Shown: positions 1 to 58,918 of the stretch, one piece after another
Position numbering within the stretch: the first letter of the stretch is position 1
Layout of the letters: each line of letters opens with the position of its first letter
NCBI RefSeq assembly: GCF_002699205.1
Contig: NZ_PABT01000022.1
Span: 1-58,918 of the forward strand
Origin: Allomuricauda sp.
GTDB lineage: Bacteria > Bacteroidota > Bacteroidia > Flavobacteriales > Flavobacteriaceae
Direction of reading: 5' to 3'
Length of the DNA stretch: 58,918 nucleotides
Position numbers and translations under genes: made by a program
The notes under the pieces: model-generated
Database searches by the model: none
What the model was told of the DNA's origin: nothing
What the model saw: the letters and a program-made list of their open reading frames with translations, nothing else

Positions 1-991
1 AGGGATGGGAAGTAAGCCAAATAAAGTAAACAAGTTGTGAATTGCTTTCAGATTTCTACTTTAGTAGATGATTCACAGGGCCCTGTGCAACGCTTTCTGT
101 GGCTTATTAGTTGTGAATTGCTTTCAGATTTCTACTTTAGTAGATGATTCACAGGGTAAACGACTACAAAGAAATCTGCCAAGGTGTTGTGAATTGCTTT
201 CAGATTTCTACTTTAGTAGATGATTCACAGGCCCAAATAATGAGGCCCTCCAGAGGGGTGTGTTGTGAATTGCTTTCAGATTTCTACTTTAGTAGATGAT
301 TCACAGGTCCTTGGTTTTTTTTGGATCTTCAACCTCGGTTGTGAATTGCTTTCAGATTTCTACTTTAGTAGATGATTCACAGGGGAACAGAACGAGAGGT
401 TTAGGGAGGTTGTGTTGTGAATTGCTTTCAGATTTCTACTTTAGTAGATGATTCACAGGCAGTGTCAAAATCAATTCTTGCATGTTGCTGTTGTGAATTG
501 CTTTCAGATTTCTACTTTAGTAGATGATTCACAGGAAGGCTGTTTTTACGGTTGCACAATGCAGAGTTGTGAATTGCTTTCAGATTTCTACTTTAGTAGA
601 TGATTCACAGGCTATGCGGTAGTTTATAGCTTGGAGGAGTTGTTGTGAATTGCTTTCAGATTTCTACTTTAGTAGATGATTCACAGGTGAAAATTTTATA
701 AAGCAGACATATTCCCCGTTGTGAATTGCTTTCAGATTTCTACTTTAGTAGATGATTCACAGGGGTAAATGGCTTTACTTACACCACAGCGCTGTTGTGA
801 ATTGCTTTCAGATTTCTACTTTAGTAGATGATTCACAGGCAATAGACCTGTGGTACTGCTATCTTACCGGTTGTGAATTGCTTTCAGATTTCTACTTTAG
901 TAGATGATTCACAGGAGATTCGTTCCTTGAGAAATTCGGGTACGTGTTGTGAATTGCTTTCAGATTTCTACTTTAGTAGATGATTCACAGG
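1..991 (+). CRISPR. Type II-C CRISPR array, truncated at left edge
   Basis: Thirteen complete, identical 46-bp repeats start at 34 and recur every 76 bp (34, 110, 186 ... 946), separated by 30-bp spacers. The first three bases of the window (agg) match the end of a further repeat, giving an extra 30-bp spacer at 4-33, so the array continues to the left. The repeat begins GTTGTGAATTGC and ends GATTCACAGG; its ends are complementary (TGTGAAT/ATTCACA) and it holds an inner hairpin TCTAC-TTTA-GTAGA. Bases 2-19 pair perfectly with the tracrRNA at 7039-7056, which sets the crRNA strand as plus, converging on cas2. The terminal repeat is not degenerate. The leader, if present, lies outside the window. 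Spacer targets could not be determined by reading. Confidence 0.98.
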
Positions 992-1025
992 ATACCGGCC
1001 ACAACAGGCTGGTATTCTTGTTTTT
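992..1025 (+). terminator. Terminator closing the CRISPR array transcript
   Basis: Directly after the last repeat there is an inverted repeat, ATACCGGCC (992-1000) with GGCTGGTAT (1007-1015), nine base pairs with one mismatch and a six-base loop. It is followed by TCTTGTTTTT. This is the form of an intrinsic terminator on the plus strand, and it supports array transcription toward cas2. Confidence 0.7.
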
Positions 1026-1099
1026 AGCTTCTTTTGTAGAATAAAAAAACAACTACTCAAAATAGACCGGACTTTTTATGGTAGAGCAGATTTCGGGTT

Positions 1100-1480
<381 letters not shown>

Positions 1481-2377
1481 CTATGCAAATTCGGGGTACA
1501 TCAGTTTCCGGCTACTGCCCAAAAAGCATTCGTACAAGCTATTGGTGGTGCGGCTCATGGCGTTCATCAAGGGGCTTTGCTTGCCCTCTATGATTACGTC
1601 CATGGCCGGGATTCGCAACAGTTCGGCTTTTAGGTTCTTGTTAAGTTCCTGGATTTGGCAGCCCGTTTCTACAATATCGTAGACCAGGGCATCTACAAAG
1701 GGTCGGTAAGGCTCCATAATATCGTCCGCCAAGCAAAAGGCATTGTACTTGTTGCGGTGAAAAATACCCACGGAGGGCAGAAGCCCACTGGAACACAGGG
1801 CCCGTGCCGTCACCGCCCGCAAGATGGCATAGCCGTAATTGAGCAGGTTGTTGGGTGGGATGCCTTTTTGGTTGCGGCTAAAGCCTTCTATATCGAACAG
1901 GTGCTGGAAGTAATAGGCCGCGGCAATGGCCTCGTGGTTTTCGACGTCGCCACTTTTTACCTCTTTGGCCCATCGTTTTAGTTTTAGGGCCTTTTTTTGA
2001 CGGGCCAACAAATGCAGGGCCTGGTTCTCTATCTTGGCCATCACCGTCTGTTGCCAGAGCTGTTTTTTTAGGGGCAGGCTGGCGTTTAGTTGGTGGCGCA
2101 TACGCTCGGTCTGCTCGGTATGGCCCACCAAGGGCTGTAGGAAGCTACAGGGCAGGTGCTGTTTGTCGCAGGTGATGACGGCCGTCTTGTTCTGTACCAG
2201 TTTCATCAACAGCCCATTGGTCAGGGTAATCTGTGGGTCTTCGAGCACCACATAGCCCAGATCTTCAATGGCCACTGTTTTTTCTGGTACACCTTCTTCG
2301 GGATAGCGGACGACCAATTGCTCGTTACGGGTACTTAAATAGGCCGGGTTGCCGAAGAACAAGGTTCGCTTGATCAT
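1481..2377 (-). CDS. cas1: CRISPR-associated endonuclease Cas1
   Basis: A 298-residue type II Cas1, the integrase that inserts new spacers at the leader-repeat junction. Diagnostic stretches are IKRTLFFGNPAYLS at the N-terminus, the active-site Glu region DVENHEAIAAAYYF, and the C-terminal block NNLLNYGYAILRA with GLLPSVGIFHRNKYNAF and LADDIMEPYRP. The last two supply the conserved His and Asp of the metal site. Length is normal for type II Cas1. Its ATG lies 3 bp beyond the cas9 stop, so the two are surely co-transcribed and probably translationally coupled. Confidence 0.96.
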   Translation of the reverse strand: MIKRTLFFGNPAYLSTRNEQLVVRYPEEGVPEKTVAIEDLGYVVLEDPQITLTNGLLMKLVQNKTAVITCDKQHLPCSFLQPLVGHTEQTERMRHQLNASLPLKKQLWQQTVMAKIENQALHLLARQKKALKLKRWAKEVKSGDVENHEAIAAAYYFQHLFDIEGFSRNQKGIPPNNLLNYGYAILRAVTARALCSSGLLPSVGIFHRNKYNAFCLADDIMEPYRPFVDALVYDIVETGCQIQELNKNLKAELLRIPAMDVIIEGKQSPLMNAMSRTTNSLYECFLGSSRKLMYPEFA

Positions 2378-2380
2378 GTT

Positions 2381-5300
2381 TTAGACTTTTGAAATATTTC
2401 CTAATCGATTAACCTTTAGTTTAATGCAAACCTCTTTAATGGAAACCCCATTGAAACTAGCTGTCTTTATATCAAATGAACCTGTAATCTTACTTTTTTT
2501 CTTATCATATTGCATATCAACTTCTTTATTACAAATCGATTTAGCTAAATAATTTGGTGTAAAATAGCATGTCCCACCCGAAAAATCATTGACATTAAAA
2601 ATCCTATTAATGCTTTCCTTTGTTAAATTGTCAAAATCAACATGAACACCATTTTCTATTTCTTCTTCCGTAGGAACATACACCAAGTCATTGGGGGAAA
2701 GTGTAAATAAAAATACACCTTTTTTAGGGTCTGGTTGTATGGGGAGGCGTTCCTTTTTCGGTAAATGGGCCACTTGTTTTTGATGTGCTATGACTTCATG
2801 CAAAGGAATGGTCTCAAAATTTCTTTTTTGTTTCTTGTCATCCCAATAAACAGCAAAAAAGAGGTTGGTTCCTTTGGCCGCTTCCACATATTTCTTGCTT
2901 TTGGCCGATTTGTCGTTTTCTGAAATGGAAAATTTGCTTCCCACCTCATACATCTTTACTTTATAAATTGGTTGGTGCTTTTTTCCGTTGTTTAAGGCCT
3001 CGATGTTTTTGTTTAAATCTTCGATTCCTTCATCACTAAAAGCTAAATCGTATTTATGGTTGCCTTTTTCATCCAAATAATTATTTAAATGATTGGGCAA
3101 AATAACATCCCTAATATGTTCATCCGTTATTTTAGCCAAATGCTTTTCATTTTTGATTTCCGACAAAGCCGTTCTTACAGAAGTGGCTATTTTACCTTTG
3201 GGTGTCTTAATATTATAAAGCCCTGATACGGTTTCTTTATGCAATGATTTTCGAATGGCCCAACTATCGCCCTTAGTTTGTTGTCTAAGTTTTTTTACAG
3301 GTTTTCCGTTTTTATCAAGATTTAGGTTACCGTGTTCATCTTTATACGACCAAAATTTATTGGAGGTCTTATTAATGATCCTGATGTTTTGTTTATAACT
3401 CACCACGGTTTTTGCTAATTGGTCTTTTGCTTCTATGGCAAAGCCTTCCCATGGCATCAGGAATGTTTTGGTGTAATCACCTTGGGTACTTTTAATCAAA
3501 AGCTTATCTCTTAAACCATAATTTTTGTTTTCAGCATTTAAGGCACTTAAATAATGTGTATGGTCTCGGGTAGTACAAGCCACTACAATCGCATCCAAGG
3601 CATGATGACGGTGGTCTATTCTCTTTTTATTAAAACCTTTACTAAGTTCATCAGGAACGGTTGGAATGATTTTGCCATTAGTGTTAAGCGTAGTAAAATC
3701 TTTTGATTGGGTTAACTTATTTAGGCGTTCAAATCGTGGCAAAATGATTTCATTCCACTTATCGTTTAAGCCCCAATCGTTTTTCAATTTAGAGGTTACA
3801 GCCCCTGTTACTGGAATTAAGTTTTTGGAAGTGGCTTCTTGCTCACCATCTTGACGTACAATATTACTCAATAAGCCTTTTACCAACTTACTGATATAAC
3901 GGCTATCGTTTAACTGTCTGTTTATAAAACCTTCCGGAACATTTTCACTCAATAAATTTTTAAGTTTTGTTTTATTATTTTTAAAATATTGATTGACATG
4001 GGATTCGTATTCTTCAAGTGTTAGTAATTTATGACCGTTAACTACATTTCCTCCCTTATGACTTAAATATTCATAAGCCGTTTTATTGCCTTTGTTTTCA
4101 TTAACCTCACTTTCACAAATAATTTTATTATTCATCGAATTATCAAAATACCTTGATTGCGGAATAATATGCTCTATCTGATATTCGTGAGTAAACAATT
4201 TAGAAAGCGGGATGGGTTTACCTGTATAAGGAGAAATATAGCCTTGTTCTAACCACAAGCGGTAGCGCTGTATCTCTTTCAGCGTTGGATTATTATTTTT
4301 TCTAATTTTAGAAATCTCATCTTCGCTTACTTTTGAATAATCTGCCTTAGGATTTTGATAAACGCCTTCTTCGTAAATTTTTAAAATCTCTTGATGACTT
4401 GGAGAGTAGGCCCTAATGTCCCCTTCCATTGAAGAGTCTTTCATCAATTCCTTTAACAGTTCTTTGATTCTGTGATTGGTGTTTTCATTTTCATTGTTAC
4501 GCTCCGATATTTTTTTACGCTTATCGGCTGGGTTTTTCATTTCCCTACCTAACTCTACGTGTATTTCATCAAAAAAATCTGGTTGGCCTTCTCCATATTG
4601 TTTCCAGACATCCCTTACCACACGTAAGGTTTCTGTTACCACTTGTTCTACGATAGGGTTTCTAAGAGAGTGTTGCTTGAATTTTTTTAAATAATCATCA
4701 ATGTCATTTGGTATACGCCATTGTTGAATTTCACCAACTTCGGAATGTCTTCCATAAACCAAATATGTAGCTTGATACGTATTTAATCCCTGTATGGGAT
4801 TTTTATCCTTAAAAGGCACAAAGCTTTTTATCAGTTGTTTTGGAATATCATCATCACTTACAGTTTCTAAAGCCTGTTTTATATCCTTGTCAGAATAATT
4901 GGATTTTAATGGCAAAGCATAAACACGTTCCATTATAGCTTCCGCACGGGCTTTTACATCATCAGGAATAAGTGCTTCATTCCAATATTTCCCTCTACGC
5001 ATTAGCGGTAAAAGTTTGTTAATGGCTTTTTGAGAGTAACTACCATAATCACTTTTAAATGGTGGAAATTTCTCAAAATTCTTTACAAAACTTTCCGTGT
5101 CTAAATCATGTTTTAGAGCAAATTTTTTAAGTGCAGATTTGTATTCGTTAACATCTGTTACCGAATAAATAATGTGCCATAATTGCTCCATTCGGCTCAT
5201 GTATGGACTCTTCTCTTTTTTACCCATTTTGGTTTTTTCGTCAAGAAAAGCCTCTACATCATGTAATCCTTCCACTTTACTTAAACGGCTGATGAATTGC

Positions 5301-6919
5301 GCTCTGGTTTCAGCAAAAGGATATTTTTTATCTTCTACGTAATTCCATCGATAGTAATCTTTTTCTTTTTTATCAATTAACTTCTTTTTTACAAAATAGT
5401 CGATGAATTGTTTTTGTTCCAATTCTTTTTTAGCGTTTAAAAAGTCAAACAACGCCACCCAAGCCTCTTCATCTGGGAGTAATTGGCCGGTAACATCCTT
5501 TAAAGTACCATTTTCAATCTGTTCTTTATTGTAGATTTTTAGATTTTGTAACCATTGCCAAATTCTAAATTCTTGGAATAAAGGATGTGATTTTGATATA
5601 GCTTTGATGCCTTTTTTTACGTCTTCGATTTCCCCTGTTTCTTCATTTGTTTGTTTGTGCACCCTGAATTCTAAAGGACATTCTGCAATATTTGATTTTT
5701 GACTTTTTAATGGGCGTTGATAGAAAATAATATCATCGGTAAATAGGTATTTGAATCCTCTATCTTTAATCGTTGTTCTGTGGGCTTCATTATTTGGATA
5801 CAGTTCTTCAATACACTTTTGATACAATTCATCAGTAAAAAGTTCCGGTTGAAGTTGAATTTGCTTACTTATGATTTTGTTGAACTCATCCTTGTAAAAC
5901 TTACGTTCAATGGTTTTTACCAATTTACCCCGAATCTTTTGGTTAGGGTTATCCAACAAGTTTTCATAAATATATTCACCTATTGTTTTATTGGATTGCT
6001 CTATATCCTGTTCCGTTTTTGCTTTTATGGCTATCCAATCTTTTTCTGAATCTACGGCTCTAAAACTTCGTTTTACTATACCTTCTTTATCAAGTTTTAA
6101 AGAACCATCTTTTTCTAATTGAGTCGTAACAATAAACTCTTTGTTTTTTCCAATCCAAGAATTTAAAGGCTCTTTGCTTTGGCGTCTATACACCCAATCA
6201 TTTTCAAGAATAACATTATACCAAGTTCCTCTGGCGTTTTTATCTTCAGTTTCTTGTACGTCTACAACTATTAAATTATGGTATTCTTCTTTTTTGGTGT
6301 CGTCAGTTACAATTTCTTCTCCTCGCAATTGATAATACCCTCGTTTTTGATTGAAATTGAGAATAACCCAGGCCAATTCCTCCTTAGTCAAAGGTTTAGA
6401 TAAGGCTTTTTTACGTAGATAATACAACGTCCAATCGTATGGAATTTTAGTTTCTTCACCATTTTCTTTTTTATAAAACAATTTAGGCTGAGCTACTTTA
6501 AACTCACTAAGCATTTCATTAAAAGAAGCTTGGAAAATAAATTCGTGCTTGCCTTTATCGTTTATGGCATAATTGAGTTTTACTTCTTTTCCGGGCTTAA
6601 ATTGTCCTAACTTTTTCTCAAAATCAATGGCGTCAACATAGTGTTTGGGTAAAAAACCTAAAATATTTAATACACGGTGCAAACGCTCCCTTCTAAGATT
6701 GTCTCGCTGATATAGCCTTCTTACACTTCTATAACCTGTTCTTTCTGCTGTTTGAGAATGTGATTGTCCTGATTCGAACTTTCCTAATATGTCTTGACTC
6801 ATTGGGATAATTCGAGATCCTACACCTAAAATTTGACCTTTTTTTTCTTCAAAATTTTGTTTAATCAATGCCCATCCAATACTGTTGGTACCTAGGTCCA
6901 GTCCTAATATTTGTTTCAT
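2381..6919 (-). CDS. cas9: Type II-C CRISPR RNA-guided endonuclease Cas9
   Basis: A 1512-residue Cas9, large for subtype II-C. It would cut both DNA strands under crRNA:tracrRNA guidance. The RuvC-I motif LGLDLGTNSIGW gives Asp8; an Arg-rich bridge helix follows (RRLYQRDNLRRERLHRVL). RuvC-II HVELGREM has Glu789. The HNH core QIEHIIPQSRYFDNS has catalytic His917, with the NENKGNKTAYEYL continuation. RuvC-III HRHHALDAIVVA has Asp1109. All nuclease residues are intact, so it is predicted active. The roughly 400-residue C-terminal part should hold the PAM-interacting region and is lysine-rich. It is the first gene of the cas operon. The gene is clearly AT-richer than the uptake genes further right. 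The PAM cannot be read from the sequence. Confidence 0.98.
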   Translation of the reverse strand: MKQILGLDLGTNSIGWALIKQNFEEKKGQILGVGSRIIPMSQDILGKFESGQSHSQTAERTGYRSVRRLYQRDNLRRERLHRVLNILGFLPKHYVDAIDFEKKLGQFKPGKEVKLNYAINDKGKHEFIFQASFNEMLSEFKVAQPKLFYKKENGEETKIPYDWTLYYLRKKALSKPLTKEELAWVILNFNQKRGYYQLRGEEIVTDDTKKEEYHNLIVVDVQETEDKNARGTWYNVILENDWVYRRQSKEPLNSWIGKNKEFIVTTQLEKDGSLKLDKEGIVKRSFRAVDSEKDWIAIKAKTEQDIEQSNKTIGEYIYENLLDNPNQKIRGKLVKTIERKFYKDEFNKIISKQIQLQPELFTDELYQKCIEELYPNNEAHRTTIKDRGFKYLFTDDIIFYQRPLKSQKSNIAECPLEFRVHKQTNEETGEIEDVKKGIKAISKSHPLFQEFRIWQWLQNLKIYNKEQIENGTLKDVTGQLLPDEEAWVALFDFLNAKKELEQKQFIDYFVKKKLIDKKEKDYYRWNYVEDKKYPFAETRAQFISRLSKVEGLHDVEAFLDEKTKMGKKEKSPYMSRMEQLWHIIYSVTDVNEYKSALKKFALKHDLDTESFVKNFEKFPPFKSDYGSYSQKAINKLLPLMRRGKYWNEALIPDDVKARAEAIMERVYALPLKSNYSDKDIKQALETVSDDDIPKQLIKSFVPFKDKNPIQGLNTYQATYLVYGRHSEVGEIQQWRIPNDIDDYLKKFKQHSLRNPIVEQVVTETLRVVRDVWKQYGEGQPDFFDEIHVELGREMKNPADKRKKISERNNENENTNHRIKELLKELMKDSSMEGDIRAYSPSHQEILKIYEEGVYQNPKADYSKVSEDEISKIRKNNNPTLKEIQRYRLWLEQGYISPYTGKPIPLSKLFTHEYQIEHIIPQSRYFDNSMNNKIICESEVNENKGNKTAYEYLSHKGGNVVNGHKLLTLEEYESHVNQYFKNNKTKLKNLLSENVPEGFINRQLNDSRYISKLVKGLLSNIVRQDGEQEATSKNLIPVTGAVTSKLKNDWGLNDKWNEIILPRFERLNKLTQSKDFTTLNTNGKIIPTVPDELSKGFNKKRIDHRHHALDAIVVACTTRDHTHYLSALNAENKNYGLRDKLLIKSTQGDYTKTFLMPWEGFAIEAKDQLAKTVVSYKQNIRIINKTSNKFWSYKDEHGNLNLDKNGKPVKKLRQQTKGDSWAIRKSLHKETVSGLYNIKTPKGKIATSVRTALSEIKNEKHLAKITDEHIRDVILPNHLNNYLDEKGNHKYDLAFSDEGIEDLNKNIEALNNGKKHQPIYKVKMYEVGSKFSISENDKSAKSKKYVEAAKGTNLFFAVYWDDKKQKRNFETIPLHEVIAHQKQVAHLPKKERLPIQPDPKKGVFLFTLSPNDLVYVPTEEEIENGVHVDFDNLTKESINRIFNVNDFSGGTCYFTPNYLAKSICNKEVDMQYDKKKSKITGSFDIKTASFNGVSIKEVCIKLKVNRLGNISKV

Positions 6920-7003
6920 GCTCTTGGAAAGTTTGATTTACTTGGAACTTTTTAAAGTTGTAAATTAATAATATTTTAAGATGATCCATTACGGAAAAAC
7001 CTA

Positions 7004-7034
7004 TTTGGTACTTCATCAACTTTTTATATATTTA
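7004..7034 (+). promoter_or_regulatory. Promoter of the tracrRNA gene
   Basis: TTTG at 7004-7007 is followed after exactly 19 bases by TATATTTA at 7027-7034. This fits the Bacteroidota primary-sigma consensus TTTG-N19-TAnnTTTG with one mismatch. The expected start, a few bases downstream, falls at the first bases of the anti-repeat, which ties this promoter to the tracrRNA. Confidence 0.8.
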
Positions 7035-7038
7035 CACA

Positions 7039-7116
7039 TCTGAAAGCAATTCACAATAAGGATTATTCCGTTGTGAAAACATTAAGCCGCCTCGACTTCC
7101 AATTCGGGGCTTTTTA
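7039..7116 (+). ncRNA. tracrRNA of the type II-C system
   Basis: The 18 bases at 7039-7056 are a perfect reverse complement of repeat bases 2-19 (anti-repeat). Next comes AATAAGGATTATTCCG, with the small hairpin GGA-TTAT-TCC where II-C tracrRNAs keep an AAUAAGG nexus, then GTTGTGAAAAC. A terminator-like stem (AGCCGCCTCGA with TCGGGGCTT, two bulges) ends in five T residues at 7111-7115. Length is about 78 nt. The gene diverges from cas9. GTTGTGAA at 7070-7077 is identical to the first eight bases of the CRISPR repeat and could pair back with the anti-repeat (see findings). The start is inferred from the promoter, the end from the T run. Confidence 0.88.
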
Positions 7117-7316
7117 ATTATAACTAAATATTTTAAAATTAACGTACTTTCTGGTTACCCCAACTTTCTCAAATATATTCTTCAGAAGTTGTTGCCAATA
7201 CACAAGTTTGCACGGCCTTCTTCTCGTCAATAAAGTTTTGTGGTGTGGGAATTAATATAAGAATTTTCGATAAGGAAATGAGGATTTCTGTAAAAAGTCA
7301 GATATCAAATATTTAA

Positions 7317-7547
7317 TTATTGGGTATTAAAGAATTCTTTAATATCAAAACCAAAATAATTGGCAATCCTGTGTAGTGTTACGACTGTTGGATTACTCTC
7401 ACCTCTTTCTATTCTACCAATTTGATTGGCTGACATGTCAATATCTAACCCCATGTTTAGCTGTGATAGACCTCTTTCCTTTCGGTGCTTTTTAATTATA
7501 GCGCCGATGTTTAATAATAGCTTATTAAGGTCTTTATTTGACATCAA
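7317..7547 (-). CDS. XRE-family helix-turn-helix regulator
   Basis: A 76-residue single-domain protein with a Cro/CI-type helix-turn-helix over most of its length. The signature GLSQLNMGLDIDMSANQIGRIERGESNPTV holds the two DNA-binding helices, and TVVTLHRIANYFGFDIKEFF is the closing helix pair of the XRE fold. There is no partner domain or ligand pocket. It lies downstream of the tracrRNA, on the opposite strand. Nothing shows whether it controls the CRISPR locus; it may be an orphan regulator or an antitoxin-like remnant. ATG codons are doubled at the start (MM), so residue 1 or 2 may be first. Confidence 0.8.
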   Translation of the reverse strand: MMSNKDLNKLLLNIGAIIKKHRKERGLSQLNMGLDIDMSANQIGRIERGESNPTVVTLHRIANYFGFDIKEFFNTQ

Positions 7548-8306
7548 TCAAAAATTGCCATTTCAAATAGATTTTATCAACACATATATGTGTTATTTTA
7601 AAAAGGTTTACTATATTTATCCCAATATCATAAATTTGCGATCCTTCGTATGGACAATATTTGAAGCTATCGCTTTGAGTCTCTCGCTAGAAAACTGGTA
7701 ATTTTTGCACTAGAGATGATAAGCAGATTGGCTCACGACCCGGGCGTGGGCTCTCTTATCAGTGCAAGGTATACCAGTACCGCTAGCGGGTAAGTTGAGT
7801 TTCCACGCCCAACTTGTTTCTTGGCGTTTGGTTTCTTCTGGTCCTTTCGGGGATTGCCCAAACAAAAGGTTATGGGAAACATTTGGCAACATTTTTATGT
7901 GGGATTCACACCTTGTTTTTGTTCCATTTATGGAGCCTATCACACGGTCTTCGATATCCTCTTCATAAAAAAGCCGAAGAATCCCGTATAACCATGGACT
8001 ATAGTTGTGGGTCCTACGCTACTTGCTTTTCGGTTTATATTATACTTCCGGCCCATAACTGACGCGTACACTTTTGGGGTAACCGTCCCTACTCAGAGAT
8101 CATAGTCCTTCTTTTAGGAATCCCGATTCCATGTGCCTTTGCCACATGGACAGGATGGCCTATGTCCGAACCTTAATGTCCTCTTAAAGGTACGGCTTTA
8201 TGCCGGCTTTTTTTGGGCAGTGTGGATAACGACCCACGGGCGGTTATGGGACTGTCCCATGGGAATACAATAATAACTAACGCTTTAACCAAACGAACTC
8301 AATTTT
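7548..8306. other. Gene-free, structured leader region before susC
   Basis: No convincing gene was found in about 760 bases. The stretch 7717-7815 is dense in complementary segments: TGATAAG (7717-7723) with CTTATCA (7755-7761), enclosing GCTCACG (731-737) with CGTGGGC (745-751); then the palindromes GGTATACC (7768-7775) and CCGCTAGCGG (7780-7789); then AAGTTG (7792-7797) with CAACTT (7810-7815). A further inverted repeat, CCATGTG/CACATGG, lies at 8129-8149. Short open frames cross the region on both strands, but none has a recognisable domain. It may encode a structured RNA or be an untranslated leader; this is unresolved. Confidence 0.4.
8186..8214 (+). terminator. Possible terminator upstream of susC
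   Basis: CGGC-TTTAT-GCCG (8193-8205), extended by flanking AAAGG and CTTT across a small internal loop, is followed by seven T residues (8208-8214). The stem is weak, so it may be an attenuator or terminator of a short upstream transcript, or may be chance. Confidence 0.35.
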
Positions 8307-11300
8307 ATGCAACAACTGACAACAAGCATGCACAGGGCATTACTGCTTATACTGCTGAATGTCCTTTTGATACCGATTTGTACACAAAAAATGCGGGCGG
8401 GGAATAACCTGGAACCACCACAGTTCACCGTTACCGGTACCGTTACCGATGGCACGGGCGAACCCCTTGCCGGGGTGAACATCGTGGTGGAGTCCAAGAA
8501 TATCGGTACCATTTCCGAATTCGACGGTACCTTTTCCATTCAAGCTGGCCCTACCGATGTACTGGTCTTTTCCATGGTCGGCCTCAAGACCCTTTCCGTG
8601 CCCATTGGGGGCAGGGAAGAGATCCAAGTCTCCATGGAGGAGGACGTGACCCAATTGGGCGAAGTTGTCCTCAATGCGGGGTACTACAGTGTTTCCGGGA
8701 AGGAACGGACCGGGAACATTGCCACCATCAAGGCGGATGTGATTGAGCAGCAGCCCGTGGGCAATCCCTTGGCGGCCATGCAAGGGCATTTGTCAGGGGT
8801 CAACATCGTCCAGAACACAGGAGTGCCCGGTGGCGGCTTTTCCATCGAGGTCCGTGGCCGAAACTTTCTAAGTGGGGTGACCGACCCCTTGTTCATTGTG
8901 GACGGGGTGCCCTTTGGAGCCCAGTCCCTGGGTTCCTATGATGTGTCCAGGGATATCGTTGGCGGGAACATCAGTCCGCTAAACGCCATCGACCCCAACG
9001 ACATCGAGAGCATCGAGGTGCTCAAGGATGCCGATGCCACGGCCATCTACGGTTCCCGTGGGGCCAATGGGGTGGTGCTTATCACCACCAAGAAAGGAAA
9101 GGCCGGGAAGACCCGGTTTGATGCCCGGCTGAGCACGACACTGGGCAAGGTGTCCCGGTTTCTGGACCTAATGGACACCCAACAGTACCTGGAGGTCAGG
9201 CGAGAGGGAATCATCAATGATGGATATGGTTCCTTTTTGGAGAACCCGGACTTTGATTTTGTCTGGCCCGATATCAAATCCTGGGACAATGACCGATATA
9301 CGGATTGGCAAAGGGAACTGATCGGCGGCACCGCCTACCGGAACAATGTCCAATTGTCGGTGTCCGGGGGCAGTGACCGGACCCAGTTTTTGGTCAGTGG
9401 GGCCTATTTGAAGGAAACCACGGTATTTCCCGGGGACAACGACTATAAACGTGCCAACATCCACGGTAGCCTGTCCCATCGTTCGGACAATGGACGCTTC
9501 AAGATGGACCTTACCTTGGGCTATGCCCATGAGGACCATAAGCTCCCAGGGACCGATTTTACCGTCATGGCCTATACCTTGGAACCCAATGCCCCTCGGG
9601 TATATGACGACGAAGGGAACATCAATTGGGAAAACAATACCTGGGACAATCCCTTGGCCGCATTGGACGAACAGTTTGTGTCAGGATCCAGTACCCTGGT
9701 GTCCAATGCCACGGTCTCCTACCATATCATGCCCGACATGGAGTTCAGGACCAGCCTGGGATACACGGATTATCGATTGGATTCGTATAGGACCATGCCC
9801 AGTTCGGCCAGAAACCCCGGCCTGGGCCTTACCCCGCAGAGCTATTCCAATTTGACCACCAATGCCTCCCAAAGGGAGTCATGGATCGTGGAGCCGCAGT
9901 TGAACTGGAAAAAGGATTGGGGATGGTTTTCCATGGATGTGCTCATGGGGACGACCTTCCAACAGGAGACCACCCAACAGCTCGTGTTGAGGGGCACCGG
10001 ATTTCCCAATGACGGGTTGATCGGGAACATGGCGGCGGCCAGTGGTGTGGAGGCCGTTTCCGATTCGGACGGGGAATATCGGTACAATGCCCTTTTTGGT
10101 CGCGTCAACCTCAAGTTTTCGGGCCGTTATATCCTTAACCTTACCGGGAGAAGGGACGGGTCCTCCCGGTTCGGTCCCGGCAAACAGTTCGGAAATTTCG
10201 GGGCCCTTGGCCTGGCATGGCTGTTTTCCGAGGAACCCATATTTGGTGAAGGCTCATGGCTGAGCTTCGGAAAGCTGAGGGCCAGCTATGGAACGACGGG
10301 AAGCGATAACATCGGGGACTACCGGTTCTGGGATACCTATACGGTGACCGGAAGCGATTATGACGGGGTCACCGCCGTGCAGCCCACCGGTGTCTTCAAT
10401 CCGCAGTTCGGTTGGGAAGAGAACCAAAAGTTGGAGGCAGGTTTGGAACTGGGCTTGTTCCAGGATCGGTTGATGGTCAATACGGTTTGGTACCGTAACC
10501 GTTCCTCCAACCAATTGGTGGGCATACCCTTGGCGGCCACCACGGGCTTTTCGGAACTGACGGGAAACTTTGATGCCCTGGTGGAGAATTCGGGATGGGA
10601 GGTCGATATCCAAACCCTCAATATCCGGTCCCGGGCATTCCGATGGTCCTCCACCTTTAACCTGACCGTTCCCAAGAACAGCCTGGTGGAATTTGACGGA
10701 TTGGAGACATCGACCTTTGCCAACCGGTATATTATAGGGGAGCCCCTGACCATTGTAAGGCTCTACCACGCTTTGGGCGTAGATCCCGAGACGGGTTCCT
10801 ACCAGTTCGAGGACTACAACGGTGATGGGGCCATCACCAGCACGGAAGATCGGCAATGGGTGGAAGATCTGGCGCCACAATATTACGGAGGGCTGGGCAA
10901 TTCACTGAGCTTGGGCAACGTGACCTTGGATTTTTTCTTCCAGTTCAAGAAACAAAAGGCCTACAATACCTTACGGTACCAATCGACCCCTGGGTTTAGG
11001 GGCAATGTGCCCGTGGAACTCTACGACCGTTGGCAGGGGCCTGGCGATGTCAAGGATATCCAAAGGGCCTACAGTGGATTGGCACCTACCGGGGGATTGG
11101 GCGAATTCCAACAGGAGAGCAATGCGGCGGTATCGGATGCATCCTTTGTGCGGTTGCGGAATATATCCCTCAACTACCGGCTTCCCGGATTGGGCAACGG
11201 ATTGGATGCCAATGTATACTTACAGGGTCAGAACCTTTGGACCTTGACCGATTACAAGGGACCGGATCCCGAGCAGCCCTCGAATACGCGATTGCCCCCG

Positions 11301-11339
11301 TTGCGCCAGATCACATTGGGACTCCAACTCAGTTTTTAA
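8307..11339 (+). CDS. SusC/RagA-family TonB-linked outer-membrane transporter
   Basis: A 1010-residue TonB-dependent transporter. After a signal peptide (RALLLILLNVLLIPICT) comes a carboxypeptidase-regulatory-like beta-sandwich (FTVTGTVTDGTGEPLAGVNIVV, about residues 39-100). The plug domain follows, with PLFIVDGVPFG and the SusC hallmark DADATAIYGSRGANGVVLIT at about 240-260; the rest is the 22-strand barrel. It works with the SusD lipoprotein encoded 16 bp downstream to import a large substrate, which in this context could be a peptide because a secreted protease follows. It has no STN signalling domain, unlike the SusC at 23962-27366, and no sigma/anti-sigma pair lies beside it. The start was chosen as the first ATG before the signal peptide. 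Confidence 0.93.
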   Translation: MQQLTTSMHRALLLILLNVLLIPICTQKMRAGNNLEPPQFTVTGTVTDGTGEPLAGVNIVVESKNIGTISEFDGTFSIQAGPTDVLVFSMVGLKTLSVPIGGREEIQVSMEEDVTQLGEVVLNAGYYSVSGKERTGNIATIKADVIEQQPVGNPLAAMQGHLSGVNIVQNTGVPGGGFSIEVRGRNFLSGVTDPLFIVDGVPFGAQSLGSYDVSRDIVGGNISPLNAIDPNDIESIEVLKDADATAIYGSRGANGVVLITTKKGKAGKTRFDARLSTTLGKVSRFLDLMDTQQYLEVRREGIINDGYGSFLENPDFDFVWPDIKSWDNDRYTDWQRELIGGTAYRNNVQLSVSGGSDRTQFLVSGAYLKETTVFPGDNDYKRANIHGSLSHRSDNGRFKMDLTLGYAHEDHKLPGTDFTVMAYTLEPNAPRVYDDEGNINWENNTWDNPLAALDEQFVSGSSTLVSNATVSYHIMPDMEFRTSLGYTDYRLDSYRTMPSSARNPGLGLTPQSYSNLTTNASQRESWIVEPQLNWKKDWGWFSMDVLMGTTFQQETTQQLVLRGTGFPNDGLIGNMAAASGVEAVSDSDGEYRYNALFGRVNLKFSGRYILNLTGRRDGSSRFGPGKQFGNFGALGLAWLFSEEPIFGEGSWLSFGKLRASYGTTGSDNIGDYRFWDTYTVTGSDYDGVTAVQPTGVFNPQFGWEENQKLEAGLELGLFQDRLMVNTVWYRNRSSNQLVGIPLAATTGFSELTGNFDALVENSGWEVDIQTLNIRSRAFRWSSTFNLTVPKNSLVEFDGLETSTFANRYIIGEPLTIVRLYHALGVDPETGSYQFEDYNGDGAITSTEDRQWVEDLAPQYYGGLGNSLSLGNVTLDFFFQFKKQKAYNTLRYQSTPGFRGNVPVELYDRWQGPGDVKDIQRAYSGLAPTGGLGEFQQESNAAVSDASFVRLRNISLNYRLPGLGNGLDANVYLQGQNLWTLTDYKGPDPEQPSNTRLPPLRQITLGLQLSF

Positions 11340-11355
11340 CCTTAAACCTATCGGA

Positions 11356-12795
11356 ATGAACATTTTGAACAAAACAATATCTACCAATTTGGGCAATGGC
11401 CCTCGATGCATACGTCTTTTTCGTCAACGCTGTTCCCTGCTCTTCAAGCTCATGGCACTTAGCCTAATCGGTTGCACTGACTTTGTGGAGGTCGAACCGC
11501 CCAAGAACACCTTGGTATCCGAGACCGTTTTTGAAGACCCGGCCACCGTGGAATCGGCCTTGGCCCAGCTGTACCATGCCATGCGGGACGAACAGGGCAT
11601 GGTATCGGGTTTTTATGGCCTGACCACCGCCATGGGAATCTATGCGGATGAACTCGATTATTACGGGTTCAACTCCGATTATGCCCAGTTGTACAATCAC
11701 AACGTACTGGCCGGTAACGGGCTGATAAGGGCTTGGTGGGGCCAGGCATACGAGCTCATCTATGGTGCCAACGACATCCTTCAGGGCGTGGAGTCCTCCC
11801 AGGGCCTGACCGGGGAGGAAAAGCGGGGGTATAGGGGACAGGCCCTTTTTATCCGGGCCTATATCCACAGTTTGCTGGTATCCCTGTATGGGGATGTGCC
11901 CTATATCACGACCACGGATTATATGGTGAACAACAGGGTTTCACGGATGGCGGCCGCAGAGGTTTACGATCGCGTCATTGCCGACCTGGAGGAAGCCTTG
12001 GCATTGTTTGGGGACGGTGGCCCGATTTCTTCGGAACGGATATATGTGGATGCCTTTACCACCAAGGCCCTTTTGGCACGGACGTACCTCTATGCGGGGC
12101 AATGGGAAAAGGCCGCTTTGCTGGCCACGGACCTAATGGATGCCTTTCCCTTGGAGCCCGACCTGGACAAGGTGTTCCTGAAAGGGTCGCCCGAGACCAT
12201 TTGGCAGCTCAAGGCGGATGCCGATAATATCAGGAATACGCAGGAAGCCATTCAGTTGATCATCCAATCGGTGCCCGGCCAGACCTATGCCCTGACGGAA
12301 GGACTTTTGGGCGCTTTTGAAAGTGGCGATCTACGGTTTGACCGATGGGTCTCCAGCGTGTCCGATGCCGACAATACCGTCACACTCCATTATGCCCATA
12401 AGTACAAGGCCGATATCAATGAAACCCGGTCCCTGGAATATTCCATTCGTTTCAGGGTGGCCGAGCAGTATCTGATCCGTGCCGAGGCCAGGCTGCAACT
12501 GGGCGATAAGAATGGTGCCCTTGAGGATATCAATGCCCTGCGCAATAGGGCAGGGCTGCCCGACAGTGGTGCCGATACACCAGAATCGATAATGGATGCC
12601 ATCCTTCAGGAACGCAGGGTGGAACTCTTCACGGAAGGGGGACATCGGTGGTTCGATCTCAAACGATCGGGAAGGGCGGATCAGGTTTTGGGACCGATCA
12701 AACCCAATTGGAGGCCCACGGATGTATTGTTGCCCATCCCGGAGGCGGAACTGGAGACCAATCCGAACCTTTTACCACAAAACACGGGCTATTAG
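11356..12795 (+). CDS. SusD/RagB-family surface lipoprotein
   Basis: A 479-residue substrate-binding partner of the SusC just upstream. A lipobox-like sequence, LMALSLIGCTDF, puts the acylated Cys near residue 40, after an unusually long basic lead. The SusD fold is shown by EPPKNTLVSETVFEDPATVESALAQLYHAM, TPR-like helices in the middle, and the C-terminal signature ILQERRVELFTEGGHRWFDLKRSGRAD found in nearly all SusD proteins. The protein closes the SusC barrel as a lid and selects substrate. The gene lies 16 bp after susC and 37 bp before the protease, so the three are an operon. Confidence 0.93.
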   Translation: MNILNKTISTNLGNGPRCIRLFRQRCSLLFKLMALSLIGCTDFVEVEPPKNTLVSETVFEDPATVESALAQLYHAMRDEQGMVSGFYGLTTAMGIYADELDYYGFNSDYAQLYNHNVLAGNGLIRAWWGQAYELIYGANDILQGVESSQGLTGEEKRGYRGQALFIRAYIHSLLVSLYGDVPYITTTDYMVNNRVSRMAAAEVYDRVIADLEEALALFGDGGPISSERIYVDAFTTKALLARTYLYAGQWEKAALLATDLMDAFPLEPDLDKVFLKGSPETIWQLKADADNIRNTQEAIQLIIQSVPGQTYALTEGLLGAFESGDLRFDRWVSSVSDADNTVTLHYAHKYKADINETRSLEYSIRFRVAEQYLIRAEARLQLGDKNGALEDINALRNRAGLPDSGADTPESIMDAILQERRVELFTEGGHRWFDLKRSGRADQVLGPIKPNWRPTDVLLPIPEAELETNPNLLPQNTGY

Positions 12796-12832
12796 GACGG
12801 GTATGGGGTACACATTTTTAAAGCGATACGTT

Positions 12833-15148
12833 ATGAAAGCATATGTTATGTTCCTGACCCTTTGTTTGTGGTGGTCCTATGTAGGGGCTGCAGCCACCGA
12901 GCAAGGGGGCGATCCCTTCGGACAGGCCATCGAACCGGTCGGTGCCGAGCCTTTTTTGACCTCTTTCATGAAGGGGGGCGAAGTATACCTGGACATACCC
13001 CGGGAGGTACTCGACCGCCCCATGATGTTTGTTTGCTACGATTGGCGCCGCCGCAGTTTTATGCAAGTGGCCTGGTCGGTCCACGGGGACAATATGTTGT
13101 TCAAGCAGCAGAGCATTGTATCCTCGGCGGGCGTCATGATCACCTTCCACGAGAAGCTTCCCCTTGAGGAGAATATCCTTGCCATACTCCCGATAGAGAA
13201 AGATCTCAGTGGGGAGGGGAACTTTGTGGTGAAGGCCACGGACCTTTTGCTGCGACAGGAAATCGAATGGCCACAATGGTACGGGGTGGTCTTTGGGCCG
13301 CCCGTTCCCCAGCTGTCCCTGGTCCTGGCCACCAAGAACCTGGCAGGGGAAACGTTGGTCAAGGTCAGACGTGGGATGGTCAAAAACGAATCCAAGGTGG
13401 CCGTTCCCCTGTACTATGGGTTCAGTGCCCTGAAAGCGCCGATGAAGGGCAGGCGGTTCGATTACCGTATGGGATTCTTCAGCGAGGAAGCGGATGATAC
13501 GTTTCACGAAGGGCTCCAGAACATTCGGGCCAACATCCTTAGATGGAGGCTGGAGAAAAAGTTCAAGGATAGGGAGGTGAGCGTTCCCGTTGCCCCGATT
13601 ACCTTTCTGATCTCACCGGAAGTCCCGAAAAAATGGAGGCCCTATGTCAAGGCAGGGATCGAGGAGTGGTTGCCGGCCTTTGAGGCGGCGGGGTTCAAGG
13701 ATGCCCTGGTCGTCAAGGAGCTTGACAGTTTGGATGAGTGGCAGGCCCACAGTATCCATTCCAACATGGTCTACTGGACATCAAAAAGGGACATGCGGAG
13801 CTATGAAAATGAACGCCTTGGCGGCTCCATTCGCTATGTGGTCGATTGGAGGTCTGGGGAGATCCTTCGCGGGGACATCCTATTGGAGGCCCCCGTCCGT
13901 GATGTGTCGGAACAATATTTTGTGCGTTCGGCACCATTGGACAAGAGGGCGCAACGGTTCCCCTTCCCGGATGAGCTGATCGGGGCCCTGTACCAACAAT
14001 TGACCGCCCATGAGGCGGGACATGTGTTCGGCTTGATGGACGGCAATTTCGGGGAACACGCCTACCCTTGGAATAAAATGAACGATAGTCTATGGTTGAG
14101 GAAAATGGGGCACACCCCCAGTGTGATGAACTACACCCGGAGCTGTAATATCCCCCAACCCGAGGACAGCATTCCTCCGGAGTCATTGTTGCAGCACGTC
14201 GGGCCTGCCGATCGCTACCATATCCGATGGGGGTATCGGGAGTTTCCGGAAGGGACACCGCCAGAAGTGGAAGCGGCCGAATTGGAACGGATGATCCGTT
14301 GGCAGGATACGGTACCTTGGTACCGTTTCAATTATGGACGGATGGAAAAGGCCGGTCCGGCCCAAGTGGACGAGGTGACCGAAACCGATCACCCGGTACG
14401 GAGCACCGAATTGGCCCTGAAAAACATAAAAAGGGTCATGGCTTTGTTGCCCAATGCTGTGCAGGGAGATAAGGACAATGTGCGGTTGCAACGGCTATAT
14501 GCAAAGACGGTGGAACTATGGCACGACCATATGGGGCATGTCCTTTCCGTGGTAGGCGGCTATAGGTTGCATTATCGGCCCCTGGATGGATCCGGGGATC
14601 CCTATGACCCGATACCCTGGGAAGAGCAGATGGAAGCCTTGGATTTCCTATTGGAGAATGCCATGGATGCCCCTTCATGGCTGACCGAACCCATGTTCCA
14701 TGTGAAGACAAATTATTCCAGACATGCCGACAAGGTCATGGGACACCAACAATTCCTGGTCATGGATCTGATCGGTGCCCTGCGACTGAAACGAATTGAG
14801 CATATGGAAACCCGATGGGGCGAAAAAGGGTTGCTGGAAGCCTACTTGATACGGGTCCAAAATGGACTTTTCAAGGAATTGAAGGGCCATATGGGCCAAG
14901 TGGACCCAAGGAGACAGGAACTCCAGATGACCTATATCGATGGGGTGGTCAGTATCCTGCAAAAGAAAAGAACGGGTTTTAATCCCATGGAGACCGCATT
15001 TGACCATACCGATTATGGGAAGGGGATTTTGATGCAGCGAATGATGGATTTGAAAAGGGAGATTGAAAAGGGCATCAAACGGAACAAAAGGGGGGCTACT
15101 TTGGGACATTGGCAATTGTGCCTAAAGAAGATGGAAGTACTCTGGTAA
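12833..15148 (+). CDS. Secreted zinc-dependent metalloprotease (met-zincin type)
   Basis: A 771-residue protein with a signal peptide (MFLTLCLWWSYVGAAA) from ATG 12833; an open frame reaches further upstream but overlaps susD. It resembles the large Bacteroidota zinc proteases with DUF5117/DUF4953-type domains. The active-site helix HEAGHVFGLMD has His393, Glu394 and His397, with Asp403 where most met-zincins place a third His. SVMNY at about 430-434 is the Met-turn (Met432). Third gene of the SusCD operon, so it probably supplies peptide products for uptake; that role is inferred. The first half contains the family's N-terminal beta-rich domain (EVYLDIPREVLDRPMMFVCY). Confidence 0.82.
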   Translation: MKAYVMFLTLCLWWSYVGAAATEQGGDPFGQAIEPVGAEPFLTSFMKGGEVYLDIPREVLDRPMMFVCYDWRRRSFMQVAWSVHGDNMLFKQQSIVSSAGVMITFHEKLPLEENILAILPIEKDLSGEGNFVVKATDLLLRQEIEWPQWYGVVFGPPVPQLSLVLATKNLAGETLVKVRRGMVKNESKVAVPLYYGFSALKAPMKGRRFDYRMGFFSEEADDTFHEGLQNIRANILRWRLEKKFKDREVSVPVAPITFLISPEVPKKWRPYVKAGIEEWLPAFEAAGFKDALVVKELDSLDEWQAHSIHSNMVYWTSKRDMRSYENERLGGSIRYVVDWRSGEILRGDILLEAPVRDVSEQYFVRSAPLDKRAQRFPFPDELIGALYQQLTAHEAGHVFGLMDGNFGEHAYPWNKMNDSLWLRKMGHTPSVMNYTRSCNIPQPEDSIPPESLLQHVGPADRYHIRWGYREFPEGTPPEVEAAELERMIRWQDTVPWYRFNYGRMEKAGPAQVDEVTETDHPVRSTELALKNIKRVMALLPNAVQGDKDNVRLQRLYAKTVELWHDHMGHVLSVVGGYRLHYRPLDGSGDPYDPIPWEEQMEALDFLLENAMDAPSWLTEPMFHVKTNYSRHADKVMGHQQFLVMDLIGALRLKRIEHMETRWGEKGLLEAYLIRVQNGLFKELKGHMGQVDPRRQELQMTYIDGVVSILQKKRTGFNPMETAFDHTDYGKGILMQRMMDLKREIEKGIKRNKRGATLGHWQLCLKKMEVLW

Positions 15149-15217
15149 GCGGTTGTAAAGATAAGCCATGAAAGACGGCTTGGTTGTTTGTTTCATCGGT
15201 TTATTTGGATTAGTCGA

Positions 15218-15245
15218 AAAAGGTGCCCGGCGAAGGGCACCTTTT
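15218..15245. terminator. Perfect bidirectional terminator
   Basis: AAAAGGTGCCC (15218-15228) and GGGCACCTTTT (15235-15245) are perfect 11-bp arms around a six-base loop, with T runs for both directions. It lies between the plus-strand protease and the converging minus-strand DUF6520 gene, and should stop both operons. Confidence 0.88.
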
Positions 15246-15271
15246 GTTTGAAGGCCCAATGGGCAGGGATA

Positions 15272-15517
15272 TTAATCCTTGCGAAGTTCCCTGCTGCTGA
15301 AGGAGGGTTCCTCATACAATTGATATCCATCCTGGGTGCATGGTATTTGATTGCCGTTGATGCAATTTTCATCTACCATGGTGGTCTGCCACCCCTCGAT
15401 GGGATGGTAATAGTGGGCCACTTGCAACATGGGTTCCTCCTCGGTCGCAAAGGCCAGTCCGACCGCCAACAGGATGGCAATGGCCGGTAAAGCAAGTTTT
15501 ACAAATCCAGTTTTCAT
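15272..15517 (-). CDS. DUF6520-family small exported protein
   Basis: An 81-residue protein with a signal peptide (KLALPAIAILLAVGLAFA) and a short mature part rich in polar residues, containing two cysteines (ENCINGNQIPCT) that may form a disulfide. The pattern matches the flavobacterial DUF6520 family, whose function is unknown. It is encoded 58 bp after the MauE-like membrane protein on the same strand, a common pairing in Flavobacteriaceae. The mature product may be processed or exported; the sequence alone does not say. Confidence 0.7.
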   Translation of the reverse strand: MKTGFVKLALPAIAILLAVGLAFATEEEPMLQVAHYYHPIEGWQTTMVDENCINGNQIPCTQDGYQLYEEPSFSSRELRKD

Positions 15518-15575
15518 AGTATTAAGGATTAGATATTGATGCCTACTCTTTTTCTTAGGTTTTCGGCTTCCCCTA

Positions 15576-16031
15576 TCACTGCACAGTATTTTTAAAGTTT
15601 GATTTTTTGTTTTCCATAAGTACGATACCGATCAGGGCCAGTACCATCCAACAGGCATTGAACACCAGATGGGATTTCCAGCCCATGGAGGAGATGACGC
15701 CCCCACAGGAGCAGGGGATATGTTCGCTGAATCGGAGCATCCAAGCGATATAAGTGGTGAACAGGGCCATCAGTACAAGGGCCCCGTAAAGTGCGGCCAG
15801 TCGGAACGCTTTGGTCAAGAGCAGTATGGCAAGGAGGATCTCAACAAGGGGCACGAACCAGGCAACCCACCCCGCAAAGGGGGCTAAGACCCCGGTTTGG
15901 GCCAATTGGGCTTTGAAGTCCCCAAGGCCCAAAAGTTTACTGCTGCCCGCATAGACAAAAAGAACGGTGTAGAGGAGGCATATGGCTTCCACGATGGTCC
16001 CTTTATATTTTATGTTGCACTGGCCGTTCAT
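15576..16031 (-). CDS. MauE/DoxX-like membrane protein
   Basis: A 151-residue protein with four predicted membrane helices: VEAICLLYTVLFVYAGSSK, WVAWFVPLVEILLAILLL, ALYGALVLMALFTTYIAWML, and HLVFNACWMVLALIGIVL. The segment IPCSCGGVIS before the last helix has a C-x-C pair, as in MauE-like proteins, which help disulfide chemistry of exported partners. With the two-Cys DUF6520 protein downstream, a redox or maturation role for that protein is a reasonable inference. The start is 47 bp from the 17-bp repeats at 16078-16115, possible regulator sites. Confidence 0.72.
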   Translation of the reverse strand: MNGQCNIKYKGTIVEAICLLYTVLFVYAGSSKLLGLGDFKAQLAQTGVLAPFAGWVAWFVPLVEILLAILLLTKAFRLAALYGALVLMALFTTYIAWMLRFSEHIPCSCGGVISSMGWKSHLVFNACWMVLALIGIVLMENKKSNFKNTVQ

Positions 16032-16077
16032 TGTAAACTATTGATTTACAGTGGTAAAATTAAGGGGAGCAAAGGAT

Positions 16078-16115
16078 CTGTGAGGGATTATTTAGGCTCT
16101 GTAAGGGATTATTTT
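16078..16115. promoter_or_regulatory. Tandem 17-bp repeats with 21-bp period upstream of mauE-like gene
   Basis: CTGTGAGGGATTATTTA (16078-16094) and CTGTAAGGGATTATTTT (16099-16115) match at 15 of 17 positions with a 4-bp gap. A third copy is at 17600-17616. Two direct 17-bp half-sites at a 21-bp period is the geometry of AraC I1-I2 binding, and a PAS-AraC regulator is encoded right beside them. The sites overlap the last codons of that regulator gene. Confidence 0.6.
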
Positions 16116-17071
16116 GAGAGTTTCCGTAGCTGGGTGGGGGTGTATCCGTAACGTTTTTTGAATTCACGTGCAAAGTGGTTGCCCTTTTTGAACCCTACCG
16201 TTTTGGCAATGGCAAGGATGGTCCTGTTGGAATGCTCGATCAGGATATGGGCCTTCCTGAGCCGTTCTCGTTTTTGGTATTGGAAGGCCGACATCCCGAA
16301 GAGTTCCTTAAAGCCGTTTTTGAACTTGAACTCATTGGTACCGCACAGATGGGCAAGCTCCTTGATCGAAGGCAGTGGCCTGTCCAAGTGCTCCATGATA
16401 TACCGTTCCGCGACCCTGAGGTTTTCAAAATCCGTGACATGGAGGATATAGGTCTTTCTTTTTTGGGGCTTTGGCAAGAGGTTGTGGTACCGTAGCCGTT
16501 GTTCCACTTGCTTTTTCATATGGGGCCCTTGGGACCGGGCATTCCTCGCCATATCAAAGGCGGTGACCATGGTGGTTCCCTTTTCCCTTTCTTTTTGGGG
16601 AAAGTGCACGATGTGGCAATTGGCGGGCAGGTGGAGCCCTGTTCGCTCGATAAAGGTCAACTTTACGGTCATTTCCCAAACACGGCCCATGTTTGAGGCC
16701 TCCATGAGTTTTTTCCAGCCTTTTTGGGAGTCCTTGGTCAAGAGTTCCCTAAATGGTAGTCCGTTCAGATCCCCTTCGTTGTAGTGCAGCAATGCTTCCA
16801 CAGAAGGGTTGGTCCTGGTAATTTGCCCGTTGGGATCCAGTTCAAAGAACAACTGTACAATCAGGTCATAGGAATTGTCCAGGTCCACGAACCCTTGGTG
16901 CAAAAAGGCGTCCCTGAGTTCCTCGGCTGCACTGTTGGCCAGGAAGGCCAGGGCCTCCAGTTCGTCATTTCTCTCCGATCGTTCGATTTGGTAGAAGAAA
17001 TATCCATTGGCGATATGGAGGAGTTGGGTGTAAATTTTGTCCAGTCGGTTTTTGTTTTCCAAGCTGTCCAT
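16109..17071 (-). CDS. PAS-domain AraC-family transcription regulator
   Basis: A 320-residue regulator. Residues about 60-175 form a PAS-like sensor (LIVQLFFELDPNGQITRTNPSVEALL, then GDLNGLPFRELL). Residues about 220-318 are an AraC/XylS double helix-turn-helix, with SIKELAHLCGTNEFKFKNGFKELFG for the first and ILAIAKTVGFKKGNHFAREFKKRYGYTP for the second, the usual family ending. The ligand or signal is unknown; the PAS shows no visible heme or flavin motif. The candidate binding repeats at 16078-16115 and 17600-17616 flank this regulator and its neighbours, suggesting local control of the MauE-like/DUF6520 genes and of the STAS-like gene. Confidence 0.85.
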   Translation of the reverse strand: MDSLENKNRLDKIYTQLLHIANGYFFYQIERSERNDELEALAFLANSAAEELRDAFLHQGFVDLDNSYDLIVQLFFELDPNGQITRTNPSVEALLHYNEGDLNGLPFRELLTKDSQKGWKKLMEASNMGRVWEMTVKLTFIERTGLHLPANCHIVHFPQKEREKGTTMVTAFDMARNARSQGPHMKKQVEQRLRYHNLLPKPQKRKTYILHVTDFENLRVAERYIMEHLDRPLPSIKELAHLCGTNEFKFKNGFKELFGMSAFQYQKRERLRKAHILIEHSNRTILAIAKTVGFKKGNHFAREFKKRYGYTPTQLRKLSK

Positions 17072-17118
17072 GATCGTGGGTTTCCATTAAACATTTTGTT
17101 TTGGATCACACGTGTCGG

Positions 17119-17490
17119 TTACCCATGCTGTACAAGGTATCCCATTGCGGTGTCCATATCGGGGAACACTTTGGTGGGCACCAATGGCATCTTGTTCGAT
17201 ATGTACTTGGAGTATGCCAGTTCCAGGGGAGTGGTCGCAATCAGCACCAGTTCCTGGACCAATTCCGCCCCTTCGCCCAAGAGATAATGCCGGGCTTCCT
17301 TTTCGATATGTAGGATTCCGTTGAATTTGCACAGTATCCTTTGGGGACGGCCCTGCTGTAGACGGAGGCGTTGGGCCACGGTTTCCTTGGCTCCCGACAG
17401 GTCAATGGATACCCGCTCTTTCCAAAAGAAAAAGAGGATATCTTTGTCCAACCACATGGTTGCCAGATCTGTTTCCACAAATCTTTTCAT
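17119..17490 (-). CDS. STAS-like domain protein (possible DUF7793)
   Basis: A 123-residue soluble protein. The N-terminal half (ATMWLDKDILFFFWKERVSIDLSGAKETVAQRL) looks like the first strands and helix of the small STAS/SpoIIAA-like fold seen in flavobacterial proteins of this size. The end (NKMPLVPTKVFPDMDTAMGYLVQHG) resembles the closing strand and helix. No catalytic residues are visible. It lies 47 bp upstream of the AraC gene on the same strand, and one copy of the 17-bp repeat stands 110 bp before its start. The family assignment is by pattern only. Confidence 0.5.
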   Translation of the reverse strand: MKRFVETDLATMWLDKDILFFFWKERVSIDLSGAKETVAQRLRLQQGRPQRILCKFNGILHIEKEARHYLLGEGAELVQELVLIATTPLELAYSKYISNKMPLVPTKVFPDMDTAMGYLVQHG

Positions 17491-17599
17491 CCCTTACATT
17501 TTCTAATGGGCGGTTAAATTATAAAAAAATCAAAAATTCAATTAACAGGAAAAATCCCATTTTTTAACATAAAAGGCTCTATTATGTGAAAAAAGGTAT

Positions 17600-17616
17600 C
17601 TGTGAGGGATTATTTT
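17600..17616. promoter_or_regulatory. Third copy of the 17-bp AraC-candidate repeat
   Basis: CTGTGAGGGATTATTTT matches the tandem sites at 16078-16115 (16 of 17 with the first, 16 of 17 with the second). It stands alone about 110 bp upstream of the STAS-like gene start; no second half-site was seen 21 bp to either side. Confidence 0.5.
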
Positions 17617-17854
17617 AAACAAGTCATGCACACAGGATGGGACAAAACATTGGTTTTATTTAGTTTAATGACCTGTATGTGTATAGGCGACAGACCGTGT
17701 TTTGGTACTTGCATGGTGCCCCGGGGTACCTGTTTGGCAGCTACCGTTTTAATGGGCCACAAAGGGGGAGGGGAATGTTGATCGTACCTAAAGTGCCATG
17801 CTGACTTTGGAAGATAACGGAGGATTCTTTTGCATGCCATTATAGTTCACGACA

Positions 17855-18694
17855 ATGAAGTATCAAAAATTGTTATCGGAATTCGAGGGCCAGTTGGAAG
17901 CCTTGGAAAAAGGGAACGGGGATATCCTTTTTAAGGCGGAGAAAGGCATCGCACTGGTGGAGAAATGCATCCGTAAGCTCCAAGAACAGGTAGTGGGCAA
18001 GTCCTTTCCGACCAAGGCCGACGAAATTTATTTTTTCAAGCACGTCAAGCCCCAGATTTTTGGCAAGCTCATTTATTATGTCAGGTTGTTCAATATCGAG
18101 AGCAAGCGGCCAAGGGGGAACAATGCGGCCCAGATCAAATATCTCCAACAGCATATCGATAAGTTACAGACCTTTTTCAACGACAACCTTGAATTCTACA
18201 ATTATTACCGAAGAGGAGCCATGTCCCTGGACGAGCACTATTTTGTCCGGGGGAATCGGGACTTGCGCCTGCCCTTGGAGTCCTTCCATTTTTTGATCGA
18301 TGACCAGTTCTCTACCTGTCAGGACGGGACGGTGGCCACGATCATGGCCTATGACATGCTCATCGTGTATCTCAAAAAGGAGATCGATGACCTGAACAAT
18401 GCCCTCGAACCCACAAAAAACACACCCATGGAAAAACCTTCAAAACTATTCTGGACCGGTAGCAAGACCGATCTGATCGAACTTTTGTATGCCCTCCATT
18501 CGAGCGGGTCCATCAACAGTGGAACGGCGGACATCAAGGAACTGGCCTCGCATTTTGAGCACTTTTACAATGTGGACCTGGGCAACTATTACCACACTTT
18601 TATTGAGATACGTTCGCGAAAGAACAGCCGGACAAGGTTTTTGGACCGGCTGATCGAGATGCTCAACCAACGGATGGAGTCCCTGGACGAGTGA
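17855..18694 (+). CDS. rteC: RteC-family protein of conjugative elements
   Basis: A 279-residue RteC-domain protein. Recognisable stretches are DEIYFFKHVKPQIFGKLIYYVRLFNIE (about 52-78), NDNLEFYNYYRRGAMSLDEHYFVRG (about 109-133) and the helical C-terminus with ELLYALHSSGSINSGTADIKELASHFEHFYNVDLGNYYHTFIEIRSRK. In CTnDOT, RteC activates excision genes by binding DNA upstream of them; its C-terminal half is winged-helix-like. Here the next gene is a small HTH protein that could be the excisionase-like target. This gene marks the left part of a conjugative element. The palindromes at 18708 and 18847 lie just downstream. Confidence 0.85.
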   Translation: MKYQKLLSEFEGQLEALEKGNGDILFKAEKGIALVEKCIRKLQEQVVGKSFPTKADEIYFFKHVKPQIFGKLIYYVRLFNIESKRPRGNNAAQIKYLQQHIDKLQTFFNDNLEFYNYYRRGAMSLDEHYFVRGNRDLRLPLESFHFLIDDQFSTCQDGTVATIMAYDMLIVYLKKEIDDLNNALEPTKNTPMEKPSKLFWTGSKTDLIELLYALHSSGSINSGTADIKELASHFEHFYNVDLGNYYHTFIEIRSRKNSRTRFLDRLIEMLNQRMESLDE

Positions 18695-18707
18695 GGCCCA
18701 TATTTTT

Positions 18708-18730
18708 CCCAAGTTGGGTCCCAACTTGGG
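18708..18730. repeat. 23-bp nested palindrome, copy 1
   Basis: CCCAAGTTGGG-T-CCCAACTTGGG: two 11-bp arms around one central base, extended to 13 bp by flanking TT/AA. Each arm is itself nearly self-complementary (CCCAA-G-TTGGG). It starts 14 bp after the rteC stop. An identical 23-bp copy is at 18847-18869. It may be an operator, a terminator stem, or both. Confidence 0.75.
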
Positions 18731-18846
18731 AATTTTGTTTTTCCGGCATTTTGGGGTTCCTTTTATACGGTTTTCATGGCGATTTGGTCCATCCAAAGGT
18801 CCAAATGGCCCCAAATGGCATTAGATCATGGGGCCAAAAAATCTTT

Positions 18847-18869
18847 CCCAAGTTGGGTCCCAACTTGGG
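18847..18869. repeat. 23-bp nested palindrome, copy 2
   Basis: Identical over 23 bases to the palindrome at 18708-18730, 139 bp away. It is followed by GGATTTTTTCC, so it could end rteC transcripts, and it lies about 97 bp before the next gene start at 18966, where an RteC-type activator might bind. Confidence 0.75.
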
Positions 18870-18965
18870 GATTTTTTCCAAAAAGCTTTTTCAGTTTTGT
18901 GGTCGAACCCGGATAGTGGTCCCAGGACCTGTATCCAACACGTCCTGCCCCTGTCCATAAAACAC

Positions 18966-19259
18966 ATGATTATGGGAACAACGATCATTACCACGGAAGA
19001 CCTCATGGAGTTCAAAAAAGAGCTCCTAAGGGAATTCAAGGCCTTGCTGGAGGAGCACGCCCATCCCCGGCCGAAGACCTGGCTACGGTCCAATGATGTT
19101 TTGGATCGATTTGGGATTAGCCCGGGCACCCTCCACAGCCTTAGAAGCAAGAACATCATCCCCAGCTACAAGGTAGAGGGCATCCTCTTTTATGATGCAG
19201 AGGAGATCGATCAGGTGATCTTGGAAAACAAGGTGAAACTAATGGACGGTACCCTATGA
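18966..19259 (+). CDS. Helix-turn-helix protein, excisionase/MerR-like
   Basis: A 97-residue protein from ATG 18966 (a second ATG is at 18972). The C-terminal half carries a winged-helix motif of excisionase/MerR type: TWLRSNDVLDRFGISPGTLHSLRSKNIIPSYKVEGILFYDAEEIDQVI, with the typical turn to a Tyr-containing wing. The N-terminal part is helical (MEFKKELLREFKALLEEH), as in many Bacteroidota element-borne HTH proteins. Placed between RteC and the replication-like genes, it may be an excision or transcription factor. Its stop overlaps the next start by 4 bp, so the two are coupled. Confidence 0.7.
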   Translation: MIMGTTIITTEDLMEFKKELLREFKALLEEHAHPRPKTWLRSNDVLDRFGISPGTLHSLRSKNIIPSYKVEGILFYDAEEIDQVILENKVKLMDGTL

Positions 19260-19930
19260 ACTATATCAAGCACCTGAATGCCACATTGGTGGAGATGTAC
19301 GGGGACGACCGCCTACTGCCCGGGCACATCAGCCTGTACCTTGCCCTGTTCTTTTATTGGAACCTGCACCGTTTTCCGGATCGGTTCCCGGTCAATCGGA
19401 GGGAACTGATGCGGATGGGCAAGATCGGGTCCAAATCCACTTACCACCGTTTGATGAGGCAACTGGACCAGATGGGCTACATCGCGTATGCCCCTTCGCA
19501 TAGCCCGGTCCGTTCCAGTGGGGTCGGACTGTCCCGGGATTGGGACAGGAACGGTACGCTGATGGAACGCAGCCGTTCCATTTTTGAGGCCTACTGTCCC
19601 ACCGGTGTACCGGCCACCATATATAGGAAAACATACCAAACCTTTAAACGCCCTTTGGAAGCCAAGCCCGAAAGTTCATCGGAGGTCCTTGACTTTTTTA
19701 GGGAAAAGGGATACCGGCAGGAAGAGGCCTTGAAGTTCTTCCACCATTATCAGGCCATTGGATGGAAGGCAGGAGGCAAGGCACCCATCGTGGATTGGCG
19801 GGCGGCCGCGCACAATTGGATGCTCAAGGCCGATGAAATGAAAACGGCCAAGGGTGGTTCCGGGACCGGAACGGGGGACCGGGACCATTTGAAGGTCAGA
19901 ACACAAAAGGACTATGGCGAACCCCTCTAA
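19256..19930 (+). CDS. Winged-helix protein of element replication/control module
   Basis: A 224-residue protein. The N-terminal 90 residues form a helix-turn-helix of replication-initiator or regulator type (FPVNRRELMRMGKIGSKSTYHRLMRQLDQMGYIAYAP). Near the C-terminus, SSSEVLDFFREKGYRQEEALKFFHHYQAIGWKAGGKAPIVDWRAAAHNWML is like the DnaD/phage-replication tail (W-K-x-I-x-D-W-x-x-A-x-x-N-W). Together with the DnaC-like ATPase whose start lies inside its 3' end (17-bp overlap), this suggests a helicase-loading pair that copies the excised element. No sequence-specific origin was identified. Confidence 0.6.
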   Translation: MNYIKHLNATLVEMYGDDRLLPGHISLYLALFFYWNLHRFPDRFPVNRRELMRMGKIGSKSTYHRLMRQLDQMGYIAYAPSHSPVRSSGVGLSRDWDRNGTLMERSRSIFEAYCPTGVPATIYRKTYQTFKRPLEAKPESSSEVLDFFREKGYRQEEALKFFHHYQAIGWKAGGKAPIVDWRAAAHNWMLKADEMKTAKGGSGTGTGDRDHLKVRTQKDYGEPL

Positions 19931-20606
19931 GATAACCGAAGGCGGTGTGGTGTATTCCCTAGGGGATTTTGACGGGAAGCGTGTGGAATACGACTTCTCG
20001 AAGGTGCTGGCCTATTTGGATGCGAAGGGAAAAATGCTCTTTGGCCGGAATTTCAGGCTGTATCCCGAGGACAGGGGCGTTCTGCTGAAGCTCTGCAACT
20101 ATATGGTCCGTGACCGGGAGAGTTGCCGTCGACTGGGCATTGATCCCGACAAGGGCATCCTCTTGTCCGGCCCCGTGGGCTGTGGCAAGACGACCCTGAT
20201 GAAACTGATCAGGCACCTCACCCCGCACTATCGGCCCTACGAGGTCATCCCTGTCCGGAACATTGTCTTCGGGTTCAACCATATCGGGTACCGGGTCATC
20301 GAAAACTATGGCAACGGCGGGTATTTCTGTTTCGATGACATCGGTGTGGAGCCCATGGGAAGGTATTTTGGCAGGGACTGCAATGTCATTGGGGAGATTT
20401 TGCTGTCCCGGCATGAGCTGTTTTTGGGATCCGGCCTCCGGACCCATGGGACCACCAACCTGAACGCCGAGGAACTGGAGGGGCGCTATGGCAAGCGTGT
20501 CCGCAGTCGGATGCGGGAACTGTTCAACCTGATCGCCTTTGACAAAGGTGCCCGGGACAAAAGGGGAATCGCAAATTCAACGGAAAACAAACGATCAAAG
20601 AACTAG
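19914..20606 (+). CDS. DnaC/IstB-like AAA+ ATPase
   Basis: A 230-residue P-loop ATPase. Walker A is GPVGCGKTTL at about 83-92, Walker B FCFDDIGVEP at about 139-148, then a sensor region (RTHGTTNLNAEELEGRYGKRVRSRMRELFNLIAF) with the Arg-rich end typical of DnaC-type helicase loaders. A loader acts by placing the replicative helicase on DNA. Its coding region overlaps the winged-helix gene and ends 4 bp before the EEP-family gene. Helicase loading for element replication is inferred from family and context. Confidence 0.78.
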   Translation: MANPSKITEGGVVYSLGDFDGKRVEYDFSKVLAYLDAKGKMLFGRNFRLYPEDRGVLLKLCNYMVRDRESCRRLGIDPDKGILLSGPVGCGKTTLMKLIRHLTPHYRPYEVIPVRNIVFGFNHIGYRVIENYGNGGYFCFDDIGVEPMGRYFGRDCNVIGEILLSRHELFLGSGLRTHGTTNLNAEELEGRYGKRVRSRMRELFNLIAFDKGARDKRGIANSTENKRSKN

Positions 20607-20610
20607 GAAT

Positions 20611-21726
20611 ATGAGAATAGCCACTATGAACATCCAGAACCTATTTCACAGGGACCTGTCCTTTTTACGGCAGAACGCCTCGAAGAACCTTCAGGATTGG
20701 ATGGAGGAGTTCCAATCCCTGTTGCGGAATCCGGACAAACGCCCCCGGGATCTTACCCGCATGCGGGAGCTGGCCTTTTTGATGGGGTTTAGTCCAAGGG
20801 CCACCGAACCCTTCCTGACCTTGCGAAGAAAGGGTGGCCATCTTTACGTAAAGCCTTTGGGCGGGGAGCGGCAGACAAGGGCCACCGAGCGTGTCGGTTG
20901 GAACGGTTGGGTAGAGCTGAGGAGCTATCCCTTGGATGAAAGGCACCGAAGCTCAAAAGTTGGGTGCATTGTGGCAGTGGAGCCGGATATCCTGGTATTG
21001 CAGGAGGTGGAGGACAGGCCGTCCCTATCGGACTTCAACAGGGACTACCTGGGCCCCAAATTGGGAAGTCCATTCGACCAGTGGCTCTTCACGGAGGGGA
21101 ATGACAATAGGGGGCTGGGCCATGCCCTCCTCACCAGGAACGGCCATCGGATCGTAGGGTTCCGGCCCCATGCCCATGAGAAGGACGTTGACGGCAAGGA
21201 CCTCTTTGGAACGGACTGCCCGGAATATACCATAGTGACCCCGGGAGGGGAGGAGTTGACCATTATCAGCGTAAGGTTCCAGGAGGATGGGGACCTGGGC
21301 GATTCCAGCGCAAAACGGAGGGAACAGGCCCAACGGGTACGCTCCTTTTACGACCGGTTGACCGTCCAGGGAAAGGACAGGGTAGTGGTGTGCGGCACCT
21401 TGGGGGAGGTCTCCTATGCGGATAGCCTTCGGCCCTTGCTGGGCGATGGGGCCTTAAGGGACGTTCCCTGTCATTCGGGTACCGGCCCGGGCAACGCAGG
21501 GCAACGGGGCCAACTTTCCTTTGGGGGACCGTCCGGGGATTGGTTGGCCAAACACGATTACCTGTTGAGTTCCCGGGCATTGTATGCGGGTATCCGACAA
21601 AGTGGTGTCCACTTCCCCCCGAAGGCATGCGGGGGCCGGTTGACCAGGCCGTTCTTGCGGGACAACGGGCGGGGACGGGACGGTGCTCCGCCGCCCCCTT
21701 TGGTATGGGCGGATTTCGCCCTTTGA
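20611..21726 (+). CDS. Endonuclease/exonuclease/phosphatase (EEP) family protein, degenerate active site
   Basis: A 371-residue protein from ATG 20611; an upstream in-frame extension overlaps the ATPase gene. The N-terminus MRIATMNIQNL and the segments ILVLQEVED (metal-binding Glu) and EGNDNRGLGHALLTRNG belong to the EEP (DNase I/exonuclease III-like) fold. The expected G-D-x-N motif reads VVCGTLGE here, and the usual C-terminal S-D-H before PLVWADF reads APPPPLVWADF. Two catalytic groups are therefore missing, so nuclease activity is doubtful and the protein may only bind nucleic acid. It is the last gene of the RteC-to-EEP module. Confidence 0.7.
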   Translation: MRIATMNIQNLFHRDLSFLRQNASKNLQDWMEEFQSLLRNPDKRPRDLTRMRELAFLMGFSPRATEPFLTLRRKGGHLYVKPLGGERQTRATERVGWNGWVELRSYPLDERHRSSKVGCIVAVEPDILVLQEVEDRPSLSDFNRDYLGPKLGSPFDQWLFTEGNDNRGLGHALLTRNGHRIVGFRPHAHEKDVDGKDLFGTDCPEYTIVTPGGEELTIISVRFQEDGDLGDSSAKRREQAQRVRSFYDRLTVQGKDRVVVCGTLGEVSYADSLRPLLGDGALRDVPCHSGTGPGNAGQRGQLSFGGPSGDWLAKHDYLLSSRALYAGIRQSGVHFPPKACGGRLTRPFLRDNGRGRDGAPPPPLVWADFAL

Positions 21727-21991
21727 TCTCCGCCGGTTCCGTTCAGGGGGAAGCAGGTCGTTGTTGGTCGGGGTACCTTGGCCGTAATCGGTTGACGGTA
21801 AGCTGGGTTTGGTCAACCGAATCCTTGACCCTGTCCAGGTCCGTGATTGGGAAACACAAATGGTAGGTGGGGTGCCTTTGATATGTCATGGAATCGGGGA
21901 ATGGTCCATCCGGGGCCTGTTATATGGGACCGACCGATCGAATCCATGGACGGTGTTGTTTTCCAAGGGTATTTGTGGATGGGGTTTCCGT

Positions 21992-22549
21992 TTATTTTTT
22001 CTCCCTCTGTTTGTTCACTTCCATACATTCTTTCAGTAGCCTGTAGGCCCTCGAGAAGTGGCCCTCCACTGTTTTTATGGTGATGTCGTATTCCTTTGCG
22101 ATTTCTTTGTAGCTCATCCCTTTGATTTTGCCACTGTGAAATATCTCCCGACATCTTTCGGGAAGGGAGGCCAAACAGGCATCCAACATTTCCATCCGTT
22201 TTTTTGAGGTGTCGGAATCGACCTCCAAGGACTGTACAATGGCGGTATGGTAATAGGAAGATAGCATTTCGTTCTTGATTTTGAGGTTCCGGTGCTTGTC
22301 GACCAATCCATTGTACGCCGCTTTGTATAGAAATGCATTGAGGGAAGTACGGATGTTTATTTTATTTCTTTTCATCCATAGGCTCAAAAAAAGATCCTGG
22401 ACGGTGTCCTCGATAACGGTTCGATCCTGGGTATAGTTGAGAAGATAGGTGCACAGCTTTTGGTAATAATTGGAGTAGAGCTGTTCAAATGTTGATCTAT
22501 CTCCATTTTTTAACGATTTTATTATAAATATGTCATTTTTATAAGCCAA
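21992..22549 (-). CDS. ECF-type RNA polymerase sigma factor (FecI-like)
   Basis: A 185-residue sigma-70-family factor of the Bacteroidota ECF group. Region 2 is FEQLYSNYYQKLCTYLLNY with DTVQDLFLSLW; region 4 is ACLASLPERCREIFHSGKIKGMSYKEIAKEYDITIKTVEGHFSRAYRLLKE, with its helix-turn-helix. It is divergent from the FecR gene, 103 bp away, and would be held inactive by FecR until the SusC at 23962 binds its substrate. Target promoters are probably those before fecR and susC, but no -35/-10 pair could be assigned. About 265 gene-free bases separate it from the EEP gene. Confidence 0.9.
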   Translation of the reverse strand: MAYKNDIFIIKSLKNGDRSTFEQLYSNYYQKLCTYLLNYTQDRTVIEDTVQDLFLSLWMKRNKINIRTSLNAFLYKAAYNGLVDKHRNLKIKNEMLSSYYHTAIVQSLEVDSDTSKKRMEMLDACLASLPERCREIFHSGKIKGMSYKEIAKEYDITIKTVEGHFSRAYRLLKECMEVNKQREKK

Positions 22550-22652
22550 ATGAACCCGTTTTTTGAAATAATGATAAAAAAAACATTTTTTCTGAATTTA
22601 GAAGGGGGGACTTGAAGGGTTCCCACGTCATAAGATTAAATAATTATTAAGT

Positions 22653-23798
22653 ATGAATCAAACCAAGGTTGATAAATTACTCCTAAAATTGGTCGAGAAC
22701 AGAATTTCACGGACGGAGTCCGAGGAACTGTTGGAATGGTTGGAGCAAGAGGGGAACCGGGAGTATTTCAATGAATTTGTGGCCATAAACCAGCTGGTAA
22801 ATGCCAAGCGGAACTTCACCAACAAGGATCTTTTGGGCCATAAGATTGAAAAAGAGACCAGGAAACGTAGGTATAGGACATACTTCAAGTATGCCGCTGC
22901 CATTGCGGGATTGGTAACGGCAACCTTTTTGTTCAGGGACGATATCATTGACCTTGGGAAACCCGAGGCCCGGTCCCCGGTAATTGTGGACAACCAGATA
23001 CGTACCGGTACCAACACTGCGGTCTTGACCTTGGAGGACGGAAAGGACGTCCACCTGGACAGCGAATCGGGGTTCAGTACACAGAACCTTGAGGCCAAGG
23101 AAGATCAGGTGGTCTATCGACCCAAGAAAGATGGTGTCAAGGAAGTGGCCTATAATTTTCTCACCGTGCCCAGGGGCGGCCAATTTTCACTGACACTCTC
23201 AGATGGCACGGTGGTATGGCTGAACTCGGAATCCAAATTGAAATACCCGGTTGATTTTGTGGAGGGAAAGAGCAGGGAGGTCCATTTGATCTATGGGGAG
23301 GCCTATTTTGATGTCGCTTCCAGTGACGACAACCACGGTGATGATTTTAAGGTGTACCATGACCAACAGGAAATCAGGGTTCTGGGTACCCAGTTTAACC
23401 TGAAGGCCTATGGGGACGAGCCCGAAATATTGACCACATTGGTGGAGGGAAGGGTATCCGTGACCCATGGTGGGGAAACCTTGGAGATTGTTCCCGGTGA
23501 ACAGTCCCGTCTGAACGTGGGTACAGGGGTCGTCAAGGTTTCAGAAGTGGATGTGCTCTCCGAAACCTCCTGGAGGAACGGGATCTTTAGCTTTAAGGAA
23601 AAACCGTTGAAAGAGATCATGCGGACCTTGTCCAGGTGGTACGACATGGAAGTGGTCTTTGAGAACAAGGCCTTGGAGGACAAAAAGTTCAAGGGGGTAT
23701 TGAGAAAGAGCCAGAGCATAGAGGAAGTATTGTCCGTGATCATGTCCAATTCCCTGGACAGTTATGAAATAAACCGCAAGACGGTAATATTAAAGTAA
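22653..23798 (+). CDS. FecR-family anti-sigma factor
   Basis: A 381-residue membrane anti-sigma factor. The cytosolic N-terminus (about 1-75) includes SRTESEELLEWLEQEGNREYF; one membrane helix follows (YAAAIAGLVTATFLF, about 77-92). The periplasmic FecR domain has FLTVPRGGQFSLTLSDGTVVWLNSESKLKYP, and the C-terminal DUF4974-like part has FSFKEKPLKEIMRTLSRWYDMEVVFEN. It receives the signal from the STN domain of the SusC encoded next and releases the ECF sigma factor encoded divergently. The gap to susC is 163 bp, so susC may have its own promoter. Confidence 0.92.
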   Translation: MNQTKVDKLLLKLVENRISRTESEELLEWLEQEGNREYFNEFVAINQLVNAKRNFTNKDLLGHKIEKETRKRRYRTYFKYAAAIAGLVTATFLFRDDIIDLGKPEARSPVIVDNQIRTGTNTAVLTLEDGKDVHLDSESGFSTQNLEAKEDQVVYRPKKDGVKEVAYNFLTVPRGGQFSLTLSDGTVVWLNSESKLKYPVDFVEGKSREVHLIYGEAYFDVASSDDNHGDDFKVYHDQQEIRVLGTQFNLKAYGDEPEILTTLVEGRVSVTHGGETLEIVPGEQSRLNVGTGVVKVSEVDVLSETSWRNGIFSFKEKPLKEIMRTLSRWYDMEVVFENKALEDKKFKGVLRKSQSIEEVLSVIMSNSLDSYEINRKTVILK

Positions 23799-23961
23799 GA
23801 CCAATTTGTCATTATGAACAACCCAAAAAACAAAACAATGCCAATGAAGTGAAAAAAAGGAAAAAAATAGGGGACGGGCCCAACTCGCCAAAGTAAAGTC
23901 ACCATCCCCTTTAACCATTATTAATCAATTGTTGTGTAACTAACTAATAACAATCAAATTT

Positions 23962-26900
23962 ATGAAAACTAAACTAACGAATGTTGGATTTTTGATAAGG
24001 AGCCAACTTCTAATGCTAATGATGAGAACATTTATCTTTTTGTGTTGTGTTTCCGTATTTGGCCTTGCACCCAATGACCTCGTTTCACAAAACTCAAGTA
24101 TCAAGGTCGAGCTGGACAAATCCATGACGGTCGATGAGGTCTTTGACCTGATCATGAGCCAGACGGATTACAATTTCATTTATGAAGTGGGGATGTTCGA
24201 TGACTATCCGACCATTCCGGTGAAAAAGGGAAGGATAAGTACCAACCGATTGCTCAAGAAAAGTTTGGCCCCCGGCAACCTGGATGTGATAGTGACCGAG
24301 AACAATACCATTATGGTGAAAGAAAGCCCTGGGAGCCGCCGCCGACCCCAAATAGTGGTCTCGGGAAAGGTCACCGACACGGAGGGTTTTCCCTTGGTGA
24401 ACGCGGTGGTCCTGATCAAGGGGACCACACAGGGTACGACCACCGATTTTGACGGTAATTACAGCATAACGGTGCCCTATCCCGAGAACATCCTGGAGTT
24501 TAGGCACATGGGCTTCGAGACCTATGAGATCATGGTGGGCGACCAAACCACCATAGATGTCGTGATGAAGGAAACCGCGCAGGCGCTCCAGGAAGTGGTG
24601 ATCACCGCACAGGGGATCAAAAAGTCAAGGAAGGCCCTGGGGTATGCCATTTCCCAGGTAAAATCGGAAGAGGTGGAGCAAAGACCGGAGGCGGACCTTG
24701 CCAGGACGCTCCAGGGCAAGGTGGCCGGTGTCACCATTACCCCGGCGGACGGGCAGACCGGTACGGATTCGCCCATCCGGATAAGGGGCAACGTTTCCAT
24801 AACCGGTTCCAATAGCCCCTTGATAGTCGTTAACGACGTTCCCTTCAACGGGCTTCTGAGGGACATCAACCCCAACGATATTGAAAATATAAGTATCCTC
24901 AAGGGGTTCAACGCTTCCGTGCTCTACGGAAGTGAGGGCCGCAACGGGGTGATCCTGATCCAGACCAAAAGCGGGTCGACCCAAATTGGCCAGGCAAAGA
25001 CCACGGCGACCTATTCGACAACGGTTTATACCAATTCCATATCCCAGTTGCCCGAGTTCCAAAATACCTATTCCAATGGTGGGGAAGGTGAATTCCAGCC
25101 CACCTATTTGTCCAATTGGGGGCCGGCATTCTCGACCCTGGACACCATGGACCATCCCTATGCGGGCATGGCGGATATTTTTCCGGAATATGCGGACGCC
25201 ACCATGGAAGTGGTCGCAAAACCGGACAATGTGAAAAATATCTTTAGGACAGGGGTGGGCACTACCCATTCCCTGACCGTGTCCACTTCACAGGAAAAGA
25301 CGGCTTTCAATATCTCGGCCGGGTATACGGACGAACAGGGGATCATAGAGCACAATGACCTGAAGAGGTTCAACATCAGTGTAGGGGGCAGGGCCCAGGT
25401 GACCGATAGGCTCGACATCTCCTCAACCTTGAATTATTCATCCCGGAAGGTGAACAGTGTGTACGGGGAGAGTATTTTCAGTGTGGTATATTATCTGCCC
25501 CGATGGATCGATCTGACGGAACTTCCCTACCAGAATCCCTTGACCGGTGAGTCCGTGTACTACAGGAACGATACCAATCCGTTGTGGATGCTGCACAATA
25601 CGGGGGTGAACACCGAGACCGAACACGTATACGGAACCGTCAATGCTAACTATAAGTTGAGCAGTGATTTGAATTTGACCTATAGGGCGGGCTATGACAG
25701 TAGGCATTACAATTCCTTTTCATACTCAAATAAAGGAGGGTACGACGACAATTCCTTTAAGACAGGGTATCTGAACCTGACCAGCATCAAGGATGTGGTG
25801 GTGAACCAGACCATGATTTTGGGTTACAACAAAAACTTTACCGAGGATTTCAACCTTGAGGCCCAGATAGGGGTCAATTCGAAGATCACGCGGTATTCCA
25901 GTAATTCCTCGGAATCGGACGGACAGGTGGTGTACGGTTTTTTGAGACCCAGTAATTTTACCACCACTGAGGCCAGTTATAACAGTATTGACGAGAACAT
26001 TGCCGGTGTATTTGGACAGTTTCAACTGGCCTATAAACAATACCTGTACGCAACGCTATCGGGAAGGAACGATTGGGGGAGCACGGTCGAAAAGGCCAAC
26101 CAATCCCTGTTCTATCCCGGGGCCTCGATCTCCTTTATACCGACCTCTGCCTTTGATTTTGGCGGGAACGCGGTCAATTACCTAAAGGTAAGGGGGGGAT
26201 ATGCCACTTCTTCGGGATACCCCAGTGCGTACCTGACCAGGAACACCCTGATCATCGATAATCTGCGCTTTGCCGCAGCGGACGGTTCCTATCCGGTCAC
26301 CAACCGTTACAGCACCCGTTACGCCAACCCGGACCTGGCACCGGAGCTCCACCAGGAGTTCGAGGTGGGATTGGAGGCCAATATGTTCAATAACAGGCTG
26401 ACCTTGGAGACCTCGGTCTATAAAAGGATTTCCAAAGACCAGATCGTGGCCTCGCCCTTGGCCGGGTCCTCAGGTTACGATACCCAGTACATTAATCTGG
26501 GCCGGGTGGACAATAAAGGCATAGAGATCGACCTTGGGATCGATCTGGTGAAAAACGACAACTTTAGCTGGAATTTCCGCAACATATTCACCGCGGACGA
26601 ATCCTTGGTGGTAAAGACCACGGAGACCGGGGCCAACATCAACCTGGAGGAAGACAGGTATGCCGTTGAGGGGCAGCCGTTCGGGGTCATCATGGGGGAT
26701 TATGCCCTACGGGACGAGGATGGCAACCTTTTGATCAGTGGAAACGGTTCCAGCACCCGGGTAGGGGAAGTGATCACCAGCTCGGACGTGGGCCTGGCGG
26801 ACAAGGTCATCGGCGACCCCAATCCGGATTGGCGCCTGACCAATATCAATACCTTTAGTTACAAGGGTTTTAGGCTGTCGGCCCAATTGGAGTACAGGCA

Positions 26901-27366
26901 CGGGGGCGAGATCTATTCCAGTGCAGTGAGCAATATGCTACAGCGTGGGGTGACCAGGGATACGGAAGATAGGGATGCCGCCTTCGTCATTCCGGGATAT
27001 TTGGCGGATGATGCCACGGGGGAGCCTTTGTTGGATTCCAATGGGAACAAGATCCCCAATACCATTCAGATGAATCCCGGTAGGATTTCCTATTCCAATT
27101 ATTACAATGCCAACGACCTTGCCATGTGGGACACTTCCATCTTCAGGATCAGGGAGGTTTCCTTGGGGTATACCTTGAAAAGGAAAAAGGGCCAGTCCCT
27201 GCCTTTCCAAAGGATGGACTTTACACTTTCGGGGAGGAACCTCTGGTACAGGGCGCCCAACTTTCCCAAGTACACCAATTACGATCCCGAGAGCGATGGG
27301 CTTGAAGGGGACAGCACCGTTCCTTCCACAAGAAGAATTGCCCTAGGGGTGACAGCAACGTTTTAA
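23962..27366 (+). CDS. SusC-family TonB-dependent transducer with STN domain
   Basis: An 1134-residue transporter. Signal region MRTFIFLCCVSVFGLAP; then an STN domain (about 50-115: VELDKSMTVDEVFDLIMSQTDYNFIY, with IMVKE at its end), which contacts FecR. A carboxypeptidase-regulatory-like domain (VVSGKVTDTEGFPLVNAVVLIKGTTQGTT) and the plug with NASVLYGSEGRNGVILIQTKSG follow, then the barrel. The STN domain, absent from the SusC at 8307, fits the sigma/anti-sigma pair upstream: substrate binding both imports and signals. A SusD gene follows at 22 bp. Substrate unknown; neighbours suggest peptides or N-acyl amino acids. Confidence 0.94.
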   Translation: MKTKLTNVGFLIRSQLLMLMMRTFIFLCCVSVFGLAPNDLVSQNSSIKVELDKSMTVDEVFDLIMSQTDYNFIYEVGMFDDYPTIPVKKGRISTNRLLKKSLAPGNLDVIVTENNTIMVKESPGSRRRPQIVVSGKVTDTEGFPLVNAVVLIKGTTQGTTTDFDGNYSITVPYPENILEFRHMGFETYEIMVGDQTTIDVVMKETAQALQEVVITAQGIKKSRKALGYAISQVKSEEVEQRPEADLARTLQGKVAGVTITPADGQTGTDSPIRIRGNVSITGSNSPLIVVNDVPFNGLLRDINPNDIENISILKGFNASVLYGSEGRNGVILIQTKSGSTQIGQAKTTATYSTTVYTNSISQLPEFQNTYSNGGEGEFQPTYLSNWGPAFSTLDTMDHPYAGMADIFPEYADATMEVVAKPDNVKNIFRTGVGTTHSLTVSTSQEKTAFNISAGYTDEQGIIEHNDLKRFNISVGGRAQVTDRLDISSTLNYSSRKVNSVYGESIFSVVYYLPRWIDLTELPYQNPLTGESVYYRNDTNPLWMLHNTGVNTETEHVYGTVNANYKLSSDLNLTYRAGYDSRHYNSFSYSNKGGYDDNSFKTGYLNLTSIKDVVVNQTMILGYNKNFTEDFNLEAQIGVNSKITRYSSNSSESDGQVVYGFLRPSNFTTTEASYNSIDENIAGVFGQFQLAYKQYLYATLSGRNDWGSTVEKANQSLFYPGASISFIPTSAFDFGGNAVNYLKVRGGYATSSGYPSAYLTRNTLIIDNLRFAAADGSYPVTNRYSTRYANPDLAPELHQEFEVGLEANMFNNRLTLETSVYKRISKDQIVASPLAGSSGYDTQYINLGRVDNKGIEIDLGIDLVKNDNFSWNFRNIFTADESLVVKTTETGANINLEEDRYAVEGQPFGVIMGDYALRDEDGNLLISGNGSSTRVGEVITSSDVGLADKVIGDPNPDWRLTNINTFSYKGFRLSAQLEYRHGGEIYSSAVSNMLQRGVTRDTEDRDAAFVIPGYLADDATGEPLLDSNGNKIPNTIQMNPGRISYSNYYNANDLAMWDTSIFRIREVSLGYTLKRKKGQSLPFQRMDFTLSGRNLWYRAPNFPKYTNYDPESDGLEGDSTVPSTRRIALGVTATF

Positions 27367-27388
27367 TCCTACCTAAAAAAGACATAAA

Positions 27389-29005
27389 ATGCAAAATATA
27401 TTCAAAAACTTTAGTTTAAGTACATTGGCTTTGCTGCTCTTTTTGGGTTGTGAAGTTTCAGATTTCGACCTGCAGGACAATCCAAACTATCTGACACCGG
27501 AGAGTGCGGATCCCGAGTATATGCTCAATGAGGTACAGTACCTGTTCCAACACTTTATGAAATGGATGATCATCGATACGGATGATGTCATGCGCTATGA
27601 GGCCATGACCGACACCTATGGCGACATTGTCCCGAGCAGTGTAATGGATGGGGACACCAGTAAGGAATGGGACACCTATTATGAGGCCCTGAACAATGTC
27701 AGGACCATTGTTGACTTGGCAGAAGAGGATGAAACCCTGTTGTTGCATAGTGCGATCGCCAAACTGTTGATGGGCTATATGACGGTGACCATGGTGGACT
27801 ATGTCGGTTCCTTTCCGTATTCGCAGGCCGTGAACAGTGCCGAATACCCCAATCCGGAAGTGGACCAGGGCCCTGACCTCTATAAAATGGTATTGTCGGA
27901 TATAGACGAGGCCCTTGACGAGATAGATCGGGCCACCTTTGATTTTTCCACTGACCTTTTTTATGGTAGTGACAAGGACAAATGGGTGGCGTTCGCCAAT
28001 TCATTGAAATTGCGGATGCTGGTACAGGCAAGATTGGCCAGTGCGGATATCGGGGTATCGGACCTTAAGGGTGAGATCAATTCACTATTGGCCAAGAACC
28101 TTATAGATACCCAAGAAGAGGATTTTCAGTATGAATATAGTACCGTGGCGGAACCCGAAAGTAGGCACCAGTATTTTCAAAGGGCCTATGTAAGTGGTTT
28201 TGACGAGTACATCGGAAACTATTTCATGTACATGCTCAAGGAAGCAAAGAGCAGTCCCGATCCCAGGATCAGGTACTATCTCTACCGTCAATCCGATGAA
28301 GACCCGTTCAGCGGCCCTCCCTATTTGCCCTGTCAGGATGATGATTATGTCGACTATTGTTATGTGGGCGACCAATATTGGGGCTATGATCACGGTGAAA
28401 GCCGTGTCGGTAGGGGGGACAACCTTTTGAGGACCGTCTATGGCATCTATCCCGGAGGGGGGACCTTTGACGAGGACCAATTTATTGATGCCCCTAGCAC
28501 GACGGATAATTTGGGCGGAGCCGGTATTTTGCCCTTATTGACTTCCTCTTACGTTAGTTTTTTGCGTGCTGAGGCCGCCTTGGTACTGGGAACCAATGAC
28601 GACCCGGTGGAACAGCTTGAATCGGGCATGAGAAACTCCATTGAAAAGGTCATTTCCTTTGGCGGGGTCGTTTCCGATTATGCGCCCACGGATACGGAGG
28701 TGGATGCATACATCGATGAGGTGTTGCTCGACTATGCCGACGCGACATCGACCGAAGAGCGATTGGATATCATCATTACCGAATACTATCTGGCCGCTTT
28801 CGGAAACTCCATAGAATCCTATAACTTTTATCGGAGAACAGGGTATCCGTCCAATATGCAGGTGCCCATAGATGATGATGACCCCGTTTTTCCGAGAAGC
28901 TTCCCGTACTCCGATCTCGAAGTGCAGCGGAACCTGTCCCTGTCACAGAAGAACAATTATGAAAAGGTATTCTGGGATACCAATCCGGATGGATTCATTA
29001 AATAA
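27389..29005 (+). CDS. SusD-family surface lipoprotein (SusD/RagB-like)
   Basis: A 538-residue lipoprotein with lipobox LLLFLGCEVS (Cys about residue 21). Features of SusD-like proteins of the larger, diverged kind: ADPEYMLNEVQYLFQHFMKW, the helical segment AKLLMGYMTVTMVDYVGSFPYSQAVN, and KDKWVAFANSLKLRMLVQARL. C-terminal YYLAAFGNSIESYNFYRRTGYPSNMQVP matches the SusD ending. It forms the lid on the SusC encoded 22 bp upstream. Several Asp-rich stretches may bind calcium. It is followed after 19 bp by a lipoprotein gene. Confidence 0.92.
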   Translation: MQNIFKNFSLSTLALLLFLGCEVSDFDLQDNPNYLTPESADPEYMLNEVQYLFQHFMKWMIIDTDDVMRYEAMTDTYGDIVPSSVMDGDTSKEWDTYYEALNNVRTIVDLAEEDETLLLHSAIAKLLMGYMTVTMVDYVGSFPYSQAVNSAEYPNPEVDQGPDLYKMVLSDIDEALDEIDRATFDFSTDLFYGSDKDKWVAFANSLKLRMLVQARLASADIGVSDLKGEINSLLAKNLIDTQEEDFQYEYSTVAEPESRHQYFQRAYVSGFDEYIGNYFMYMLKEAKSSPDPRIRYYLYRQSDEDPFSGPPYLPCQDDDYVDYCYVGDQYWGYDHGESRVGRGDNLLRTVYGIYPGGGTFDEDQFIDAPSTTDNLGGAGILPLLTSSYVSFLRAEAALVLGTNDDPVEQLESGMRNSIEKVISFGGVVSDYAPTDTEVDAYIDEVLLDYADATSTEERLDIIITEYYLAAFGNSIESYNFYRRTGYPSNMQVPIDDDDPVFPRSFPYSDLEVQRNLSLSQKNNYEKVFWDTNPDGFIK

Positions 29006-29024
29006 CAAGCTAAAGACTTCTATT

Positions 29025-30194
29025 ATGAAAAGATATATAAGCATACAATTGATATTGGGGTTGTTGTTGGCCTTGGCCATTGGTTGCTCCAAGGATAACA
29101 ATACATTCGATGATATAACTGTCCGAGGGGGATTTGTGTCATTTGAACAGACCCCTGAACTTAGTTACAGTGTGTTGAGCCTGGATTCGGACGCCATAAC
29201 GGCGACTTTGATAGATTCGAACGGTAATGCAATCAGTTATTCACTGTCGGTGACCTATGGGGACATCACTGCGGAGGACATCGTGACGGTCACCGAGTTT
29301 CCCTATGAACTGGAACTTCCCATAGCAACGGTTTTGGATGCCTTGGGACTGACCGAGGAGGATATCGAGCTTGGGTCCACCATGTCCTTCATCGGCACGG
29401 TGACAAGCCCGGAAGGTACCTTTAGCGGTGCTTCCCCGGATTATAATGACAACAATGAAAACGAGGGGGGGGACACTACCGATAGGGCCAAGCTGTATTT
29501 TCCGAACCAGGCCATGGATTTTTCAATCTCGTTCTTTCAACCGGCGGGAAAAAAGATACGGGGGACCTCGTTTGAGGAAGTCCCCATCGGGGCGGAGGAC
29601 GATACCTATGATAGGAACGGCAGCAATGACGAGACCTTGGACCTGATCAACGGGGTATTGCCCCCATATGTGGATTATAGCGCCTTGGGCAGTGGGGTGG
29701 ACGATGAACTGGGCTTTGATTCCGAATATTTGGCGATAACGGACATTAGTAGCAGTAGTTTGGGGTTTTCGGAAGAGAGGATAGGGGTATACTCCCTGTT
29801 CGAGGACTATGAGGCCTATCCGGATGGGGTCAAGGGGTTCCACTCGGAGGATGCCGATGGTGCCATACGGATCACATTTGATACGGTACAGGTTCCCGAG
29901 GGCCAGGAAAACTCGGGGGTGTCCTTCCAGGTATTTTTCGGGGACACCGGTTGGGAGGAATTGGATGGGCTTCATGCCTATGCCAACATCACCACGGACA
30001 CGGGCACCGATGTCCTTGAATTAGCCAGCATCTACAGTGATGATGTTGAGGCGGTGGCCGGTCAATGGTATGAAATCAATAGCGGATATCTCAAAGGGGT
30101 TCGATCCTATCAATTGGTGATTCAGATACAGTCCGGCGCAACGGCTGAGTCTTTTGATATCGATAATGTGGTGGTTTACGAATCCGAGGATTGA
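29025..30194 (+). CDS. Surface lipoprotein of the SusCD operon, unknown fold
   Basis: A 389-residue lipoprotein from ATG 29025 (signal and lipobox LLLALAIGCSKDNN). An upstream in-frame stretch overlaps susD and was not used. The mature protein starts with a beta-rich domain (DITVRGGFVSFEQTPELSYSV) and has an acidic linker (DYNDNNENEGGD). The C-terminal half, FFGDTGWEELDGLHAYANITTDTGTDVLELASIYSDD and SFDIDNVVVYE, looks like a jelly-roll carbohydrate- or ligand-binding domain. Third gene after susC-susD, the SusE/F position, so an accessory surface binding role is inferred. No close family was recognised. Confidence 0.7.
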   Translation: MKRYISIQLILGLLLALAIGCSKDNNTFDDITVRGGFVSFEQTPELSYSVLSLDSDAITATLIDSNGNAISYSLSVTYGDITAEDIVTVTEFPYELELPIATVLDALGLTEEDIELGSTMSFIGTVTSPEGTFSGASPDYNDNNENEGGDTTDRAKLYFPNQAMDFSISFFQPAGKKIRGTSFEEVPIGAEDDTYDRNGSNDETLDLINGVLPPYVDYSALGSGVDDELGFDSEYLAITDISSSSLGFSEERIGVYSLFEDYEAYPDGVKGFHSEDADGAIRITFDTVQVPEGQENSGVSFQVFFGDTGWEELDGLHAYANITTDTGTDVLELASIYSDDVEAVAGQWYEINSGYLKGVRSYQLVIQIQSGATAESFDIDNVVVYESED

Positions 30195-30296
30195 TACCGC
30201 GGTCAATTGATTTTATGGGATATGTGTATTCCCGGATGTAATGATGTGTCGGCCCCATACTTTTTGGGGCTGACATTCAACCAAATACGGATTGTA

Positions 30297-31847
30297 ATGA
30301 AAAGAGGGTTTCTGTTTTTTTCCGTGCTTGTTGTCCTATTGTCCGCCTGTAAGGGCAAAAAGGGAACCAAAGCGGATATTTTGATCGTGAACGGTATCGT
30401 TTATGACGGGATCGGTGTAGAGCCACGATCGGTCTCGATTGCGGTAAAGGATGATAAAATTGTCTGGGTTGGCGACAAAAGCGATAAGGTGGTGGCCTCC
30501 AAAACGATCGATGCGAAAGGGCTTATTGTGTCCCCAGGGTTCATCGACCCGCACACCCATGCCACAAACGATTTGGACGATCCCAAGGGATCGCACAACA
30601 AACCATTTCTTTTCCAAGGTGTGACGACCGTCACTATCGGAAATGATGGGAGCAGCCCTTATCCCTTGGCAAAATACAGGGAAGTGTGCGAGGAACTCGG
30701 GGTAGGCACCAATGTGATTCCATTGGTGGGCCATGGGACCATCAGGAAGCAGGTGATGGGGGAAAGCGACAGGCAACCCACCCCTGGGGAGCTCGAGAGG
30801 ATGAAGGATTTGATGCAACGGGAAATGGATGCAGGTGCGTTTGGCATGTCAACGGGATTGTTTTATGCCCCGGGCAGTTACGCAAAGACGGATGAAGTGG
30901 TGGCAATGGCGGAGGTCGTGGCCAAAAACAACGGTATTTACGATACCCATTTACGGGATGAGAGCTCATACTCCATAGGCCTGGTCGCCGCTGTAGAGGA
31001 AGCCATAGCGATCGGTGAAAGAGCGGACGTTCCCGTGCATATTTCACATATAAAGTGTTTGGGCACCGATGTTTGGAAACAGAGTGATTCCATTATTGGG
31101 ATTGTGGAAAGTGCACGGCGCAAAGGTATTGGGGTCACGGCCAACCAATACCCTTATGAGGCATCCGCAACCAGTCTAAAGGCCGCTGTAGTGCCCCGAT
31201 GGGCTGAAAGCGGTGGGATCGATTCGTTGTTCATACGCTTACGGGACCGGGGATCAAAGGAAAAAATATTGGAAGAGACACGGCAAAACATTGCAAGGAG
31301 GGGAGGAGCTGACAAACTGTTGGTCATACAGGCACCTGATACGGCCTTGCAAGGCAAGAACCTTCTGGAAATAGCAAGGGACTTTGGAAGAGCACCTGAA
31401 GAGGCCGTTTTCGATATATTGCAGCAGGGCTATGTCAAAATAGCCTCGTTCAATATGGACCCCTATGATGTTGAAAACTTCATGGTACAGCCATGGGTTG
31501 TCACCGGATCTGATGGAGGTTCCGGCCATCCAAGGAAATACGGCACCTTTCCCTACAAATACCGAAAGTTTGTACAACAGGACAGTCTCTTGGATTTGGC
31601 CTCGTTCATCAACCGGAGCAGTTCAAAAACAGCGGAGATTTTTAATCTCTCCAAACGGGGCACGATCCAAAAGGGCAATTATGCGGATATCATCATCTTT
31701 GATCCGGGGAATTTTAGGGACAAAGCGGACTATTTGGATGCCTTCCGATTATCGGAAGGGGTAAGGTATAGCATCATCAATGGGAGGCTTTCCATTGAAA
31801 ACGGTGAATTCACGCAAAAACTGAACGGAACAATATTGCAAAGATAG
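30297..31847 (+). CDS. N-acyl-D-amino-acid deacylase family lipoprotein (amidohydrolase)
   Basis: A 516-residue amidohydrolase-superfamily protein from ATG 30297, with lipobox LVVLLSACKG. KADILIVNGIVYDG and GLIVSPGFIDPHTH are the classic N-terminal sandwich and first metal ligands (H-x-H). Further ligand regions are GTNVIPLVGHGTIR, DTHLRDESS, and ADVPVHISHIKCLG; VVTGSDGGSGHPRKYGTFP carries the catalytic Asp. NYADIIIFDP closes the domain. The family hydrolyses N-acyl-D-amino acids, D-aminoacyl bonds or related amides, giving free D-amino acids. A surface or periplasmic anchor and the SusCD neighbours suggest it acts on imported peptides containing D-residues, such as peptidoglycan fragments or lipopeptides. 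Confidence 0.85.
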   Translation: MKRGFLFFSVLVVLLSACKGKKGTKADILIVNGIVYDGIGVEPRSVSIAVKDDKIVWVGDKSDKVVASKTIDAKGLIVSPGFIDPHTHATNDLDDPKGSHNKPFLFQGVTTVTIGNDGSSPYPLAKYREVCEELGVGTNVIPLVGHGTIRKQVMGESDRQPTPGELERMKDLMQREMDAGAFGMSTGLFYAPGSYAKTDEVVAMAEVVAKNNGIYDTHLRDESSYSIGLVAAVEEAIAIGERADVPVHISHIKCLGTDVWKQSDSIIGIVESARRKGIGVTANQYPYEASATSLKAAVVPRWAESGGIDSLFIRLRDRGSKEKILEETRQNIARRGGADKLLVIQAPDTALQGKNLLEIARDFGRAPEEAVFDILQQGYVKIASFNMDPYDVENFMVQPWVVTGSDGGSGHPRKYGTFPYKYRKFVQQDSLLDLASFINRSSSKTAEIFNLSKRGTIQKGNYADIIIFDPGNFRDKADYLDAFRLSEGVRYSIINGRLSIENGEFTQKLNGTILQR

Positions 31848-31942
31848 GCGGTCAAGGGGCACTGTGCGGATGGATGAAAATGTGCCCGGTATATACGGAT
31901 GCCCACATGCAATCATATTGTCCAGAACAAAATAGAGTTAAA

Positions 31943-33277
31943 ATGAAGACAGGAAAAATCATATCGACAGGTATATGGATAAAGACAACGCTAATGGTTT
32001 TGGTACTCTTTGTCTCGTGCTCCACAAATAGTGGAAACGATGGGACCCCGACCGGGGCGGACACGGAGGCCCCTACAAAACCATCCGGCCTATATGTTGA
32101 AAACGTAACGCAGACCACTGCGGAACTATATTGGGATGCGGCCACGGACAATGTCGGGGTCCAAAACTATTCCATATATCAAAACGGGACCTATTTGGCC
32201 GATTCAGGGCAGACCTTTTATGCCTTGAGCGGTCTGGAGCCTGGTAGTGTCTATACGTACCAGGTTTTGGCGACCGATGCGGCAGGGAACGAATCCGCAT
32301 TGAGTGATGCCTTGGAAGTCAGTACCATTGGGACCATAGAGGCGGAACTACAATACGCCTCTGGAAATATTGACACCTATCTGCAAAGTTTGATCGATGG
32401 TGTGCCCGGAAGTGGCGGGAACGATTATACGGTGCCCACCACCGCACAATTGGAACAATGGGAAGGTGTGATCGATGGCATATTGGAGGGAAATATACAG
32501 GAAGCGGTAACAAAGGCCGTTGCCCTTAACTACCAAATAACTGAATTCACGGACACGGCCTTGCCCGTCGAACAAGTTTTCTATGTGCTGGCGGAGTATC
32601 AAAGTGCGCCATCCAATTACTGGGGTATCTATGTGTTCAGTAAGACCCCGGAAAGGGAAGATCTGGTATTGATGGCACCCCATATAAAATACGATACCAA
32701 TACAGGTCTCGAAGCCATATATGCCTTTAGGAACAATGTGGCCAAGGCCCTTTTTCTCAGTAGTGCGCACAGGTGCAACAGTGATGATGCCACCGAATGT
32801 TCCGGGACAACTTCCGCCTGTGGGGCCAGTGGGGCATATCGCGTGTCGGATTTGGCACACAACACCGCTTCGGCGTTCCAAATGGCCACCGAGACCATTG
32901 CCACGGTTTTGCCCAACACTGTTTTTGTGCAATTGCACGGTTTTGGCAAGGGGGAGGACGATCCGGATGTCATAATGAGCAACGGTACCCCTGAGACCCC
33001 TGAAATCGATTACGTGGCCCTGATCAGGGATGCCCTGTTGGCGGAGGACGGCACCTTGACGTTCAAGATTGCCCATATCGATACGGATTGGACACGTTTG
33101 GTCGGTTTTACCAATACACAGGGTAGATATATCAATGCATCGATAGACCCGTGCGGTGTCTCTGCCACGGGAACCTCCGGAAGGTTTGTCCATATTGAAC
33201 AGGCAAAATCGAAATTACGTGAGGACTCTTCGGGTTGGGCCAAGATGAGCAACGCCCTGGGCAATGTTTTTGATTGA
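31943..33277 (+). CDS. FN3-domain lipoprotein with uncharacterised C-terminal domain
   Basis: A 444-residue lipoprotein from ATG 31943 with lipobox LVLFVSCSTN. Residues about 45-135 are a fibronectin type III domain (EAPTKPSGLYVENVTQTTAELYWDAATDNVGVQNYSIYQ). The remainder, about 300 residues, is not assigned. It includes SAHRCNSDDATECSGTTSACG, where three Cys might be paired, SDLAHNTASAFQMATETIATVLPNTVFVQLHGFGKGEDD and FVHIEQAKSKLRED. The His-rich points H-R, L-A-H-N, L-H-G could be metal ligands, as in N-formylglutamate-amidohydrolase-like folds, but that is a guess. Same operon as the deacylase and carboxypeptidase. Confidence 0.65.
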   Translation: MKTGKIISTGIWIKTTLMVLVLFVSCSTNSGNDGTPTGADTEAPTKPSGLYVENVTQTTAELYWDAATDNVGVQNYSIYQNGTYLADSGQTFYALSGLEPGSVYTYQVLATDAAGNESALSDALEVSTIGTIEAELQYASGNIDTYLQSLIDGVPGSGGNDYTVPTTAQLEQWEGVIDGILEGNIQEAVTKAVALNYQITEFTDTALPVEQVFYVLAEYQSAPSNYWGIYVFSKTPEREDLVLMAPHIKYDTNTGLEAIYAFRNNVAKALFLSSAHRCNSDDATECSGTTSACGASGAYRVSDLAHNTASAFQMATETIATVLPNTVFVQLHGFGKGEDDPDVIMSNGTPETPEIDYVALIRDALLAEDGTLTFKIAHIDTDWTRLVGFTNTQGRYINASIDPCGVSATGTSGRFVHIEQAKSKLREDSSGWAKMSNALGNVFD

Positions 33278-33461
33278 CCTTGGAATTTCATAGGTACTCC
33301 TTCCGAATACCCTTTTTGAATGAATAGATCCACGCACAGTCGGCCGTTACAACAATTATGGCCTTTGATGGGTCCCTGTTTTGTTGGGGGGATGCGTAAA
33401 CGGTTTCCCCTACACGTAAACGATCGCTTAGGAAACAAACAATTAAACACAAAAGAAAAGA

Positions 33462-34697
33462 ATGAAGATCAAAAGAATCACAATGCCCGTTTTAATGTTG
33501 TCATGGACATTGTTAACGGTCCATTGCTCCACTCCAAAAAAAGTAGGGTTCAAGAACCCGGTGGACACCACCGATAGGCAAATTGAGTATCAAAACAAAA
33601 CCACGTACCAATTTGGGGCGTTGGGGGTGTCGGTTAGCAATGAATTTGACGGGGCACGTCTGAACGGCGCGGTCCAATCGAACGACTCGACCATCACCTT
33701 GTATTTTGCCCCTGAGAACGTTCCGATCAACAAAAGTCCCTACTACGCCTTTAAGACATGGTCGGATACCCCAAAACTGGTTTATTTTGAGTTCCAATAT
33801 CCCAAAGGGTTCAAGCACAGGTACAAACCCAAAAAGAGGACTGATGGGCAATGGAGCCTTGTGGATTCCACAGATCTTATAAAAACGGATAGGGGACGGA
33901 TATTACGACTAAAGGTGGATTCCCGTCCGCAAATAATCGCGGCACAGGAAATCAACAGTTCCGAGGATGTTAGACAATGGTATCTAAGGGATATTGTGTC
34001 GTCCAATGAATTTGTGCGTTTGGGAAGTGCCGGGCAGACCGCATTGGGAAGGGACATTCCTGTTTTGGACATCTATAGGGGAAGTCCGGATGGCAAGCCT
34101 ATCATCGTTCTTTTGACAAGGCAGCATCCACCGGAAGTGACCGGGTTCTTCGCCTTTCAAAAGTTCCTGGAGACCATTGTGGAAGAGTCCGCACTTTCCA
34201 CCCAATTTTTAAACCGGTACCGGGTGTTGGCATTCCCTAACCTGAACCCGGACGGGGTGGATCTGGGGCATTGGAGGCACAATGCCAATGGGGTGGACCT
34301 TAATCGTGACTGGTCAAAATACCGTCAACCGGAAATAAAGAATGTAGTGTCCCATATTGAAAGGAGCAGCAAGGATACTAATGGGGAGATTATTCTGGGG
34401 TTGGATTTTCATTCGACCTACGAGGACGTGTTCTATACCAACAAAACAAGGGAAGGGACCACCTTGCCACATTTTATTGACGATTGGTTTGCCCGATTGC
34501 AAATGGACATTGAGGGGTACCGGGTAAACGAAAAGGATTCCAATAGTGACAAACCGGTATCAAAGGGATGGTTTCTGTATGGACAAAATGCGGTTGGGAT
34601 AACCTATGAGATTGGTGACCATACACCCAAGGAACGAATCGTTGAAATTGGCACGGCCTCTTCAAAAGCCATGATGGAGATATTGCTAAAGCAATAA
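33462..34697 (+). CDS. M14-family zinc carboxypeptidase lipoprotein
   Basis: A 411-residue lipoprotein (LLTVHCSTPK). The M14 zinc site is visible: RQHPPEVTGFFAFQKFLE (H-x-x-E motif, about 223-240), then NPDGVDLGHWRHNANGVDLNRDW with the NxNRDW substrate-binding Arg region, and DFHSTYEDVFYT as the third His motif. ITYEIGDHTPKE near the end is in the position of the catalytic Glu of the family. It removes C-terminal residues from peptides; with the D-aminoacylase this forms a peptide-degradation set. The gene follows the FN3 lipoprotein by about 184 bp, same strand, and ends the cargo operon. Confidence 0.85.
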   Translation: MKIKRITMPVLMLSWTLLTVHCSTPKKVGFKNPVDTTDRQIEYQNKTTYQFGALGVSVSNEFDGARLNGAVQSNDSTITLYFAPENVPINKSPYYAFKTWSDTPKLVYFEFQYPKGFKHRYKPKKRTDGQWSLVDSTDLIKTDRGRILRLKVDSRPQIIAAQEINSSEDVRQWYLRDIVSSNEFVRLGSAGQTALGRDIPVLDIYRGSPDGKPIIVLLTRQHPPEVTGFFAFQKFLETIVEESALSTQFLNRYRVLAFPNLNPDGVDLGHWRHNANGVDLNRDWSKYRQPEIKNVVSHIERSSKDTNGEIILGLDFHSTYEDVFYTNKTREGTTLPHFIDDWFARLQMDIEGYRVNEKDSNSDKPVSKGWFLYGQNAVGITYEIGDHTPKERIVEIGTASSKAMMEILLKQ

Positions 34698-35053
34698 CAA
34701 TGACAATGACAAAGGGAAGGTTGGGAACAAATGGGATTTTACCGAATAGGCATATGGAACAGTGAATTGGTGTAATTTAACGATGCTCTTTTTTCCGCTT
34801 TGGATGGGAAAGAAACTTGTGAGTTGAGTACGAACGCAACACAGCCGGGGGCAATGCACCTCACAACCCTGAAAAGTACCTGAAATTCATGGTAAAACGC
34901 TCAAAAAGCGGGGCAGGGGCACTTCCTCTTTTGAAAATGCTGAAAGGACGCTGGACAAATTTCAGGACCGCCCAAAAGACTAAAGGTCCCTGGAAAGGGC
35001 TTAAAAAGGTCTTTTTTCGCTGTTCAAGGGGTTGTGCCGTCGGTCATGGTATA
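34698..35053. other. Gene-free stretch after the peptide-use operon
   Basis: About 355 bases between converging genes. A 65-codon frame at 34889-35086 is basic and looks spurious. AAAGGGCTTAAAAAGGTCTTTTTT at 34995-35018 may be a weak terminator for the operon. No RNA gene or repeat was recognised. Composition changes here from GC-richer to AT-richer, marking the edge of the next block. Confidence 0.4.
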
Positions 35054-35794
35054 TTATTGTTCCATATACTTTTTTCCAACGGATGAGTTGCTCGATATAA
35101 GCCGAGGCCGTTCTGTGACTTTGATTAAAGTTTTCAGTTCTTTCAGGGCATCTTTTCCTATCCAGTTCCGAATCTTGTTCGGGTCAAGCGTCATTTTTTC
35201 GGATAATGCAATGGCTCTGGCCTTATTTGGGACATCAATTTTGCCCAACTCTTTGATAGCCCAGGAACACGCGGTTTTGATGTGTTTCCTGCCATCGTCA
35301 GACGCCCTCCAAAGAATTTTCGCAAACTTATCAAAGCTTTTTCCGGGCAACTCTGTCAAGTCCTGGGCGCGACAAGCGATAGCGGATAATGCACCTCGTT
35401 TTACATATAATTCTTCTTGTACCGACCAAGTCTTTATATTGAGGGATAATGTATTGTTTTTAGAAATCAGGTCGTTGGCAATCAAGTCGCAAATCGCCCA
35501 GGATTGGGTTTCCCTTAACCATTTTTCCACCAGTTTGGGTGTTGCCTCATCAGGTGGACAAATGAGGATTCCCAGGACACGTGATTCATAGGTGTTTTGG
35601 TTCCATAGACATAAGGCCACATCAAGACTTGGCACTGTTTCCTTTGCAATCTTTCTGATTTCCAAAGTGCCCATGCCCATTCTGTGTTCTACATCTGAAT
35701 ACCTTCCGAACTCTTTTTTGTTCGTTCCAGTATCGGAATGCAACGATAGAAGTCGCATTAACGCGTTACAATCGTAGTGGTGTTTTGTTTTCAT
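35054..35794 (-). CDS. DNA alkylation repair (AlkD-like) protein
   Basis: A 246-residue helical-repeat protein from ATG 35794. The pattern matches bacterial AlkD-like HEAT-repeat proteins: MGMGTLEIRKIAKETVPSLDVALCLWNQNTYESRVLGILICPP, then LVEKWLRETQSWAICDLIANDLI, SVQEELYVKRGALSAIACRAQD and GRKHIKTACSWAIKELGKID. AlkD-type enzymes remove N3- and N7-alkyl purines without flipping the base. The motif RxxK-AxxWALR expected at the end is close (HIKTACSWAIKELG). The start overlaps the end of the SRPBCC gene by 29 bp, so the pair is likely coupled. It starts the AT-rich run of small minus-strand genes. Confidence 0.75.
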   Translation of the reverse strand: MKTKHHYDCNALMRLLSLHSDTGTNKKEFGRYSDVEHRMGMGTLEIRKIAKETVPSLDVALCLWNQNTYESRVLGILICPPDEATPKLVEKWLRETQSWAICDLIANDLISKNNTLSLNIKTWSVQEELYVKRGALSAIACRAQDLTELPGKSFDKFAKILWRASDDGRKHIKTACSWAIKELGKIDVPNKARAIALSEKMTLDPNKIRNWIGKDALKELKTLIKVTERPRLISSNSSVGKKYMEQ

Positions 35795-36266
35795 CGCTTC
35801 GTTGGTTTTGCCCAAGAATGCGTTTGGCATTCTTATAATCCGCCTTTGTGCTTCTTTTGAAATTGAGCCAAAAAGGGTAAGGGAAACCTTTCCATCGGTA
35901 CCCAATATTTAACGCGAGTGTCTTGTTTTCATCCAGTGGGACCAAACGAATTTGGGATATTTCCCCCTGTCCAATGGTCAGTTTGATGAAACCAAATTCT
36001 TTGTTTTTTTCGATGGTGATTTTCACTGGTTCCTTGACGTGCTTTTCTACGGCTTCGTAAGTGTTTGTGTCTTTTTTTGAAATACCAACAATCCAATTTG
36101 GAAAGAGTTTTGCGTAATGCTCCGGTTCGGAAAAATGGTTCCAGACCGTGTCGAAATCTTGATGGACTATTGTCCTTGTGATATGAAGGTTTGAAAACAG
36201 AAAGTCTTTGAACAGCAAAAAAATCAGAATTACGATGATACTGAGTAAAATTGATTCTGTTGTCAT
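35766..36266 (-). CDS. SRPBCC-family membrane-anchored protein
   Basis: A 166-residue protein with one N-terminal membrane helix (ILLSIIVILIFLLFKDFLF) and then a START/polyketide-cyclase-like (SRPBCC) domain: HITRTIVHQDFDTVWNHFSEPEHYAKLFPNWIVGI is the typical first strand and helix pair. The rest is short for the family, ending at about residue 166. Ligand unknown. Encoded just upstream of the AlkD-like gene with a 29-bp overlap on the same strand, so a joint role in stress or lipid-related repair is possible but not shown. Confidence 0.68.
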   Translation of the reverse strand: MTTESILLSIIVILIFLLFKDFLFSNLHITRTIVHQDFDTVWNHFSEPEHYAKLFPNWIVGISKKDTNTYEAVEKHVKEPVKITIEKNKEFGFIKLTIGQGEISQIRLVPLDENKTLALNIGYRWKGFPYPFWLNFKRSTKADYKNAKRILGQNQRSDENKTPLRL

Positions 36267-36642
36267 GGGCTCATGTTTTACTATGGCTACCGCTCAGGGC
36301 TATACGTAGTGCGGGATTTTAAGGCACTTTACTTTCCGTTTACCGGTTATTTTATATTGTGCATTCATTTTCAAATCGATACTTCGGTCCGCCCCACATT
36401 TGGCATGGATGTTAAGGCGCTAAGTCGAGTATGTTTAAAATGGACTGAAAACCAACGATATGCACACTCAAGTTACGGCACCACCGAATTTATACAATGG
36501 TATCCATAACCACAAGTGCGAGCTGGGAAAATGTCAACTTTGGTTGAATGTGCCCCAATGTGTTTGTATATGATCGGTTGTGGACTTTTATAAAAGAAAA
36601 TACGCGCGGGGAATCCATTGTAAATTGCGGGTTGAACTGTTT
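36267..36642. other. Gene-free spacer with degenerate repeat element
   Basis: About 375 bases without a gene. Near the SRPBCC start the plus strand reads GGGCTATACGTAGTGCGGG (36295-36313), and at about 36560 TTGTATATGATCGGTTGTGG. The latter shares TTGTATATGAT-NN-GTTG-N-G with the spacer at 38711. Similar short motifs stand before the starts of the other small minus-strand genes; see findings. No promoter or RNA was recognised. Confidence 0.4.
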
Positions 36643-37233
36643 TTATTGTTCGTTGTCCCTGGTATATTTTTCCAGAACTTTTCTTAGATGGATCCCGAAC
36701 TCTTGGTCAAGGGGACGGTTGTAAACCAAATTATTTTGTTCACAATAGGTTACGAATTTCGTATACCTATCTGCATTAAACTTCAAAACTTTATGATAGC
36801 CATCAATGGTGTCTATTTTTTGATTCTGTATTTTGCCGTCCCTTAGAGTGTACACGATTTTGAACCTTCTACTTTTTCTTTTGAGCGCTACATCAAGATA
36901 ATTGGTGTTTTCCTCAATTGTGGTAACTATATTGTCATTGGAGGTTATTTCTAGTAGTTTAATCTTGGAATCCATTTCCTTTCCCCATAAGATCCTGTCC
37001 ATTAATTGCTCTTTGTTCTCAATTTCCATGTACCCGCCCACATAGGTTTCAATATAGTTGTCTTCAATTAAGGCATCCACTTTTTCGGTATCGTAATTGT
37101 TTCTGGCACTGATATATGACCTTACAATGTCTTCGTTTTTTGATGCATTGCCTTTGGTGGAAGGGTTACCGGTAATTATCATAAACATGATAAGAGAAAA
37201 GGACGTTAATAAAGTGTTTGCCATATTCGCCAA
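36643..37233 (-). CDS. NTF2-like (SnoaL-type) exported protein
   Basis: A 196-residue protein with a hydrophobic N-terminus (LLTSFSLIMFMIITG) that may be a signal peptide. EDIVRSYISARNNYDTEKVDALIEDNYIETYVGGYMEIENKEQLMDRI is the helical cone entry of the NTF2-like/SnoaL fold, followed by strands with RRFKIVYTLRDGKIQNQKI. No catalytic His/Asp pair is obvious. The C-terminal 45 residues are helical and charged. Part of the AT-rich run of minus-strand genes; function unknown. Confidence 0.6.
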   Translation of the reverse strand: MANMANTLLTSFSLIMFMIITGNPSTKGNASKNEDIVRSYISARNNYDTEKVDALIEDNYIETYVGGYMEIENKEQLMDRILWGKEMDSKIKLLEITSNDNIVTTIEENTNYLDVALKRKSRRFKIVYTLRDGKIQNQKIDTIDGYHKVLKFNADRYTKFVTYCEQNNLVYNRPLDQEFGIHLRKVLEKYTRDNEQ

Positions 37234-37464
37234 ATTACGTACAAGGTGTTGGTATAGGATTGGTCATGTCGTTCGACATGTCCAATGTAGTGAAAACTAA
37301 CCGGATTGAAAATCTTTGTGCGTATTTGAAGCAAACCCCTTCAACCACCACTTGTGGGTATCGTACCTGACAAGGAGGGTGTAAATGGGGCAGGTCTCCA
37401 AAAAAGGCGACGCAGCATTTGCCTAAAGCTGTTTTTGATGGTTGGCTGTTGGCTTTTCTTTTTT

Positions 37465-38010
37465 CTATTTCGCCAATAATTCGTCTAGGGGCACTTTTGA
37501 CTTTTGATACCTCTCGGGCATTTGTAAAAATGGCTCCAGGGTAAAACTGAAAGTATTGCCCCCTTCAAAATTCCAATAATTGCCATTCAATTCCCCTGCT
37601 TTTGTTTTGAGGTTATGTTCGGGAATATGATTGATCGAATATTGATTTTTTTCTGGGTTATACCAAATTCCCAATGCCCGTAGACTCTCCTCGTTTGAAT
37701 ATTTTAGTGTTATTTTGGGCCTGATGGTGTTTTGAGTACCTGTAAGATCAAAACTTTTGACAGAAAAAGAATCCAAATCTTTTGCCCAAGGAGTGTTATT
37801 TTCTTTCCAATGGAATATATTATCCCATTGTTCCAATACCAATGTACTGTCTTTTCCTGATTGAATAACAGTAAATAGTCCTTCTTGAACGATTACAATT
37901 TCTTGTTTGTCGGGATGTACGGTAACCGTGGTTTTATCGGCAGCTATATGTCCCTTTTCAAATGCGAAAAAGGAAGTCAAGAGAAAGAAAAGTATTTTTA
38001 TTTGTTCCAT
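37465..38010 (-). CDS. Hypothetical exported protein
   Basis: A 181-residue protein not recognised by family. The N-terminus (MEQIKILFFLLTSFFAFEKG) looks like a signal peptide with a weak cleavage region. The body is mostly beta-strand-like and hydrophilic, with alternating charged residues, no Cys, and one pattern, YNPEKNQYSINHIPEHN, that may be a turn-rich loop. It lies in the AT-rich run of same-strand small genes, with a 231-bp gap to the NTF2-like gene. Confidence 0.55.
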   Translation of the reverse strand: MEQIKILFFLLTSFFAFEKGHIAADKTTVTVHPDKQEIVIVQEGLFTVIQSGKDSTLVLEQWDNIFHWKENNTPWAKDLDSFSVKSFDLTGTQNTIRPKITLKYSNEESLRALGIWYNPEKNQYSINHIPEHNLKTKAGELNGNYWNFEGGNTFSFTLEPFLQMPERYQKSKVPLDELLAK

Positions 38011-38236
38011 TTTTAAAGCTTATCGCCCGCCCGAACGTGCTGTACGGTGCAGGATGGTTTATTTTTTTTCCAGAGCAATATTATGAATATTTCCTGACAG
38101 GCGATTTTCAATTTTTAGATATCATAAATATGCACAGACCTTTCGGTTAGGCCCTTTTAAGCTATCCCTAAAAGTGAGCTGTTTATTGTGATGAGGTCAA
38201 CTTACAGCCCTAATCGGGTTTTGTTGTAATGCGTTT

Positions 38237-38680
38237 TTATTCGGTTTCTATATATATTTTTAGTTTTCTAAATAAGTCTTTTTCTTGAATTCGATATACC
38301 CACCAAAACCAAACAAGTCCAATCGGGAGGAGTCCATAAATCCAAAAAGGCAATGATTCATTTGAGAAAAGTCCGACCATAATGATAATAAGGAAAATAA
38401 GAGTAAATAAGAATAATTCAACACGAATTTTAGTGTTCAATTCCACTTTCGTTTTGCCGTATTCAGTTTCGGTCAATTTTGCGAATCCTTTTATTCCTTC
38501 TGTGGGAAGGTAATTGAAAATGAGAGTTCCGGCAGAAAAGTTTGACACAAACTTAAAAGTTGAGTTGTCAATCCATTCCAAACGGAAATCTCGCTCTTTT
38601 TTTAGACGAATTAACTCCCTTAATTCTGATGGTGTCCCGTCAAATTCGATTGAGTCATTAAGTGTTATTTTTTCAAGCAA
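38237..38680 (-). CDS. Hypothetical membrane protein
   Basis: A 147-residue protein with two predicted membrane helices near the C-terminus (ELFLFTLIFLIIIMVGLF and WIYGLLPIGLVWFWWVY) and an N-terminal soluble part of about 90 residues (SELRELIRLKKERDFRLEW). No family was recognised. Same strand and AT-rich composition as its neighbours; its start is preceded by the best-preserved copy of the degenerate spacer element. Confidence 0.5.
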   Translation of the reverse strand: MLEKITLNDSIEFDGTPSELRELIRLKKERDFRLEWIDNSTFKFVSNFSAGTLIFNYLPTEGIKGFAKLTETEYGKTKVELNTKIRVELFLFTLIFLIIIMVGLFSNESLPFWIYGLLPIGLVWFWWVYRIQEKDLFRKLKIYIETE

Positions 38681-39055
38681 TTCCAGTTTTGATTAAATGC
38701 ATTACAAACGGTCTTGTATATGATACGTTGCGTGTGTAAGCAACTAATTTAGCAAATACAAACCGAATAGAAAATCCGCGAGGATATTCGTAAGTAGGCA
38801 AGTAGAAACAATTTTTTTAACCATTGTGCCTGTTGCACAAGTTAATTGAAAAAGTGTTCGTCGATCATTGCCGATCGGGCGAAGGACTGTAACTTGTCGG
38901 TATGCAATGAAAAAAGTCAACATGTTCTTTTCTTGGTGTCCGGTCAATTGTCGTAAGTCCATTTACCCATTGGTCACCTTCGCGTGTGTTTTCCAAGGGC
39001 GTCGATCAACCCAAGGAACAATTGTCTCAATAGGGTGACCAGGGTGATGAATATT
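38681..39055. other. Gene-free spacer with repeat-like element
   Basis: About 375 bases with no credible gene. The plus strand reads CGGTCTTGTATATGATACG from 38708, then GTTGC-GTGTGTAA-GCAAC (an 18-base hairpin). Similar motifs lie before the starts of the neighbouring small genes. AATCCGCGAGGATATT also contains a short palindromic core. It resembles a recurrent flavobacterial intergenic element, but I cannot confirm this without a search. Confidence 0.4.
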
Positions 39056-39676
39056 TCAGTCATGGTAAAGTAGTTTGATTATGGTTTGCAACAGTGCCAG
39101 GGCCATGGCGGTCCTGCCCTCCGGTTTTTGTATGTGGTCGGCTTCAGTGGCATTGGAAAGAAACCCGGTCTCCAACAGGATGGAAGGGCAATGGCCATGG
39201 GTTTCCCGGAGAACTTGGAAGTTGGATTGCTTTATACCGCGCTTTTGGAGGCCCAATCGACATTGCAGACGCTCGGCCAAGCAGTGCGCCAGGGCATGGG
39301 ATCGCCCATCGGTTTCCTTATTGGACAGATAGATCTCAAAGCCTTGGGCCCGGTCGTTTGGTGAATGGTTGCAATGGATCGACACAAATGCATCGGCCTG
39401 GAGTGTTTGGGCAAGGCGGGCACGGTCGTTGAGGGAAACCAGGGTATCCCGGTAACGGGTCAGATAGATGTCCAGTCTGTTACCGAACAGGTCACGGTTC
39501 AATTGCAGGCATTGCCTGGCTATCCCCAGGGCCACTTCCTTTTCGGGGGTTCCGTTGGTCCCGATGGCCCCTGTATCGGGCCCGCCATGCCCGGGATCGA
39601 TCACTACAATGGGCCTTTGTGCCATGGCCAAGTGGAGGGAGAAAAGCAGTATGATGGAACCCAGTTGATGTTGCAT
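39056..39676 (-). CDS. N-acetylmuramoyl-L-alanine amidase (Amidase_3)
   Basis: A 206-residue exported amidase from ATG 39676, with signal peptide LGSIILLFSLHLAMA. A longer frame starts at 39730 but lacks a natural signal position. VVIDPGHGGPDTGAIG supplies the first zinc His; GTPEKEVALGIARQ contributes the Glu; ADAFVSIHCNHS has the second His; SILLETGFLSNATEAD carries the catalytic Glu. It cuts the stem peptide from muramic acid. Divergent from traE by about 247 bp and beside the transfer genes, it probably opens the wall for the conjugation channel. Confidence 0.9.
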   Translation of the reverse strand: MQHQLGSIILLFSLHLAMAQRPIVVIDPGHGGPDTGAIGTNGTPEKEVALGIARQCLQLNRDLFGNRLDIYLTRYRDTLVSLNDRARLAQTLQADAFVSIHCNHSPNDRAQGFEIYLSNKETDGRSHALAHCLAERLQCRLGLQKRGIKQSNFQVLRETHGHCPSILLETGFLSNATEADHIQKPEGRTAMALALLQTIIKLLYHD

Positions 39677-39742
39677 ATCCCAAAAAATGATATTTGAACA
39701 ATTTCCAATGAACCTTTGGTTTTGGTGCAAAAACCTTAATAA

Positions 39743-39762
39743 TTAACACCCCAAGGTGTTAA
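39743..39762. promoter_or_regulatory. Palindrome in the amidase-traE divergent region
   Basis: TTAACACC-CCAA-GGTGTTAA, perfect 8-bp arms around four bases, followed by five A. It stands midway between the divergent amidase start (39676) and traE start (39924), the place for an operator controlling the transfer operon. A regulator for it was not identified. Confidence 0.5.
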
Positions 39763-39923
39763 AAAATGTGATTAATGAAGCAGTTTTCCCATATCATTGG
39801 AAATTCCGCACCGGAATCCCCGCTGGACGGACCATCGACCCTCCTGTGGGGGTTTCGGACCATTCATCAATAACGCCCCGTTCCCGGGACAACCGGGACG
39901 GGAAGGCCAAAAAACGAACAGTC

Positions 39924-40217
39924 ATGAAAAAAACAAAAGAAGCGGTATTGTGGGGCGCCGCCCTGTCGGCCACCACATCCACCTATGCCCAGATCGGGGG
40001 CATCGAGGATTCGGTCAATGACATCTCGGATACCATACGGGCCATATTCCCGATTGTCCTTGCGGTCATCTTTCTGGTCGGTTTCCTCTTCAATGCAGGG
40101 CATTTCTTCGGGGAGAACGCCGACATCAAAAAAGGGATCACCCGTATTCTGGTCTTTGTGCTCATTGCAGGGGCCGTCGTGGGCATCTTCACCTATCTGG
40201 TCGGCATCACGGTCTAA
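39924..40217 (+). CDS. traE: TraE, DUF4134 conjugative membrane protein
   Basis: A 97-residue protein with an N-terminal signal-like part (AVLWGAALSATTSTYA) and two membrane helices (AIFPIVLAVIFLVGFLFNAG and GITRILVFVLIAGAVVGIFTYLV). It matches the DUF4134/TraE proteins of Bacteroidota conjugative transposons, counterparts of VirB2-like pilins. First gene of the plus-strand transfer operon, 30 bp before traF. Confidence 0.88.
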   Translation: MKKTKEAVLWGAALSATTSTYAQIGGIEDSVNDISDTIRAIFPIVLAVIFLVGFLFNAGHFFGENADIKKGITRILVFVLIAGAVVGIFTYLVGITV

Positions 40218-40247
40218 CTCCCATGGAAATTTTTATATCCCTTGCCT

Positions 40248-40538
40248 ATGAAACAGTTTGAAGTCTATCGAAACATCCGTGTGCGGGCCTTGATATTCGG
40301 GCTGCCCCTTGCCTATTTTGCCATGCTGATGATGGCCGTTGTCGCTTCCCTGATGGCGGTCATCTTCTCCTTGGACCTGGTGCTCCTCTTTGCGGCGGTC
40401 CTGGGCAATGCCCTGTTCTACGGCGTTCTCCTCAAGCTGGCCGGTGATCCTGGCCTGCTGCATATGGGACCTCCGTTCCCACATGGTATCTCCAATAAAA
40501 AAATAACGTTCCATGGCGACGATGGTCAACATACATGA
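40248..40538 (+). CDS. traF: TraF, DUF4133 conjugative membrane protein
   Basis: A 96-residue protein from ATG 40248, like the DUF4133/TraF proteins (VirB3-like). EVYRNIRVRALIFGLPLAYFAMLMMAVV and MAVIFSLDLVLLFAAVLGNALFYGVLL form the two membrane helices. The 3' end overlaps the traG start by 26 bp, which couples their translation, as in other VirB3/VirB4 pairs. Confidence 0.87.
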   Translation: MKQFEVYRNIRVRALIFGLPLAYFAMLMMAVVASLMAVIFSLDLVLLFAAVLGNALFYGVLLKLAGDPGLLHMGPPFPHGISNKKITFHGDDGQHT

Positions 40539-42948
40539 GCGGTACCCGATCGTGGACATGGACCGGAACAGGGTCCTGGCCAACAATGGGAACATTGCCT
40601 ATGCGTACAGGGTGGAACTGCCCGAGATCTATTCCCTGTCCGAGACTGATTTCGAGGAACTCCATGGTCTGTGGTACCAGGCTTTCAAGTCCCTTCCGGT
40701 GGGCACATTGGTCCACAAGCAGGACATCTACCGCAGGGCGTCGTACGATGCCCGGGCATTGCCGGACCGTACTTTTCTGGAACGTGCGACCCGAAGCCAT
40801 TTTGCTGGCAGGGAGTACCTCTCCCATGAGTCCCTGATCTTTTTTATCTGGCCCGGGAACAAGGATATCAACCGTGCAGCTTTGATCAATCCCTTTGCCA
40901 GGGTCCCCAAAAAGTTGCCGTCGGCCCTTGGGGAGCGGGCGGAGACCTTCGGCAAAGCGGTACGGGATGCCGTCGGGTTCCTCAACAACTCCCCAAAGCT
41001 TGCACTGGTACCCCTCGACCCCTCGGCCATGGTCCGGTTTACCGATGCCTATTTCAACGGGTTCAACGAGGGGTTCGATACGGACATGGTTTTGGGAAGG
41101 GACGGGATGAGGGTCGGTGACCATTGTTTTGGGGCCATGGCGGTGAACAACGAGACCTGTTTCGGGGATGTGGTGCGGACCAGCAGGCCCAACGAGCGGT
41201 ATACCGCGGACGGGTTTTTGTTCCACCAAGGGTTTATCGACGGATTTGGGCTGACCTTTCCCGGGAACCATATCGTCAACCAGATCGTCCATTTGGATGA
41301 CCGCCACAAATGGCGCAAACTGCTGGAGAGGCGGTTGGAGGAACTTTCCAAGAGCGCCAATTTCGGTTCGAGGAACAAACTGTTCTATGACAGGGTATCG
41401 GATACGCTGTCCAAGCTCAACCGGGACGATTCGGCATTGATCGTCCGGGGGCAGTTGAACCTGGTGTTCTGGTCCGGGGAGGGACTGGACCGGACCATTT
41501 CCGACCTATCCGCCCGCTTCAAGGAGCTTGACATACGGCCGTACCGCCCGATTGGGAAGGCCCGCGTCCACTACGTCCTGAACAGCTACCCCCTGTTCTC
41601 CTCCAATTTTGCGGACACTGACCTATATGTGACCGATCTCAAGCACGCCCTTTGTCTATGGATCAATTCCACCAATTATCGATCGGATGCCCGAGGGATC
41701 GTCTTCAATGACCGTTTGTGCAACATACCCGTGGTAAAGGATGTTTGGGACGAGGGGAAACGTCGCATCAAGGCACGGAACTTTGCCGTGTTCGCCCCCA
41801 CGGGGGAGGGCAAGTCCTTTTTGGCCAACCACATCCTTCGGCAATTTTTTGAGCAGGGCGTCCGTCTGGTGGTCATCGACCTGGGCGGCAGTTATGCCAA
41901 GTTTGCCCAATTGTACCCTGACCAACATGTCATCCTCAAGTACGAACCGGGCAAGAACCTGGGAATCAACCCGTTTTACAGGTCCCCCGGGGAGCGTGTC
42001 ACCCCTGAATGGCTGGAGGACCTGACGGTCTTCCTGATGGAGCTCTATGCCTCTGGGGCCAAAGGGACCAAAGCGGAGGAAGTCGCCCTGAAGAAGGTCC
42101 TCCGTTCCTATTACGAAAGGGTCGGGGAGGGACATTCCTTGGAGGGGCTGTACACGTACATCCAAGGGCACCGGGAATCCCTGTTGGAAGCTTTGGGCAT
42201 CGACCCGGATTGTTTCGACCTTGCCAATTTCCTCCACATCCTTTCCGAATATGTGGGCGATGGGATCTATGCTTTTCTCTTCAGGGCGGGGAAGGACCGA
42301 TCCCATCGTTTGGAGGACAAGCGTCTCATCATTTTTGAGTTGGACGAGGTCAGGGACAACCGGGAGGTCCTGTCCGTGATGTTGAAGCTCATCAAATCGG
42401 CCATTCAGCGCACCATTTGGCGGAACCGATCGGAGCGGGGCATCATCCTATTTGACGAGTTTGCCAAACAGCTCAAGTTCGACAATGTGCTGGAGAGCGT
42501 GGAGTTCTATTACCAGGCGATCCGGAAGCAGAACGGGGCCATCGGCATTGTCCTGCAGTCCATCAACCAATTGCCCCAAAACCCCACATCGGCCACCATC
42601 CTGGAGAACACCCAGGTCATTTACAGCCTGCGGAACGAAAAGGGGTACGGGGCATTGCGGGAACGGCTCAACCTGAGCGCCCACGACCTGGACCAGCTCA
42701 GGTCTATCAGAAATGACCTGAAGGGTCGGAGGAAGTACACCGAGATCTTTATCAAGATCGGATCGGAGAGCAATATCTACCGATTGGAGGTGCCCCCGGA
42801 GGCCCATGCGGCCTACCTTACCGACGGTGCCGAAAACGAGGCCCTCATGGCCCTATATGAAAGGACCCGTGACATGGAACAGGCCATCAAGGAATTCATT
42901 GACCCGAAAAAACGACAACATGAAGACAATAAAGGGACAAACATTTAG
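40513..42948 (+). CDS. traG: TraG, VirB4-type conjugation ATPase
   Basis: An 811-residue ATPase of the TraG family of conjugative transposons (VirB4). The N-terminal 400 residues form the family-specific domain. Walker A, APTGEGKSFLANHIL, is at about 428-442 (Lys434); Walker B, RGIILFDEFAKQL, at about 640; NPTSATILENTQVIYSLRNEKG follows with the polar nucleotide-sensing region. It powers assembly of the secretion channel and works with TraJ and the coupling protein at 49082-50710. It overlaps traF at the start and traI at the end. Confidence 0.93.
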   Translation: MATMVNIHERYPIVDMDRNRVLANNGNIAYAYRVELPEIYSLSETDFEELHGLWYQAFKSLPVGTLVHKQDIYRRASYDARALPDRTFLERATRSHFAGREYLSHESLIFFIWPGNKDINRAALINPFARVPKKLPSALGERAETFGKAVRDAVGFLNNSPKLALVPLDPSAMVRFTDAYFNGFNEGFDTDMVLGRDGMRVGDHCFGAMAVNNETCFGDVVRTSRPNERYTADGFLFHQGFIDGFGLTFPGNHIVNQIVHLDDRHKWRKLLERRLEELSKSANFGSRNKLFYDRVSDTLSKLNRDDSALIVRGQLNLVFWSGEGLDRTISDLSARFKELDIRPYRPIGKARVHYVLNSYPLFSSNFADTDLYVTDLKHALCLWINSTNYRSDARGIVFNDRLCNIPVVKDVWDEGKRRIKARNFAVFAPTGEGKSFLANHILRQFFEQGVRLVVIDLGGSYAKFAQLYPDQHVILKYEPGKNLGINPFYRSPGERVTPEWLEDLTVFLMELYASGAKGTKAEEVALKKVLRSYYERVGEGHSLEGLYTYIQGHRESLLEALGIDPDCFDLANFLHILSEYVGDGIYAFLFRAGKDRSHRLEDKRLIIFELDEVRDNREVLSVMLKLIKSAIQRTIWRNRSERGIILFDEFAKQLKFDNVLESVEFYYQAIRKQNGAIGIVLQSINQLPQNPTSATILENTQVIYSLRNEKGYGALRERLNLSAHDLDQLRSIRNDLKGRRKYTEIFIKIGSESNIYRLEVPPEAHAAYLTDGAENEALMALYERTRDMEQAIKEFIDPKKRQHEDNKGTNI

Positions 42949-43525
42949 GAAAATTTCCCCCATATGGGCATTTGCGCTCACTTCCGCCATGTTACTGCCA
43001 GCAGGCGCCGCCTGCCAGGGGATGCCGGTATATGACAATACCAACTTCATCACCTTGGGCAAACAATTGGTGGAGTCCGCCAAGCAGACCGCCGAACTCC
43101 TGAAAATGGTGGAGGAGCTGCATGCCGTGCGGGAAAAGATCGAGAAGGTGAACAATGCCGTGAAGCAGTACCAAGCGGTCCGGGACATCACGGTGAACAA
43201 CGAGCGGCTCTTCGAGATGGTCCGCGATGACCTCAGGGAGGTGCTGGACTCCCCTTATATCCATGGTGATGAAGTGGAGACCATATCCAATGCCTTCAAC
43301 GGTATCATGGAGCATTCCCTGGACCAATTGGATTTTATGGGGCAGGTGATCAGCAATGGTTTCCTGAACATGACCGACGCCGAACGGCTGGATATCCTGG
43401 AGGCCCAACGGGAGGATTCCCGTAAGATGCTGGCCGATATACGGCACAGGAAAAAGCGGTATGACTTGATCATCTCGTTTCGGAAGATGCAGGCCCTGAT
43501 CAGGGACCGTGAAACGAACCATTGA
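42920..43525 (+). CDS. traI: TraI, DUF4141 conjugative protein
   Basis: A 201-residue exported protein from ATG 42920; an upstream extension lies inside traG. Signal peptide IWAFALTSAMLLPAGAACQG with a likely lipobox or cleavage site, then a coiled-coil body (KQTAELLKMVEELHAVREKIEKVNNAVKQYQAV) as in DUF4141 (VirB5-like) proteins. The start overlaps traG by 29 bp. The stop TGA shares its last A with the next ATG. Confidence 0.82.
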   Translation: MKTIKGQTFRKISPIWAFALTSAMLLPAGAACQGMPVYDNTNFITLGKQLVESAKQTAELLKMVEELHAVREKIEKVNNAVKQYQAVRDITVNNERLFEMVRDDLREVLDSPYIHGDEVETISNAFNGIMEHSLDQLDFMGQVISNGFLNMTDAERLDILEAQREDSRKMLADIRHRKKRYDLIISFRKMQALIRDRETNH

Positions 43526-44361
43526 TGACCGGCGCCATGGGACTTGAATATATGGATGCGGTATTTAGGACGATCATGGACAGTGGTTTTGCCACCTATA
43601 CCATTGGGGGGATGAAGGCCTTGGCGGTACTGTTCTTTTTGGTCAACATCATCAAAAAGTACCAGGAGGGCGGGACTTCCCCAACGGGGTTTACCTGGGG
43701 ACTGGCCCCCGGCGATCTGATCAAGGACTTTGCGGTGGTGTTGGTGGTGCTGTTCTCCACGGAAGTGTTGGGCGCCTTTGATGCCGTCTTGGTGGCCATT
43801 GAGGACCGGTACCGGGACACGGCCCCCGACCTTTTGCCCCTGTCGCTCCAGGAGATGGAGCTCGAGGAGGAGACCGGGCTGTTCGATGCGGCCACCAAGG
43901 CCATGGCCCTGCTCTATGAATGGTTGGCGACCCCGTTCATGGGGCTTCGGACCCTGGCTTGGGCCGGCAGTTTGGTCCTATGGGTGCTGGACCTTTTCAT
44001 CTACCCGCTCTTTTTGGCCGAACGCTATTTTATCCTTGGGGTGATGCAGGCCTTTTTCCCATTGGTGATCAGTATGGCGGTCTTTGAGAGGTTCCGGGAA
44101 ATGGGGTACCGTTTCTTCCGGTTGTACGCGGCCGTTTATATGATCGTGCCGGCCTTTTTTCTGGTCAATGTATTTGTCAATGCCCTTTACAGGGAGGTAA
44201 CGGACCATTTTTGGCCCAACCTGTTCGGGACGGACTATGGCGGCGAGCTGTTCGCGCCCTTGGTCGAACTGGCGGGTATAGGGTTCATCGTACTGCTGAA
44301 GTTCAAGCTCTATAAGCGTGCGACGACCTTCACCTTCCGGCTTTTTGCCGGTGGAGCCTAA
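43525..44361 (+). CDS. traJ: TraJ-like conjugative transposon membrane protein
   Basis: A 278-residue polytopic membrane protein from ATG 43525, overlapping the traI stop by one base. About six hydrophobic segments are visible, including YTIGGMKALAVLFFLVNII, LIKDFAVVLVVLFSTEVLG, WAGSLVLWVLDLFIYPLFL, FFPLVISMAVFERF and YAAVYMIVPAFFLVNVFVNAL. It corresponds to TraJ (VirB6-like) by position and topology, but is shorter than the usual TraJ of about 330 residues. No TraL-like gene follows traK. Confidence 0.8.
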   Translation: MTGAMGLEYMDAVFRTIMDSGFATYTIGGMKALAVLFFLVNIIKKYQEGGTSPTGFTWGLAPGDLIKDFAVVLVVLFSTEVLGAFDAVLVAIEDRYRDTAPDLLPLSLQEMELEEETGLFDAATKAMALLYEWLATPFMGLRTLAWAGSLVLWVLDLFIYPLFLAERYFILGVMQAFFPLVISMAVFERFREMGYRFFRLYAAVYMIVPAFFLVNVFVNALYREVTDHFWPNLFGTDYGGELFAPLVELAGIGFIVLLKFKLYKRATTFTFRLFAGGA

Positions 44362-44390
44362 GGTCCATGGATTTTTGAAAACAGACCGTT

Positions 44391-45008
44391 ATGAAAAAAG
44401 TATACAAAAACATTACGGACATACTGCGCCTAAACCGCTTTGTCGTGTTGGCCGTGGTCGTTTTCTGCCTGATCACGAGCGGGCTTTCCCTGGGGATGTT
44501 GTACCGCCACCAGGAGCGCATGTTGAACTCCGTCTTTGCGATAGGCACCGACGGTACGATCGTGCCCTTGGAGCTGGTGGACCAACGGGAAAAAAGGGAG
44601 GTGGAGGCCATGGCCCATATCGACCGTTTCCATCGGCTCTTTTATGGCATGGACCCTACCAATTACCGGGACCATTTGGAAAAGGCCCTGTGGTTGGGGG
44701 ATGCCACGGTGGATGCCATTTACCGGGAGAAACGGTCGGATGGGGTCTACAACCGTTTGCTACAGTTCTCCCTGCGGCAGGAGATCACACAGGTGGACAT
44801 TGCGCTTGACCTGGAGAGCGAGCCCTATGGTTTCCGGGCGAGGACCCGGTTTGAGGTCCATCGGGGAACGGTGACGGATTACTACCAGCTGGACACCTCG
44901 GGCGAGCTCATTGCCGTGGAGCGGAACTTTCCCCACAATCCCCATGGCCTATTGATCACCAATTTCTATGAGGATTCCCTTCGCAAACTCGAACCACAAA
45001 ACCCATAA
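44391..45008 (+). CDS. traK: TraK, VirB8-like conjugative protein
   Basis: A 205-residue protein with one membrane helix near the N-terminus (FVVLAVVVFCLITSGLSLGML) and a periplasmic NTF2-like domain of VirB8 type. The pattern VEAMAHIDRFHRLFYGMDPTNYRDHLEKALWLGDATVDAIY and RTRFEVHRGTVTDYYQLDTSGELIAVERNFPHNPHGLLITNF identifies Bacteroidota TraK. It ends one base before the traM start. Confidence 0.9.
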   Translation: MKKVYKNITDILRLNRFVVLAVVVFCLITSGLSLGMLYRHQERMLNSVFAIGTDGTIVPLELVDQREKREVEAMAHIDRFHRLFYGMDPTNYRDHLEKALWLGDATVDAIYREKRSDGVYNRLLQFSLRQEITQVDIALDLESEPYGFRARTRFEVHRGTVTDYYQLDTSGELIAVERNFPHNPHGLLITNFYEDSLRKLEPQNP

Positions 45009-45009
45009 A

Positions 45010-45909
45010 ATGACCATGAAACTGGAAAAGCGACAACTGTTGTTCATCGGGGCGCTGGCGAGCCTTTGCGGGTTCATCGTGCTCTATGCCCTGTCCATGG
45101 ACCGTGGCCCCAAGGACGGGCAGCTGCAACGGCCCGGTGTCCCCGAACTGGAAGGGGAGCCCAAGGAGTACGGTTCCAAACTGGAGGCCGTGGATGCCAT
45201 CAGGGAGGAAAGGGAAAGGCCCAAGCCCGGTCTCTACGGGGAAGGCCCCGTGGGTCCCACGGGGACCCATGACCCGCTATGGCAAGAAAGGGAGCGCCGG
45301 CGTATCGTGGACAGCATCTACAGGGAAGGGCGGATCGACTATGGAAAGGGAAGCTACCGAAGGCCCAAAAGGGAAGCGGGAGTGGACACCAAGGCCGGGA
45401 CCCCCGCCCCAGCACCGTCCCCAGAACCCATTGACTTTTCAAAGGCCCATACCGCTTTCTTTGGTTCCGACCCTATCAGGAGGGACAGTGTCCATCCACC
45501 CGTTGCGATCCTGGCCATGGTCAATGGGGAGCAGCGGGTACGGGCCGGGGACCGTCTGGAGCTTCGGTTGGGGGAGGACGTCGAACTGGGGGGAAGGGTC
45601 TTTCCCCGCAACACTCTGCTCTATGGCCTGGTCTCCCTTGGCCCCAACCGGGTCTATGTGTCCATCGACCAAATCGGCCGGCACCCTGTCGGTTGGAAGG
45701 CCCATGACCTTTTGGACGGTAGGGAGGGCATCTATGTGGAGCACGGTTACCGGGAGGAGGCCGCGCGTGAAGTGCTGGACGATGCCGTGCGGGACATCAA
45801 CCTACCGGGCATGCCCCAATTGGGGGGCATCAAACGGGTGTTCCAACGTTCCAACCGCATGGTGCGGGCGACCATCCATGACGGCTATCGACTTATCCTC
45901 AAACCCTAA
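45010..45909 (+). CDS. traM: TraM, VirB10-like conjugative protein
   Basis: A 299-residue protein from ATG 45010. An N-terminal membrane helix (QLLFIGALASLCGFIVLYAL) is followed by a Pro/Gln-rich periplasmic linker (KAGTPAPAPSPEP) and a C-terminal domain (PPVAILAMVNGEQRVRAGDRLELRLGEDVELGGRVFPRNTLLYGLVSLGPNRVYVSI) like conjugative-transposon TraM, the VirB10 counterpart. It is shorter than the roughly 400-residue CTnDOT TraM. TraL, normally between traK and traM, is absent. Confidence 0.85.
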   Translation: MTMKLEKRQLLFIGALASLCGFIVLYALSMDRGPKDGQLQRPGVPELEGEPKEYGSKLEAVDAIREERERPKPGLYGEGPVGPTGTHDPLWQERERRRIVDSIYREGRIDYGKGSYRRPKREAGVDTKAGTPAPAPSPEPIDFSKAHTAFFGSDPIRRDSVHPPVAILAMVNGEQRVRAGDRLELRLGEDVELGGRVFPRNTLLYGLVSLGPNRVYVSIDQIGRHPVGWKAHDLLDGREGIYVEHGYREEAAREVLDDAVRDINLPGMPQLGGIKRVFQRSNRMVRATIHDGYRLILKP

Positions 45910-45920
45910 AACCAAACCCT

Positions 45921-46727
45921 ATGAAGACGTTCCGACTTTTTACCCTACTGTTTTTGTCCCTTGCCGCGACCTATGGGCAAGGGGACACCTTGTATGTCAA
46001 CGGGACCCATGTCATGGCCCTGATATTCCCCGAGCCCGTTTTGCGGGCCGTCACCGGTCATCCCAATTATACCTTCGGTTATAGTACGGAGGCCCCGGAA
46101 AGACTTGGTCTGGTACAGGGGAACCCTGGCCCGGACAGCAATTTGTTGGTAGTGACCCGGGATGGATCGGTTTATTCCTACCCTCTCGTCTATCGGGAAC
46201 GGCTGGGGGAAAGCCATCGTTTTGTGGATCAAAAGGAGGCCATTGGGAATGTGTTTCCCCAAAAGCGTTTGGACGACATGGGCCAAAGGGAACAAAGAAA
46301 GCCCCGGACCGTCCCACCATCGGACAGTCTTCGGTACCAAAAGGCCTGTCGCCATTTTTTGGGACGGCGCACCAAAGCGCTCAGGTCCAAGCGAAAGGAT
46401 GGCATTGTTCTGCGGCTTGTTGGAGTGGATTATTACCAAAAAGAGACCTACATCACCCTTGAGGTCGAAAACAGAACGGCCATTGATCTCGAAATGGATG
46501 TTGTCCAGCTTTTCAAGGTGCATGGGAACCCAGGGAAAAGGTCCTCATATCAAAAACTGCCCCTTGAACCACTTTACAGGCACCGGATGCCTTCGAAGGT
46601 CGAAGTGGGCAAAGCGGAACGCTTTGTGTATGTGGTCCCCAAGTTTACCTTGGGGGACAATGAACGGCTGTGGGTGGAACTTCGGGAAAAACGGGGGAGC
46701 CGCCATATGGTGCTCCGGTCAAGGTGA
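45921..46727 (+). CDS. traN: TraN, DUF4138 conjugative protein
   Basis: A 268-residue exported protein (signal RLFTLLFLSLAATYG) of the DUF4138/TraN family, VirB9-like partner of TraM. The strand-rich segments GTHVMALIFPEPVLRAVTGHP and RDGSVYSYPLVYRERLGE and the C-terminal RMPSKVEVGKAERFVYVVPKFTLGDNERLWVELREK fit the family. It closes the transfer operon, 11 bp after traM. Twenty more open codons follow the stop in frame, with a CGYCG motif; see findings. Confidence 0.85.
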   Translation: MKTFRLFTLLFLSLAATYGQGDTLYVNGTHVMALIFPEPVLRAVTGHPNYTFGYSTEAPERLGLVQGNPGPDSNLLVVTRDGSVYSYPLVYRERLGESHRFVDQKEAIGNVFPQKRLDDMGQREQRKPRTVPPSDSLRYQKACRHFLGRRTKALRSKRKDGIVLRLVGVDYYQKETYITLEVENRTAIDLEMDVVQLFKVHGNPGKRSSYQKLPLEPLYRHRMPSKVEVGKAERFVYVVPKFTLGDNERLWVELREKRGSRHMVLRSR

Positions 46728-46821
46728 AGCCCAAAAGGCAGGGCCACCGGAACTGTGGCTACTGCGGTAAGTCAAGCAGTAGTTGCTGATGATGACAACA
46801 CAGAAACTGATGAGAATGACG

Positions 46822-47001
46822 ATGGATTATAATACCAAACCTGCCATTATTGGCGGTACTTTCTTTTCATCGATTGTTAATATTGGTGTTGCCGATTTGG
46901 TTACCACTATTGTTTTGGTATTTGTAGGGGCTTTGGTCAGTTTTATTGCCTCGATGTTATTCAAATTTATTATTAAGTTTCTTAAGAAACTCAAAATGTA
47001 A
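46822..47001 (+). CDS. Small membrane protein, unknown
   Basis: A 59-residue protein from ATG 46822 (earlier ATGs at 46783 and nearby are possible). One or two hydrophobic segments, IGVADLVTTIVLVFVGALVSFIASMLFKFI, end in a basic tail IIKFLKKLKM. AT-rich, unlike the transfer genes before it, and like the hip genes after it. Function unknown; such small proteins are common at the ends of flavobacterial cargo blocks. Confidence 0.5.
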   Translation: MDYNTKPAIIGGTFFSSIVNIGVADLVTTIVLVFVGALVSFIASMLFKFIIKFLKKLKM

Positions 47002-47075
47002 ATATAGGCCTAGGATCTTTCTGGGCTTTCTTATGCTTAACCTTTTCAGTCAATTATAAAGTCTATATTTCAATT

Positions 47076-47175
47076 TTATATGTAAAAGCATATAATTAAA
47101 TATTTTTTACTAAAATTATATGTAAAAGCATATAATTACGTATTTTTGTTTGAAATTATATGTAAAAGCATATAA
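47076..47175. promoter_or_regulatory. Three 20-bp palindromic operators, 40-bp spacing, before hipB
   Basis: The palindrome TTATATG-N6-CATATAA occurs three times, at 47076-47095, 47116-47135 and 47156-47175, exactly 40 bp apart with identical N6 (TAAAAG). It ends 17 bp before the hipB start. This is the arrangement of operators bound by HipB dimers. A possible promoter, TTTG 47149-47152 with TATAATTA at 47171-47178, overlaps the third operator. Confidence 0.85.
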
Positions 47176-47192
47176 TTAAATATCAAATTAAG

Positions 47193-47411
47193 ATGAAATC
47201 ATTAGCGGAATTTGTTAAAGAACGAAGAAAAGAAGTTGGGCTCACACAAGAAGAGTTTGCCGATAGAGCTGGTGTAGCTTTAACCGTAGTACGAAAAATA
47301 GAACAAGGTAAAACCAAGCTTAACATGGAAAAGGTTAATCTTGTCCTTGCTATGTTTGGACATGAATTAGCTCCTGTGAACAGTAAAGCATTGAATGATG
47401 AGACAAGGTAA
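47193..47411 (+). CDS. hipB: HipB-like helix-turn-helix antitoxin/regulator
   Basis: A 72-residue XRE-family protein: VKERRKEVGLTQEEFADRAGVALTVVRKIEQGKTKLNMEKVNLVLAMFGHELAPV. It is the DNA-binding partner of a HipA-like kinase; here it probably binds the three operators just upstream as a repressor. Its stop lies inside the next gene, giving 17 bp of overlap. Same strand as hipS and hipT, AT-rich. Confidence 0.88.
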   Translation: MKSLAEFVKERRKEVGLTQEEFADRAGVALTVVRKIEQGKTKLNMEKVNLVLAMFGHELAPVNSKALNDETR

Positions 47412-47736
47412 TGTATATTATAAAGAATACTTGGCGGGAACTATTACGGAAACTGACGAAGGTGATTATGTTTTTCAGTATGATACAGCTTATGTAGAAG
47501 CTCATCCTTTTGAATTTATAACATTTACCATGCCTGTTAGGAATGAAGCTTATACTGATAATAAACTATTTCCTTTTTTTGAAGGTTTGATCCCTGAAGG
47601 TTGGTTACTGGATATTGCATCGAAAAACTGGAAAATAAACCGAAATGATCGTATGGGATTATTGTTAGCCTGTTGCCAGAATTGTATTGGGGCGGTAAGT
47701 GTTGTACCTAAAACTGATGACGATGAAAGTACATAA
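47395..47736 (+). CDS. HipS-like protein (HipA N-terminal subdomain)
   Basis: A 113-residue protein equal to the N-terminal subdomain of HipA as a separate gene: YLAGTITETDEGDYVFQYDTAYVEAHPFEFITFTMPVRNEAY and LFPFFEGLIPEGWLLDIASKNWKINRNDRMGLLLACCQNCIGAVSVVP. In HipBST systems this subunit (HipS) is the antitoxin for the kinase. Overlap with hipB implies coupling. Gap to the kinase gene is 81 bp. Confidence 0.85.
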   Translation: MMRQGNVYYKEYLAGTITETDEGDYVFQYDTAYVEAHPFEFITFTMPVRNEAYTDNKLFPFFEGLIPEGWLLDIASKNWKINRNDRMGLLLACCQNCIGAVSVVPKTDDDEST

Positions 47737-47817
47737 TGGGCATTAAGCTATTGGCTAATTATTAGCTTTGGAAATAATTAAATATTGACCATTTGTAGCT
47801 AACGAAATTTTAAATAG

Positions 47818-48756
47818 ATGAAGTGTAGGTGTTTGTATTGTTATGAGCCACTTGAAAATGAAACTGATTTTCATGAAAAATGTTCTATGGAATTCTTTGG
47901 TACTACAACACCTCCAATAATCCCCTATACTTTAGACCAAATGGCAGAATTGGCAAAGAGTGTTGTTGAGCACAGTGTTTCCGTACCAGGTGTGCAACCT
48001 AAATTATCGATGTCTTTGGTAAAAGAAACGCAAGAACAAGCCGATACACGGTTAACCGTTGTTGGTGCGCTTGGTGGCCAGTATATATTTAAACCACCAT
48101 CGCATCAATTTCCGGAAATGCCAGAGAACGAACATCTGACCATGCGGATTGCGGAAGCCTATGGTATAAGGGTTGTTCCCTCTAGTTTAATAAAACTGGC
48201 TTCTGGTGAATTGTCTTATGTTACCAAACGTATCGATAGGACTGAAAAAGGAAAGAAAATCCATATGTTGGATATGTTTCAGATTACAGAGGCTTTTGAT
48301 AAGTACAAAAGCTCCATGGAAAAAGTTGGTAAAGCTTTGGACAGTTATTCTAATAATACTTTGTTGGATAAAATCTTCTATTTTGAATTGGCGGTCTTTA
48401 GTTTTCTAACAGGAAACAATGATATGCACTTGAAAAACTTTTCCATGATAGAAAGTCCTTCGGGTTGGATATTGGCTCCTGCTTACGATTTGTTAAATGT
48501 GTCTATTGTTCTTCCTGAAGATACAGAGGAATTGGCACTTACTCTTGAAGGGAAAAAACGAAAACTTAAAAAAGTGCATTTTGAGCATTTAGGGCAAGGT
48601 CTTGGGTTAACTGAAAAGCAAATACAAGGTGTTTTTAAGCGTATGTTCAAAAACAAACCTAAAGCTATAAAATGGATTGACCATTCGTTTTTATCAAATG
48701 GTATGAAAGCTGCTTATAAGGCTATACTGGAAACAAGATATGAACGACTCACTTAA
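47818..48756 (+). CDS. HipT-like Ser/Thr kinase toxin (HipA core kinase)
   Basis: A 312-residue kinase of the HipA family lacking the N-terminal subdomain. A Cys/His cluster (CRCLYCYE ... FHEKC) precedes the fold. The loop HSVSVPGVQPKLS at about 52-64 is the HipA autophosphorylation region, with Ser55 aligned to HipA Ser150 and a S-x-S pair (53, 55) as in HipT. Catalytic loop NNDMHLKNF has Asp202; PAYDLLN has the metal Asp224. In known members the kinase phosphorylates a tRNA synthetase and stops growth; the target here is not known. Together the three genes form a tripartite toxin-antitoxin module. Confidence 0.87.
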   Translation: MKCRCLYCYEPLENETDFHEKCSMEFFGTTTPPIIPYTLDQMAELAKSVVEHSVSVPGVQPKLSMSLVKETQEQADTRLTVVGALGGQYIFKPPSHQFPEMPENEHLTMRIAEAYGIRVVPSSLIKLASGELSYVTKRIDRTEKGKKIHMLDMFQITEAFDKYKSSMEKVGKALDSYSNNTLLDKIFYFELAVFSFLTGNNDMHLKNFSMIESPSGWILAPAYDLLNVSIVLPEDTEELALTLEGKKRKLKKVHFEHLGQGLGLTEKQIQGVFKRMFKNKPKAIKWIDHSFLSNGMKAAYKAILETRYERLT

Positions 48757-48818
48757 CGGGGCAAAGTGTCGTAGGTGGAAGTGATTATTGATGTTAAGCG
48801 GTTGGAAAGATAAATAAA

Positions 48819-48846
48819 GGGCATTTTCTAAAAATGCTCTTTTTTT
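48819..48846 (+). terminator. Terminator after hipT
   Basis: GGGCATTTT (48819-48827) pairs with AAAATGCTC (48831-48839) with one G-U pair and a three-base loop, then seven T residues. It stops the hipBST transcript before the minus-strand mobilization genes. Confidence 0.8.
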
Positions 48847-49081
48847 ATGCGCGGTGTTGAGGTGGGTAAATGGAAAGGGCGATTCCCTGATAAGGGATTG
48901 GGCGAATGTAATGCATCCTACCGCAGACACAAGGCAATACATTAATAATTGCTGTAACCTACACCGTTGAAACGGGAGGAGGTCACTTTGATGAAGTTTT
49001 AGAAAAATGAGCAGTTCTATCTAGGGGTAGCTTACAGCATGACCTGGAATTGGATACTTGTGCGCGTTCATGGGACTGGCC
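48847..49081. other. Gene-free stretch between hipBST and mobilization genes
   Basis: About 235 bases (325 with the terminator) with no gene or clear structure recognised. It lies between the converging hipBST and mobilization operons, so it needs only terminators. Composition changes back to GC-richer here. Confidence 0.4.
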
Positions 49082-50710
49082 TCAGGACTTTTGAAACATC
49101 CTTTTGGCCTCCAGGTGGATCCGGTGGAAATTGGCCGTAATCTCTGGGCTGTCCGGTGCAAACCTGGGTCTGGGCAATGCCCTGGGGGCCATAGGGGAGG
49201 GAAAGCGCACCTTTCGGTCCTTTCCATCGGAAAATGCGATGAACTCCCCCTGTCGCAACCGGAAGAATTCCTCTGACCTCACTTTCCCCACCTCCCGTTC
49301 GGTGTTGGTGACCCGGGTATCTGGCGCTAAAAAATCCGTTTTTTTGCTCACACTCCGGATGGGTCTTTTGACCCGTTCGAAGAAGCGTTCATAGTAATGG
49401 GCGGTGTCCGGGTCGTTGGCCTTCCCAAAGAACTGGTAGGACAGGTTGGAGAGGATGGCCCTGCTGGCCCTGTCGCCGTACATCATATCGTTCTGGGCCT
49501 TGTCCTGCATCACGTAGACCGTTGTGATGTCGTAGCTCCGGAGGGTGGCCGGTATCCGGTGCATGTTGGGCAGCCGGATGGTCGGGGCCTCTTCCATCAA
49601 AACGAATGAATGCCTCTGTCCCCGAAGGCTCATCTGTTTGGTGACCGTATGGAGGACGGTGGCGATGACCGGGGAATAGGCGGTCTCGTACTTGGGGTGG
49701 TTGACAATGGAGAGGACGGCGGGGTGCTCGGGGTTGTTGATGTCCAGGTCCACTTCATCGGCGGACAGGGCCATGAAGATACGTTGGGTACTGATCTTTT
49801 TCAGGGCATTGGCCAGGGTGGAGAGTACCCCTGCGGTCTGTCGTTCGGATGCCCGGCCTGCGATAAAGGCATCGGCCATGGCCTTGGCCACGGGGTCCTT
49901 GCCAAGCCATTGGGCCAGATGTCCGGGTTCCAACAATTGGTACACGGCAATGAGGTGGGGGAGGGTGCAGTATTGGGGATGGTGGGTGCGCAGCATCCAG
50001 ATCATCGCGCCGAGGAGCCCTTCGACGGCATCGGTGAAGAACTTGGAGGGGCCTTGGGCAACGGGTTCGCGCTGTTCCAGCAGGTTTTCCAAGAGGACGC
50101 GTGAGACCTCGTTCACACTTTCTTCATCGGGCAGGTAACGGGGCGCAATGGGATTGACCCGTTGGTGTATGGTATCGAAGGACACGATATGGAACGGGAT
50201 CCCTTGGCCATGGAAGAGGGGGTGGGCCAGTTCGGTGATCTCAAAATGCTTGTAGTCGTGGATGACCCCGGAGAACCCGTGCTTTTGAAAGTGCCGTAAT
50301 AGGGCATAGACCACGGACTCCGTTTTCCCGCTTCCCGCCGAGCCGATGATGGACACCCCGCGGCGGATGTTCTTCAGGGTGATGGACCCGCTACGGAGTT
50401 GCAAGCGGGCTTGGTATTTCGGGGGCGCGGGGTCCTCGTCCTCCCGTATATGCAACAAAAGTCCCAACAGCATGTTCAGGAACAACGAGGGAAGCAGGGC
50501 ATATAGGAACAAAGGGACGGTTGCGGCCCGCCCCAATGAACAAGCCAACAAGGTACTTACCAATAGGAACAGTCCTGACAAAACCAGGAACCCCCACCGT
50601 TGGACATACTGGAACACCAGACAGCCCAATCCCAAAGGGAGGTACAGCAGCCACCAATGGCCGGTGAAAAAGGCATCGATGGGTTCCGGGAACTCCAAGG
50701 CCATGGGCAT
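49082..50710 (-). CDS. VirD4/TraD-type conjugation coupling protein
   Basis: A 542-residue type IV coupling protein. Hydrophobic helices near the N-terminus (WWLLYLPLGLGCLVFQYV, FLVLSGLFLLVSTLLACSL and VPLFLYALLPSLFLNMLLGLLL) precede the ATPase. Walker A, GSAGSGKTESVVYALL, is at about 122-137; SFVLMEEAPTIRLPN (Walker B) and YDITTVYVMQDKAQND follow. It links the relaxase-DNA complex to the TraG channel. Its start shares one base with the relaxase gene stop (ATGA-type overlap). Confidence 0.9.
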   Translation of the reverse strand: MPMALEFPEPIDAFFTGHWWLLYLPLGLGCLVFQYVQRWGFLVLSGLFLLVSTLLACSLGRAATVPLFLYALLPSLFLNMLLGLLLHIREDEDPAPPKYQARLQLRSGSITLKNIRRGVSIIGSAGSGKTESVVYALLRHFQKHGFSGVIHDYKHFEITELAHPLFHGQGIPFHIVSFDTIHQRVNPIAPRYLPDEESVNEVSRVLLENLLEQREPVAQGPSKFFTDAVEGLLGAMIWMLRTHHPQYCTLPHLIAVYQLLEPGHLAQWLGKDPVAKAMADAFIAGRASERQTAGVLSTLANALKKISTQRIFMALSADEVDLDINNPEHPAVLSIVNHPKYETAYSPVIATVLHTVTKQMSLRGQRHSFVLMEEAPTIRLPNMHRIPATLRSYDITTVYVMQDKAQNDMMYGDRASRAILSNLSYQFFGKANDPDTAHYYERFFERVKRPIRSVSKKTDFLAPDTRVTNTEREVGKVRSEEFFRLRQGEFIAFSDGKDRKVRFPSPMAPRALPRPRFAPDSPEITANFHRIHLEAKRMFQKS

Positions 50711-51735
50711 CAGATTTCGATGGAGCTGGCCTTTCGGGCCAGTGCGGCGGCCTTTTGCAGACGGGCGAGGGTCTTTCGGGCCATGGCCACTTTACTTTTG
50801 GGAATGTTGGGGAGCGGTACCTTGGCGCCGGTCTTGGACAGTAATTTGAGGGCCACGGCCCTTTTGGAGGCGGGCAGTCCCATCAGTTTGGCAAAATAGG
50901 CCCTGGGGTCCTGGTCAAGGGTCTTTCGGGCCCGATAGGATTCCACATAGTTGCGGTCGTAACGGAACATCCGGTCAAAGGTCTTTTCGGCCCTGTCAAA
51001 GAACTCGTCCCTACGGAACCCCCGCTTGACGGTCTGTCCATGGAGCTTGGCCTCGGATTCCCGGTAACTGCTGCCCGGGGACAGGCTGTAGGTGTTGGTG
51101 GCATCCTTGCGGCTCATCACGATGTGCACGTGCATTTGCGCCCCCGGTTTTTTCATGCCCTCCTCTATGGGCCTTCCATTGAGGCGGTGGGGCATTTGCC
51201 TTCGGAGCCGTTCGATGTTGCGCCGTATGTGCTCGGGGTTTTCCGTGAGTTCGCCGCGATTGGCCTTGGCCAGGTCGTTTTGGAGCTTGGCGATCTTGGC
51301 CCGATAGGGGCGGTTTTCCCGGATTTCCCTGTCCCGTCCGGAATAGGTCCGTTCCCTTTCTATCTTGGCAAAATACTTGAGCTGGTCCACATGGACGGGT
51401 TCCTTGCGGTGGAAGGAGGCGGCATAGTCCTTCATGATCTCCCGTACGTAGGCCTTGAGCTTTTCGGGGTCGTTCCCGATGGCGGCCAGTTCCCGTTGGC
51501 TTGGATTGACGGTCAGGGAATAGAACTTGGGCTCGTTTTGTTTGAGCCGGTCCGTATTGGCATCGATTTCCCGGACGACGGTCTTGGGATCGACCCGGTC
51601 CCGGTACTGGTCAAAAAAGGGTTCCTGTTCTTTTGTGGGGAGTTCTTGGTTCTCTTTTTCCAGATAGGCCACAAAATCGGCCGCACTTTGTGAAAAGGTC
51701 TCGCCGAGATGTTGTCGGGTAATGGTGATGTACAT
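50710..51735 (-). CDS. MobB-like relaxase (DUF5712-type)
   Basis: A 341-residue protein from ATG 51735 (an ATG at 51774 would overlap the next gene's end). N-terminal MYITITRQHLGETFSQSAADFVAYLEKENQ is typical of Bacteroidota MobB-like proteins. MHVHIVMSRKDATNTYSLSPG at about 200 carries an H-x-H metal pair expected in HUH relaxases, with SLSPG after it. Y residues of the catalytic step may be those at about 40-60 (EPFFDQYRDRVD). It would nick at oriT and lead the strand out. It is coupled by overlap to the coupling protein gene, and lies 2 bp after the BfmA-like gene. Confidence 0.78.
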   Translation of the reverse strand: MYITITRQHLGETFSQSAADFVAYLEKENQELPTKEQEPFFDQYRDRVDPKTVVREIDANTDRLKQNEPKFYSLTVNPSQRELAAIGNDPEKLKAYVREIMKDYAASFHRKEPVHVDQLKYFAKIERERTYSGRDREIRENRPYRAKIAKLQNDLAKANRGELTENPEHIRRNIERLRRQMPHRLNGRPIEEGMKKPGAQMHVHIVMSRKDATNTYSLSPGSSYRESEAKLHGQTVKRGFRRDEFFDRAEKTFDRMFRYDRNYVESYRARKTLDQDPRAYFAKLMGLPASKRAVALKLLSKTGAKVPLPNIPKSKVAMARKTLARLQKAAALARKASSIEI

Positions 51736-51737
51736 GG

Positions 51738-52325
51738 CTATGGTGTTTTGAATTGTTGTCGAAGTGTCTTCCATTCGGATAGGGTCATGTCCAATTGGAG
51801 GCGGGGGGCACCGAGGGCCGGTCGAACGACCTTGGTCCGATCAAGGAGTTGTTCCCGTATCCGTGTCTTGAGCTGTGCCAGTTCCCGTTCCAGGAGCTGG
51901 CGTTGTTTGCGTTCCTCGATCAGGGCGAACTCGGTATCGAGGTCCGTGCTTTGGATCTCTGGGATGACCAGGTCGCCTTCCATGGTCCCACCGTTCTCTT
52001 GGGCATTGGACAGGGGTCCCCCTTCAAAGAGCAGTTCCATCATGGCCTTGGTGGGCATGATGCCGTTCCTTTCCAGGTCCTTGATGACGGCGATGGTGGC
52101 ATTGTTGCGTTTGGCGGTAAAGTCACGGAACTTATGGAGGAAGTCCATGATCGGTTCCATGCGCCTGCCCAGGTTCTCATGGGGGGATATTTGGTTGTAC
52201 TCAAAGAAATCGAGCATCCCGGCTAGGGCCAGGCTGTGGGTCTTATAGTACATGCGGGAGAAGGACTGGAACCGCTTGGCGGTGTCCTTTTTGAAGCGTA
52301 TGTTGCTGAAACTTTCCGTTCCCAT
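51738..52325 (-). CDS. BfmA/BtgA-like mobilization protein
   Basis: A 195-residue protein from ATG 52325 (a TTG at 52352 would add nine residues). ESFSNIRFKKDTAKRFQSFSRMYYKTHSLALAGMLDFFEYNQI resembles the ribbon-helix-helix-type N-terminus of BfmA/BtgA mobilization proteins, which help the relaxase at oriT. The C-terminal half is a coiled coil (ALIEERKQRQLLERELAQLKTRIREQLLDR). Two copies of a 12-bp repeat (TTTGCCGCAAAT) stand just before the start, likely its own sites. Confidence 0.7.
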   Translation of the reverse strand: MGTESFSNIRFKKDTAKRFQSFSRMYYKTHSLALAGMLDFFEYNQISPHENLGRRMEPIMDFLHKFRDFTAKRNNATIAVIKDLERNGIMPTKAMMELLFEGGPLSNAQENGGTMEGDLVIPEIQSTDLDTEFALIEERKQRQLLERELAQLKTRIREQLLDRTKVVRPALGAPRLQLDMTLSEWKTLRQQFKTP

Positions 52326-52342
52326 GGGCTTTGTCTGTTTGG

Positions 52343-52396
52343 TTTGCCGCAAATCCGTGCCTGTTCATGGGGGTTTTGGGGCCATTTGCCGCAAAT
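52343..52396. repeat. Twin 12-bp repeats before the BfmA-like gene
   Basis: TTTGCCGCAAAT at 52343-52354 and again at 52385-52396, 42 bp apart. The second, with its preceding A, is a perfect palindrome ATTTGC-C-GCAAAT. They lie 18 and 60 bp before the gene start on the minus strand, suggesting an operator or a site for the mobilization protein. Confidence 0.6.
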
Positions 52397-52453
52397 TTCA
52401 GGGTCCCTAGGCTCTTTTGCAGCCAGTTTTTATTTGTAAAAATCAGTAAAACA

Positions 52454-52560
52454 AGGTTTTACGGTAAAAACAATGCGAGCAACACCGGCTTGCCGTGTTG
52501 CCCTCTTGCTATTCCTTTTGTGCGCGGCACAAAAACCACGGCCATACCAAGGTATTTCGT
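52454..52560. other. Candidate origin of transfer (oriT)
   Basis: Between the BfmA-like and radC genes lie several inverted repeats: near-perfect GTTTTAC/GTAAAAAC (52457-52472); GCAACAC-C-GGC / GCC-GTGTTGC (52479-52501, one bulge); TTTTGTGC-GCG-GCACAAAA (52516-52534, perfect); ATACC-AA-GGTAT (52544-52555). Clustered inverted repeats directly upstream of mobilization genes are the usual form of an oriT. The nic site cannot be stated. Confidence 0.55.
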
Positions 52561-52732
52561 AAGGGCGGTGGAACGAAAGGATCCCAAAATTTTAAGAAGG
52601 GGAAGCCTATGGAATTACGGGGTTTGCAGCAATGGCCCGGTCATGCTGGATTTTTTTTAATGGGGTAGGAACAAAGGCCGCCCCACCGGGATGGCCCCCA
52701 GATCATGGACTGCCGGGGAAGGGCGCAAGGGA

Positions 52733-53182
52733 TCAGAGCAGCCCGTTGTCCGCAAAGCTGAAGTAGTCCCCGTCGGGCACGATGATAAGGTGGTCGAGGA
52801 CCTTGATGTCGAAGAGTTCGGCCGCCCTTTTGATTTTTTGGGTCAGCTGTTTATCGGTCTGGCTGGGCCTGGGGTTGCCCGAGGGGTGGTTATGGGCCAG
52901 GATGATGGCCACGCTCAGGGTCTTGAGCACCACGGCAAACAGGATGCGCAGATCTACGATGGTGCCCGTGATGCCCCCATCGGAAACCTGATAGATGCCT
53001 TTGGCCCTGTTGGAGTTATTGAGCAATAGGACCTTGAAGGATTCTTTGAGCGCCAGGGTATCGGGGTCCCAGTTGGCGTGCAGCAGCCGGGCCGCACTAC
53101 GGGAAGAGGTCAATTGCGGGATATGGGCGGTTTGTTTATGCTCCCGGTAACTGATTTTTATTTCATTGACTTTAGGGTTCAT
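52733..53182 (-). CDS. radC: RadC/JAB-domain protein
   Basis: A 149-residue RadC-family protein made almost only of the JAB domain. AIILAHNHPSGNPRPSQTD at about 92-110 is the metal-binding JAMM core (H97-x-H99, S101, D110), with an upstream Glu expected near SFKVLLLNNSN. Such truncated RadC proteins are frequent on Bacteroidota conjugative elements, with unproven function. It lacks the N-terminal HhH part of chromosomal RadC. Confidence 0.85.
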   Translation of the reverse strand: MNPKVNEIKISYREHKQTAHIPQLTSSRSAARLLHANWDPDTLALKESFKVLLLNNSNRAKGIYQVSDGGITGTIVDLRILFAVVLKTLSVAIILAHNHPSGNPRPSQTDKQLTQKIKRAAELFDIKVLDHLIIVPDGDYFSFADNGLL

Positions 53183-53259
53183 TTTTCTGGGATTTAAGGG
53201 TTGGGGAAGATGGAAAGGGGGGATGTTCCAAGGGGTATTGGTACATCCCCTAGGCCATT

Positions 53260-53640
53260 TCAGTATTCGGAGGGCAATAGCAGGGTATTGTCCACAAAAT
53301 AGAGGCGGATCCGTTCCAAGGGAAAATCCGTGAAATGGTACTGTTGTCGGGCAAGGGTGGTACCGTTCCCGTCGGTGTAGGCGATCACGGCATCATGGCC
53401 GTGGGTTCCCGCTTCGGTTTTGGAACAGCGTTTAAAGTCGACGGTGATAAAACGGCTTTTGTCCCTTAGGCCCTTGCCCATGACGGAGGCATCGGTCAGC
53501 AGCCAAAAGGCCTTGGCGGTTTTGGCGAGGTATTGGATGCCCTCGGTATAGTATGTTCCACATAGGGGCAGGAGGTACCGTTTTCCGGAGCCCTGGAATC
53601 GGTCCAATTGTTCTTTGAGTCGTTGTGTGTTCGTTTCCAT
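53260..53640 (-). CDS. DUF6876-like protein
   Basis: A 126-residue protein. YLLPLCGTYYTEGIQYLAKTAKAFWLLTDASVMGKG and SRFITVDFKRCSKTEAGTHGHDAVIAYTDGNGTTLARQQYHFTDFPLERIRLYFVDNTLLLPSEY look like the DUF6876 family of small proteins found on Bacteroidota plasmids and conjugative elements. No catalytic residues are known. It is between radC and ssb on the same strand. Confidence 0.68.
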   Translation of the reverse strand: METNTQRLKEQLDRFQGSGKRYLLPLCGTYYTEGIQYLAKTAKAFWLLTDASVMGKGLRDKSRFITVDFKRCSKTEAGTHGHDAVIAYTDGNGTTLARQQYHFTDFPLERIRLYFVDNTLLLPSEY

Positions 53641-53709
53641 GGTTGCTGTATTAAGGTTGAAAAAAAAAGGAAAAGGAAGGGATGCCCTATGGTGGGCACC
53701 CCTTGGGTG

Positions 53710-54105
53710 CTAGGCTCCCTTTTTTGGGGCCTTGGGTTTCGTGGCCTGGGCCTTTGGGGTGTCCTTTTCGGGCCTTGGCCCCATCAACAGTACCTCGTCG
53801 GCCACGATCTCGGTCACATGGCGCTGGTTGCCGTCCTCGGCGGTATAGGAGCGGGTCTTGATCCTCCCGCGGATGCCGAGCTCACTGCCCTTGGCGGTGT
53901 ACCTTTCGAGGATCTCGGCGGTCTTTCCCCAGGCCACGACCTGGTGCCAATCGGTACTTTGCACCTTTTCCCCTTTGGCATTGGTGTAATGTTCATTGGT
54001 GGCCAAGGGAAAGCGTGCCACTTTGCGGTCTCCCTCGAGGAGGGCGATCTTGGGGTCTTCCCCCACATTTCCGATCAATTGTACATGGTTTCTGAAATTG
54101 CTCAT
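53710..54105 (-). CDS. ssb: Single-stranded DNA-binding protein
   Basis: A 131-residue SSB from ATG 54105. NHVQLIGNVGEDPKIALLEGDRKVARFPLATNEHY is the OB-fold start, STDWHQVVAWGKTAEILERYTAKGSELGIRGRIKTRSY the rest. The C-terminus ends in a basic Lys/Pro-rich tail (KAQATKPKAPKKGA) and lacks the acidic DDDIPF-type tip of chromosomal SSBs. A tail without the acidic tip is typical of element-borne SSBs, which then would not recruit host partners the same way. It protects transferred single strands. Confidence 0.9.
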   Translation of the reverse strand: MSNFRNHVQLIGNVGEDPKIALLEGDRKVARFPLATNEHYTNAKGEKVQSTDWHQVVAWGKTAEILERYTAKGSELGIRGRIKTRSYTAEDGNQRHVTEIVADEVLLMGPRPEKDTPKAQATKPKAPKKGA

Positions 54106-54118
54106 GATAAAAAGGATT

Positions 54119-54334
54119 TTATGCCCCAAAGGGGCGGTTAATGAATGATTGAACTCGCTCTTTTGGAAACCGGGACACCTCCCGGGAGGCCCCGGCGGGA
54201 ATGCCGCAGGCACATGGTTTACTTACGGTATCCGGAGCGTCTTCCTTTTTTTGAAGGTTTTGTGCCGCTTCCGGTAAATGGGATGTGTACGATTCCATGG
54301 TTCGTGTTTTTTGATTTACTTCCAGTAGAGCCAT
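54119..54334 (-). CDS. Possible small protein upstream of ssb
   Basis: A 71-residue frame from ATG 54334, ending 13 bp before ssb. It contains a three-residue C-x-C (KPCACGIPAG) and is hydrophilic otherwise. No family recognised; the frame could be real because of its position, or chance. Its last codons overlap a GCCCC-AAA-GGGGC hairpin at 54122-54134. Confidence 0.3.
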   Translation of the reverse strand: MALLEVNQKTRTMESYTSHLPEAAQNLQKKEDAPDTVSKPCACGIPAGASREVSRFPKERVQSFINRPFGA

Positions 54335-54398
54335 CGCTGTCACCTTTTTTTTTTGATGCCCATGGGGGACACAACATCCCTTCTTGTGCAAGCCGTAT

Positions 54399-54423
54399 AA
54401 AAAAGAGACCCCACGAAGGTGGG
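54399..54423 (-). terminator. Minus-strand terminator upstream of the ssb region
   Basis: On the minus strand CCCAC-CTTC-GTGGG is followed by GTCTCTTTTTT. It is a compact intrinsic terminator about 300 bp upstream of ssb. It should stop transcripts that come from the right, or act as an attenuator in the leader of the mobilization-ssb genes. Confidence 0.6.
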
Positions 54424-55155
54424 ATCCTGGCTTTATGCCGGCTACAAGAAGGCATGTTGTTGTTTTGCCTACCAAAAAAGGAGGGGGACAGCGGGCTCGG
54501 AAGGGGAATCAGGGACGGGACCAAGGGAAGTCCACATTCCATGGGAGCGCCACAAAACAAAAAGCAAGGGTCGTTTGGCGTTAATGGCCGGTTGTGGCGG
54601 GAAACCTGTACCAATCGGCCTGCAGGTAGGTTTTTGATCGGAGGAACTTGTTAACAAAAATGGGAATAGACCCGACATTGGGCCATGGAGCGTGCGTGTG
54701 ACCCAAAAAACGGAATACTGGACACGGCATCGGCTATTATATCTCTATGCGATTGTCCAGTTTTTTTTTGTGGAAAAAGGTAGGTCCGTAAGATTTTTTT
54801 AAAAACAGAAAGTTGGTCTGACTTACTGATTTATTATAAAACAACTACTATAGTTGCTAAAATTCACAAACTAATTACTGTTTTCCCCATAACGCCCCAT
54901 GCGGGACGTCCCCTGGTCGGGAAATAAATAATTTTGCGATGAAGTAAAAATGGTGTGGATAATCGATGGAGTATTCCGAATGCAGGTCCATCGCGGTCGC
55001 AATGGCAGCCTTGATTTTAAGTGAAAAGGATGGCGCATTTGGAATGGGAATTTGAAACCTGCTTGGAAACGGTGCCTCCGATGGATGGATGGGTTCCCAG
55101 CTTGTTGATTTGATAATTTTTACGGATACATGTATTCATTAAACAAAAGAGATTC
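54424..55155. other. Gene-free stretch at the right edge of the element-like block
   Basis: About 730 bases without a credible gene; short frames on both strands have no domain. There is no tRNA, integrase or att-type repeat that I could recognise. A T-rich run follows at 54758-54769. It may be the boundary between the conjugative block and the chromosome or another element. Confidence 0.4.
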
Positions 55156-55554
55156 ATGAACATAGAGAGTAAACCGAAACTTCCTTTGGAAAGTATTGAG
55201 AACCTTGTCAGGAGCAGCCTTCCCATTGCGGTAAAGTTGGACGGAAAGGAAGGTTGGACCAGCCCGTTCGTTGACAAGGAGGCTTTGGAGGCCGTCATAA
55301 GACTTATGTCGATTCGGATAAAGGAGGAGCTTCCTACGTGGTTGAATACGGTAATGTTGTTTGTCGATGAGATCGAGATTGATGAGGGCACCCTTCCACG
55401 GAACGAATCCGAGGTCGTAATTTATATGGCCAATGATGTTTCTGGGATAAATGCCTTTTATAATAAGAATCAAGGGGATTTTATACTTGAGGATGGACAA
55501 AAGATTAGTCGTTTCAACGTGCTTAAATGGAAGTACAAGAAAAAGGGGAGATAA
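55156..55554 (+). CDS. Hypothetical protein
   Basis: A 132-residue soluble protein, not recognised. It has a helical first half (LPLESIENLVRSSLPIAVKL and EALEAVIRLMSIRIKEELPTWLNTVML) and an acidic centre (VDEIEIDEGTLPRNESEVVIYM). The C-terminus is basic (KWKYKKKGR). No signal peptide. Stands alone in a low-density stretch. Confidence 0.5.
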   Translation: MNIESKPKLPLESIENLVRSSLPIAVKLDGKEGWTSPFVDKEALEAVIRLMSIRIKEELPTWLNTVMLFVDEIEIDEGTLPRNESEVVIYMANDVSGINAFYNKNQGDFILEDGQKISRFNVLKWKYKKKGR

Positions 55555-55871
55555 AACATTATAGGCAAGCTGTTCATAACTACAATGTTGTCTGTTTGGA
55601 CGGTCTTTTTTTCTTTTGAACAATGTTTGGATAAAATTTTCGCCTTTGGTTCATCCGATACTAAGATTTTCGGATTTCTGGTAAAGGGTATTGTGCATGT
55701 GTTGTGGAACGGGACATACAATGGCTAAAATCCATAGTGTCTTACGGTACCGAAATCTTTGAGGATTGGATGCTATAAAGGCGATTTGTCCGAATTCTTT
55801 GCCAAAATACCATTGAAGGAAAAGGAAATATAAACTTTTAAAAACCAATTTGGTTTACTAAGCTGTTAATT
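55555..55871. other. Gene-free stretch before the pirin-like gene
   Basis: About 317 bases with no gene, repeat or terminator that I can support. It is AT-rich, and a promoter for the pirin-like gene probably lies here but was not found. Confidence 0.35.
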
Positions 55872-56555
55872 ATGTTCATGTTCAAGGTGGGGCAATCCCT
55901 TATGACAGAGGAGGATCTTGGTTTTGCAAAGGTGAAATGCCTTACCGGCAACAATGGGTTGTTCAAGGGAATGCTAAGGATTAAGGAAATAACCATTCTT
56001 CCCAACATGGGGTTACTTCCCCAGCCCTATCAAGATACGGAGGTCATTTTGTTGCCACTTTCCGGAACGTTGTACCAACACAATTCAACGGGAGAGACGG
56101 TACGGGTGTCAAAAGGTGATGTAGGCATTGCCCATTACGGCTCCGATGTGATGCATTTTGAGTACAATAAGAGTTCCACAGATGAGCTAAAGTTCCTTAT
56201 GGTGGAAATCAACACGGATAGGAACCGGATGATGGAACCGAAAACAAAGGTCTTGAGGATGAAGGTCCATAAAGATTATTGTTTTAAAGAATATGGTAAC
56301 AATGTTGTTTTAAGGTCAGTTTGGGAAGCAGGGGATGAATTGGCCTATGTCCCCTTGGGGCGTTCCAGTGTGGTTGCGCTCTATGTGGTTCATGGCAAAT
56401 TTATGTACAGGGACTACGAATATTTGGCAAGTGACCTGATTTTTCTTTGGGGTCCCATGCCTATAGAACTCAAATCAACGGAAGCATCAGAAGTAGTCTT
56501 GTTGGAACTTGAAATTCCCGATAGTGGATACCAGGACTTGTTCAACCTCGGTTAG
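55872..56555 (+). CDS. Pirin-like bicupin protein, metal ligands not visible
   Basis: A 227-residue protein with the two-cupin layout of pirins: LLPQPYQDTEVILLPLSGTLYQHNSTGETVRVSKGDVGIAHYGSDVMHFEYNKSSTDELKFLMVEI (first) and VVALYVVHGKFMYRDYEYLASDLIFLWGPMPIELKS (second). In active pirins the first cupin carries HPHR-F-E; here the corresponding stretch reads PQPYQDTE, so the metal His are lacking. A quercetinase activity is therefore unlikely; it may be a binding or regulatory protein. Its stop meets the next gene's end on the other strand. Confidence 0.6.
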   Translation: MFMFKVGQSLMTEEDLGFAKVKCLTGNNGLFKGMLRIKEITILPNMGLLPQPYQDTEVILLPLSGTLYQHNSTGETVRVSKGDVGIAHYGSDVMHFEYNKSSTDELKFLMVEINTDRNRMMEPKTKVLRMKVHKDYCFKEYGNNVVLRSVWEAGDELAYVPLGRSSVVALYVVHGKFMYRDYEYLASDLIFLWGPMPIELKSTEASEVVLLELEIPDSGYQDLFNLG

Positions 56556-57115
56556 TTGTTGGGTTTATCCACCGGATAGGAGCATATGATCTCGTACACC
56601 TTGGGATTTCCCTGTAAATTAACAATGATTCCCGAATTTTTTAGTTGAAAGTCCCTAGAACCAAAACTTCCAATTTCATCAATCAAATAATTGGAATCCG
56701 TTATCATTACAACATAGGGTACACCTGGTTTGAGATGTGACTTTTTTAGAAGTTGTCCAATGGTAATGCAACCTTTAAAGGATGGTAGCATGCAGTTTTT
56801 TGTCGGGCTGAACAAGGCTAGGTTTCTGTTGGTATTTATCAATGAAAAAGGCTTGTGGACATCCTCTTCCACAACTTTATTTACATGCTTCGGAGAATTC
56901 TGGGGTGGCACATTGTTACCATAAAAAACATATTCCAGGTCCAGACGGTGATCCTCACATAGCTTAAGAACCTTGTTGAAATCCAGGGTATTCCTTTTCT
57001 TCCAACCCGAAAGCGTATTGTGCTTAATGCCCAATAAGGCACACAATTCGTTCGACCTTTGCAAATTCAGGAGCTTCATGAGACGTTCAATTATAACCGT
57101 GGCATTTTGTGGCAT
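56552..57115 (-). CDS. CI-like repressor with helix-turn-helix and S24-like tail
   Basis: A 187-residue protein from ATG 57115 (ATG 57148 adds 11 residues). The N-terminal 60 residues match phage CI-type helix-turn-helix (IIERLMKLLNLQRSNELCALLGIKHNTLSGWKKRNTLDFNKVLKLCEDHRLDLEYVFYG). The C-terminal half looks like an S24 peptidase-like dimerisation domain (KPGVPYVVMITDSNYLIDEIGSF), but no Ser/Lys dyad is sure. Facing palindromes are upstream in the intergenic region; it may regulate itself or the adhesin gene. Confidence 0.7.
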   Translation of the reverse strand: MPQNATVIIERLMKLLNLQRSNELCALLGIKHNTLSGWKKRNTLDFNKVLKLCEDHRLDLEYVFYGNNVPPQNSPKHVNKVVEEDVHKPFSLINTNRNLALFSPTKNCMLPSFKGCITIGQLLKKSHLKPGVPYVVMITDSNYLIDEIGSFGSRDFQLKNSGIIVNLQGNPKVYEIICSYPVDKPNN

Positions 57116-57446
57116 ATCAACTAATATATTATTGTATTTATAGATCAAAAAAGAGATTGGACAATGGGCCGCGTTCGGGTTTTATTGTTTGTATGCACAC
57201 CATGTCGAGCTGTAAAGAAGCAAATAAAAACATTACGGAAACATTGGGGTAGTAATCTCGTTGAGATGCGAGTAAATGTCGTCCAATTTCGAGATAAAGT
57301 CTCAAAATACGACAATTTAACTTAAAATTAAGAAATATTAACATATCTGTATGTTAATTTTGGTGACCAAATATAAGCACACCTGCCCATTAATCTCCTC
57401 AAATCTTGATAGTTATTGGGAATGGGGTCATCAAAAAAAAATATGT
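57116..57446. promoter_or_regulatory. Palindrome-rich divergent intergenic region
   Basis: Between the repressor and the adhesin. Two perfect palindromes: TTAACATA-TCTG-TATGTTAA (57338-57357) and TTTGGT-G-ACCAAA (57359-57371). A nested hairpin is formed by GTCGT (57278-57282) with ACGAC (57309-57313), enclosing GAGA-TAAAG-TCTC (57291-57303). These may be operators for the CI-like protein or a leader element of the adhesin mRNA. Confidence 0.5.
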
Positions 57447-58918
57447 ATGAGAAAAAGACTACTTAGTTTCCTTTCATCCAACCAAATCTTGACAATTTTC
57501 GTTCTGGCAACTTTTTGTACCGTCCATTCCGGTTTTTCACAGGACCAAGTGTACGCCGATCAAGTCCTATCGGCCGTCAATGTGGATGATGCAGCCAATG
57601 CCATCGACCCATCCGATACCTACGCAACACTGAACTCCTACGGGGGCGTGGCTGTTGGCATTGGGGGCTATAACGGTGAATTGGGCCTCGAGTTCCCTTC
57701 GCTTTTGCCCGCAAACACCACGACATATGTGAAAATTGATTTTGAGGAGGATGTTTTGAATTCCTTGTTGGGGGGCAACCTTGGGGATCTGCTGGCCAAT
57801 GTACTGGGTACCGTCGTGCTGGGGAACCATTATTTTGAAATCGAAGCAAGAAACGGCGGGACCACGGTGTTTTCACGTAGTTCCATGACTGCCAGTGAAC
57901 ATGAAGACTTTCGGATCGTTATGGATTCCGAGGGTAACTATTATGCGGCCATAACCCCGGACCAAAGCTACAATAGGATATACATCACCGATAAAACCTC
58001 GGCCTTGCTGCTGGGAACCAGTAACGATATGAAGGTGTACAATGCCTTTTATTTCACAGACAACAATTGTGCAAAGGATCCCCTTTACACGGATTTTGAC
58101 GGGGAAGGACTTACTTTGGATATATTATCATTGGGAGGAGCCGGTGTGACAAACCCTGAAAATGCCCTGAATGACGATCCCAATTCCTATTCGGAATTGA
58201 GCATTGGTGTACTGGGGGTGGCTGCGTCCATTCAACAAAACATCTATTTTCCAAATGTATACACTCCCCAGGATACGTTCACGGTTACTTTGAAGACCGA
58301 CCCTACCTTGGTGACCCTCGGACTTTTGAACATGGTTTCGGTCTTGGCCTACGAGAATGAGCAGATTGTTTACCAAACGGATCTGTCAAGCGTGTTAAAC
58401 CTGGACCTATTGACCCTACTGCAAAACGGTGAACTAGCTGAAATACCTTTTGCCCCGGGCGTAGGTTTTGATAAGGTGGCCATACGATTATCAACCTTGG
58501 TTTCCGTTAATGTGGCGCAATCACTTGATGTTTATGCGATAAGCATAGAGGATACGCCAACGCCGACCACGGACAGTGCCTCGCAGGAGTTCTGTGCGGT
58601 TGATGCGCCGACGGTGTCGGATATCGATGTGAACGAGAGCGGTGTGATATGGTACGATGTGGCCGACGGGGGCACCGCCCTGGCAGTTGATGAGCCCTTG
58701 GTGGATGGAGGTGAATACTACGGAACGCTGGTGGGTCCCAACGGCTGCGAGAGCGCCACGAGGCTCCAGGTGACCGTAGCCCTGAACGATACGGCGGCAC
58801 CGACCACGGACAATGCGGTCCAGGAATTCTGTGCCGTCGACGCGCCTACCGTTTCGGACATCGATGTGAACGAGAGCGGTGTGGTATGGTACGACGTGGC
58901 CGACGGGGGCACGGCCCT
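57447..58918 (+). CDS. Large secreted adhesin-like protein with Ig-like repeats, 5' part
   Basis: At least 490 codons from ATG 57447, running off the right edge without a stop. Signal peptide ILTIFVLATFCTVHSGFSQ. The first about 370 residues are a non-repetitive beta-rich head (including LGLEFPSLLPANTTTYVKIDF and QQNIYFPNVYTPQDTFTV). From about residue 372 a 79-residue unit (237 bp) begins to repeat: QEFCAVDAPTVSDIDVNESG occurs in both units. Each unit is like bacterial Ig-like domains of Bacteroidota surface proteins; the C-terminus, perhaps with a type IX secretion signal, is outside the window. Confidence 0.8.
   Translation, partial: MRKRLLSFLSSNQILTIFVLATFCTVHSGFSQDQVYADQVLSAVNVDDAANAIDPSDTYATLNSYGGVAVGIGGYNGELGLEFPSLLPANTTTYVKIDFEEDVLNSLLGGNLGDLLANVLGTVVLGNHYFEIEARNGGTTVFSRSSMTASEHEDFRIVMDSEGNYYAAITPDQSYNRIYITDKTSALLLGTSNDMKVYNAFYFTDNNCAKDPLYTDFDGEGLTLDILSLGGAGVTNPENALNDDPNSYSELSIGVLGVAASIQQNIYFPNVYTPQDTFTVTLKTDPTLVTLGLLNMVSVLAYENEQIVYQTDLSSVLNLDLLTLLQNGELAEIPFAPGVGFDKVAIRLSTLVSVNVAQSLDVYAISIEDTPTPTTDSASQEFCAVDAPTVSDIDVNESGVIWYDVADGGTALAVDEPLVDGGEYYGTLVGPNGCESATRLQVTVALNDTAAPTTDNAVQEFCAVDAPTVSDIDVNESGVVWYDVADGGTA

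Follow-up and report, generated by a model that had tools for sequence, protein, structure and literature searches.

The CRISPR-Cas locus

The window, by which we mean the whole stretch of 58,918 nucleotides analysed here, comes from Allomuricauda sp. and has a CRISPR-Cas9 locus at its start. The array (34..991, plus strand) is followed on the minus strand by cas2 (1100..1447; TIGR01573, 74.4 bits), a type II cas1 (1481..2377; TIGR03639, 305.4 bits) and cas9 (2381..6919; TIGR01865, 427.7 bits), the last encoding a protein of 1512 residues. The three genes are adjacent and fill the space between the array and the tracrRNA gene, with no room for a fourth. There is no gap for csn2 or cas4 among them, and by gene content the locus is therefore type II-C. 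Among the cas1 matches listed from named genomes, the nearest, at 95% identity, comes from Pseudozobellia thermophila (Flavobacteriaceae). Judged by the orientation of the repeat, the array would be transcribed against the cas operon, towards its leader.

The tracrRNA gene lies on the plus strand. Its promoter is as the initial annotation described it, TTTG-N19-TATATTTA at 7004..7034, with TTTG at 7004-7007 and TATATTTA at 7027-7034. It is followed by an anti-repeat (7040..7056, plus strand) complementary to bases 2-18 of the repeat, within which positions 7041-7056 match repeat bases 2-17 at 16 of 16 positions. The predicted tracrRNA (7039..7118, plus strand) has two hairpins and a terminal T-run (-22.3 kcal/mol, z -3.5), and with a start at 7039 its pairing could extend to repeat base 19. 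Directly upstream of the tracrRNA -33 box, at 6990-7004, is a half-palindromic motif resembling ACGGAAA(A)CC(G)TAA, which by eye is present in many relatives and is possibly a regulator site between tracrRNA and cas9. The tracrRNA gene is adjoined by a gene for a small HTH protein of the Cro/C1 type (76 residues, PF01381, 7317-7547, minus strand), and a TonB-dependent receptor (Plug, CarboxypepD_reg) and SusD-like pair is found next to the locus, at 8307-12795.

The array in the window consists of 13 identical repeats of 46 nt, starting at 34, 110 and so on to 946, with twelve 30-nt spacers in between. A second contig of the same assembly (C23) carries 12 repeats, and its final 80 bases are the same as positions 1-80 of the window. 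Its last copy is thus probably the first repeat of the window, in which case the older part of the array is on C23 and the whole array, if the contigs join there, would have about 24 repeats. The repeats (34-991) are also matched by the Rfam family CRISPR-DR50 (RF01363), with a score under the gathering threshold and on the strand that is not the crRNA strand.

A promoter-like element in each repeat

In all 13 copies, TTG at repeat bases 2-4 is followed after exactly 19 bases by TACTTTAG at bases 24-31, as noted in the initial annotation. TACTTTAG agrees with the consensus TAnnTTTG at five of the six fixed positions, the mismatch being an A for the consensus T. In repeat 1 the candidate -33 and -7 elements span 35..64 (TTG at 35-37, box at 57-64). 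The same TTG-N19-TACTTTAG arrangement recurs on the plus strand in repeats 2 (111..140), 3 (187..216), 4 (263..292), 5 (339..368), 6 (415..444), 7 (491..520), 8 (567..596), 9 (643..672), 10 (719..748), 11 (795..824) and 12 (871..900), and in repeat 13 (947..976), which is the newest and lies on the leader side.

When the 3' part of the repeat was shuffled (20,000 trials), at least five of the six positions were matched at a spacing of 17-23 in 10.3% of trials, and at a spacing of exactly 19 in 1.6%. The 13 copies amount to one observation, and with a chance of about 10% the window by itself therefore cannot decide the matter. Elsewhere in the window, TTG-N19-TAnnTTTG with one mismatch occurs 25 times (38 minus the 13 copies), compared to a mean of 24.2 in shuffles of the whole window, and genome-wide there are 143 matches to TTG-N19-TAnnTTTG against 99 for the reversed pattern, only a mild excess. 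The motif TAnnTTTG alone occurs 27 times in the window, fewer than the 42.2 of shuffled sequence (99 of 100 shuffles reach 27), which looks as if stray promoters were avoided.

Conservation of the box in related repeats

Arrays were taken next to relatives of the Cas1 of the window. In named genomes there were at least 584 candidate stretches encoding a Cas1 relative, of which the best 80 loci were used. The order-level search found a relative in 81 of 395 genomes and the phylum-level search in 151 of 395, many of the phylum-level matches being short and to distant, non-type-II Cas1; most, though not all, of the type II loci outside the first 30 of each set were included. The first set comprised 130 arrays with 104 distinct consensuses, the genome of the window being counted once; a 60-nt repeat in L054 was dropped as not CRISPR, and 30 loci had no detectable array. 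To this was added the phylum set, omitting L199 and L206, which are identical to L195 and L203. The truncated consensuses L030, L080 and L145 were dropped, and the full L030 repeat was restored. The final set has 136 distinct II-C repeats, 110 of them long (at least 44 nt) and 26 short. Read on the strand opposite to cas1, 127 of the 130 arrays have GTTG within the first six repeat bases, the three others being the truncated L030 and L145 and, with GTTA, L123. Among the long repeats, the lists read by eye lack TTG at bases 2-4 only in L123 and L176.

Beginning 17-23 bases past repeat base 4, TAnnTT is present in 100 of the 110 distinct long repeats, where shuffling gives an expectation of 12.8. 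At least five of the six box positions are likewise matched in 100 (shuffle 11.3), and all six fixed bases in 26 (shuffle 0.7). On the reverse strand, allowing any TTG, TAnnTT occurs in 10 of the 110 and at least five of six positions in 24. Since the repeats are related by descent, these counts are not independent and clusters give a safer number: when the repeats are clustered by their 3' half, the box is present in 16 of 18 clusters. The two fixed box positions that formed no part of the selection still give the consensus, with T at a frequency of 0.74 and G at 0.67. The spacing from TTG to the box in the 100 repeats is 19 in 54, 21 in 29 and 20 in 6, and more rarely 18 (5 repeats), 22 (3) or 23 (3). 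The end of the box is 12-18 nt from the spacer in the long repeats, and this distance is as constant as that from TTG to the box (sd 1.03 and 1.17, respectively). Ten long repeats have no TAnnTT, and seven of these keep CTTTG (for example TTTCTTTG and GTTCTTTG).

It is this conservation among relatives, and not the single window, that makes the promoter reading strong. By sequence, a putative element for the host sigma factor is present in all 13 repeats, and TAnnTT in 100 of 110 long relatives, and the proposal of the initial annotation that each repeat carries a Bacteroidota-type box is thereby upheld: most of the long relatives have kept the box along with the length. This applies to the TAnnTT box; the TTG is unproven as a -33 element, as discussed below.

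The short repeats are different. TAnnTT is present in 3 of 26 (shuffle 2.6) and absent from 23, and at least five of six positions are matched in 8 (shuffle 2.8). The 36-nt II-C repeats of L154-L167 and L195-L206 (for example GTTGTGGTTTGATTAAAGATTAGAAAACACGATATT) are mostly without a -7 box, as is the common 36-nt repeat found in the family of the window, carried by a genus that we guess to be Flavobacterium. The idea that 36-nt repeats supply GATATT and have their -7 box completed by the first bases of the spacer was rejected, since 634 spacers show no bias to T or G at positions 1-6.

Repeats outside this set were used as controls. Of 20 regions around non-type-II Cas1 genes of the phylum, 16 have arrays, with 15 distinct repeats. 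TTG-N17-23-TAnnTT is found in none of the 15 on either strand; at least five of six positions are matched in one, and TAnnTT occurs anywhere in two. Ten plasmid regions gave three without an array, two from Bacteroidota and five II-C arrays from other phyla. Only one of these five (Ilyobacter) has TAnnTT, and the repeats of Ilyobacter and Azospirillum end in TACAAT, which is -10-like. Both Bacteroidota plasmids carry the box, as TATCTTTG in Phocaeicola and as TACCTTTC in a 36-nt repeat in Persicobacter (where a second, four-copy repeat of 34 nt was left uncounted). This brings the 36-nt repeats with TAnnTT to four, three in the set of 136 and that of Persicobacter, and a promoter footprint as the cause of the repeat length is, with these four, not established.

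Pairing with tracrRNA

The box appears to lie mostly beyond the main stretch of the repeat that would pair with tracrRNA. A long repeat together with a credible anti-repeat is present in 75 loci. Beyond base 17, the unbroken complementarity is at most 3 nt long in 58 of these and 5-12 nt long in 17. In 14 of the 75 the complementarity, at the DNA level, goes to base 24 or further, and could touch the box if the RNA began early enough. The tracrRNA of the relatives seems to have a -7 box of its own just upstream of the anti-repeat: TAnnTT ends 2-13 nt before the anti-repeat in 59 of the 75 loci, compared to 34.8 in shuffles, a moderate excess only, and by eye several of the other 16 have TAnnATTG. 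With a box in that position, transcription of the tracrRNA would begin too far downstream for the RNA to cover the box of the repeat to any large extent. Given the short complementarity past base 17 in 58 of the loci, it is unlikely that the box is kept for tracrRNA pairing.

The TTG is in a different position, being part of the pairing stretch and, as described in the next section, lost without replacement from most decayed oldest repeats, and for these reasons its role as a -33 element is unproven. It has no support of its own, although it may help as a -33 element. Such a weak role agrees with a remark on F. johnsoniae, in which a -33 element could not be found (PMC7366714).

Decay of the oldest repeats

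The old end of the array is inside the locus in 70 arrays, after exclusion of 40 that run off the locus, three with fewer than five repeats and one that is mixed. The oldest repeat differs by at least two bases in 48 of the 70, while on the leader side 68 of 69 arrays have an intact repeat. In the 48 decayed repeats, mutated cells are frequent in TTG (75/144) and in bases 5-17 (253/624) and fewer in the linker (33/320); in the box they number 2/192 for TA..TT, 7/96 for the two free bases and 3/96 for positions 7 and 8, and in the tail 22/709. For the 23 repeats that are changed past base 17, permutation within the repeat gives P=0.0035 for the low TA..TT count. With one array for each distinct repeat (43), the fixed box bases are mutated in 1/172 cells, against 6/86 for the free box bases (P=0.006) and 52/1007 for the other bases from 18 on (P=0.004), and 65 distinct internal variants show the same tendency (5/260 fixed against 9/130 free, P=0.02). 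Compared with the tail alone, TA..TT in the decayed repeats is not significantly different (P=0.15 and 0.24), the tail also being well kept. TTG is lost in 37 of the 48, and another TTG stands at a fitting distance in 7 of the 37, which is the chance level (background 0.18).

Mutations in the first 15 nt of the oldest repeats of II-C arrays have already been reported, by authors who suggest that the decayed oldest repeat must stay a promoter (PMC12080349). The decay of half of the repeat was rejected as sole proof of a promoter, because arrays with 36-nt repeats decay similarly in the 5' half (6 of 20), and none of these six has TAnnTT; half-decay alone is therefore no promoter signature.

The leader hairpin

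Directly after the newest repeat, the leader starts with a stem-loop, ATACCGGCC/GGCTGGTAT, and a T-run behind it (992..1026, plus strand), together a predicted terminator of transcripts that leave the array; positions 990-1030 fold with -18.2 kcal/mol (z -4.6). An automatic search identified a strong hairpin and T-run in 38 of 101 distinct leaders, compared to 14.0 in shuffled sequence. From the hairpin set two groups of leaders were chosen by eye, one of 34 (including that of the window) and one of 28, the latter mostly from another family, which we guess to be Chryseobacterium and its kin. In the group of 28 the stem covaries: it pairs in 87.3% of cells, and there are 48 double-changed cells against a shuffle mean of 17.5, a number reached by 0 of 500 shuffles and with slid controls giving at most 15. 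Counted as pairs with a double change the signal is weaker (8 against 5.7, reached by 28 of 500). In the group of 34, 228 of 306 stem cells are Watson-Crick pairs, with one position mostly unpaired. The T-run follows the stem in 31 of these 34; in the other group all 28 leaders have it, by a test that included the last stem bases. A G-U strand test of the hairpin gave no signal (16 against 11; 5 against 6), so that by this test readings of the palindrome at the RNA and at the DNA level are indistinguishable, and the main pointer to a terminator is the T-run. The hairpin and T-run are likely the terminator of the array, and the stem-loop is possibly also an integration signal.

Proposed mode of transcription

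On the basis of the conserved box, we propose that each repeat probably provides, in its -7 box, a promoter for the main sigma factor, with transcription starting about 11 nt before the spacer and running leaderwards to the hairpin. The sigma-A RNA polymerase would bind the TACTTTAG box of each repeat and start the RNA at about repeat base 36; the transcripts would read through the later repeats towards the leader and stop at the leader hairpin. Such nested transcripts would share one 3' end, and the newest spacer would consequently be present in all of them. Pairing of the tracrRNA with repeat bases 2-18 would give the 3' handle, and the short piece of repeat left at the 5' end would be removed by a nuclease. 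The start near base 36, which had been predicted in the initial annotation, agrees with the promoter box of F. psychrophilum, which has been placed at -12 to -5 (PMC9723704). The annotation had also suggested that each spacer could be transcribed without a leader and without RNase III at the 5' end. The former is in keeping with the finding that neither the region upstream of the arrays nor the leader is clearly enriched in promoters, but the latter must be qualified, since RNA begun about 11 nt ahead of the spacer would carry a remnant that still has to be trimmed.

Several other explanations of the conserved box were considered. One is that the array has a single promoter at its old end and that the box is incidental, which we regard as very improbable. 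Promoters with a full score of at least 9 are in fact found upstream of 5 of 66 arrays, against 0 in shuffled sequence and 2 on the reverse strand, but at a score of at least 8 the enrichment disappears (24 of 66, against 26 shuffled and 25 on the other strand), the best score within 200 nt upstream of the array of the window is 7 of 9, and an incidental box would not persist in 100 of 110 repeats. Promoters reading inwards from the leader are no more frequent than in shuffled leaders (12 of 113 against 16), and a promoter-like score on the sense strand of the leader (57 of 113) was discarded as largely due to composition (shuffled 40.8). It is scarcely credible that selection for an RNA hairpin used in crRNA processing has preserved the region. 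The 3' halves of the 100 long repeats with a box fold little better than shuffled sequence (mean z -0.69, with 19 weaker than -1 kcal/mol) and have perfect arms at the box of 2 to 6 bp, a scant excess on which the hairpin was rejected as a conserved element, even though 11 of the 100 have z below -2 and the repeat of the window contains TCTAC-TTTA-GTAGA (whole repeat -10.2 kcal/mol, z -1.6). The initial annotation had pointed out that promoter and structure share bases; the box does overlap the hairpin in the window, but the hairpin is not conserved in the relatives, and the sharing therefore looks like an accident of this lineage.

It is also conceivable, but in our view unlikely, that TAnnTT serves Cas1-Cas2 or a helper protein as an anchor or ruler in copying the repeat, and is kept for that reason and not for starting transcription. 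This would fit the near-fixed length of the repeats and the distance from box to spacer, which is as constant as that from TTG to box, and also the fact that both box and tail are kept in the leader-side repeats, which are intact in nearly all arrays. However, the fixed bases are those of the -7 box of the phylum, including the unselected T and G, and of the five II-C arrays of other phyla one has TAnnTT and two have a -10-like TACAAT at the repeat end. Moreover, no integration is expected at the oldest repeat, and yet even there mutations are less frequent at the fixed bases than at the free ones.

Transcription from a promoter in each repeat would explain how the Cas9 arrays of Bacteroidota, with their unusually long repeats, could be expressed even though spacers are added at the far 3' end. 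The box would offer a defined target of four bases for a simple mutational test. If these Cas9 systems are moved to a host whose sigma factor does not read TAnnTTTG, their native array may stay silent. A wider reading, which we put forward tentatively and consider somewhat less than even in probability, is that these arrays are stacks of self-starting units, in which the 5' half of the repeat is the guide handle, the 3' half is the sigma-A promoter for the next spacer, a terminator stands by the insertion site, and the length of 46-48 nt gives room for a wide promoter. If this were true, each new spacer would enter between a ready promoter and a terminator, and would be in every nested transcript.

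Comparison with known systems

The II-C array of Neisseria meningitidis reportedly has in-repeat promoters. These are established in the C. jejuni II-C array (PMC3656092), and the likeness of these two systems to the present locus lies in one promoter per repeat and a 3' end made by means of tracrRNA. In C. jejuni the repeat terminates in an extended -10 box (GGTAAAAT) and the RNA starts inside the spacer (PMC3656092), whereas here the box is of the Bacteroidota sigma-A type, the predicted start is inside the repeat, and about 11 nt of repeat would be carried.

Within the phylum, a repeat-encoded promoter (TTG) has been proposed for F. columnare, from eight array reads only (PMC8092290), and for F. 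psychrophilum, in which an array is split by an IS and both parts are transcribed (PMC10309648). These resemble the present array in phylum, in the TTG near the repeat start and in direction; in the text available of both sources the proposals name TTG alone, and no -7 box. The CRISPR1 array of Riemerella anatipestifer is similar in having long repeats of 47 nt, type II-C, a 16-nt anti-repeat and a palindromic leader, but its authors state that its repeats contain no promoter, and they prefer promoters in the leader (PMC5006608). An in-repeat box disagrees with that statement for repeats of this kind, and our prediction, which is drawn from conservation among other long repeats, would contradict it. 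A search of the open PMC literature turned up no account of the phylum-wide -7 box in the repeats of Bacteroidota, nor any mapped 5' end from a long-repeat array of the phylum.

The Cas12a profile TIGR04330 had no match in the genome, and gave no match in control genomes either. The small hairpin of the repeat, TTTCTACTTTAGTAGAT (55-68, and at the same place in each repeat), is not shared by most relatives. It resembles the Cas12a crRNA handle. Unlike Cas12a systems, the locus in the window is that of a Cas9 which uses tracrRNA, and the likeness is probably due to chance.
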